From the NCBI GenBank assembly GCA_015485495.1, contig WFTL01000078.1:1-36734 (forward strand): a DNA stretch of 36,734 nt, given 5' to 3'. The notes beneath the pieces are model-generated. The model saw nothing but the letters and a program-made list of their open reading frames with translations, was not told the origin of the DNA and searched no databases. This document shows, one piece after another, positions 1 to 36,734 of this stretch. The stretch's first letter is position 1. Every line of letters starts with the position of its first letter. Position numbers and translations under genes: made by a program. Source of the stretch: Planctomycetaceae bacterium (lineage in GTDB: Bacteria; Planctomycetota; Planctomycetia; Planctomycetales; Planctomycetaceae).

Positions 1-103
1 GCAAAGACAACGGTGCCTGGGTGCCGTTTTCATACGCCGGGGCCCGCCGCTGAATGCCTCCCGAGACTCCCCGTTTCTCCCGCCGCTGACAGTGGCACGA
101 ACA

Positions 104-140
104 CAGGCGGTATGGAAGCAGGCAGTATGGAAACAGGCGG
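104..140. repeat. 15-base imperfect tandem repeat, 2.5 copies
   Basis: Two 15-base units (104-118 and 119-133) differing at two positions, plus seven bases of a third (134-140), run directly into a GGCC-repeated stretch at about 139-154. The block lies downstream of the quinone oxidoreductase stop on the minus strand. No gene is supported in bases 1-200. The period equals that of the minisatellite at 24.8 kb, though the unit sequence differs. Confidence 0.6.
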
Positions 141-200
141 CCGGCCGGCCGGTTCGTCCGCCGCGGAATCCGGTAAATGCGGCCGGCTGCCGGGTTCGCG

Positions 201-1208
201 TCAGTCGCTGACTGTCACCACGATTTTGCCGCACAGCGTTCCGGCACCGTGGATCGTGTTGTCTTCCTGCAGTCGGTGAGCGGCAGCAGCCTGTTCCAGG
301 GAAAATCGACGTCCGATGACCGGGCGAAAACGGCCTTCTGCGGCCGCTCGATTCAGACATTCCGCGCAGACACGCTGTTCATCAGCGGACGCGTTGAACA
401 TCGCAAACCCAATGATCCTCAGGTCGTTCACGTACAGCGGGCCGGCCGGCAGAATCGGTCGGGCATCGCGACCGGCCATGATGATCATTCGACCGCGACG
501 GGCCAGCAGAGGAATCGTGGTTTCCGGAGAAGGCGTTCGCAGCGTTTCAAACCACAGACTGACGCCTCCGTGTTCCGCAGCCGCTTCCCGCACACGCTCC
601 GAAACATTTTCGCAGTCGTAGCGAATCACGCAGTCCGCCCCCAGATCCGCTGCGATGGCCGCTTTCTCGGCGGTGCCCACGGTGGTGATCACACGGGCAT
701 TGTGCAGACGAGCCAGTTGAATGACGGCGGAACCCACACCGCCGGTGCCGCCATGGACGAACACGACTTCTCCGGGAGCCAGATTTCCGTGCAGGTGCAG
801 TCCCAGGTGCGCCGTGATGCCCGTGAGCGCTCCGGCGGCAGCCGCTTCGTCTGTCACGCTGTCCGGAATGGGATACACCCACTGTTCAGACACAGCGATC
901 CGTTCGGCCAGCGTTCCCTGCCGCCCGGACAGACTTTGATTGCTTCCCCAGACGCGATCACCGGGGGCGAACTGAGACACGTTCGCGCCGACGGCTGCCA
1001 CGCGTCCGGCGAAATCGCAGCCCGGAATCCAGAACCCGTCGATGGTGCCGCCCACACTGCCGCTGCGCAGGTAGGTATCGATCGGGTTCACGGCGGAAAC
1101 TGTGATGTCGATGAGCAGTTCATCGTCTGCCGGCGTGTCGATGTCCGGGACATCGCGAATCTGCAGATTTTCCGGGGGACCGTGTTCCGTGATGCAGGCC
1201 GCTTTCAT
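201..1208 (-). CDS. Zinc-independent NADPH:quinone oxidoreductase-like dehydrogenase (MDR superfamily)
   Basis: A 335-residue protein of the medium-chain dehydrogenase/reductase superfamily, quinone oxidoreductase branch, probably cytosolic and NADPH-dependent. It begins MKAACITEHG, has the GroES-like N-terminal half with GCDFAGRV near residue 63, and a Rossmann dinucleotide loop HGGTGGVGSA at about 152-161. The structural zinc cysteine cluster of classical alcohol dehydrogenases is absent, which fits the quinone oxidoreductase type. The ATG at 1208 is preceded by AAGGA at a suitable distance and lies two bases after the stop of the upstream membrane protein gene. A longer in-frame opening to 1454 is only overlap with that gene. 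It is the last gene of a three-gene minus-strand operon. The substrate cannot be told from sequence. Confidence 0.9.
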   Translation of the reverse strand: MKAACITEHGPPENLQIRDVPDIDTPADDELLIDITVSAVNPIDTYLRSGSVGGTIDGFWIPGCDFAGRVAAVGANVSQFAPGDRVWGSNQSLSGRQGTLAERIAVSEQWVYPIPDSVTDEAAAAGALTGITAHLGLHLHGNLAPGEVVFVHGGTGGVGSAVIQLARLHNARVITTVGTAEKAAIAADLGADCVIRYDCENVSERVREAAAEHGGVSLWFETLRTPSPETTIPLLARRGRMIIMAGRDARPILPAGPLYVNDLRIIGFAMFNASADEQRVCAECLNRAAAEGRFRPVIGRRFSLEQAAAAHRLQEDNTIHGAGTLCGKIVVTVSD

Positions 1209-1210
1209 GT

Positions 1211-3304
1211 TCACTGTTCCTTTTTCACGTTTCTCGCGTTGTGGCGCCGGGGCAGCCGCAGGAACACTCCGCCCCACAGCACCAGCGCCGTCAGCACTGA
1301 GATCTGAATTCCATGGCGAATCGCTTTGGACCGGAATTCCCAGCGGACACGGTGTGTTCCGGCAGGCACCGGCACCGTGCGGACCAGACCACCGCGCGGA
1401 TGTTCGGCCGCCGCTTCGTCCTGGGCCGGACGGCCATCGACAAACACCGTCCACCCGGGGTAGTCCAGTTCGTGTAGTTGCAGAATTCCGGGACGAGACA
1501 GCGTCACGTCGAATTCCACCACGGTCGCTTCATCCACCGTGCACGACCAGGAAGTCAGGGCATCCGGAGGGGCTGATTCCAGCCGATCCCGGGCATCGCG
1601 CACAGCGTACAGATACCGCACCGCGTAGGGATCTCCCCAGATTCGGTTCAGCAGGGCATCGGGACCGGCCTGAACGAATTCCAGCCAGTCCGACGGCGGC
1701 AGCCTGGTGTCGGTGAGAACATGGGTCACGGCCAGATCCCGCAGTTTCCGGTGCTGCTCGTCCGACAGAAACCGTTCGTCCTCCGGACTGCGGGCCAGAT
1801 CGAACGCTTCGCTGAAGTACACCGCCGGTCCGATTCCCAGGTACTGCGGAACCGCGGCGGTGCCGAACAGACAGGCCACGTTGGGACCGGGCGCCAGCAC
1901 GCGGGTTGTCCGCGGCGGCTGTGACGTGAAGTAACGGCGAATCCAGCTTTCGTGTCGGTGCGGCCAGATTTCCGGGACGGGAACCGCATCGGCCACCGCC
2001 CGGGACGCCTGGTGCAGATCGAACCATGTCAGGCCGGCGATGACGATGGTGATCGGTACCAGAGAAGCGCGCCGCCCGGCCAGATGGTCCAGCGACAGGC
2101 CGCACAGAACGGCAGCTCCCAGCGTGGCCACGATCGTGTAACGTCCCGGTCCCATGAAATACGAAAACCCCGGCAGATGACCGGTGACCGGCAGCAGCCA
2201 CCCGGTCGCATAAAACACGCTCAGAAGAATGAGTGTCCACCAGATCCGGCGAACGGACGGAGCTGCCGAACGGTGTTTTCGAAACAACAGATCCAGCACG
2301 ATGAGTCCCAGGGGAATCAGGCCCACGTAAAAGTGCGCTTCCACGGCGTTGGTGGCGCTGGAAATCGATCCGGGAAGCTGCTGCAGACGTCCGGACGAAC
2401 GGATTTCCGGGGTGTGCCACCACGTCCAGGATGCGACAAGCTGAGAAAGATACAGCGGCGGCATGTGGCCGTAACCCGGATCGAACGGGCGGTCCGGCCG
2501 GGTCTGTGAAGTATCCCGCTGGCTGATCTGTTTGAGTTCCATGGTCGGCAGAATCTGGGCTGCACTCAGCAGCAGCCCCGTCGCAACCGCAGCCGGCACC
2601 AGCGACACCGTCGACCATGCGGGCCGTCGGTCCTGCGGCGTGAAAACGCGCATCAGAACCGCATAGGCAATCAGACACAGTTCGGTGATGAATGCCAGCG
2701 TGAAGTGACCGGCCAGCAGGTGGACAGCCAGTGCGGACGCCAGCAGAGCGAAGCGCATCCGCCCGGGGCGCGTCAGAAATTCATGCCCCCGCCATAATGT
2801 CAGAGGCAGCCAGACTCCTCCAATGATGCTCCATTCCAGAGAAATGCGGGCGGGAAACCATCCGTAAACATACACCAGGGCTGCCAGTTGAGATGCGGTG
2901 GCAGAAACTCCCTGAGACCGCATGAAGCGCCAGGCGAATACGAAGGCCAGGGCATAATGCAGAACCGTGCTGACGGAAAACGCCCGATTCACTTCGAACA
3001 GGCGGTACAGAATCTGCGTGGGCGGGTAGAACACGCCGGCCTGACTTTCGGCCAGAAGGGGATAGCCCAGTCCCGTCAGAGGATGCCAGCCGGGAATGCG
3101 ATTGTTCTGCAGGCTTTCAGCCAGGACCACCTTCTGCGGCATGAAGTACGGCCATGTGTCGCCGCCGTTGAGATCCTGGTCGGTGAGCAGACCCGACCAG
3201 CACATGACAGCCAGGCCCGTCCCGGTCATGATGGCCGCCAGCCACTGTGTCCACGTGACCGGCGAACCCGGGCAGGCATCCTGATCTGTGTGTCGGCGCG
3301 GCAT
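1211..3304 (-). CDS. YfhO-like multi-spanning membrane protein
   Basis: A 697-residue integral membrane protein with roughly ten or more hydrophobic segments in the first two thirds and a soluble C-terminal beta-rich part (LHELDYPGWTVFVDGR, then RVRWEFRSKAIRHG) followed by a last membrane helix and a basic tail. This architecture, with GDTWPYFMPQ and GWHPLTGLGYPLLAESQAGVFYP near the N terminus, is that of the bacterial YfhO family. Those proteins resemble GT-C glycosyltransferases and in Firmicutes are tied to lipoteichoic-acid glycosylation; the planctomycete substrate is unknown. The ATG at 3304 overlaps the stop of the Dabb gene as TGATG, which implies translational coupling. An upstream start at 3343 would run into that gene and is not preferred. 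Confidence 0.85.
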   Translation of the reverse strand: MPRRHTDQDACPGSPVTWTQWLAAIMTGTGLAVMCWSGLLTDQDLNGGDTWPYFMPQKVVLAESLQNNRIPGWHPLTGLGYPLLAESQAGVFYPPTQILYRLFEVNRAFSVSTVLHYALAFVFAWRFMRSQGVSATASQLAALVYVYGWFPARISLEWSIIGGVWLPLTLWRGHEFLTRPGRMRFALLASALAVHLLAGHFTLAFITELCLIAYAVLMRVFTPQDRRPAWSTVSLVPAAVATGLLLSAAQILPTMELKQISQRDTSQTRPDRPFDPGYGHMPPLYLSQLVASWTWWHTPEIRSSGRLQQLPGSISSATNAVEAHFYVGLIPLGLIVLDLLFRKHRSAAPSVRRIWWTLILLSVFYATGWLLPVTGHLPGFSYFMGPGRYTIVATLGAAVLCGLSLDHLAGRRASLVPITIVIAGLTWFDLHQASRAVADAVPVPEIWPHRHESWIRRYFTSQPPRTTRVLAPGPNVACLFGTAAVPQYLGIGPAVYFSEAFDLARSPEDERFLSDEQHRKLRDLAVTHVLTDTRLPPSDWLEFVQAGPDALLNRIWGDPYAVRYLYAVRDARDRLESAPPDALTSWSCTVDEATVVEFDVTLSRPGILQLHELDYPGWTVFVDGRPAQDEAAAEHPRGGLVRTVPVPAGTHRVRWEFRSKAIRHGIQISVLTALVLWGGVFLRLPRRHNARNVKKEQ

Positions 3305-3609
3305 CAGGGCATGTCGGCATCGAAGACCCGCACCTGTTTCCACAGGTGCTGATTTTCCTTCACGAATGTCGTGTGACGATCGGACACCTGGTAGGCATCG
3401 TGAGCAGCGCGGCTGTCGAACACGATGTTCAGCGCCACATGAAACTGATCATCATTGACCGGTCGGTTCAGGTCGGGTGTGCGGGTTCCGGCAGCGAAAA
3501 AGACAACACCCTCATGTTCCGGCAGGTAACGGCGGCAGGCCGCCACCAGCGTATCGGCCGCATCCGAAGAATCACTGTTCAGAGTGAAGAAAACCTGGTG
3601 TGACAGCAC
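3304..3609 (-). CDS. Dabb (stress-responsive A/B barrel) family protein
   Basis: A 101-residue ferredoxin-like alpha/beta barrel protein. The opening LSHQVFFTL, the central GTRTPDLNRP and the VALNIVFDSRAAHDAYQVSDRHTTFV segment match the Dabb family, small dimeric proteins often found as domains in planctomycete genes. The only reasonable start is GTG at 3609; no ATG precedes the conserved first strand. It is the first gene of the operon with the YfhO-like and quinone oxidoreductase genes. A hairpin with a T run ends about 20 bases upstream of this start, so the operon may have an attenuated leader or a promoter within that short gap. The biochemical function of most Dabb proteins is unknown. 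Confidence 0.85.
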   Translation of the reverse strand: MLSHQVFFTLNSDSSDAADTLVAACRRYLPEHEGVVFFAAGTRTPDLNRPVNDDQFHVALNIVFDSRAAHDAYQVSDRHTTFVKENQHLWKQVRVFDADMP

Positions 3610-3630
3610 GCCTGCAGTCCCTGCTGAAGG

Positions 3631-3661
3631 AAAAAACGTACGGCCGCCTTCACAGCGGCCG
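3631..3661 (-). terminator. Rho-independent-terminator-like hairpin after the Gfo/Idh gene
   Basis: On the minus strand a perfect 7-base-pair stem CGGCCGC/GCGGCCG (3661-3655 with 3647-3641) and a 7-base loop is followed, after TACG, by six T residues at 3636-3631. It lies 93 bases after the stop of the oxidoreductase gene and about 20 bases before the GTG of the Dabb gene. It can terminate the upstream transcript or act as an attenuator for the downstream operon. Confidence 0.55.
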
Positions 3662-3753
3662 CTGAGACCTGCTCCGTCCGTGACCGGCCGGCGGCCGCCG
3701 TTCTTCGAACCGAACAGCGTTCCGGGGACGGGCAGGACCGGTCGGTCCGGAAT

Positions 3754-5265
3754 TCACACGCGATCGGCCTTCGGACAGACGAACGGTTCGCGGTAGTCCC
3801 GCGTCAGCCAGGCATTGGCATCCGCATGGCTGGTGAACAGTTCGCGTTCCGGATCGAACTGAAGTTTCGGCCCCAGCGAAACGGGGAACCGTTCCAGATC
3901 GACTCCGTTGTCCGTCAGATGCCGCAGCGTCCGCTCCAGCGTCGCCTGATTGTCGTCCTGACTGGCTACGTCCTTCAGAGCGGCCGCCAGTTCATCGGCG
4001 CTCGCATGGTTCTTTTCGCCCATGTAGTAGGAAATGTTGCCCAGATGGCTGATGGCCGCCGACAGATGCCCTTCCCGCACGTCCGCATTCAGATCTTCCA
4101 CACGGCGGCTCTGGCAGGCATCCAGGAAGTTTCCGAAGTGGTCTCCGCCTCCCCGGAATTCCTTCACGACATTCATGTCGCGGTCATACGCGATGCAGTG
4201 CGTGTAGGAACGCTGCACCAGATACCCGTCGGATCCGTAGAAGATCACGCCGATCTTGTTCCCTTTGGTGCTCTGGAACAGCCGATTGATTTCCTCGTCC
4301 GCCGAATCATCCACACTCAGACCACGCGTTTCGAACACGATGCAGCGGTCGCCGTAATCGTAGATGGACACTTCGGTGTTGCCGGTGTCGCCCGCATCCA
4401 CGTAGTCGGGATCGTTGCGTTCCGCCTGATATCCCAGACGGCCTCCGTACGTCAGAACACTGGACGGATGGGTGTCGATTCCCAGTCCCCAGCGGGCCAC
4501 GTCGGTCTGGTGAGGTCCCTGGTTGCCCAGATCGCCGTTCCCGTAATGACGCTGCCAGTGCCAGTCGTAATGAAACCGGGGCCGCGTGTGTTTCGGGTTT
4601 GTGTATGTCGCCGGACCGCACCACAGGTTGTAGTCCACTCCGGGAGGAATCGGATAATCGCCCAGAGGGCCGATGGATTTGCGGCGTTTGTAGCACAGGC
4701 CGCGGGCAAAGGTGCAGGTGCCGATGCCGCCTTCTGCCAGAAACTGAACCGCATCACGCACGGCCTGACTGGATCGGCACTGCGTTCCCACCTGGCACAT
4801 GCGTCCGTATTTGCGGGCCGCTGCGATCAGAGCGGTGCCTTCATGCACATTGTGACAGACCGGCTTTTCAACATAGGCATCCTTTCCGGCCTGCATCGCC
4901 CAGATGCCGGTCAATGCGTGCCAGTGGTTCGGCGTGGCCGTGCTGACGATGTCGATGTCGTCGCTTTCGAATGCTTTGCGCATGTCCGAATAAACCACCG
5001 GCCGGCTTCCCTGGTGCTTTTCGACTTCGTCGGCTCGTTTCTGAGCGACCGTTTCGTCGACTTCGACAATGGCCCGCACTTCCGTGCGCGGATCCTTCAG
5101 CCAGGCACTCAGGTGGCTCCCACCGCGGCCCCGCACTCCCACCACACAGGCTCCGATGCGATCATTGGCGGACACTCCGGCCCGGCCAATGGCCGGAAAG
5201 GCTATCGCGGCCGCTCCGGCAGCAGCCACGGACTTCACAAATTGACGGCGATCGACTGAGGACAT
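3754..5265 (-). CDS. Gfo/Idh/MocA-family oxidoreductase with Tat signal
   Basis: A 503-residue exported NAD(P)-dependent oxidoreductase. The N terminus MSSVDRRQFVKSVAAAGAAA is a twin-arginine-type signal. The Rossmann motif GVRGRGGSH lies at about 43-51 and the family signature AGKDAYVEKPVCHNVHEG at about 126-143, with the EKP lysine at 134. NHWHAL near 113 and the GDLGNQGPHQTDVARW segment are typical of the large planctomycete secreted branch of this family, thought to act on sugars or inositols with tightly bound cofactor. The ATG at 5265 is chosen because it starts the signal peptide; the frame stays open to 5325 without similarity. It stands alone: 413 bases separate it from the next upstream gene. 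Confidence 0.92.
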   Translation of the reverse strand: MSSVDRRQFVKSVAAAGAAAIAFPAIGRAGVSANDRIGACVVGVRGRGGSHLSAWLKDPRTEVRAIVEVDETVAQKRADEVEKHQGSRPVVYSDMRKAFESDDIDIVSTATPNHWHALTGIWAMQAGKDAYVEKPVCHNVHEGTALIAAARKYGRMCQVGTQCRSSQAVRDAVQFLAEGGIGTCTFARGLCYKRRKSIGPLGDYPIPPGVDYNLWCGPATYTNPKHTRPRFHYDWHWQRHYGNGDLGNQGPHQTDVARWGLGIDTHPSSVLTYGGRLGYQAERNDPDYVDAGDTGNTEVSIYDYGDRCIVFETRGLSVDDSADEEINRLFQSTKGNKIGVIFYGSDGYLVQRSYTHCIAYDRDMNVVKEFRGGGDHFGNFLDACQSRRVEDLNADVREGHLSAAISHLGNISYYMGEKNHASADELAAALKDVASQDDNQATLERTLRHLTDNGVDLERFPVSLGPKLQFDPERELFTSHADANAWLTRDYREPFVCPKADRV

Positions 5266-5678
5266 GTCTGAGAGTCTCCAGGAAGGACACACACTGCTGC
5301 TGCACCGAGTCCGCATACAGACCACAGCAGGATGGCAGGATGGATTGCAGGATGGTTGTCAGTCGACCGGCGGATACCCCGCCACGTCGACAGGCTTCTG
5401 CAGCGATTCAATCGCATGCCGCCGTCCGATTCAAGCGTGAACCGGAGAAGTTCGCTTCCCGAACACAGACGAATCGGCCATTCAGCTGCCTGCTGCGACA
5501 CGGCCTCCTGCCGCGCAACGAACACGTCGAACGCGCCCGTATTCGTCAGAAATCAGGCTTCCGGCATCCGCTGAGGGAATTCCCGGCAGGCGGACTGCGG
5601 ACACCGAACATCGGAACCGAAGCGGGGCGGGGCGACCGAAAGAATCGACGGAGATCGTTCGCAGTCTGCTCGATCCGC
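5266..5678. other. 413-base intergenic region with short GCAGGATGG repeats
   Basis: I see no gene here on either strand. It forms the 5-prime region of the oxidoreductase on the minus strand. Three copies of GCAGGATGG lie at 5327-5335, 5335-5343 and 5347-5355, about 60-90 bases upstream of the ATG at 5265. No convincing -10/-35 pair was found by eye. Confidence 0.4.
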
Positions 5679-6491
5679 TCAGCGGCGGCTGACCAGAACC
5701 GTCTGCTGATACCTCAGAAACGGCATGTCCTTCAGAGAAGAACTTTGTGCCAGAGATTCCCAGGAACGGATGAGTTTCTGATCCGCTTCGCTCAGATGCA
5801 GCACGAATTTGTATTCCGCCCGCAGCCGCAGGCGTTCATCGGGACGCAGGTCCAGTTCCACCACGGTCGGCAGCCGGCCCCGTTCGCGAAGGTGGCGGTT
5901 GAGTTCCACGCGGGGTTCCGGAAAAAAACTGGCCGGATGCAGGACATAATTCAGCCGCGATGCCCAGTCCGCATACAGCAGGTATTCGTCGACCTGTTCG
6001 GCATCCTTCCAGAGATGAGTCCGGACGGAATAGGTCCATCCGGGCGCCCGCAGCGTCATCTGTCCGCTGCCTTCATCGAAGTGAACATCGAACTGCGGAT
6101 TCAGTTGAAAGGACAGCATCCGGGAGACACGGTCGGCCTCCGGTCCCGAGACACGGCGCAGGTCGTTGACGTAACGAGTCGATTCTTTGCGGCGGGCGTT
6201 CAGCAGATGCCGAATCTCCTCGAACGACACAATCGTCCGCAGCTCCCGGGCTGTGTTGAGTACGACGAATCGTCGGGCGGCCGGTTCGAACAGAATGATC
6301 TCATCGGCAGAATCCACGTAGTCCCATGCCCGGCCGCTGTACAGAAGCGTCACACTGCTGGAAAGCACCGGAGCATCGGCCGCGGGCCGATCGACCTGCT
6401 GCACGACCCGCGCTTCGACGCGCAGTCCCTGCGCCGCGGCAGGCAGAGCCCCGATCAGCATCAGGGCCACAGTCAAAAAGCGACAAACCAT
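5679..6491 (-). CDS. Secreted protein of unknown function
   Basis: A 270-residue protein that I do not recognise. It starts MVCRFLTVALMLIGALPAAAQG, a clear Sec signal peptide with cleavage probable after AAA or AQG, and has no further membrane segment. The mature part is mixed alpha/beta with many charged residues, and contains SGRAWDYVDSADEIILFEPAARRFVVLN, which suggests a beta-rich region, and a helical C terminus. The ATG at 6491 is chosen for the signal peptide; the frame is open to 6635 but this part overlaps the nitrilase gene. It lies 122 bases downstream of the nitrilase-family gene on the same strand, so the two may be co-transcribed. No catalytic motif is visible. Confidence 0.8.
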   Translation of the reverse strand: MVCRFLTVALMLIGALPAAAQGLRVEARVVQQVDRPAADAPVLSSSVTLLYSGRAWDYVDSADEIILFEPAARRFVVLNTARELRTIVSFEEIRHLLNARRKESTRYVNDLRRVSGPEADRVSRMLSFQLNPQFDVHFDEGSGQMTLRAPGWTYSVRTHLWKDAEQVDEYLLYADWASRLNYVLHPASFFPEPRVELNRHLRERGRLPTVVELDLRPDERLRLRAEYKFVLHLSEADQKLIRSWESLAQSSSLKDMPFLRYQQTVLVSRR

Positions 6492-6613
6492 CAGCGAAGT
6501 ACTCGCGCAAACAGAGCAGAATCGGCGGCAGAACCCGAACGCCGCCACTCTATCCGTCTGCTCGATCCGGCAACAGACCGCCCCGGCTGTCGGTCCGACA
6601 GATTGGTTCGCTG

Positions 6614-7561
6614 TCAGTCGTCTTCCGGATGGCATCGGCAGATTCTGCCGGCTGCTGCACCGGCATCCGCCCGTTCCGCCGCTCCTGCTTCCCCCGCCCG
6701 GCCGGCGTGCAGTTCGGGACGATAGAAGCGGCAGAGGCAGTCCGGCGACGCCCAGGCCATTCGCAGATCTTCAGCGCGGCACGTGACGGTCAGAAGATCG
6801 CCTCCGGTGTCGTCGGGACGATGCAGGATGTTTCCCATCGGCCCGATGAAAGCCTGTCCGCCGGGAAACGTCTGACGCACACCGCAGGCTTCCACCGGAC
6901 CGACCAGGTTGCATGCCAGGCCGAAAATTCCGTTTTCCTGACACCGCGCCCGCAGGGCCACACTCGCCCACTCGAACCACGCCGACGCGGTTCCCGGATC
7001 CGGATCGGCGGCAAACGGAAACAGCACGATTTCGGCTCCCGTATCGGCCAGCAGACGTGTGGATTCCGGGAAAAACGTATCGAAGCAGATGTTGACACCG
7101 ATGCGTCCCAGTGGCGTGTCCACCGCAGCGGCCTGCCGGCCTCCGGCATAGAACGGCATTTCGTACATCGGGACATGCAGCTTTCTCCAGGAACCCAGCA
7201 GACCGTCCGGCCCCACCAGAACCTGCGTATTGAACAGCTGCCGCCCGGCATCTTCCAGCAGTCCTGCGCACAGCAGCAAACGACGGTTTCGGGCGATGTG
7301 CGTCAGTTGGGCCACAGCCGGACCATCCAGAGGTTCTGCGAGACGCCGGGCTTCCCGAAGAGCCTTTCGCAGCCAGATGTCGTGGCTGTCTTCCGGGTGA
7401 TTGGGCAGAAATCCGGTGAGCGACAGTTCCGGAAACAGAACCAGTTCCGCTCCCGCAGCGACCGCCCGTTCGGCTGCCCGGCGGATGCGGCCCAGATTCT
7501 CACTGGTCCGTCCGGGCTGAGACGTCATACTCACGGCACACAGAGTGACACAGTCGTTCAT
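6614..7561 (-). CDS. Carbon-nitrogen hydrolase (nitrilase superfamily)
   Basis: A 315-residue nitrilase-superfamily amidase. The catalytic triad is visible: Glu45 in VLFPEL, Lys127 in WRKLHVP and Cys159 in NICFDTFFPE. The context MYEMPFYAGG after the lysine, and the late conserved GGQAFIGPMG, place it with amidases or carbamoylases rather than true nitrilases; the substrate is not determinable. The family is cytosolic and there is no signal peptide. The C terminus ends in an Ala/Gly/Arg-rich low-complexity tail of about 30 residues not needed for the fold. The ATG at 7561 lies only 85 bases from the divergent kinase start at 7647, so the two genes share a compact promoter region. Confidence 0.9.
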   Translation of the reverse strand: MNDCVTLCAVSMTSQPGRTSENLGRIRRAAERAVAAGAELVLFPELSLTGFLPNHPEDSHDIWLRKALREARRLAEPLDGPAVAQLTHIARNRRLLLCAGLLEDAGRQLFNTQVLVGPDGLLGSWRKLHVPMYEMPFYAGGRQAAAVDTPLGRIGVNICFDTFFPESTRLLADTGAEIVLFPFAADPDPGTASAWFEWASVALRARCQENGIFGLACNLVGPVEACGVRQTFPGGQAFIGPMGNILHRPDDTGGDLLTVTCRAEDLRMAWASPDCLCRFYRPELHAGRAGEAGAAERADAGAAAGRICRCHPEDD

Positions 7562-7646
7562 TCACGCGGCTTTCACAGTTGACGGGCTGCCGGGCTCCGG
7601 CGACGCTACCGGTTCTTTCTGCCCTGGCTTCCCCTGCGGGACCAAC

Positions 7647-9182
7647 ATGTCAGACTCCGCTGCAGAACGCAAACCGGGACCGTCGCATCCCGACGAACTG
7701 ATCGACCGGACCATCGGAGAATTTCGCCTGCTGCGGCGTCTGGGGGCCGGTGGCATGGCGGAAGTGTACCTTGCCGAGCAGCCGTCGCTGCAGCGGGTGG
7801 TCGCTTTGAAAGTGCTGCGTTCGGATCGGGTTGCCGGATTCGATGTGTCCATGGTGGAACGGTTCGAACGGGAAGCCCGGGCAGCCGCGGGACTGAATCA
7901 TCCGCACATCGTTCAGGTCTATCAGACGGGCGAAGACAACGGCATCCACTACATCGTTCAGGAATACGTTCCGGGCTGCAATCTGTCTCAGCGCATCCGC
8001 CGGGACGGCCCGCCGGAACTGCATCAGGGAGTCCGGTGGATGCGGCAGGTGGCCGAAGCGCTGCAGGCTGCCGAACAGGCCGGCATCGTGCATCGGGACA
8101 TCAAGCCCGAAAACATCATGCTCACCGCGGACGATGTGGCCAAGGTCGCCGATTTCGGCCTCGCCCAGCTCAGCGAACAGGCCGATCAGAAACATCTCAC
8201 CCAGACCGGAACGGCTATCGGGACGCCGCTGTACATGAGTCCGGAACAGATTCGCGGCGGCCGCCTGGATGCACGCAGCGATCAGTATTCGTTCGGAGTG
8301 ACCTGCTACCACATGTTCGCCGGACGACCGCCGTTTTCATCCGGACATTCCGTGGCTGTGGCCGTTCAGCATCTGCAGGACGATCCCACACCGCTGTCCC
8401 GGTTTCGGGCCGATCTGCCGACGGCCGTGTGCGACACGATCCACCGCATGATGGCCAAGAATCCGGATGACCGGTTTGCCACGGCAGCCGACATGGTTTC
8501 CGCGATTGCCGCTCTGCAGTCCCTGCCGATCAATGCGTCCCTGAAGCAGCCGTCCGGTTTTCCGGGCCGCATCCGGGCTCTGTTTCCTTCTGCGAAGGCG
8601 GCCGCAGCCGGTTTTCTGATTGCGACGGCCGTCGGCGTGCTGGCTTCCCGCCACTGGATGCCGCCGCTGCGACTGCCGTACGAAGAACCGAATCCCGTCG
8701 AACAGAAATCGTCGGCCGCGGCCCAGTTCGCCGCTGCTTTGCTGATGCCGTCCAGCGAATCGGCCTGGCTGGCTGTCGAAACCTGCTATCCGGATTCCGA
8801 CGAAGCCCTGTACGCTTCCTTCCAGCTCGCTCTGCTGTACATCCGCCGCCAGCCTCCCGATCTGCAGCGGGCCGATGACCGTCTGGCTGCCCTGCTGCGA
8901 CAGATCCGGGCCATCGGCGGATTCGAACGTCTGGAAATGATGGCTCTGGCCGCCCGCGCTCTGATTGCCCATCGACAGAACCGCCCCGAACAGGAACAGA
9001 AGTTCCAGGATGCCGTGCGGCATCGCCACGCGGATGCCGCCGATGGCGAATTGCTGTTTCCGGAATCAGCTCCGCGGCCGCTGCGAACGTACCTGAATTC
9101 CACATTCCCCGAACTACTGGCCGATTCGCCCCGTCCCCAGACGGCCCGCCGCAGGCGGCGTGCGGGAGGTCCGGATCGGTGA
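7647..9182 (+). CDS. Serine/threonine protein kinase (PknB type) with C-terminal membrane segment
   Basis: A 511-residue membrane-anchored Hanks-type kinase. The glycine loop GAGGMAEV is at 33-40, the ATP lysine K55 in VALKVL, the catalytic loop HRDIKPEN at 149-156, DFG at 169-171 and SPEQ at 198-201. All key residues are present, so it should be active. After the kinase domain (about 25-290) comes one hydrophobic helix at about 318-334, then an alpha-helical, probably TPR-like C-terminal region that would lie outside the cytoplasm, ending in an Arg-rich tail. The ATG at 7647 fits the family length; the frame opens upstream without support. The stop overlaps the GTG of the next gene, so the kinase and the dehydrogenase are translationally coupled. 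Confidence 0.93.
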   Translation: MSDSAAERKPGPSHPDELIDRTIGEFRLLRRLGAGGMAEVYLAEQPSLQRVVALKVLRSDRVAGFDVSMVERFEREARAAAGLNHPHIVQVYQTGEDNGIHYIVQEYVPGCNLSQRIRRDGPPELHQGVRWMRQVAEALQAAEQAGIVHRDIKPENIMLTADDVAKVADFGLAQLSEQADQKHLTQTGTAIGTPLYMSPEQIRGGRLDARSDQYSFGVTCYHMFAGRPPFSSGHSVAVAVQHLQDDPTPLSRFRADLPTAVCDTIHRMMAKNPDDRFATAADMVSAIAALQSLPINASLKQPSGFPGRIRALFPSAKAAAAGFLIATAVGVLASRHWMPPLRLPYEEPNPVEQKSSAAAQFAAALLMPSSESAWLAVETCYPDSDEALYASFQLALLYIRRQPPDLQRADDRLAALLRQIRAIGGFERLEMMALAARALIAHRQNRPEQEQKFQDAVRHRHADAADGELLFPESAPRPLRTYLNSTFPELLADSPRPQTARRRRRAGGPDR

Positions 9183-10270
9183 CTGCCGACACGTTTTCCG
9201 TCCGGCTGACCGCCGACTTTTTCGATACGCACGGGCGGCTGAAATTCCATGACGCCGGCCTGGATCTGCTGCGGGAATGCGGCGGCATCCGTCTTTCTGC
9301 GTTCGAAGAACACCGGCCGGTCATTCAGCCGCATCAGATCGGGGACGCTCATGCTGTCATCGTGCTCACACCTCAGGTGACTCAGGCCTCTCTGGACGGC
9401 TGCGAGAACCTGCTGATGATCGGCCGTTTCGGTGTCGGATTCGACAGCGTCGATGTGGACGCCTGCACGGAACGCGATGTGCTGGTCACGATCACGTCCG
9501 GCGCCGTCGATCGGTCCATGGCCGAAGCGACCATCGGCTGGATGATCGCGCTGTCCCACCACATGCTCAGCAAAGACCGACTCGTCCGAACCGGCCGGTG
9601 GGACCGGCGCACGGAATTTCCCGGAAAAGAACTGCGCGACCGCACTCTGGGCATCATCGGTCTGGGGGGGATCGGCCGGGAACTGGTTGCGATGCTGCGG
9701 CCTTTTGGAATGAATCGTCCGCTGGCCTGTGATCCGTTCGTGCCGGATTCCGTGTTTCACGAACTGGGCGTCACTGCGGTGTCTCTGCCCGAACTGCTCC
9801 GATCAGCCGATTTCGTGTCGATCCACTGCCCTCTGAATGAATCCACCCGTGGACTGATCGGCCGCCGCGAACTGGACATGATGAAACCGGACGCCTGGCT
9901 GCTGAATACGGCTCGAGGCGGCATTGTCGATGAAGACGCTCTGTTCGACGCACTGAAGGAAAAACGGATTGCCGGAGCGGCCATCGACTGCTTCGAAAAC
10001 GAACCGCTGCAGGAACCGCACCGTCTGAGCAGTCTGGACAACGTGATTCTGGCCCCGCATTCTGTCGCCTGGACCGACGAATTCTTTCGCGACATCGGCC
10101 GGACCGTCTGCGGCGGTGTCATCGATCTGTATCAGGGCCGCCGGCCACACGGTGTTCTGAACCCCGGTGTGCTGCAGCGGCCCGGCTTTCGCACCCGCTG
10201 GGCCCGCGCCACCGGCCGGAATCCGGACGAGCTGGCCGGGCCGGATTCGTCCACAGAACGGCACCCGTGA
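9179..10270 (+). CDS. D-isomer-specific 2-hydroxyacid dehydrogenase (phosphoglycerate dehydrogenase-like)
   Basis: A 363-residue NAD-dependent dehydrogenase of the 2-hydroxyacid family. The cofactor loop GLGGIG is at 161-166; the catalytic residues are Arg246 in NTARGGIVDE, Glu275 in FENEP and His294 in LAPHSVAW. The N-terminal substrate domain and the C-terminal return helix are complete, but no ACT or other regulatory domain follows, so it is a short form. The tail after about 325 is Pro/Arg-rich and not conserved. The start is GTG at 9179, overlapping the kinase stop as GTGA and preceded by GGGAGG at good distance. The substrate is not assignable. The coupling suggests co-expression with, or phosphorylation by, the kinase, but this is inference. 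Confidence 0.9.
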   Translation: MTADTFSVRLTADFFDTHGRLKFHDAGLDLLRECGGIRLSAFEEHRPVIQPHQIGDAHAVIVLTPQVTQASLDGCENLLMIGRFGVGFDSVDVDACTERDVLVTITSGAVDRSMAEATIGWMIALSHHMLSKDRLVRTGRWDRRTEFPGKELRDRTLGIIGLGGIGRELVAMLRPFGMNRPLACDPFVPDSVFHELGVTAVSLPELLRSADFVSIHCPLNESTRGLIGRRELDMMKPDAWLLNTARGGIVDEDALFDALKEKRIAGAAIDCFENEPLQEPHRLSSLDNVILAPHSVAWTDEFFRDIGRTVCGGVIDLYQGRRPHGVLNPGVLQRPGFRTRWARATGRNPDELAGPDSSTERHP

Positions 10271-10352
10271 CACTCAGACGCCTCGGCCACCGGCCGCATT
10301 CTGTCAGCCACCGTATCTGCACGCGGCTGTCAGCCCGGCGATCGATTCCGAA

Positions 10353-11132
10353 TCAGGCGGCCGACGTGTCGATCATGCCGGCCGGCGATTCGCAGCGAGG
10401 AAGTTTCAGAGTGAACGTGGTGCCGCGGCCCGGCTCGCTTTCCACCCGAATGCGGCCGCCGTGCGCTTCGATGATCTTTCGGCACAGTGCCAGGCCCAGC
10501 CCCGTGCCGCCCTGTCCCCGGGCATCGGCTTTTCGGGTCGTGTAGAACGGATCGAAGATTTTCTGCAGCCGGTCATGCGGGATGCCGGATCCCGTGTCGG
10601 CCACGGACACTTCGGCCCAGCCTTCTTCCGGATTGTCGCGGATGGAAATGCGAATGCGGCCTCCTTCAGGGGTGGCCTGCCGGGCGTTGACAATCAGATT
10701 GATCAGAATCTGCTGGATCTGACTGCTGTTGACCTGCGCCCAGACCGGCCCGGACGGATCGCGATCCAGGCCGATGCGGTGCATCTGCAGGTCCTTCTGG
10801 ACGAGAACCAGAACATCATCGACCAGGCGTCCCAGTTCAGCCGGGTCGTAACGGTCACTCGTGTTGCGCGAATACGCCAGCATGCCGGTTGTGATTTTCG
10901 CAGCCCGCTGAGCGGCCGACAGAATGCGGTCGAACGCCTTGTCCCGAGTGGCCTCGTCCCTGTGCCGAACGCCCATTTTGGCGTAGTTGATGACCGTCGT
11001 CAGGATATTGTTGAATTCGTGCGTGATGCTGCTGGCCAGAGCGCCGACGGAACTGAGCCGCTGCGCCCGAAGAAGCTGTTCTTCCAGAAGCTCGATTTTC
11101 TGAGCATCCGTCATCTGCTGTTCACCGGACAT
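10353..11132 (-). CDS. Soluble sensor histidine kinase (orphan)
   Basis: A 259-residue two-component kinase core with no membrane segment and no PAS or GAF domain. A short coiled helix (about 8-28) leads into the dimerisation domain with the phospho-acceptor His38 in SSITHEFNNIL, then an N box INLIVNARQATPEGG, a G1 box ADTGSGIP, an F box FDPFYTTR and a G2 box GGTGLGLALCRKI. The THEFNN form is the HisKA type seen in NtrB-like kinases. The ATG at 11132 is chosen; a second ATG at 11114 would leave a nearly identical protein, and neither has a strong ribosome site. No partner response regulator is adjacent. It diverges from the Tad-like cassette. Confidence 0.88.
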   Translation of the reverse strand: MSGEQQMTDAQKIELLEEQLLRAQRLSSVGALASSITHEFNNILTTVINYAKMGVRHRDEATRDKAFDRILSAAQRAAKITTGMLAYSRNTSDRYDPAELGRLVDDVLVLVQKDLQMHRIGLDRDPSGPVWAQVNSSQIQQILINLIVNARQATPEGGRIRISIRDNPEEGWAEVSVADTGSGIPHDRLQKIFDPFYTTRKADARGQGGTGLGLALCRKIIEAHGGRIRVESEPGRGTTFTLKLPRCESPAGMIDTSAA

Positions 11133-11533
11133 CGTGATGTCTGCCTGATCTGACCGGAAACCCGATCGGTGCGGAAAAGACGGCCGTTCTGCGAAAATCG
11201 TCCCGGATTCGATCCACAAAACCGCCGCGAACTGTCTGACTGTCATTATCGGCATTCGGAGGTGTCCAGGCTGAATGATGACGCAGCCGTTTCGCCGCAT
11301 GTGATGCAATTCCGGAACACGGCAGGCTTCATGGAGTCCCGAGTGCCGGGAAGATGTGGTTGTCCTGCGACGCGGAAGATGTCCCCGGGAATCGGCAGCC
11401 GCTGCCGAAAGACGGCGAGCCTGAGTGTTTTCCCCCGGGTGGCATTTCCTGTTCTAAGCTGTGAGTGGAACCGGCTTCTGTGTTCCGGTTCGTTCATTTT
11501 CGTGACATTCGTTCCGCACCAAAGGCAGATGCC
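11133..11533. other. Divergent intergenic region between histidine kinase and TadE genes
   Basis: These 401 bases hold the promoters of the histidine kinase (minus) and the Tad-like cassette (plus). I find no gene and no convincing -35/-10 pair. The frame of the TadE gene stays open upstream to 11465, but that part has no similarity to pilin-like N termini. Confidence 0.4.
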
Positions 11534-12016
11534 GTGAACACCATCTCCGTGACAACCCGACGTCGGCGACGCCGCGGATCGTCTCTTGTGGAAACCGCGG
11601 TGGTGCTGCCTGTCTTTTTCACGGTGCTGTTCGGATTCATCGAATTCGGGCACTGCTTCATGACCATCCACACGCTGAATTCCGCGGCCCGGCGGGCGGC
11701 CCGGCTGGGAGTCGGTGAGGGAGTCACGTCGGACGACGTTTACGACCTGGCCTACGCCATTCTCGATTCGGCCATCGACGCGGACCTTGAGAACGTCACG
11801 ATCGAAATTCTGGACGCCAGCATTTTCGATGACAGCACGGTGGATGCATCGCAGATCGATTACAGCCAGCTTTCGTCGGTCGAAGTGGCCGACCTGGAAG
11901 AGCGCACTCTGTTCATGGTCCGAATCGAAGTCCCGTATAGCGAAGTGGGAATCATGGGCCCCCGCTGGGTCGGCAATCTGAACCTGTACGGGCAGGCCGT
12001 CATGAGAAAGGAATGA
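11534..12016 (+). CDS. TadE-like pseudopilin-family protein (first of two)
   Basis: A 160-residue protein with the TadE signature: a basic cytoplasmic start (TTRRRRRRGSSLVE), the conserved Glu five residues into the hydrophobic helix (VETAVVLPVFFTVLFGFIEFGHCF), then an acidic extracytoplasmic region. In Tad systems such minor pseudopilins are processed by a prepilin peptidase and assembled with the pilus. The start is GTG at 11534, preceded by AAAGG at short distance; a GTG at 11465 would add residues unlike the family. The last codons overlap the next gene as ATGA. Cysteine is present only in the helix. It begins the three-gene cassette. Confidence 0.85.
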   Translation: MNTISVTTRRRRRRGSSLVETAVVLPVFFTVLFGFIEFGHCFMTIHTLNSAARRAARLGVGEGVTSDDVYDLAYAILDSAIDADLENVTIEILDASIFDDSTVDASQIDYSQLSSVEVADLEERTLFMVRIEVPYSEVGIMGPRWVGNLNLYGQAVMRKE

Positions 12017-12516
12017 CCATGATGCAGCGATTACTGTGCTCACAGCCTGGCCCCGCACGCCGCGGCGTGGCGGCCGTGGAATGCGCCATCATTCTGCCGG
12101 TGATGCTGTTCCTGGTCCTGGGACTCATCGAACTGGGCACCGCACTGCGGGCCGCCACGATTCTCGATTCGGCCGTTCGTGAAGCCGGCCGTCTGGCCAC
12201 GATGGACTGGCGCTATGTGGTCGACAGCAGCGACACGCCCAACGAGAAAGTGGAACGCGATCTGCGCAACTTCGTCACGGCATCCGGACTGCCGGGGGAC
12301 GATCTGATCGTCAGCATCGAGTTTGCCGAGGGAGACGCAGCCGGGACACCGTTCGACATTTCCGACGAAAACAATGAACTGGAACTGATGCTCATCGAAC
12401 TGCAGCTTCCGTATTCGAGTGTCAGTCTGTTTCCGACCAACTATCTCGACGGAGTCACGATTCGAGCGGGGCTGGTGCTCCGCGCCGGCATTAACAGCGG
12501 CGGCCTGACGAACTGA
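12013..12516 (+). CDS. TadE/TadF-like pseudopilin-family protein (second)
   Basis: A 167-residue paralogue of the preceding gene: ARRGVAAVECAIILPVMLFLVLGLIELGTALRAATIL carries the same conserved Glu and hydrophobic helix, followed by an acidic globular part with beta strands. The ATG at 12013 overlaps the upstream stop as ATGA, but the AAGGA at 12008-12012 is too close to it; the in-frame ATG at 12019 has better spacing and is the likelier initiation point. It would form, with the first TadE protein, a pair of minor subunits as in TadE/TadF. The following 142 bases contain only the leader of the TadG gene. Confidence 0.85.
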   Translation: MTMMQRLLCSQPGPARRGVAAVECAIILPVMLFLVLGLIELGTALRAATILDSAVREAGRLATMDWRYVVDSSDTPNEKVERDLRNFVTASGLPGDDLIVSIEFAEGDAAGTPFDISDENNELELMLIELQLPYSSVSLFPTNYLDGVTIRAGLVLRAGINSGGLTN

Positions 12517-12658
12517 TGCAGACAGGGGCGTTCCGGACCCGGCCTGTGCCAGCCTGCGTCGGGAAGCCGGCCGATTTGCCGGGACACTACAGAAACCAGA
12601 CAGCAGCAGAGATGACTTTATTGAACACGGTGGGCCGACAGCAGCGGGGGAACTCATC

Positions 12659-14662
12659 ATGAAACAGACTCATCCGAATCCCTGTCACCGTCTGGAAGCG
12701 GATCGTCGACGCGGCGTCTTCTTTGCTCTGGCCATTCTGAGCATGCTGGCGGCTCTCACGTTCGTGGGCATGTCCGTGGACCTGGGCATGATCACCGTGA
12801 CCAAAACCCGCATGCAGGGGGCAGCAGACGCGGCCGCTCTGGCCGCCGCTCAGGAAATCGTCGTGGCCGTGCGGGAAGCCGGCGAAGCAGGAATCACGGA
12901 CGTCCAGGCTGTCCAGGCCCTGTCTGCTCAGCAGGCCCGCGACATGGCCGAACATGTGTGCGACCTGAACGGGTTCTATATCGATCCCGACACAGACGTG
13001 GAACTCGGATCCCGACTGCTCGGATCCGACGGACAGACGTATCAGGAAACCTGGGGCAGTCCGCCGTACAACATGGTCCGTGTCACCATCCGCAAAGACA
13101 ACGAAGACCTGACGGCTCCGGATGCCGAACTGCGGCTGTCCTTCGCACCGGTCATCGGAAAACGGTCCCACACCCTGACCACTCAGGCCACCGCATTCAT
13201 CGAATCCCGCGACATCGTGGCCGTGCTGGACTATTCCGGATCGATGGCCTACGACAGCCTCATCTATTCCGGCACCATCAACCGGCTCGGACTGGCCCAG
13301 GTGGAAAGCAGTCTGGACGACATCTGGGATGCTCTGGTGGCGTCCAATGTCACGTTCAGCGACGACGCGGCGACCGTCAAATTTCCGTCGGGCGGTTTTG
13401 GAGGCATCAATTCGTATGCCGGAACGTACATCAGCAGCAACGATGTCGACACCGTGTACACCACGCTCGGCCTGGACGACGACGGCAGCGGATCATCCGG
13501 CAATTACTGGGACGGCTGGAGTTCCGGATACAGTTCCGGACTGGGCACGACCTACTACACGAACTACGCCTACGGCTATTACTGGCTCGTCCTCGAATCC
13601 GGACCGTATTCCAGCTACCTGTGGTACAACACGAACGGTGGAAGCAGCTACTACTACTACGGCGATCTGTATGACTATCCCGGGGCCGGTTCCGGAAGCA
13701 GCAGCCCCATTCCGTTTCCACAGGAGGGCAAAACAGGAGTCGACGGAACGCTCAACGGTAAGCCGTCCGCGTCCGAAAGCGAAACCATGTGGAAGGACTA
13801 CATCGATTTCGTCATGACGGACAGCTCGCTGAATGCCTATGGATACGGGAAAACATACGGCTACCGCACCCTGATGCATTACCTGATTTCCGAACAGATG
13901 ATGAACCACCAGTCGGAAGATCTGTGGAGAGCTCCCATCTATCCGCACCATGCCGTCAAGGAGGGAATGACTCTGTTCGCCACCTTCCTGGACAACCTGG
14001 GATACGGCGACCATCTCGGACTGGTGACCTATGCCACCACCTCGCGCCGGCAGATCGGACTCTGGGACGACGGCGTCGAAGTGACGGTCGATCTGAATGG
14101 CGAACACCTCACCGATGACTACACGGCCATCGACACCATTCAGGTTCACAAGCAGCCGGGACACTACGACCGTGCCACGGGAATGGGATACGGTCTGGAA
14201 GACGCCATCGAACTGATCGATGAACAGGGCCGCTACGGCGCACAGAAATACATCCTGCTGATGACGGACGGACAGCCGAACCAGTATCCGTACGGATTCG
14301 ACGAAAACAGCCTGCCCCCGGACTGGGACTGGGATGAACTGACCGATTTCGACGGCGACGGCGTGGCCGACTTCACCATCGACAGCAGCTACGGAAGCTG
14401 GGACTCCAACTGGCGTGCGGCTCTGTATGCCTTCATGATCGCCGAACAGGCGAAAGAGGCCGGCATCGTCGTGCATACGATTTCGGTGGGGTCCGGAGCC
14501 GACACGGATCTCATGTCGGCCATCGCCGGCATGACCGGCGGCAGCCACCTGCACGTTCCCGGAGGCACGACGATTGCCGAAATGGAAGCGGATCTGGAAG
14601 CAGCCTTCGCCCTGCTGGCCGGCCGGGTGCCTCCGGCCCGTCTGGTTCCCGGCGACAACTGA
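12659..14662 (+). CDS. TadG-like protein with von Willebrand A domain and Tyr-rich insertion
   Basis: A 667-residue membrane-anchored, extracytoplasmic protein. The N terminus RRRGVFFALAILSMLAALTFVGMSVDLGMI is the TadG-type helix, followed by the conserved helix GAADAAALAAAQEI. A von Willebrand A domain begins at about 185: the MIDAS motif D191-Y-S-G-S195, Thr507 in DRATGMG and Asp537 in LLMTDGQP. Between the first and later strands lies an insertion of over 200 residues that includes 17 tyrosines in residues 281-340. A calcium-type loop DFDGDGVADF is at 563-572. The ATG at 12659 has GGGGGA upstream. Known TadG-vWA proteins are linked to Tad pilus surface adhesion; the insertion is not typical. 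Confidence 0.88.
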   Translation: MKQTHPNPCHRLEADRRRGVFFALAILSMLAALTFVGMSVDLGMITVTKTRMQGAADAAALAAAQEIVVAVREAGEAGITDVQAVQALSAQQARDMAEHVCDLNGFYIDPDTDVELGSRLLGSDGQTYQETWGSPPYNMVRVTIRKDNEDLTAPDAELRLSFAPVIGKRSHTLTTQATAFIESRDIVAVLDYSGSMAYDSLIYSGTINRLGLAQVESSLDDIWDALVASNVTFSDDAATVKFPSGGFGGINSYAGTYISSNDVDTVYTTLGLDDDGSGSSGNYWDGWSSGYSSGLGTTYYTNYAYGYYWLVLESGPYSSYLWYNTNGGSSYYYYGDLYDYPGAGSGSSSPIPFPQEGKTGVDGTLNGKPSASESETMWKDYIDFVMTDSSLNAYGYGKTYGYRTLMHYLISEQMMNHQSEDLWRAPIYPHHAVKEGMTLFATFLDNLGYGDHLGLVTYATTSRRQIGLWDDGVEVTVDLNGEHLTDDYTAIDTIQVHKQPGHYDRATGMGYGLEDAIELIDEQGRYGAQKYILLMTDGQPNQYPYGFDENSLPPDWDWDELTDFDGDGVADFTIDSSYGSWDSNWRAALYAFMIAEQAKEAGIVVHTISVGSGADTDLMSAIAGMTGGSHLHVPGGTTIAEMEADLEAAFALLAGRVPPARLVPGDN

Positions 14663-14689
14663 CGTTCTTCCTGCGTCTCCGGAAAACAG

Positions 14690-14726
14690 GCCCGTTCCCG
14701 AGGTCCCGCGGGGCCTCGGACCGGGC
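14690..14726 (+). terminator. Strong hairpin downstream of the TadG gene
   Basis: A stem CCGAGG/CCTCGG extended by CCC/GGG pairs, with an outer GCCCG/CGGGC arm, starts 28 bases after the TadG stop. There is no T run, so it may be a Rho-dependent or mRNA-stabilising structure rather than an intrinsic terminator. Confidence 0.4.
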
Positions 14727-15506
14727 ATCCGGCCCCCCGCTCCTCTGGACGCCGCACGCTGCCGATGGCCTTCCATCTGCAGCCGATATCGAACCGACAC
14801 CGCATCAGGACTTGCCGGTTGTTCACGTCCCGGATTCCCGGACACAGTACCGAGCACGCACTCTTTCAGACGGAAACGGTTTCGGTTCATTCACCGCGTC
14901 CCGAAAACAGACACTGTATCCACCTGACCTGTGGAACCGGCCGGTGGCCGCACCCGACGACTGACAGGCAGGCGATTCCCGACGCGCCCCAGTTCGGTGG
15001 GTCACTTCGACGCGCGGTCCGCGCTTCCAAAGCACCTTCGCCATCAGTGCGCGAAGGCCATGCGGCCAACAGGAGCAAAAGCGCTGACGACGCCGGTCCG
15101 GTCTGTTCCGGAAAATGCGTCCCGACCCAGGAGTCTCCTTCTGCAGCCCGGTGAATCCGCCTGACGCCCTGAGGCAGACTGCGGTGCGTGTGCCGGATAC
15201 AGGTGACGCGGCCAGATCGATAAAAGGGAAGGCCCCCGGACAACCGACAGGATCCTCACGGTCAGCCGTGCTGCCGGGAGGTCCCCCCCCGTTTTTCGTC
15301 CGAGATGCCGTTTCGCGACATACGTTCCTGTGTACAGAACGGGTGTCCCCGCACCCGACAGAATCCAGCGAGCGTGTGCGGCCACGTCATCTGCTGTCTG
15401 CAGAAATCCGAAATCGTGCCTCGCCGGAATCTGATCCGGCCCGGTATTCCTGCCGGGTCAGAACGTGTCATCCCGGTCCCGAACGAGTTACAGGATCGCC
15501 CCTTCG
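14727..15506. other. Long non-coding gap before the hybrid kinase gene
   Basis: I find no supportable gene in these 780 bases: the open frames on both strands have no recognisable domain, and their translations are Arg/Pro-rich as expected from GC-rich noise. A small palindrome GCGCGG-T-CCGCGC lies at 15012-15024. The region must contain the hybrid kinase promoter, which I cannot place. Confidence 0.4.
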
Positions 15507-18044
15507 ATGCCCAGCGAACGCTATTTCCGGAATGCCGTGGCTGCGAGCGCTGATGCGGTCATGATCACGGATATCGACGGCACGATTCGTTACGTCAACG
15601 AAGCGTTCAGCCGGATGACAGGCTGGGAAGCTCGGGAAGTCATTGGTCAGACGCCACGAATTCTGAAAAACGAACGGACGGATCCCGCGGTCTACCGGCA
15701 GATGTGGGCAGCGCTGCAGCGGGGAGAAACCTGGTACGGACGAATCTGCAACCGGCGAAAACCTTCTGCTTCGGCCGCGCCGGCTCTGCCGGTCCTGGGA
15801 CAGACGCCGCCTCCTCAGCCGGACCGCGATTTTTACTGGGCGCATCTGACGATTTCTCCGGTCATCGACGACGGGCGCATCACGGCCTACATCGCGACGC
15901 AAAGAGACATCACGGAAGACGTCGAACGTGAAAAACTCCAGCGCCGTGATCGTGACGATGCTTCGGCCCGCGCGAACATCGCCCGCATTCTTCAGGAACA
16001 GGGGCCTCTGAAGAAACGACTCACGGATTCGCTCAATCTGCTGATGCAGCTTGACCAGCTGAACATCCAGAACAAGGCCGGCATTTTCCTGACGGATGAA
16101 GAGGAGGACGTTCTGAGGCTGTATACGACGTCCGGCCATTTTTCTGATGAATTCCACGAAAAGGAAAAGACCATTCCGAAGGGATTCTGCCTGTGCGGCC
16201 GGGCCGCTCTGTCCGGTGAAATGCTCATTTCCGACGACTGCTTCTGTGATCCGCGTCATGAGCAGACATTCGAGAACATGACACCGCACGGTCACTACAT
16301 CGTGCCCCTCATGCACCGCAGTGCGCCGGTAGGAATCATGTTCCTGTATACGGACCCGTATCCGGCACGCGACGACCGGCGCGTCCAGTTTCTGCAGGCT
16401 GTTGGTGAACTCATGGGGCTCGCGATTGCGAACAGCCGACTGCAGTCCGAGCTGGAAAGAGCACGTGACCGGGCTGACGCCAGCAACCGGGCCAAGAGCC
16501 GGTTTCTGGCCAATATGAGTCACGAAATCCGCACGCCACTGAACGGAATCATCGGGTTTTCCGACCTGCTGCTTCAGCACGCAGACCGCATCAGCGAAAA
16601 AGACCGGGATGAATATCTGGCCAGTATCGCGGCCAGTGGACAGCACCTGCTCGCCCTGATCAACGATGTGCTTGATCTGTCGAAGATCGAATCAGACCGG
16701 ATGGAAGTCGAGAAGATGGATGTCTCGCCCCACGGACTGCTTGCCGAAGTGATCAGCATGATGCGCATGAAAGCCGGCGAAAAAGGACTGTCGCTGGATT
16801 ATCGATGGTCGAGTGCGATGCCGGCGACCATACGCACCGACCCCACCCGTCTGAAGCAGATTCTGGTCAACCTGCTGGGAAATGCCATCAAATTCACGGA
16901 ACGCGGCAGCATCCATCTGACCGCTCACTGGGAACGGAATGATCCCGGCGGAATCCTGACACTCGATGTGGCAGATACGGGTGTGGGAATTCCGCCCGAT
17001 AAACTGGAAACGATCTTCGATGCGTTTTCTCAGGCGGACAACACGGTCACACGAAAGTACGGCGGAACGGGGCTGGGACTGACCATCAGCCGCCGCCTGG
17101 CTCAGGCACTGGGCGGCGACCTTTCCGTGACGAGTCGACCAGGAAAAGGATCAACGTTCAGCGTGACGATCGACACGGGTCCCGCCGATCACGTCCGGCT
17201 TCTCGCGCCGGCGGAGACGGACGGGCTGGCCATGAGCCGGCATTCCGGCAGCACGGATGTTCCCAGTCCCGGACTGACTCCGGTCCGCATCCTGCTTGTG
17301 GAAGACGGCCTCATCAATCGGAAACTGATCACGGCTCTGCTCGCCAATGCGGGCGTCCACGATGTGGATACTGCGGAAAACGGCGCCGTGGGTCTGCGAC
17401 TGGCGTCTGAGAACCGTTATGACGTCATTTTGATGGATATGCAGATGCCCGTGATGGACGGATACGCCGCGGCCAGAGCCATGCGGGAACAGGGTATCCG
17501 CGTACCGATCATCGCTCTGACAGCCCACGCCATGAAAGACGACCGCAACCGCTGCATCGACGCCGGCTGCAGCGACTATCTGACCAAACCTGTCGTGGAA
17601 AAGGAACTGCTTACGGCAATTCAGAAGGCATCAGAAGCTGCATGCAGTGACCGAAACCTGCCGGATGCCGTTTCCGAACCGACAGAAATCACATCAGCGC
17701 TGCCTCTGGACAATCCAGTCTTTCAGGAAATCGTCCAGGAATTCGGAGATTTTCTGATATCCACGGTTTCCGGCATGCAGGAAGCATTTTCTGCAGGAGA
17801 CACCCGGCGGCTGAAGCAGCTCGCTCATAACCTTGCCGGAACTGCCGGCGGCGCAGGTTTCGACGTGTTCACAGAACCGTCCCGAAGACTGGAAACGCTG
17901 GCCGGCGGCGAACAGACCGATGCCGTCGAAGAAACGTTGTATGAACTGACACAGCTTGCCTCCCGCGTTCGCATCCCCGAAGCGTCCGTCTGCTGCTCGG
18001 CGCACACTTCGGAATCCGGCTGCGACGCCCGGACAGAAACATGA
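15507..18044 (+). CDS. Hybrid sensor histidine kinase (PAS-GAF-HisKA-HATPase-REC-HPt)
   Basis: An 845-residue soluble hybrid kinase. Domains in order: PAS (about 5-140, with a Pro-rich loop and [10 protein letters not shown] at its end), GAF (about 165-310), HisKA with His339 in [11 protein letters not shown], HATPase with N box [10 protein letters not shown] and G boxes ADTGVGIP and [12 protein letters not shown], receiver with Asp644 in [12 protein letters not shown], and HPt with His774 in [15 protein letters not shown]. The GAF domain has a Cys/His cluster (C228, C230, C245, C247, H251, H261, H263). There is no membrane segment, so the signal is cytosolic. The ATG at 15507 starts just before the PAS fold. 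The stop overlaps the HD-GYP gene as ATGA; the two should form a phosphorelay. Confidence 0.92.
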
Positions 18045-19264
18045 ATGCGTTCACGACGCCGACAGACAGAAAGCCGTCAGAGCCTCCCCCGCCGTCTCCG
18101 ATGTTCCCGTTCTCCGCATCGAATGCCGCCGAAAGTGTCCGGCATGACGGTGATGCAGCGGGCAGAGGCAGTTTTGACGTGAAAAACGCCGGCATCATGA
18201 TCGTTGACGATGTCCCGTTGAACACCACGATCGCCCGCGCCCATCTGGCCAGTGAGGGGTACCGGAACATCATCACGGAAACGGACTCGACGAAAGTCCT
18301 CAGCCTTCTGTACCAGAAAGACCCGGATCTGCTGCTCCTGGATATCATGATGCCGGAGGTCAGCGGACTGGACATCCTGGAAGTCGTTCGAGGCGACCGG
18401 CATTTTGCTCATCTTCCCGTGCTGATTCTGACGGCGACAACAGATCGCGACCTCAAAATCCAGGCGCTGGAACTGGGGGCAACCGACTTTCTGAACAAGC
18501 CGATCGACGCCCAGGACATGATTCCCCGCGTGCGCAATGCCCTCCTTGTCAAATCGCATCAGGATCATCTGGAAGCGATGGTGCGGGCACGCACGTGCGA
18601 GCTGGAACATGCTCAGAAGGAAGTCGTTTATTGTCTGGCACGGGCTGCGGAATACCGCGACAATGACACCGGCCATCACGTTATTCGCGTCAGCCGATAT
18701 GTGGCTTTGATTGCCCGAAAGCTGGGGCTGGATGAACAGACGGTTGACATGATGTCTCAGGCGTCGATGCTCCACGATATGGGAAAAATCGGGATTCCGG
18801 ATTCGGTCCTGCACAAGCCCGGCAGACTGAATGACCAGGACCGGGACCTGATGAGACGCCACTGCGAATTCGGCTTCGACATCTGTATGCACGCCGGCGA
18901 CACCAAAACGGCCGATGCTGACATCCTGGGTTCCTTTGGACAGCAGCTTCTGGAAGGCTGTTCGTCTCCGCTTCTGCAGATGGCTGCTTCCATTGCCGCC
19001 ACTCACCACGAAAAATGGGACGGAACCGGCTACCCCCGAGGTCTTGCCGGGGAATCCATTCCGCTGGAAGGACGCATCACGGCAGTCGCCGATGTCTTCG
19101 ACGCCCTGAGCAGCAAACGCCCGTACAAAGAAGCGTTTCCGCTGAACCGATGCATCGCGATTCTGCAGGACGGCCGAGGCACACATTTCGACCCGCACCT
19201 GCTGGATCTGTTTCTGGATTCGATGGACGAAGTCCGTGCCATCCGTGGTGAGTTCGACCGGTGA
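18041..19264 (+). CDS. Response regulator with HD-GYP domain (cyclic-di-GMP phosphodiesterase)
   Basis: A 407-residue response regulator. After a Pro/Ser-rich leader of about 48 residues, the receiver domain spans about 50-170 with acidic residues at 56-57 and phospho-acceptor Asp101 in [14 protein letters not shown] coiled linker leads to the HD-GYP domain: HDMGKIG at 245-251, HH at 322-323 and DGTGYP at 327-332, all catalytic-type residues intact, so it is predicted to hydrolyse cyclic di-GMP. The ATG at 18041 overlaps the stop of the hybrid kinase, implying translational coupling and a cognate pair. Its output would lower cyclic di-GMP and could affect attachment or motility. Confidence 0.93.
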
Positions 19265-19413
19265 AAGCCGGCACCAGGGCGGTCTGGTCCGCAGGGAGAG
19301 TTCCGTCCGCGGCATCGTCGTGCCCCGTTCCCACAGCACTTCAGACGGCATCGGCGCCACACTTCAGACCGCTTCTTCCGGGAAAGCGGGTGACGGCCAC
19401 GGAGCAGTGCTCG

Positions 19414-19450
19414 AAAAAAAAGCCGCCCCGTGATTTCTCACCGGACGGCT
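19414..19450 (-). terminator. Rho-independent terminator of tmRNA
   Basis: On the minus strand a 13-base stem (19450-19438 with 19433-19421) with one G-G mismatch and a GAAA tetraloop is followed by a T run at 19421-19414. It begins five bases after the mature 3-prime end of the tmRNA. Confidence 0.9.
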
Positions 19451-19454
19451 CAGA

Positions 19455-19811
19455 TGGAGGCGGCGGGAATCGAACCCGCGTCCTGTGGACTCCTGACCAG
19501 AGCTTCTACGTGCATAGTCCCGTGATTGATCTCGTGACGGGGAGGTTCACCGGACGAAACCTTCCGTCACCAGTTCACTACCAGATCTCACACCGGCCGT
19601 AGCGAACGGCTGAACCGGTGCCAGCCTGAATTTGCGACCGAACTTCGGACTCCTCAGGCGGGGATTCCTGGTTCGGGACTGCCTGTTTCTAAGCAGCCAG
19701 AGAGTACTGCGGTGTTGCAGTTATTGTTTGATCAGCTTTTTACGAGGCCTGCTGATCAACCTCGACACGCCACTCTGATCGACAAAGACCCAGTCAAATC
19801 CGATCGCCCCC
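19455..19811 (-). ncRNA. ssrA: tmRNA (transfer-messenger RNA), tag ADQTITATPQYSLAA
   Basis: The 5-prime end GGGGGCGATCGGATTTGACTGG and the 3-prime T arm GCGGGTTCGATTCCCGC with CGCCTCCA form the tRNA-like half. GGGGGCG (19811-19805) pairs with CGCCTCC (19462-19456), one G-U included; the discriminator A is at 19455 and CCA is not encoded. The tag reading frame runs from 19736 to 19689 and ends in CTG GCT GCT TAG, giving the 15-residue tag ADQTITATPQYSLAA. The resume codon GCT follows GTAAAAA. It rescues stalled ribosomes with SmpB and marks proteins for proteolysis. A possible -10 box TAGAAT lies on the minus strand at 19839-19834, with no good -35. Open frames across this locus are not genes. 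Confidence 0.95.
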
Positions 19812-20021
19812 GTCGTTCATGCGATTGCATTCCATTCTACCGTCCTGTCGGCATTCGACACGCCCTTCCTTCGAAAAATCAGGCCGGATCCCGCTCTTTC
19901 TTCCCCGGATACCCGGCATCCGGGACGTCCGCCCCCCCGTCGTTTCCGATTTCCGGCCGTTTTCTGAACGCCGTTCAGCCGAAGACACCCGGCTCCTGGG
20001 GGGCAGGACAGATGGCGGCCG

Positions 20022-21260
20022 TCAGGCCGACGGCCGCGATTCCACGTCGAAGGTCACATCGGCCTGAGCCAGGCGGTCGATCAGAGGTTCGCCGAGACCG
20101 GATGCCGGGGTGAGCACGCCGTACCGATCCGGCAGCCGGTCCCGGTCGCACGCCAGACACAAAGCCGATTCGGCCAGCATCCGCGACGTCGCACCGTACC
20201 CCGGATCCCGCTTTCCCCGGCAGATCACGTCCAGCCGGCGGTCCGTTCCTCGACCGGCCAGACGCAGCCGGAAAAACCCGTTTTCCCGATCCTGTTCGGA
20301 CGGACCTTCGCCGGGTTTCGGCAGAATCGTGGCCTGCATCAGCGACCGCGTCCAGCGCGGCCAGGCCAGAGCCGTGAATGCCGCCAGCCCGAACTGAAGC
20401 TGCCGGGCCTTCAGCCAGCCGCTCAATCCTCCGGGCAGCGCCGTGACTTCCCGATAGGAAAAATCACGTCCCCAGGCATAGTCGAGCAGCGCATTCGAAC
20501 GCCTCACCACACGCGTGTTGATGGCCGCCATGACGAACGGAGCCGTCCACACCTGGCGATCGGGGTCCCACCGGACCGACTGCTGGTCGCCCCCATCCGG
20601 CCCGCGCACGCCGTTCTGCGGACACAGGGCGTACGGATCGGCCAGCAGCCGGCGCACCTGCGGATCGCGGGCTTCGTCGAGAACATGCATCATGCTGGCC
20701 AGCGTTCCGCCGCTGACACCGCCGCGCGTCCGTTCCACATACAACGTGACATTCGGCAGCGGCTGTCCGAATGTTTCCTGAGCGGCCCGCTGCAGCACGA
20801 AGACACCAATGTCCGACGGAATCGAATCGAATCCGCAGCAGTGAACGATTCTGCCCCGCTTCTGCCGGACGGTTTCATGATGAGCGTCCACCATGCGGCG
20901 GATGAACTGAGGTTCCCCGCACAGATCCACATAGTCCGTGCCTTCTTCCGCGCAGACTTCCACCAGAGGGGCCCCGTACTTCGCATACGGGCCCACCGTG
21001 GTCAGGACGACCTGAGTCCGCTGAGCCATGGCCCGCAGCAGCTCGCGGTCGGCGCTGTCGGCCACCAGAATCGGCAGGTCGGATGCCCGCGCATCCAGAG
21101 AAGCAAGCTGTTCGCGGACCTGTCGGAGCCGATCGCCGCTGCGTCCGGCAATCGCCCAGCGGATGCTGCCGAACCCGTACTGTTCACACAGATAGCGCGC
21201 CACCAGGCGGCCGGTGAATCCCGTGGCGCCCCAGACGATCACATCGAAATCGCGTTTCAT
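20022..21260 (-). CDS. Saccharopine dehydrogenase-like NAD(P)-binding protein (trans-acting enoyl reductase type)
   Basis: A 412-residue protein with an N-terminal Rossmann fold, VIVWGATGFTGRLVARYL (motif GATGFTG at 11-17), a second conserved stretch TTVGPYAKYGAPLVEVC and DYVDLCGEPQFIR, and CCGFDSIPSDIG. These are hallmarks of the saccharopine-reductase-like family that includes the mycobacterial trans-acting enoyl reductase; true lysine pathway function is unlikely. The C-terminal half, from about 200, is the less conserved catalytic domain. The ATG at 21260 overlaps the RecQ stop as ATGA, so the genes are coupled. A perfect 9-base-pair hairpin GCGGCCGTC/GACGGCCGC (20015-20037) sits on the stop codon. 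The substrate is unknown. Confidence 0.85.
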   Translation of the reverse strand: MKRDFDVIVWGATGFTGRLVARYLCEQYGFGSIRWAIAGRSGDRLRQVREQLASLDARASDLPILVADSADRELLRAMAQRTQVVLTTVGPYAKYGAPLVEVCAEEGTDYVDLCGEPQFIRRMVDAHHETVRQKRGRIVHCCGFDSIPSDIGVFVLQRAAQETFGQPLPNVTLYVERTRGGVSGGTLASMMHVLDEARDPQVRRLLADPYALCPQNGVRGPDGGDQQSVRWDPDRQVWTAPFVMAAINTRVVRRSNALLDYAWGRDFSYREVTALPGGLSGWLKARQLQFGLAAFTALAWPRWTRSLMQATILPKPGEGPSEQDRENGFFRLRLAGRGTDRRLDVICRGKRDPGYGATSRMLAESALCLACDRDRLPDRYGVLTPASGLGEPLIDRLAQADVTFDVESRPSA

Positions 21261-23152
21261 GACTGATGGTCTTCCGCAGGGTTCGGCACAGCCTGCCAGG
21301 TGCGAATCGCTTCCAGGAACAGCGAACCGTACTGTTCCATCTTTTTCCGCCCGATGCCATGAATCGCCAGCATCCTGTCCTGCGAATCCGGCTGTTCCAG
21401 TGCCAGCTCCTTCAGGGTGACATCGCCGAAGATGACGTACGGAGGAACGCCGCGTTCCCGGGCCAGTCGGCGCCTGAGGCGTCTGAGCCGTTCGAACAGT
21501 TCCGGATCGCCCCCTTCCCGGTTCAATCCGGCCGGCGCACGATGCCGCTCCGGGCGCGGCCGCATCAGCGTGATGCCGCGCTGGCCCCGAAGCACCTGCC
21601 AGCCCGCCGGCGTGATGCGCAGGGTTCCGTACTCACCGACCCGTTCCAGACAGCCTTCGGAAACAAGCTGATCGATCCAGCCGCGCACCACGTGTTCCGG
21701 TTCGTCCTTCAGAATCCCCCAGGTGCTCAGGCGTTCATGTCCGTGTGCGAACACTTTGCGGCTGCGCGATCCCCGCAGCACCAGAACCGTGTGTGCCGCT
21801 CCGAAATTCTGTCCCTGCCGGAACACGCCCGACAGAATGCGGCAGGCGGTCTCCTGAGAATCGGGCACGGTGTCCGTTTCCTGAAGACACACATCGCAGG
21901 CCCCGCAGTTGTCTTTGTCCGGCTGTTCGCCGAAATGCCGACGGATCGACACGTGCCGGCACTGACGGCCGATGCAGACCGCTTCCATGGCGGCCAGAGC
22001 CTGCAGCGAGGCTTCACGGTGCGAAGCGGCTTCGGACTGTTCAATCAGAAATTCCCACGTCCTGACATCGCGCTCGGAAAAGAACAGGCAGCATTCCGCT
22101 TCCAGCCCGTCCCGACCGGCCCGCCCGCTTTCCTGCTGCCAGGCTTCGATGCTGCGGGGCATTTCGGCGTGAATCACGAAACGCACGTTGCTTTTGTCGA
22201 TCCCCATACCGAAGGCCACCGTGGCGACAATGATGTCCACTTCGTCCCGAACAAAGGCTTCCTGATGCCGACGCCGCGTGTCGCTGTCCAGACCCGCATG
22301 GTACGGACGCGCCCGATAACCGCGGTCGTTCAGAACACCACTCAGATCATCCACACTGCTGCGGCTGATGCAGTAGATGATGCCGGATTCTCCCCGGTGC
22401 CTTTCCAGAACACCTTCCACCTGTCGAAACGTGTCGTGCCGCCGCCGGACCCGATAGGTGAGATTCGGACGGTCGACCGATCCGACCAGAACCGCCGGAT
22501 CGGTCAGCTTCATCTGGTCACAGATATCCTGACGGACCCGTTCGGTTGCTGTCGCCGTGAATGCATGAAAGGCCACTCCCGGAAACGCCGCCCGCAGCGT
22601 TCCGAGCTGACGGTATTCCGGTCGGAAGTCGTGTCCCCAGTGACTGATGCAGTGGGCTTCGTCGATGGCAATGAAGCTGACATTTGCGCGCTGCAGAAAA
22701 CGAACGGTCGTTTCCTGAACAATGCGTTCCGGCGCGATGAACAGCAGTTTGAGCTGTCCGGAACGGACCTGCTGAGCCACCTGGCGGCGCTGCCCGGGAG
22801 ACAGCGTGCTGTTGACGAATGCCGCCGGAATGCCGCAGGCCTGCAGAGCGTCCACCTGATCTTTCATCAGAGAAATCAGCGGGCTGATGACCACGGCCAT
22901 GCCGTCCAGGCAGACGGCCGGGACCTGATAGCACAGAGATTTCCCGCCGCCGGTCGGCAGCACAACCAGAGAATCACGCCGCTGCATCGCATGCAGCATG
23001 GCTTCCTTCTGCAGCGGGCGGAAGGAATCGTAGCCCCAGTACTGCTTCAGAGCCGCATGGAGTGCCACAGCGGGTGGCCGGTGCCGGGAACAGGAAGCAG
23101 ATGCGGGCACGTTATGCTCAAAAAGACGGTCGGACCATTCAGACAGAGACAC
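21257..23152 (-). CDS. recQ: ATP-dependent DNA helicase RecQ
   Basis: A 631-residue 3-prime to 5-prime superfamily 2 helicase for recombination and fork repair. Walker A TGGGKS is at 67-72, DEAH at 164-167 followed by the aromatic-rich loop CISHWGHDFRPEY, then HAFTATAT and the motif VI segment QESGRAGRDG. A RecQ zinc-binding Cys set follows (C in IGRQCRHVS, then CGACDVC), a winged helix, and a C-terminal HRDC domain ending near IHGIGRKKMEQYG. No ATG is available near the conserved start; GTG at 23152, preceded by GAGGG, is preferred. The frame is open to a TTG at 23251 but the added residues are not family-like. Coupling to the following reductase-like gene is by ATGA. Confidence 0.93.
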   Translation of the reverse strand: MSLSEWSDRLFEHNVPASASCSRHRPPAVALHAALKQYWGYDSFRPLQKEAMLHAMQRRDSLVVLPTGGGKSLCYQVPAVCLDGMAVVISPLISLMKDQVDALQACGIPAAFVNSTLSPGQRRQVAQQVRSGQLKLLFIAPERIVQETTVRFLQRANVSFIAIDEAHCISHWGHDFRPEYRQLGTLRAAFPGVAFHAFTATATERVRQDICDQMKLTDPAVLVGSVDRPNLTYRVRRRHDTFRQVEGVLERHRGESGIIYCISRSSVDDLSGVLNDRGYRARPYHAGLDSDTRRRHQEAFVRDEVDIIVATVAFGMGIDKSNVRFVIHAEMPRSIEAWQQESGRAGRDGLEAECCLFFSERDVRTWEFLIEQSEAASHREASLQALAAMEAVCIGRQCRHVSIRRHFGEQPDKDNCGACDVCLQETDTVPDSQETACRILSGVFRQGQNFGAAHTVLVLRGSRSRKVFAHGHERLSTWGILKDEPEHVVRGWIDQLVSEGCLERVGEYGTLRITPAGWQVLRGQRGITLMRPRPERHRAPAGLNREGGDPELFERLRRLRRRLARERGVPPYVIFGDVTLKELALEQPDSQDRMLAIHGIGRKKMEQYGSLFLEAIRTWQAVPNPAEDHQS

Positions 23153-23497
23153 GCAGGCGCCCTCGCGCAGCGGTCGACCGGCCGCCGGAATCGGCCGCTG
23201 CCGTTCGAATCCGCCTGACCGGGAGTATCCGGATTTGCCGGACGCCCGCAAGCGTGCCCCTCACCAGTGCCACCTCCTTCAGCACCTGCGTTCGCACCTG
23301 CTGCTGTCATTCAGCAACCCGCCCTCTCCGCCACTGCTGCCTGGGCGATCGTGTGCATTCAATCAGATGTCAGGCTGTCCGGCGTCTGCTGACGGATGTG
23401 TTCTGATGATGTGTCCGGGCCGGATCGGGTTTACCGGTAGTTTCCGACGTTCGGCCGGTGTTGTCCGGATCGACGGATGCGGAATCGAGGCCTCCTG
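23153..23497. other. Intergenic region between the M24 peptidase and recQ
   Basis: No gene is supported in these 345 bases. Both flanking genes are on the minus strand, so it holds the recQ leader and promoter. No clear promoter, terminator or repeat was found by eye. Confidence 0.35.
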
Positions 23498-24622
23498 TCA
23501 CAGCAGGTCCAGCGGGAAGTGTGTCAGGCGCCGAACGCCGTCCGCAGTGACCACGTAGTTTTCTTCCAGACGAATTCCGGCTCTCAGGTCGTCTCGATAC
23601 AGACCGGGTTCCGCCGTGAACGTATCGCCTTCTTCGAACACGTCGTCCCAGTGCGGGTTCAGGTGCGGAGCGGTATGCGGAAACAGTCCGAAACCGTGTC
23701 CCAGATGATGGGAGAACGCTCCAGGCTGCCAGGCATCGAGCATCTGGCGGGCCTGTTCGTAGATCTGTCGGCAGGACACACCCGGACGCACGGAAGATTC
23801 CACCATCTGCAGCACACCGGTGATGGTCTGCCAGGCGCTGAGCTGTTCATCGGTGGGAGTGCCGGAAACAGGGAAGGTGCGGCAGTTGTCGGCGTAATAG
23901 CCGCCACAGCAGGGGCCCAGATCCAGAATGTACAGTTCTCCGGCCTGAATCGGGCGATCCCGGGGCGGACCGCCGGGAGATGCGCACTGGAAGTCGTTGC
24001 CCAGTTCCAGGAGAGGTTCTCCGGCAGCCTCAACGGCTGCATCCTGCAGTTCCCGGTAGACCTGCAGTTCGGTCAGCCCCGGTCGCAGAATCTCGCGGGC
24101 CCGGCGGTACATGGCATCCGTGCATTCAACGGCCCGCTCAATCAGACGCAGTTCATCCGGCCCTTTCTGCCGCCTCATTTTCCACAGAATCGGGTCGATG
24201 TCCCGAACATCCCCCCCTGCTCCGCCGGCCGTGAGTGCTTCGACGAGAATCGCTCGGCCGCCGCATGAATCTTCCAGTCCCAGTCGTTCTCGGCGGTGTC
24301 CGATGCGGTCGACCAGGACTTTCAGGGCGGCCTGAAGCTGATCCTGCCGAATGGTCGCCAGCCACTGTGCCTCGAAGGGAATCACATCGTCGGCCGCGGC
24401 GTGTTCGGGAATCGCATTCGGCGCTGCCAGCAGGCAGGTCCCGTCGGCCTGCAAAGACACCACGGCCTTCAACAGACGGTGCGGCCGAAAACCGGTCAGG
24501 TACTGCACGTTTTCGGGAGCAACCAGAACGGCGCGGTCGATGTCCTGGGCGACCAGATGTCCGCACAGACGCTGCTGGCGCCGACGGCATTCGGCAGGAT
24601 CCAGACGAACAGGTTCCGGCAT
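23498..24622 (-). CDS. Xaa-Pro aminopeptidase-like metallopeptidase (M24 family)
   Basis: A 374-residue cytosolic pita-bread-fold peptidase. The N-terminal creatinase-type domain (1-150) contains VAPENVQYLTGF. The metal-binding set is complete: Asp234 in YILDLGP, Asp245 in YYADNCRTF, His309 in HHLGHGFGL, Glu338 in FTAEPGLY and Glu353 in RLEENYVVT. It should use two Mn or Co ions and probably releases N-terminal residues before proline, or acts as a dipeptidase; the exact specificity is unknown. The ATG at 24622 has a strong AGGAGA site upstream. It diverges from the dimethylformamidase-like gene across a 275-base region containing a minisatellite. Confidence 0.92.
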   Translation of the reverse strand: MPEPVRLDPAECRRRQQRLCGHLVAQDIDRAVLVAPENVQYLTGFRPHRLLKAVVSLQADGTCLLAAPNAIPEHAAADDVIPFEAQWLATIRQDQLQAALKVLVDRIGHRRERLGLEDSCGGRAILVEALTAGGAGGDVRDIDPILWKMRRQKGPDELRLIERAVECTDAMYRRAREILRPGLTELQVYRELQDAAVEAAGEPLLELGNDFQCASPGGPPRDRPIQAGELYILDLGPCCGGYYADNCRTFPVSGTPTDEQLSAWQTITGVLQMVESSVRPGVSCRQIYEQARQMLDAWQPGAFSHHLGHGFGLFPHTAPHLNPHWDDVFEEGDTFTAEPGLYRDDLRAGIRLEENYVVTADGVRRLTHFPLDLL

Positions 24623-24743
24623 GGCGGTATTCTCCTGCGAGAATCAGGGACGGCAGAAGCGAAGAGAGCAGAACAGATCGTAGCGGGAGGATTCAGAACG
24701 AAACAGCGGATCCGGGAACTCGGTTGCACCGGAGTGCACGGCA

Positions 24744-24870
24744 CAGTGCAATGAACGGCAGTGCAATGAACGGCAGTGCGATGCATGCCGGTGCTGTGAA
24801 TGCCGGTGCTGTGAATGCCGGTGCTGTGAATGCCGGTGCTGTGAATGCCGGTGCTGTGAATGCCGGTGCC
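24744..24870. repeat. 15-base minisatellite in divergent promoter region
   Basis: Five perfect head-to-tail copies of TGCCGGTGCTGTGAA (24786-24860) plus a 10-base partial copy (24861-24870) are preceded by two further perfect 15-base copies of a diverged unit, CAGTGCAATGAACGG (24744-24773), and a hybrid unit (24774-24785). The period is 15 throughout. It ends 28 bases before the ATG at 24898 and starts 122 bases from the divergent ATG at 24622. Being a multiple of three, it leaves frames open on both strands, so apparent coding here is an artefact unless shown otherwise. Confidence 0.95.
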
Positions 24871-24897
24871 CTTCGTTTTCCTGTGCGGGAACATACC

Positions 24898-26316
24898 ATG
24901 CGATCTTCGTTTCGTGGTGCTGTCTGTCTGTGCCTGGTCACGTTCGCTGCAGCGGCCTGGCCGTGTCGTCTGCAGGCCGATCAGATGCCGCCGGACGGCC
25001 CGTTTGTGAACGGCTATGCGCAGCCGCTGAGTGTGGCGCCGGGCGACCAGGTGCATCTGCATCTGTCATCCAGCGATCCGACTGTGCGCATCGCCATCGA
25101 CCGTGTGGGGGCTCAGAGAACCCCCGTATTTTCCGGCACCATTCGCAACGTTCAGAGGCATCCGATTCCCGATCGCGCCTCGTCTCACGGCTGCGGCTGG
25201 CCGGCGGCTGTGAGTGTGCCGGTGGATGCTTCCTGGAAAAGCGGTTACTACGAAGCGCAGCTTTCCATCGGAAGCGGGAAGACGGCCGCTTCCGGCACTC
25301 TGTTTTTCGTGGTGCGTTCTGCCGCACCGGGAACGGAATCGTCCATTCTGCTGCAACTGGCCACGAACACCTACAACGCCTACACGAACTGGGGCGGACA
25401 CAGCCTGTATTCGTATCACGACCGCGATGGTCTGCAGGGACATCGTGTGTCGTTCGAGCGGCCTTTGCATTCGCAGTTCAACAACTGGGAACGTCCGTTC
25501 GTCGTCTGGGCGGAGCAGAACGGGTACGTTCTGGATTATGCGGTCAACACGGATCTGGAGTTCCATCCGGAACTGCTGTCGCATTACCGCCTGGTGCTCA
25601 GCGTGGGCCACGACGAATACTGGTCGGCTCCCATGCGCGATCATCTGGAGCAGTTCATCGCTCAGGGCGGCAACGTGGCATTTTTCAGCGGCAACACGTG
25701 CTGCTGGCAGGTGCGCAGCGAAGACGATGGGCGGGCTCTGACCTGCTGGAAACAGTGGTACAACATGGATCCGCTGTTTCGGCGCGGAGATCACCGTCTG
25801 CTGAGCACGCTGTGGAGCCATCATCTGGTGGGCCGCCCGGAAAACCGGCTGACGGGCGTGGGATTTCTCTGGGGCGGCTACCACCGCAGTCACGGTCAGT
25901 TCATGGACGGACCGGCATCTTTCGAAGTGCATCGGCCGGATCACTGGCTGCTGGCCGGAACAGGGCTTCAGCGTGGAGACCGCTTCGGAGGAAAAGACAC
26001 GATCGTCGGGTATGAATGCGACGGCTGCGAAATGGAATGGCGCGACGGAATGCCCTTTCCCACGCATCGCGACGGCACACCGGACAGCATGGTGATTGTG
26101 GCCACCTGCCCGGCGCGCTGGGCTCCAGGCGATTCGTTGTGGTACGACCGGTTTCCCGCTGACCGCACAGGAGCGGCCGTGCTGGGAACCTGGACGGGCG
26201 GCGGCACAGTCGTCACGGCCGGAACCACCGACTGGGCGCACGGTCTGCGGGGTGGCGATCCGGTGGTCCGGCAGATCACTCGCAACGTGCTGGACCGGCT
26301 GTCGTCCGATCGCTGA
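24898..26316 (+). CDS. Exported N,N-dimethylformamidase beta-subunit-like protein
   Basis: A 472-residue secreted protein. The signal peptide is MRSSFRGAVCLCLVTFAAAA with cleavage near LQA-DQ. An N-terminal beta-sandwich (about 30-145) precedes the domain related to the large subunit of N,N-dimethylformamidase: NTYNAYTNWGGHSLY at 157-171, VGHDEYWS at 236-243, FFSGNTCCW at 262-270, GYECDG at 371-376 and TDWAHGL near the end. In the known enzyme a non-haem iron is held by two Tyr and a Glu; Y162, Y241 and E373 are candidates here, not proven. The ATG at 24898 starts the signal peptide; the frame runs upstream through the minisatellite without support. Real substrate unknown. Confidence 0.82.
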   Translation: MRSSFRGAVCLCLVTFAAAAWPCRLQADQMPPDGPFVNGYAQPLSVAPGDQVHLHLSSSDPTVRIAIDRVGAQRTPVFSGTIRNVQRHPIPDRASSHGCGWPAAVSVPVDASWKSGYYEAQLSIGSGKTAASGTLFFVVRSAAPGTESSILLQLATNTYNAYTNWGGHSLYSYHDRDGLQGHRVSFERPLHSQFNNWERPFVVWAEQNGYVLDYAVNTDLEFHPELLSHYRLVLSVGHDEYWSAPMRDHLEQFIAQGGNVAFFSGNTCCWQVRSEDDGRALTCWKQWYNMDPLFRRGDHRLLSTLWSHHLVGRPENRLTGVGFLWGGYHRSHGQFMDGPASFEVHRPDHWLLAGTGLQRGDRFGGKDTIVGYECDGCEMEWRDGMPFPTHRDGTPDSMVIVATCPARWAPGDSLWYDRFPADRTGAAVLGTWTGGGTVVTAGTTDWAHGLRGGDPVVRQITRNVLDRLSSDR

Positions 26317-26466
26317 CAGCGGCCGACTGTGCGGAACGCCGCCTGCAGGCCGTCAAAGCGTTTCGCCGCCTCACCAGCAGACCGCGCCCGCCGTGGGTTC
26401 AGCGCGGAGTCTCTCCAGCACCGTGTCATGACAGCACCGTGCCGGTTCCGACGCGGAGTCGGGCAT
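26317..26466. other. Convergent intergenic region with short direct repeats
   Basis: 150 bases between two convergent stops. AGCACCGTG and CGCGGAGTC each occur twice (about 26399-26463). No hairpin with T run was seen. Confidence 0.3.
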
Positions 26467-27186
26467 TCAGTTGGCTTTTGCCTCCGAAGTCAGTTCCCGA
26501 ATGCGGATGTTCTTCCAGGACACATCGAACGGGCCGGTGCCTGGGCGAATCCCGTGCACCTGCAGTCCGATGTGGCCTTTGGGATGCGTTTTCCAGATCG
26601 CTTCATCGGTCAGGTCGGCGACGGGATGACCGTTGATCCAGGTCTGGATGCGGGGCCCCCGGGCCACGATGCGGAAATGGTTCCACTGGCCGTTTTTCAT
26701 GTAGTTGTGAGCGTGCTGCGGGTCGCGCGGTTCCGGAGACAGCCAGCCGCGTCCGGTGGCTTCTCCGTAGATGTAACCGGACTGTCCGGGGCTGGCTTCG
26801 ATTTCCACCTGCGGACCGTGAAAGCGTTTCAGGCTGCGCCGGCGTTTCTGTTCATCTTCGATACCGGCCACGTCCGCTTCGGTCTTTTCCCGGGAACGAA
26901 TCTGGCATCCGGAATTGAGCTGGTCGTGAACCCGGACATCGAATTCCAGTTCGAAATCGGCATACTGTTTTTCGGACGCCAGAAACGTGTTCGGACTTCC
27001 GTCCACCGTGACCCCTCGAATGGCTCCGTCGACGACTTCATACTTCGCCCGGCCGTGGCCCTGAACGGCCCAGCCGGTGAGTGTTTTTCCGTCGAACAGC
27101 GACACCCAGCCGTCATCCGCACAGGCCGGATCTGAAACCGTTCCGAAAAGAACCACACCAATGGTCAGCGACAGCAGTCGATTCAC
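26467..27186 (-). CDS. Secreted DUF1080 (3-keto-disaccharide hydrolase) family protein
   Basis: A 239-residue exported concanavalin-like beta-sandwich protein. The signal peptide is NRLLSLTIGVVLFGTVSDPACA, then the family opening DDGWVSLFDGKTLTGWAVQG, YADFELEFDVRV, NSGCQIRS, GYIYGEATGRGW, KNGQWNHFRIVARG and THPKGHIGLQVHG, all in the usual order, so the single domain is complete. Members are described as 3-keto-glycoside hydrolases and are greatly expanded in planctomycetes. The GTG at 27186 is preferred because AGGAAAG precedes it and it starts the signal peptide directly; an ATG at 27207 lacks a ribosome site. A sigma-70-like promoter lies about 80 bases upstream. Confidence 0.9.
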   Translation of the reverse strand: MNRLLSLTIGVVLFGTVSDPACADDGWVSLFDGKTLTGWAVQGHGRAKYEVVDGAIRGVTVDGSPNTFLASEKQYADFELEFDVRVHDQLNSGCQIRSREKTEADVAGIEDEQKRRRSLKRFHGPQVEIEASPGQSGYIYGEATGRGWLSPEPRDPQHAHNYMKNGQWNHFRIVARGPRIQTWINGHPVADLTDEAIWKTHPKGHIGLQVHGIRPGTGPFDVSWKNIRIRELTSEAKAN

Positions 27187-27603
27187 AGTTTTTCTTTCCT
27201 GCAGCATGGGATAAAAAGGGAGCAAGGAGTGTCCGGCTCCTGTTCGGAGCCGACCGGACCGGTCACTATAGCGGCCGCCTGCAGCCCGTGTCGACGATTG
27301 TTCTGCCCTTCTCTTCGCAGACAGATCGGGGCACGGTGCACGGAAACGGCCGGACGGCTTCTGCCGGTCTGCCCGCCCGGGTCCGGACACGAAATGATCG
27401 GTTGTCAGTCGTGTTTCCCCGGGGAAGGATTTGGCAGCGGTTCCGGATCCTGTGGTTTGAGTTCCGACATCGCCGTGAGTTCCGGCAGAAGCGAGCGCGA
27501 CGCCGTGAAACGGGGACAGGCCAGCCCTGGCGGTGCGGGGCGTCCGGCCGTTCCGGGGCCTCGAACCGGGCAGGGAGTTTCGTTCTGTTCAGCAGGATGT
27601 GTC
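27187..27603. other. Divergent promoter region of DUF1080 and Deg protease genes
   Basis: 417 bases without a supported gene. It holds the minus-strand promoter listed separately and the leader of the protease gene, whose ATG has AGCAGGA upstream. The protease frame remains open back to 27229 but with no signal or domain in that stretch. Confidence 0.4.
27265..27294 (-). promoter_or_regulatory. Sigma-70-like promoter of the DUF1080 gene
   Basis: On the minus strand TCGACA (27294-27289) and TATAGT (27270-27265) each match the consensus at five of six positions and are separated by 18 bases. The predicted start near 27258 leaves a leader of about 72 bases before the GTG at 27186. Confidence 0.45.
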
Positions 27604-28761
27604 ATGAAACAGCAGGTGTCGTCCTTTGTTTACGGATTTCTGGGAGCCGGACTGGCGGTGTGGCTGCTGTCGCCGGCGGCACCGCATCTGGTCCATGCCC
27701 GATCGGATCCTTCGCGAGCCCGATCTGGTGCTCCGCGGCCTGTCCCGGCTGCAGTGGATGCAGGCCTGTTCAGCGCCGATGGTCTGACGCCGGAAGAAGC
27801 GGTCAGTGTGCGCGTGTATGAACGCAACAACCGGGGAGTGGTGAACATCATCACCCGCACTGTCCGCAGCGACGGGCTGTTCATGCTGGAACGCGATTCT
27901 GAAGGAGCCGGTTCCGGGTCGGTCATCGATCGCAAAGGGCACATTCTGACGAATTACCACGTGATCGAAGATGCTCGTCAGGTCAAGGTGACCCTGTTCA
28001 ACGGAAAGACCTATGCGGCCACACTGGTGGGGGCCGACCCGGTCAACGACACAGCCGTGATCCGCATCGATGCGCCGCCGGACAGTCTGTATCCGATCGA
28101 ATTCGGCGATTCCGGACGCCTCCGCGTGGGCATGAAGGTGTTCGCCATCGGCAATCCGTTCGGTCTGGAACGCACCATGACCACGGGCATCATTTCCAGT
28201 CTGAACCGGTCGCTGCAGGTGACGGAAAGCCGTTCCATCAAATCGATTATTCAGGTGGACGCCGCAGTGAATCCGGGAAATTCGGGCGGGCCGCTGCTGG
28301 ATTCGCGCGGCCGGCTGATCGGCGTGAACACGGCGATTGCCAGCCGAACCGGGCAGAGCGCCGGAGTAGGGTTCGCGATTCCTTCCAGTCTGCTCATGCG
28401 CGTCGTCCCTCAGCTCATCCGCCACGGCCGCGTCATCCGGCCGGACATCGGCATTCTGAGGGTTTTCGAACTGGACCGGGGCCTGCTGATCACGCGTCTG
28501 GCGCCCGGCGGTCCGGCGGAACGGGCGGGGCTGCGGGGCCCGCGGGTCACTCGGGAGCGGCGCGGCCCGCTGGTGATTGAACGCACGGATCGGTCGGCGG
28601 CTGATCTGATCATCGCGGTGGATGATCAGCCGGTCACGTCGGTGGACGATTTTCTCAGCCACATCGAATCGCACCGCCCGGGCGACCAGGTCGTTCTCAC
28701 GGTGATTCGCGGATCGTCGGAAATCCGCATCCCGGTTCGTCTGGGTGAGATGCCTCCGTAG
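27604..28761 (+). CDS. Deg/HtrA-type trypsin-like serine protease with one PDZ domain
   Basis: A 385-residue envelope protease of the S1C family. One N-terminal membrane anchor or uncleaved signal, FVYGFLGAGLAVWLL, at 8-22 is followed by a low-complexity linker to about 55. The protease domain has His119 in LTNYHVIED, Asp149 in PVNDTAVIRI and Ser227 in NPGNSGGPLL, so it should be active. A single PDZ domain (about 280-380) contains an extra basic loop, GPRVTRERRGPLVIER, before the second half. It would degrade or check misfolded proteins outside the cytoplasmic membrane. The ATG at 27604 follows AGCAGGATGT. Its stop is 32 bases from the stop of the convergent secreted protein gene. Confidence 0.92.
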   Translation: MKQQVSSFVYGFLGAGLAVWLLSPAAPHLVHARSDPSRARSGAPRPVPAAVDAGLFSADGLTPEEAVSVRVYERNNRGVVNIITRTVRSDGLFMLERDSEGAGSGSVIDRKGHILTNYHVIEDARQVKVTLFNGKTYAATLVGADPVNDTAVIRIDAPPDSLYPIEFGDSGRLRVGMKVFAIGNPFGLERTMTTGIISSLNRSLQVTESRSIKSIIQVDAAVNPGNSGGPLLDSRGRLIGVNTAIASRTGQSAGVGFAIPSSLLMRVVPQLIRHGRVIRPDIGILRVFELDRGLLITRLAPGGPAERAGLRGPRVTRERRGPLVIERTDRSAADLIIAVDDQPVTSVDDFLSHIESHRPGDQVVLTVIRGSSEIRIPVRLGEMPP

Positions 28762-28793
28762 CAGTCGAACCCGCGGGACGTCTGCATCGGGCG

Positions 28794-31103
28794 TCAATCG
28801 GCGGGACGTTCGTGTTTCAGCGGCGGGCGCGGAGGACCGTTGTACGGTGCGGCGCCGACTGACAAATTGCGTTCCGGCACGGTCGTCAGAACGGGATCAT
28901 CTGTCTGTGGAGCGGTGATCATGCCGTAGTAACGGCCCATCCAGTAGGCTTCCAGCCAGCCTCCAGGATCAGAAACCACGCGGCCGCCGTCGGGGCCGTC
29001 CAGCCGCATAAAATCGGCATCCCAGCGATTGGGTGCCGTTTCACGGGGATTCAGAGGGCGGGGGCGTTCGGAATATTCCCGGTAACCGGGTGGCATGTGC
29101 AGATCATCCCGGTGAGAATTCGTCCAGGACCAGCGGCGCAGATCCAGCGGCCATCCTCGCAGATGTTCCACAGCCTGCTGTGTTTCGCAGTCGTTTCCGG
29201 TCAGAGCGCCGTACAGGAAATGGAACCAGGGAACAGCTTCGGATCGCTTGATCTCCCAGCTCCGTTCCAGACTGCGCCGCCACACGGATTTCAGAGACGG
29301 ATCGGTTTCATACTGAATGAGCGGAAAATAGGCGAAGAAGGCCAGACGGTCATCGAAAATCGTGAATTCCTGCGGTGGAAACGTGATTTTCTGTCTGAGA
29401 ATGTCGGACAGGTAGCCCTGCTGTCGGTGAAACTGTTTCGCCCGCGCAAACTTTTCGTCTCCCGTGAAATGCAGAGCCGTCGTCAGGTAGCTGAACGCTT
29501 CCATCCCGTTCAGACCACGGGCGTAATACCCGTAGGGTGTCTGCAGATAGTCCGGATCCCAGCGGGCCCAGCGAGTCGGCTTTCCATCAACGTCGCGCAG
29601 CACGAAGCCATTGTCCACAATGTGTCCGACGACGCGATGCAGATGGTCGACGGCCCAGTCGCGGTCTTCTTCCCGGGCCGCCAGATTCAGAAACACGACG
29701 GTGGCGTAAATCTGAGCATCCACTTCATCGCTGGAAGTGTCTCCCTTCCATTCCCAGCGTTCATCCTCGGTTCGGTGCCATTCGGCCGGCAGACCGCCGG
29801 ATCCGGTGGATGACTGGTGGGCGTCTTCTCCCACTGCGAAAATCGAACGGGCGGGGAAGCCGTCCAGTGGTGTGATTTCTTCCGACCATTTGACGGAGCG
29901 CATCATATCTACGGCTTCTTCCCTTGCCTGTTCGCTGCCGGTCACGGCGTATTCGAAACATCGCGCGGCCAGGTAATGGCTGCTGTAGCCGACATCGTTG
30001 TCGCTGACTTCCCGCACCCAGCGGCCGTTTTCCAGCAGCAGACTGTGAACAAATCCCAGGCGTTTCATGCCCCATTCACGAAGCCAGCGTTCGTAGTACG
30101 CCGCCTTCTTTGCCAGCGTGTACGGTTCATACCGAATGATGCTCAGCCCGCCGCGCGTGGCCAGGCAGACCCGTCCGGAACCGCAGGCGACCGCCGTGAC
30201 GGAATCATGCGGAATCCATCGCTGGTATCCGAAGAACTGGTATTCGTCTCTGACCCGACGAATGGCTCCGCGATTCGTCCCGATCCACAGATCCCGGTCG
30301 AATCCGGTCGCCAGACAGGTGGTGTCGTGATAACACAGCCCGTCGTCTCCATCGATGTGATACCAGGTCGCTCCCCGCAGTACATTCAGTCCCTCACTGG
30401 TGGCCACGAACAGGCGGCTTCCTGCGGCGTGGATATCGCGGATGACGCATCCGCGTTCCAGAGTGCCCCAGTCGGCGATACCGTCGTACGTGATGCGTCG
30501 GCCTTCCAGCAGACCGACGCGTCGGCCGTCGTGCACATACAGCGTGCCGGACCACGAATCGACTCCCAGAACAGTGGCGTCCCGGGCAGTCGGTTCGTTC
30601 AGCGCTGTCAGCTGTCGGTCCTGAACGGCGAACAACTGGCGATCGATCGCGGCCACGAGCCGGCCGTCGTGCAGACAGAAATCGGCAACGGAGCGGTCCG
30701 TCAGCTGCTCCCACGAACCGTTCTGCCGGCACCACAGTCCCGACGGGCCGGCCGCATAAAGATGACCCGACATGCTTTTCAGAATCCGGATGGCTCCTGA
30801 GACGCCCGGCCGACGGATCAGTTCATTGCCGTCAGCCGTCAGCAGCCCGCTGTGATCTGCTGCCCACACCTGGCCGTCGTGAATGGCGACGGCCGTCAAA
30901 GGGGAATCGGTGGGGAACAACTGAGGAATTTCCTGCAGGTACACTTCGTCCGCAATGGGCTCCCACAGAGGAGTGTCCGGGTGCTTCAGTTGTGCCGGAA
31001 CCGCTGCACACAGTGACAGTGCAGCTCCTGCGGCGACGGCCGTCTGAAACAGTCGAGACACACTTCGGACGTGACGGGAAAGAACGGCAGGATCCGGAAT
31101 CAT
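28794..31103 (-). CDS. Secreted protein: beta-propeller repeats plus helical (alpha/alpha) barrel domain
   Basis: A 769-residue exported protein. A signal peptide ends near PAQL at 38. Residues about 68-325 form propeller blades of the two-component-regulator type, seen as repeated DGxVWAADHSGLLTA, HLYAAGPSGLW, LFVATSEGLNVL, DLWIGTNRGAIRR and VCLATRGGLSII. No histidine kinase follows; instead residues about 330-715 are helix-rich with YYARGLNGMEAFSYL, SDNDVGYSSHYLAARCFEYA and AVPWFHFLYGALTG, resembling the six-hairpin (alpha/alpha) barrel of glycoside hydrolases and epimerases. The C-terminal 60 residues are Pro-rich. The ATG at 31103 is the only start that keeps the signal peptide; its ribosome site is weak. 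Enzyme activity is not established. Confidence 0.85.
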   Translation of the reverse strand: MIPDPAVLSRHVRSVSRLFQTAVAAGAALSLCAAVPAQLKHPDTPLWEPIADEVYLQEIPQLFPTDSPLTAVAIHDGQVWAADHSGLLTADGNELIRRPGVSGAIRILKSMSGHLYAAGPSGLWCRQNGSWEQLTDRSVADFCLHDGRLVAAIDRQLFAVQDRQLTALNEPTARDATVLGVDSWSGTLYVHDGRRVGLLEGRRITYDGIADWGTLERGCVIRDIHAAGSRLFVATSEGLNVLRGATWYHIDGDDGLCYHDTTCLATGFDRDLWIGTNRGAIRRVRDEYQFFGYQRWIPHDSVTAVACGSGRVCLATRGGLSIIRYEPYTLAKKAAYYERWLREWGMKRLGFVHSLLLENGRWVREVSDNDVGYSSHYLAARCFEYAVTGSEQAREEAVDMMRSVKWSEEITPLDGFPARSIFAVGEDAHQSSTGSGGLPAEWHRTEDERWEWKGDTSSDEVDAQIYATVVFLNLAAREEDRDWAVDHLHRVVGHIVDNGFVLRDVDGKPTRWARWDPDYLQTPYGYYARGLNGMEAFSYLTTALHFTGDEKFARAKQFHRQQGYLSDILRQKITFPPQEFTIFDDRLAFFAYFPLIQYETDPSLKSVWRRSLERSWEIKRSEAVPWFHFLYGALTGNDCETQQAVEHLRGWPLDLRRWSWTNSHRDDLHMPPGYREYSERPRPLNPRETAPNRWDADFMRLDGPDGGRVVSDPGGWLEAYWMGRYYGMITAPQTDDPVLTTVPERNLSVGAAPYNGPPRPPLKHERPAD

Positions 31104-31522
31104 GAGAAATCGCTGTGTTGTTCAGGTAAGAAAAAGCCGCGGGAGGGCCAGGAAAAAGGCGACAGGCAGGAAACCGGTTGGTCCGGGTATTCTGAAGACC
31201 ACCCCGGCCAAATGAAATCTTCCGCTTTTCGTTCATGGTGAGAATTTCCGGGGCGGCCGTTCCACAGGGGGCCCGTCGACATCGAAACAGGACAGCGAAC
31301 GTGGACACTTTTCGGCAGGTTCGCTTCCTGCCAGAATCACTCATCGCCGATTCACCGAACTGACCGCGGCCTGCCGACGCAGCGGCCCCGGGACACCGCA
31401 GTGCATTCGGCCGCCGGGTCGGTCCGGCAGCAGCCGAACCGGTTCCGAAGGACCTGGCCGGCAGACCGGAGGCGGCGTTCGGGCTGTCGCGGCGCGCTTG
31501 AAGATTCATTCAGGAGACGAAT
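31104..31522. other. Divergent intergenic region upstream of creatininase gene
   Basis: 419 bases separate the secreted propeller protein (minus) from the creatininase-family gene (plus). No gene, clear promoter or hairpin is supported. Two T-rich pyrimidine runs on the minus strand lie about 20-70 bases before the ATG at 31103. Confidence 0.35.
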
Positions 31523-32278
31523 ATGGAACTGGCGAATCTGACCTGGCCGCAGGTGGATGCACTCAGCCGCGACATGCCGGTCGTCATTCCGGTGGCGGCG
31601 CTGGAACAGCACGGACGCCACATGCCGCTGTTCACCGACAGCCTGCTTCTGGGGGAAATCGTGCGGCGGGTCCACGAACGTCTCAACGATCGCATCCTGC
31701 TGGTTCCGCTGATGTGGCTGGGCAATTCGCACCACCATATGGATTTCCCGGGAACCGTGTCGGCCGAACCGCGCGTGTGGCTGGATCTGCTGGAAGGTCT
31801 GGCCGACAACTTCGTCACGCACGGATTTCGCCGCATCGTGGTTGTCAACGGACACGGCGGAAACGATGTGCCGGGACGGCAGGCACTGTTCGAACTGCGT
31901 CAGAAGTACCGGGCCCGCCGCGACCTGCTGCTCCTGCTGGCGACCTACTGGAATCTGGCGGATCCGCAGAAACACATTCACGGCCTGAAACAGTCGTCCA
32001 TGCTGCATGCGTGCGAATGGGAAACGTCCATGATCCTGCGGCTCAACGAACACCTCGTTCATCAGCATGAATCGGTCGCCGGTGTGGAAGAAGGCGATGC
32101 GTTTCAGCCGGCTCAGCGGGCCTGGACCATTCCCGATCGAACGCAGGACGGTCACATCGGATTTCCCGATGCCGCATCCGCAGACAAAGGCGAACAGCTT
32201 TTTCAGGTGTTTTCGGACGGTCTGGAGCGGCTTTTGCGTCGCGTGATCGACTGGGACGGACGATCGTGGAACGCCTGA
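31523..32278 (+). CDS. Creatininase-family amidohydrolase
   Basis: A 251-residue cytosolic metal-dependent amidohydrolase. The family metal ligands are visible: Glu28 and His30 in VAALEQHGRHMPL, Asp39 in FTDSLL, and His111 in VVVNGHGGND; HACEWETSMI near 172 supplies the late conserved Glu. The family includes creatinine amidohydrolase and F420 or mycofactocin-system enzymes, and many planctomycete members have no assigned substrate, so creatinine itself is not implied. The ATG at 31523 has CAGGAG seven bases away. It precedes a Tat-exported unknown protein (160 bases) and an FG-GAP protein on the same strand; operon membership is possible, not shown. Confidence 0.93.
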   Translation: MELANLTWPQVDALSRDMPVVIPVAALEQHGRHMPLFTDSLLLGEIVRRVHERLNDRILLVPLMWLGNSHHHMDFPGTVSAEPRVWLDLLEGLADNFVTHGFRRIVVVNGHGGNDVPGRQALFELRQKYRARRDLLLLLATYWNLADPQKHIHGLKQSSMLHACEWETSMILRLNEHLVHQHESVAGVEEGDAFQPAQRAWTIPDRTQDGHIGFPDAASADKGEQLFQVFSDGLERLLRRVIDWDGRSWNA

Positions 32279-32438
32279 CGATCTCGAAACGGCCGTTCAT
32301 GCGAAGGACAGCCGTTCGATTTCCGCACAGCACGCAGATCGAACGCGGGAGTCCCCGTTTTGCCGCCGCCTTCTGTTTTCGAACGGGCGGCCGAGTTATC
32401 CTGCACGCATCCTTCCGGACAGAAAACAGGAACAGATC

Positions 32439-33752
32439 ATGAAAAGTACTCAGACAACTGCCGGCCGCCGTCGTTTTCTTGGGGCTTTGTCTGCCGGCGC
32501 AGCGACCTGGGGAGCGGCCGCCTGCGGGGCCGGCCCTTTGATTCGTTCGGCGGCCGGAGCCGTCTCAGCGGGCCGGAAGCCGCGGGTGGCCTTCATCGGT
32601 ACGGAAGTCCGCACACATTCGCACGCGCAGCATTTTCTGGATCGGCATGCGATGGGCTACACCTGGCAGGGCCGCTGGCAGGAACCCCGCGTCGAAATCG
32701 TGTCGGTGTATATCGATCAGTCTCCGGAGCGTGATCTGACGGACGAGCGGGTGCGGCGCTACGGGCTGAACCGGGTTCCCACCCTGGAAGACGCACTCAC
32801 TCTGGGCGGATCAAAACTGGCGGTAGACGGTGTCATCGTGATCGGAGAACACGGCGATTACCCGGTGAACGAAAAGGGGCAGCGTCGCTATCCCCGCTAT
32901 GAATGGTTCAAACGCGTGGTGAAGATCTTCGAAGAATCCGGACGCAGTGTTCCCGTGTTCAATGACAAACACCTGTCGACCGTGTGGGAGGAATGCGTGG
33001 AAATGGTGGACGATTCCAGACGCCTGGAATTTCCGTTTCTGGCCGGGTCGTCTCTGCCGGTCACGCGGCGGATGCCGGCGATCGACATGCCCTGGGGAGC
33101 CGCTTTACGGGAAAGCGTGTGTGTGGCCTACGGCGGTGTGGACAGTTACGACTTTCATGCCTGGGAAACGGCCCAGTGCATGTCGGAACGGCGGGCCGGC
33201 GGAGAATGCGGAATTCGTCAGGTGCACGCTTTGAAAGGCGACCGGCTCTGGCAGCGCCTGGCTCAGGACGACTGCCAGACGACCCGGAAACTGATCGTGT
33301 CGGCTCTGACGCGCAGCCACAATCTCCCGGTGCAGACCGGTTTCCCTGTCGCTCCGGTGTCCATGCCGTGGCTGCAGGACACCATGCCGGACACGATCGG
33401 ATTTCTGGCCGAACACCGGGACGGGTTTCGGACGACCGTGCTGCTGACCGATATTCAGGATTTCAACTACGCCGGCATGCTGGACGACGGTTCCATCGTA
33501 TCCTGTCAGATGTATCTGCCGATGCCCGGGCACGGATCCACGACGGCCGACTTTTTCAATCCTCTGGCCCGGCACATCGAAACGATGATGATCGAACGCC
33601 GGGCTCCGTATCCTGTCGAACGCACTCTGCTGACATCAGGGATGGTCATCGGCGGCGTGGACAGTCTGTTCGCCGGCCAGAAACCCATCGCGACTCCTCA
33701 GATGGCCGTTCGCTATCAGGGACCGCGGGAATCCACCTTCTGGGCCGACTGA
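32439..33752 (+). CDS. Tat-exported conserved protein of unknown function
   Basis: A 437-residue protein with a twin-arginine signal, TAGRRRFLGALSAGAATWGA, at 8-27, therefore exported folded, perhaps with a cofactor. The mature part opens with RKPRVAFIGTEVRTHSHAQHF, which looks like the first strand and loop of a Rossmann-type fold related to Gfo/Idh proteins, but the EKP motif is missing. Distinctive stretches are IGEHGDYPVNEKGQRRYPRY, VPVFNDKHLSTVWEE, AYGGVDSYDFHAWE and QMYLPMPGHGSTTADFF. I do not recognise a characterised family. The ATG at 32439 has AACAGGAAC upstream and starts the signal peptide. It follows the creatininase gene. Confidence 0.85.
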   Translation: MKSTQTTAGRRRFLGALSAGAATWGAAACGAGPLIRSAAGAVSAGRKPRVAFIGTEVRTHSHAQHFLDRHAMGYTWQGRWQEPRVEIVSVYIDQSPERDLTDERVRRYGLNRVPTLEDALTLGGSKLAVDGVIVIGEHGDYPVNEKGQRRYPRYEWFKRVVKIFEESGRSVPVFNDKHLSTVWEECVEMVDDSRRLEFPFLAGSSLPVTRRMPAIDMPWGAALRESVCVAYGGVDSYDFHAWETAQCMSERRAGGECGIRQVHALKGDRLWQRLAQDDCQTTRKLIVSALTRSHNLPVQTGFPVAPVSMPWLQDTMPDTIGFLAEHRDGFRTTVLLTDIQDFNYAGMLDDGSIVSCQMYLPMPGHGSTTADFFNPLARHIETMMIERRAPYPVERTLLTSGMVIGGVDSLFAGQKPIATPQMAVRYQGPRESTFWAD

Positions 33753-33851
33753 CGACGGTCTGCGGGGACGGAGTCTCCGGACATTCACAGGCTGGTCGGT
33801 CTGTCGTCTGTCGATCCGGCTGCAGAATCGCTTCACGGGCATCGTGGTATC

Positions 33852-35264
33852 ATGAACTGTTCGAACCCGATCCGGCCCTTCATCGGCCTGGCCGCTTTGC
33901 TGGCCCTGTGTTCCACCGAGGCTGCGGATTCCGAAACGGTTCGTATTCACCTGACCATTTCATCCCGGCTGACGTATCCGCGTACGCCCTGTGAACCCCG
34001 GATCGACCTGTCGGATTTCATTCACCAGGCAGGGCTGACGGGATTCCCCGACTACGCTTCCCTGTCCCTAACCGACCTGATCACCGGAACGGCCGTTCCG
34101 TACGTTCTTTCTGAAGAATTCCGCACGGGGGATGCCGGCCGGATCGCATTTGTCATCGATCATCCGGCGCACACACGTTTTGCGATCGATTTCCGGGTCT
34201 GTCGGAATCCCCGGCCTCCGCCCGTACCAGACCAGACCCCGCTGATCGGAATCGGCGATCTGCTGCGCTACAACGCCGGAAAGCCCCGGCCGATCGCCGT
34301 TCCGTATTCTGCCTGTCTGCGGGATCTGAACGGCGACGGACAGCTCGACCTGGCCGGAACCTGGAACTACGCCCGCCGTCCCGGGCGCGACCGGGACAGC
34401 GTGATCTGTTTTCCCCGGACAACGCACGGCCGGGCTCCATCAGATGGGCAGATGCCGTCCTGGCATTTCGGAAATCTGCATCGTCTGCATTTCCATGATC
34501 CGGACAGCGGACAGGAAGTCACCCGAAACCGAATCTATCTGGGCGTCGACTTCGGTGATCTCAACGGCGACGGTCTTCCCGACGCCGTGGTAACGCACCG
34601 TGGTTCCGGGCGGGCCCGGCTGTGCCTGAACCAGGGCGCCGCGGACCGCAGCGGGATGCCGACGTTTACCGTCCAGGCAACAGTTCCTGTGTCCGGATGG
34701 CAGACGGTCCGCCTGACCGACCTGAACGGCGACGCAGCGACGGATCTGGTGGTCGACGGGGAGTACATCGAGAATCAGAACGCCGAAGGCTGGCCGTTTG
34801 TTCCCGGACCGGCTGTGTTCCTGGATGCCGGCCGCCATCCCTGTTTTCTGGATGTGACCGGCGACGGCCGTCCGGATGCAGTCTGTCTGGAACACACTCC
34901 GGAGACTCCCGCCGGATTCTTTCGGCTGTGCTGGCGGCGACACCTGGGCACAGCGGTTCCATCTTTCGGTGCACTTCAGCCGCTGACAGGCATCGATGTG
35001 TCGGAAATCTCGCAGGTGTCGTCGTGGGAAAACGGTTCGCGGCGCGGTCTTCTTGTGCAGCACACGGCGTATCAGCAGGTGTCGATTTTTGAACTGGCTG
35101 GTGTCGATGCGGCCGGCCTCGCTTCACGCGCTGCGGCCGTGCCGAATCGGCGGCGGCACAGCTGGCTCTGGGCGACCAGGCATGGCCCTGTCTGTGCGAC
35201 TGGGATGACGACGGAGATGTCGATCTGCTGGCAGGAGGCGGCCATGGGTGGCTGCGGATCGTGA
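33852..35264 (+). CDS. Secreted FG-GAP/VCBS propeller protein, N-terminal part of a frameshifted gene
   Basis: A 470-residue reading frame with a Sec signal (IGLAALLALCSTEAAD). It carries calcium-binding FG-GAP motifs DLNGDGQLD at 158-166, DLNGDGLPD at 236-244, DLNGDAATD and DVTGDGRPD, the fold of a secreted beta-propeller of unknown ligand. The last 40 residues or so, from about 35145, are Arg-rich and unlike the family, while the overlapping frame that leads into the next entry holds a perfect fifth motif DWDDDGDVD at 35198-35224. The true product therefore probably continues in the next frame and this stop is spurious or a mutation. The ATG at 33852 starts the signal peptide. Confidence 0.75.
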   Translation: MNCSNPIRPFIGLAALLALCSTEAADSETVRIHLTISSRLTYPRTPCEPRIDLSDFIHQAGLTGFPDYASLSLTDLITGTAVPYVLSEEFRTGDAGRIAFVIDHPAHTRFAIDFRVCRNPRPPPVPDQTPLIGIGDLLRYNAGKPRPIAVPYSACLRDLNGDGQLDLAGTWNYARRPGRDRDSVICFPRTTHGRAPSDGQMPSWHFGNLHRLHFHDPDSGQEVTRNRIYLGVDFGDLNGDGLPDAVVTHRGSGRARLCLNQGAADRSGMPTFTVQATVPVSGWQTVRLTDLNGDAATDLVVDGEYIENQNAEGWPFVPGPAVFLDAGRHPCFLDVTGDGRPDAVCLEHTPETPAGFFRLCWRRHLGTAVPSFGALQPLTGIDVSEISQVSSWENGSRRGLLVQHTAYQQVSIFELAGVDAAGLASRAAAVPNRRRHSWLWATRHGPVCATGMTTEMSICWQEAAMGGCGS

Positions 35265-36196
35265 TCAATGAAGGAACGCGTCAGAATCCCGTGTTCGGTG
35301 AACCGCAGCGCATTCAGGCGGCCGGCCGCCCCATTCGCCTGCTGCGCAACGAACTGCTCGGCCCTCCGGACCATCCTCACAACATGGGGTATCCGTATCC
35401 GGTGTTCGCAGACTGGGATGCCGATGGACGTCCGGATCTGGTGGTGCCCAACGAAACGAATCGGCTTTACTGGTACCGCAACACCGGAACCCGGCAGCAT
35501 CCGCAGTTCGCGGAGCGCCGTCAGATTCTGTGCGACGGGTTTCCGGATTCCGCAGAAATGAAAAGCCGATCGAATCGGCGAGCGAATGATGCGGAATCGA
35601 ACAACGGAGCGTACCCGTATGAAAACGAGCGTCCCTTCTTCTGGCGGACGGGCGCGGCGGTGGCGGATTTTACGGGAGACGGCCTGGCCGACCTGATCAC
35701 TCTGGACGGGCAGACGCGTTCAGCCGTTCTGTTCGAACAGTACCGCGGCGAAGGCGGTGTGCTGAGGCTGAGAAAGGGGAGCATTCTGCGACTGACGGAC
35801 GGCCGTCCGATCACCGACCGGATCGTGGATCGCCGTGCCCGCTGGACGGAATCGTTTCGTCCGGTGGACTGGGACCAGGACGGCCGCCTGGACCTGATTT
35901 ACAGCGTGGCCGGATCTCATGCCGCGACGAAGGATGGAGGCAGCATTTATCTGCTGCGCAACGAAGGCACCCTGACAGCCCCGGTGTTCGCTCCGCCCCG
36001 GACAATGCGGTGTTTCGGAGAACCAATTCGCATCAGCGATCACGGGCCGCATCCGTGGGCGGGTGATCTGGACGGCGACGGACTTCCGGACCTGGTGGCC
36101 TGTACGGAATGGAGCGTCTATCCCTGGTACAGCCATGCCGCGCTGATGATGCCGCAGCATCCGGAGTACACCCTGCGGCTGCAGCCTGCCCCATGA
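35261..36196 (+). CDS. FG-GAP/VCBS propeller protein, C-terminal part of a frameshifted gene
   Basis: The frame is open from 35093, where it overlaps the previous entry by 172 bases. The nominal GTG at 35261 overlaps the upstream stop as GTGA but lies inside a propeller blade (AGGGHGWLRIVINEGT), has no good ribosome site and would give a 311-residue protein without a signal peptide. Motifs DWDADGRPD, DFTGDGLAD, DWDQDGRLD and DLDGDGLPD continue the series of the N-terminal part. The combined protein would be about 780 residues with nine motifs. Loss of one base around 35141-35145 would explain both frames. Independent translation by coupling is possible but less likely. Confidence 0.7.
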   Translation: MINEGTRQNPVFGEPQRIQAAGRPIRLLRNELLGPPDHPHNMGYPYPVFADWDADGRPDLVVPNETNRLYWYRNTGTRQHPQFAERRQILCDGFPDSAEMKSRSNRRANDAESNNGAYPYENERPFFWRTGAAVADFTGDGLADLITLDGQTRSAVLFEQYRGEGGVLRLRKGSILRLTDGRPITDRIVDRRARWTESFRPVDWDQDGRLDLIYSVAGSHAATKDGGSIYLLRNEGTLTAPVFAPPRTMRCFGEPIRISDHGPHPWAGDLDGDGLPDLVACTEWSVYPWYSHAALMMPQHPEYTLRLQPAP

Positions 36197-36308
36197 CTCC
36201 ATCGTCGTTCAATGACGAGCCGCCCTCCTGCCCGCCTCCGGTGTTCCCGAACCACGTATCGAACGGTCCCGGTATGTACGCGACTGCGTCGATGCAGAAC
36301 AGCGTGAA

Positions 36309-36330
36309 GCCGGCTGTCTGAGCAGCCGGC
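36309..36330 (+). terminator. Hairpin downstream of the FG-GAP gene
   Basis: Perfect 8-base-pair stem GCCGGCTG/CAGCCGGC with loop TCTGAG, 113 bases after the stop at 36196. There is no T run, so intrinsic termination is uncertain. Confidence 0.35.
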
Positions 36331-36513
36331 CGAGTCTGTCCCGCTGCCGACTGGCCACCGGTCTTCCCGATGCGATGGCAGTCACCGTTCCCCGACTCAC
36401 AGTGTGCGTGGGTGTCACAGTTTCGGTCAGCGCGAGGGCAACAATGGGGAGAAGCATCCCGGGGAACTGTTCGCATGATGGGGCCATTCCCGCGTGAGAC
36501 AGTTCCCGTGCAC

Positions 36514-36534
36514 GGCCGGTCCCTGAGACCGGCC
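36514..36534. repeat. Perfect palindromic hairpin GGCCGGTC/GACCGGCC
   Basis: An 8-base-pair perfect stem with loop CCTGA in the gene-free right end. Role unknown; a protein-binding site or RNA structure are both possible. Confidence 0.4.
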
Positions 36535-36734
36535 AATCGGACTCGTCTGCACAGAGCGACGAAAAAGGGACATCCCGCGTGAGGGAACGTTCGCCTGCTG
36601 TCGTTGCGTCGCACAAGTCGTTCGGGTGCACACTCGATCATGTCCCGCAGAGGCGACAGCCATGCTTCTTCTGAAACGACATTCCGAGATCCATCCGCAG
36701 ATACCGGGTGTCCGGGTTTCGATTCGGCTCTGAC

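Follow-up and report, generated by a model that had tools for sequence, protein, structure and literature searches.

An exchangeable cassette inside the vWA domain of a CpaL/TadG-like protein: a candidate recognition module of a planctomycete Tad pilus

A gene for a TadG-like protein, located on a contig of 36,734 nucleotides from a Planctomycetaceae bacterium (WFTL01000078.1, assembly GCA_015485495.1; this whole stretch of DNA is hereafter the window), encodes a segment with an unusual excess of tyrosine in the middle of a von Willebrand A (vWA) domain. Is such a segment a disordered, sticky loop or a part of a folded domain, and what could it contribute to a pilus protein? The analysis presented here points to a protein that is probably a tip adhesin of the CpaL/TadG kind in a Tad pilus, with an exchangeable recognition module beside its vWA domain.

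The sequence-only reading had described a TadG-type vWA protein split between its MIDAS motifs, an insertion of over 200 residues between DxSxS (191-195) and Thr507, and 17 Tyr in residues 281-340. All three were borne out, by Pfam and the invariance of the MIDAS residues, by an insertion length of 232 residues, and by a count on the translated open reading frame, which placed the 17 Tyr within codons 281-340, exactly positions 13499-13678. This segment was the most Tyr-rich 60-residue stretch anywhere in the 667-residue protein (17 or more Tyr in 60, binomial p 6e-10, with the rest of the protein, 4.4% Tyr, as background). The GC3 of the cassette that encloses it equaled that of the gene (0.76 and 0.75, respectively), so that the stretch is genuine coding sequence and no frameshift artefact. 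Exposure at the surface, also part of the sequence-only reading, is likewise what one would expect of such a protein. Coordinates of the features are collected in Table 1.

Table 1. Positions in the window of the TadE and TadG/CpaL-like genes and of the features of the TadG/CpaL-like protein
Feature	Position	Strand	Description
TadE-like minor pilin 1	11465..12016	+	183 aa; prepilin-like GSSLVE site; Pfam TadE PF07811, E 1.3e-14
TadE-like minor pilin 2	12013..12516	+	167 aa; prepilin-like GVAAVE site; Pfam TadE, E 3.9e-12
TadG/CpaL-like protein	12659..14662	+	667 aa; pilin-like N-terminus and vWA domain; Pfam Tad, Tad_C, VWA
Tad domain, hydrophobic pilin-like helix	12725..12853	+	residues 23-65; PF13400, E 3.3e-10
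Tad_C domain	12908..13195	+	residues 84-179; PF09977, E 1.6e-5
MIDAS DYSGS	13229..13243	+	residues 191-195; D191, S193, S195 invariant
Insertion splitting the vWA domain	13247..13942	+	residues 197-428; length 232
Exchangeable cassette	13475..13708	+	residues 273-350; encloses Tyr-rich 13499-13678; homologous cassettes in seven relatives
Four predicted beta-strands	13553..13660	+	residues 299-304, 307-312, 320-324, 330-334; AlphaFold2 model of the window protein
Conserved helical part of the insertion	13769..13903	+	residues 371-415; alignment and model; kept where the cassette is absent
MIDAS Thr507	14177..14179	+	invariant
MIDAS Asp537 (MTDG)	14267..14269	+	invariant

The vWA domain appeared complete, with the insertion as an addition to it. 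No MIDAS residue is missing, and D191-x-S193-x-S195, T507 and D537 do not vary in the 17 relatives that were aligned. The Pfam VWA match covered the second part of the domain only, because 232 residues separate DxSxSM, in the first part (MIDAS DYSGS), from the conserved PHHAVK block. In the AlphaFold2 model, the vWA core (roughly residues 182-659) aligned over about 170-220 residues to solved vWA domains at Z 17-19.6, among which were SpaC, Mfa5 and PilB, all pilus tip proteins. It did so without the insert, which is therefore no part of the vWA fold; that it might be one had been named as a refutation in the sequence-only reading. A calcium-loop-like motif, DFDGDGVAD, follows the MIDAS Asp (residues 563-571, positions 14345-14371) and is conserved in most relatives. 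The N-terminus did not match the prepilin peptidase rule G-X4-E/F (G/A-X4-F/E), as it reads RRRG-VFFA-L (GVFFAL) with Leu at the E/F position; the protein is therefore labeled CpaL/TadG-like, and not a proven processed pilin. An NCBIfam search gave no named family for it.

The genes around it place the protein in a likely Tad pilus context. Both upstream TadE-like genes do fit the prepilin site rule, unlike the TadG-like protein, and two TadE genes preceded TadG in 16 of 18 named relatives, which are marine and other Planctomycetaceae metagenome-assembled genomes (MAGs); the similarity was weaker in a Pirellulales relative, and the sole exception to this synteny among the 18 was one truncated contig. 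Flp pilins are encoded on other contigs of the source genome, as are two RcpC-like proteins and several ATPases of the T2SSE type; on contig C107, a gap of about 2.5 kb separates one RcpC gene from one T2SSE gene. Because of these genes the source organism likely has a Tad (type IVc) pilus. A histidine kinase gene at 10353-11309 on the minus strand is divergent from the TadE-TadE-TadG genes; it may regulate them, as it is kept beside them in four named relatives (L081-L084, 71-81% identity). Downstream of TadG, positions 15465-19264 of the plus strand encode a hybrid sensor kinase (PAS, GAF, HisKA, receiver, Hpt) followed by a receiver-HD protein, a possible link to surface sensing or second messengers; linkage of this pair to TadG was not conserved in the relatives examined.

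These neighbors bear on an alternative, modeled on a proposal for CpaL, in which the main role of the protein would be mechanosensing or the regulation of a surface-sensing pathway, with the cassette tuning the response to force and not binding. In Caulobacter, holdfast synthesis is stimulated when CpaL is deleted, and a mechanosensory role was proposed for the CpaL vWA domain (PMC12607857). The histidine kinase genes and the HD-domain response regulator beside the gene agree with such a role, as does the retention of the upstream kinase in the four relatives, but kinase linkage was absent in most relatives examined, and this account, drawn by analogy, keeps an appreciable though minor chance of being right.

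The insertion itself is ordinary in kind for TadG/CpaL proteins, because 47 of 47 measurable relatives have it (161-317 residues) and CpaL has a beta-rich insert at the same place. The idea that it might be common among TadG proteins therefore held in part, for the long insertion; what the insertion contains varies. The exact cassette site is LGL-cassette-PFPQEG, with LGL (residues 270-272) and PFPQEGK (residues 352-358) both conserved and, in the window protein, about 78 residues between them, the Tyr-rich stretch included. Gimesia-type proteins and L011 displayed only about 10 to 15 residues at this site, i.e., an empty type. More distant relatives (L006-L030) harbored one or two copies of different beta-rich segments, slightly upstream of the cassette site when the alignment was read by eye. 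Such modules were seen in the insertions of L014, L015, L017, L024 and L028-L030 (e.g., VTFKGTEVYVSSTKDLSNVVLEF...), and in those scanned with Pfam no family covered them. In L025 (776 aa), a long and mostly helix-like insert with repeated-looking segments takes the place of the beta module.

Close relatives carried a different domain at the very same site. In both congeners (L002 and L003), 69% identical overall to the window protein, the cassette site was occupied by a domain with the beta/gamma-crystallin signature. Crystallin cassettes with a DDxINS motif span about residues 270-370 of L002, L003, L005, L035 and L037, and a profile of these five found the solved structures of Protein S (2.6e-8), 2kp5 (9e-8) and clostrillin (2.8e-7). 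A crystallin identity of the window cassette was ruled out, as the Tyr-type and crystallin-type profiles are unrelated (hhalign probability 0.1%) and no crystallin was among the matches of the Tyr-type profile to solved structures.

The distribution of the two types fits cassette replacement inside an otherwise vertically inherited gene. Trees of the flanks, with the cassette left out, called for at least three changes for carriers of the crystallin type and four for carriers of the Tyr type. The AU test rejected a single clade for either type: forcing carriers of the crystallin type together made lnL worse by 144 (p 4e-59), and for carriers of the Tyr type p was 4e-10. Both types occurred within genus g42, and likewise within the genus of the window. 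The genomes behind this pattern are mostly MAGs, as are the sources of nearly all of the closest sequences. Paralogy was considered as a source of the pattern and rejected: genomes in the Tyr/crystallin group hold one copy each, except G168, and the flank tree ignores cassette type. Literature searches found no report of a beta/gamma-crystallin domain together with vWA and pilus, and no papers on planctomycete TadG/vWA. A CpaL/TadG-like protein with an insert is of a known kind; what stands out is the exchange of unrelated cassettes at one site, which the sequence-only reading had no means of seeing.

Alternatively, the cassette could be only a structural spacer that separates the halves of the insertion or shields the MIDAS, the choice of domain being neutral. 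Domains of the beta/gamma-crystallin type are often structural and calcium-stabilized. Two unrelated domains serving at one site, and Gimesia-type proteins that keep everything else without a cassette, would also suit a spacer. Repeated exchange inside a genus looks more like changing specificity, however, and Tyr-type cassettes diverge faster than their flanks (28% identity between L033 and L034, from one genus, versus 63-76% in the flanks); neither observation is proof, and a neutral spacer is judged unlikely.

Tyr-type cassettes, of about 55-75 residues, formed a small family. Besides the window protein, seven relatives carried one (L033, L034, L004, L036, L038, L039 and L040). Leave-one-out profiles found the cassettes of L034, L004 and L036 and three cassettes of g53 at 32-66 bits, and that of L033 at 16.5 bits, while shuffled sequences reached 14 bits or less. 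The window cassette scored 3.5 bits against the profile without L033 (shuffle maximum 3.1) and is 63% identical to L033; as the direct score is barely above shuffles, its membership rests on L033. In sequence and profile searches covering 170 genomes of the family, 397 of the class and 392 of the phylum, confident matches to the Tyr segment were found in this gene only, in eight genomes, with two copies in G168. Both TadG-like copies of that genome, L039 and L086, have a Tyr-type cassette. Weak extra matches (L052, L061, L062, L064 and L071) turned out on reading to be unrelated proteins. Scanning of genome contigs with the single protein gave no match, and with the alignment as query it gave 18 loci. 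The viral contigs searched gave no match, and Pfam and solved-structure profile searches gave no match for the Tyr-type cassette. So far, the putative Tyr/Ser/Gly/Trp beta-meander family has been seen nowhere else than in these TadG-like proteins.

Alignment and structure prediction both bear on whether this cassette folds. Columns 17, 33, 43, 56 and 72 of the cassette alignment were aromatic in 5-7 of 7 relatives, and five of the window Tyr fall at such columns. About 11 of the 17 are extra, not aromatic in most relatives and for the most part specific to the window protein and L033, so this part of the enrichment is unexplained by the fold. AlphaFold2 modeled four cassette strands in the window protein (alignment of 20 sequences) at low confidence (pLDDT 50-57), and confidence was low over residues 275-299 and 340-348 as well. 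The L039 cassette, modeled alone, was predicted as a compact beta-meander of five strands (pLDDT about 89-94 over residues 31-80) from a shallow alignment of nine sequences, and its strand positions correspond to those of the window model. This high-confidence prediction argues against disorder. No clear match to the Tyr-cassette model was obtained with Foldseek (best E 0.8) or VIA (best Z 3.5), and the missing match is no evidence either for a new fold or for a known one. Many of the weak structural matches were single beta-propeller blades, which fit a plain four-stranded meander and show no relationship.

A disordered low-complexity loop with adhesive or phase-separating behavior and possibly tyrosine oxidation or cross-linking, as the sequence-only reading had suggested, is thus quite unlikely: a composition of 17 Tyr plus Gly, Ser and Trp in 60 residues, the low-confidence segments of the window model and the Tyr shared with L033 alone would suit it, but the conserved aromatic columns and the compact meander predicted for a homologous cassette speak against it, no short-motif repeats were seen by eye, and a tyrosinase family search of the genome had no match, which says little as control genomes had none either. 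If the models are right, a strongly skewed amino-acid composition is compatible with a folded domain and is no sure sign of disorder.

The reading preferred here, a tip adhesin with an exchangeable module, could work as follows. The pilin-like N-terminal part would anchor the protein in a filament together with the two TadE-like minor pilins, and the MIDAS-bearing vWA domain would bind a ligand or sense force. Between the MIDAS DxSxS and Thr, the insertion carries an exchangeable small beta domain at one exact site: in the window protein a predicted Tyr/Ser/Gly/Trp-rich beta-meander of four or five strands, in close relatives a beta/gamma-crystallin domain or none. Next to the vWA domain, the cassette would most likely give the protein another recognition surface, specific to the lineage, and its replacement would alter what the pilus tip adheres to. 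Analogy with CpaL and with the modular pilin PilB leads us to place the protein at the pilus tip with its minor pilins; that it is exposed and adhesive, and what its Tyr residues do, are likewise inferences. A Tyr/Ser/Gly mix is favored in synthetic binding proteins, Tyr being regarded as the residue that makes effective contacts most generally (PMC4575168 and references therein); likeness to such binders, an analogy and not evidence, makes a putative binding surface of Tyr/Ser/Gly/Trp composition plausible. More tentatively, and with somewhat less than even confidence, the site could be an allelic vWA cassette site of Planctomycetaceae Tad tip proteins, at which close relatives exchange unrelated small beta domains, or none, by recombination, so that the specificity of adhesion or force sensing is swapped and the vWA and pilin parts do not change.

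What determines the specificity of Tad pili is the question that this cassette series addresses. A natural series of similar putative tip proteins, distinguished by a single cassette (Tyr-type, crystallin or empty), would offer a direct test of the role of the insert in binding or surface sensing.

The closest known counterpart is CpaL of Caulobacter crescentus, described in 2025 and called a TadG orthologue by its authors (PMC12607857). CpaL has the same pilin-like N-terminus and vWA domain, with MIDAS residues D160, T162, S164, T470 and D515, and the same anatomy, a beta-rich region between the MIDAS DxTxS and Thr (PMC12607857). Its insert, described without known relation, consists of two six-stranded beta-barrels lacking strong Dali matches (PMC12607857), whereas the insertion here combines a conserved helical part with an exchangeable site; the two proteins also differ in the G-X4-E/F prepilin site, to which the window protein does not conform. 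PilB of Streptococcus sanguinis (PDB 7b7p, 7ba2) is a modular type IV pilin and adhesin that joins a pilin part to a vWA domain with MIDAS, and two arms flank its MIDAS, one of them a four-stranded beta-sheet (PMC8179133). Its vWA domain aligns to the window vWA model at Z 17.6. It differs in belonging to a type IV pilus of a monoderm and not to a Tad pilus, and the sections of the PilB paper drawn on here do not describe unrelated domains replacing each other at a single site inside the vWA domain (PMC8179133). The vWA tip adhesins SpaC (PDB 6m48, 6m3y), which was the top Foldseek match of the window model and whose vWA domain aligns to it at Z 18, and RrgA (PDB 2ww8), with arms beside the MIDAS, differ in that they belong to sortase-assembled Gram-positive pili and have an unrelated N-terminal part. 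By profile, the alternative cassette of the relatives is a member of the microbial beta/gamma-crystallins (Protein S 1prr, 2kp5, clostrillin 3snz); unlike these known crystallins, the domain in L002, L003, L005, L035 and L037 interrupts the vWA domain of a pilus protein.
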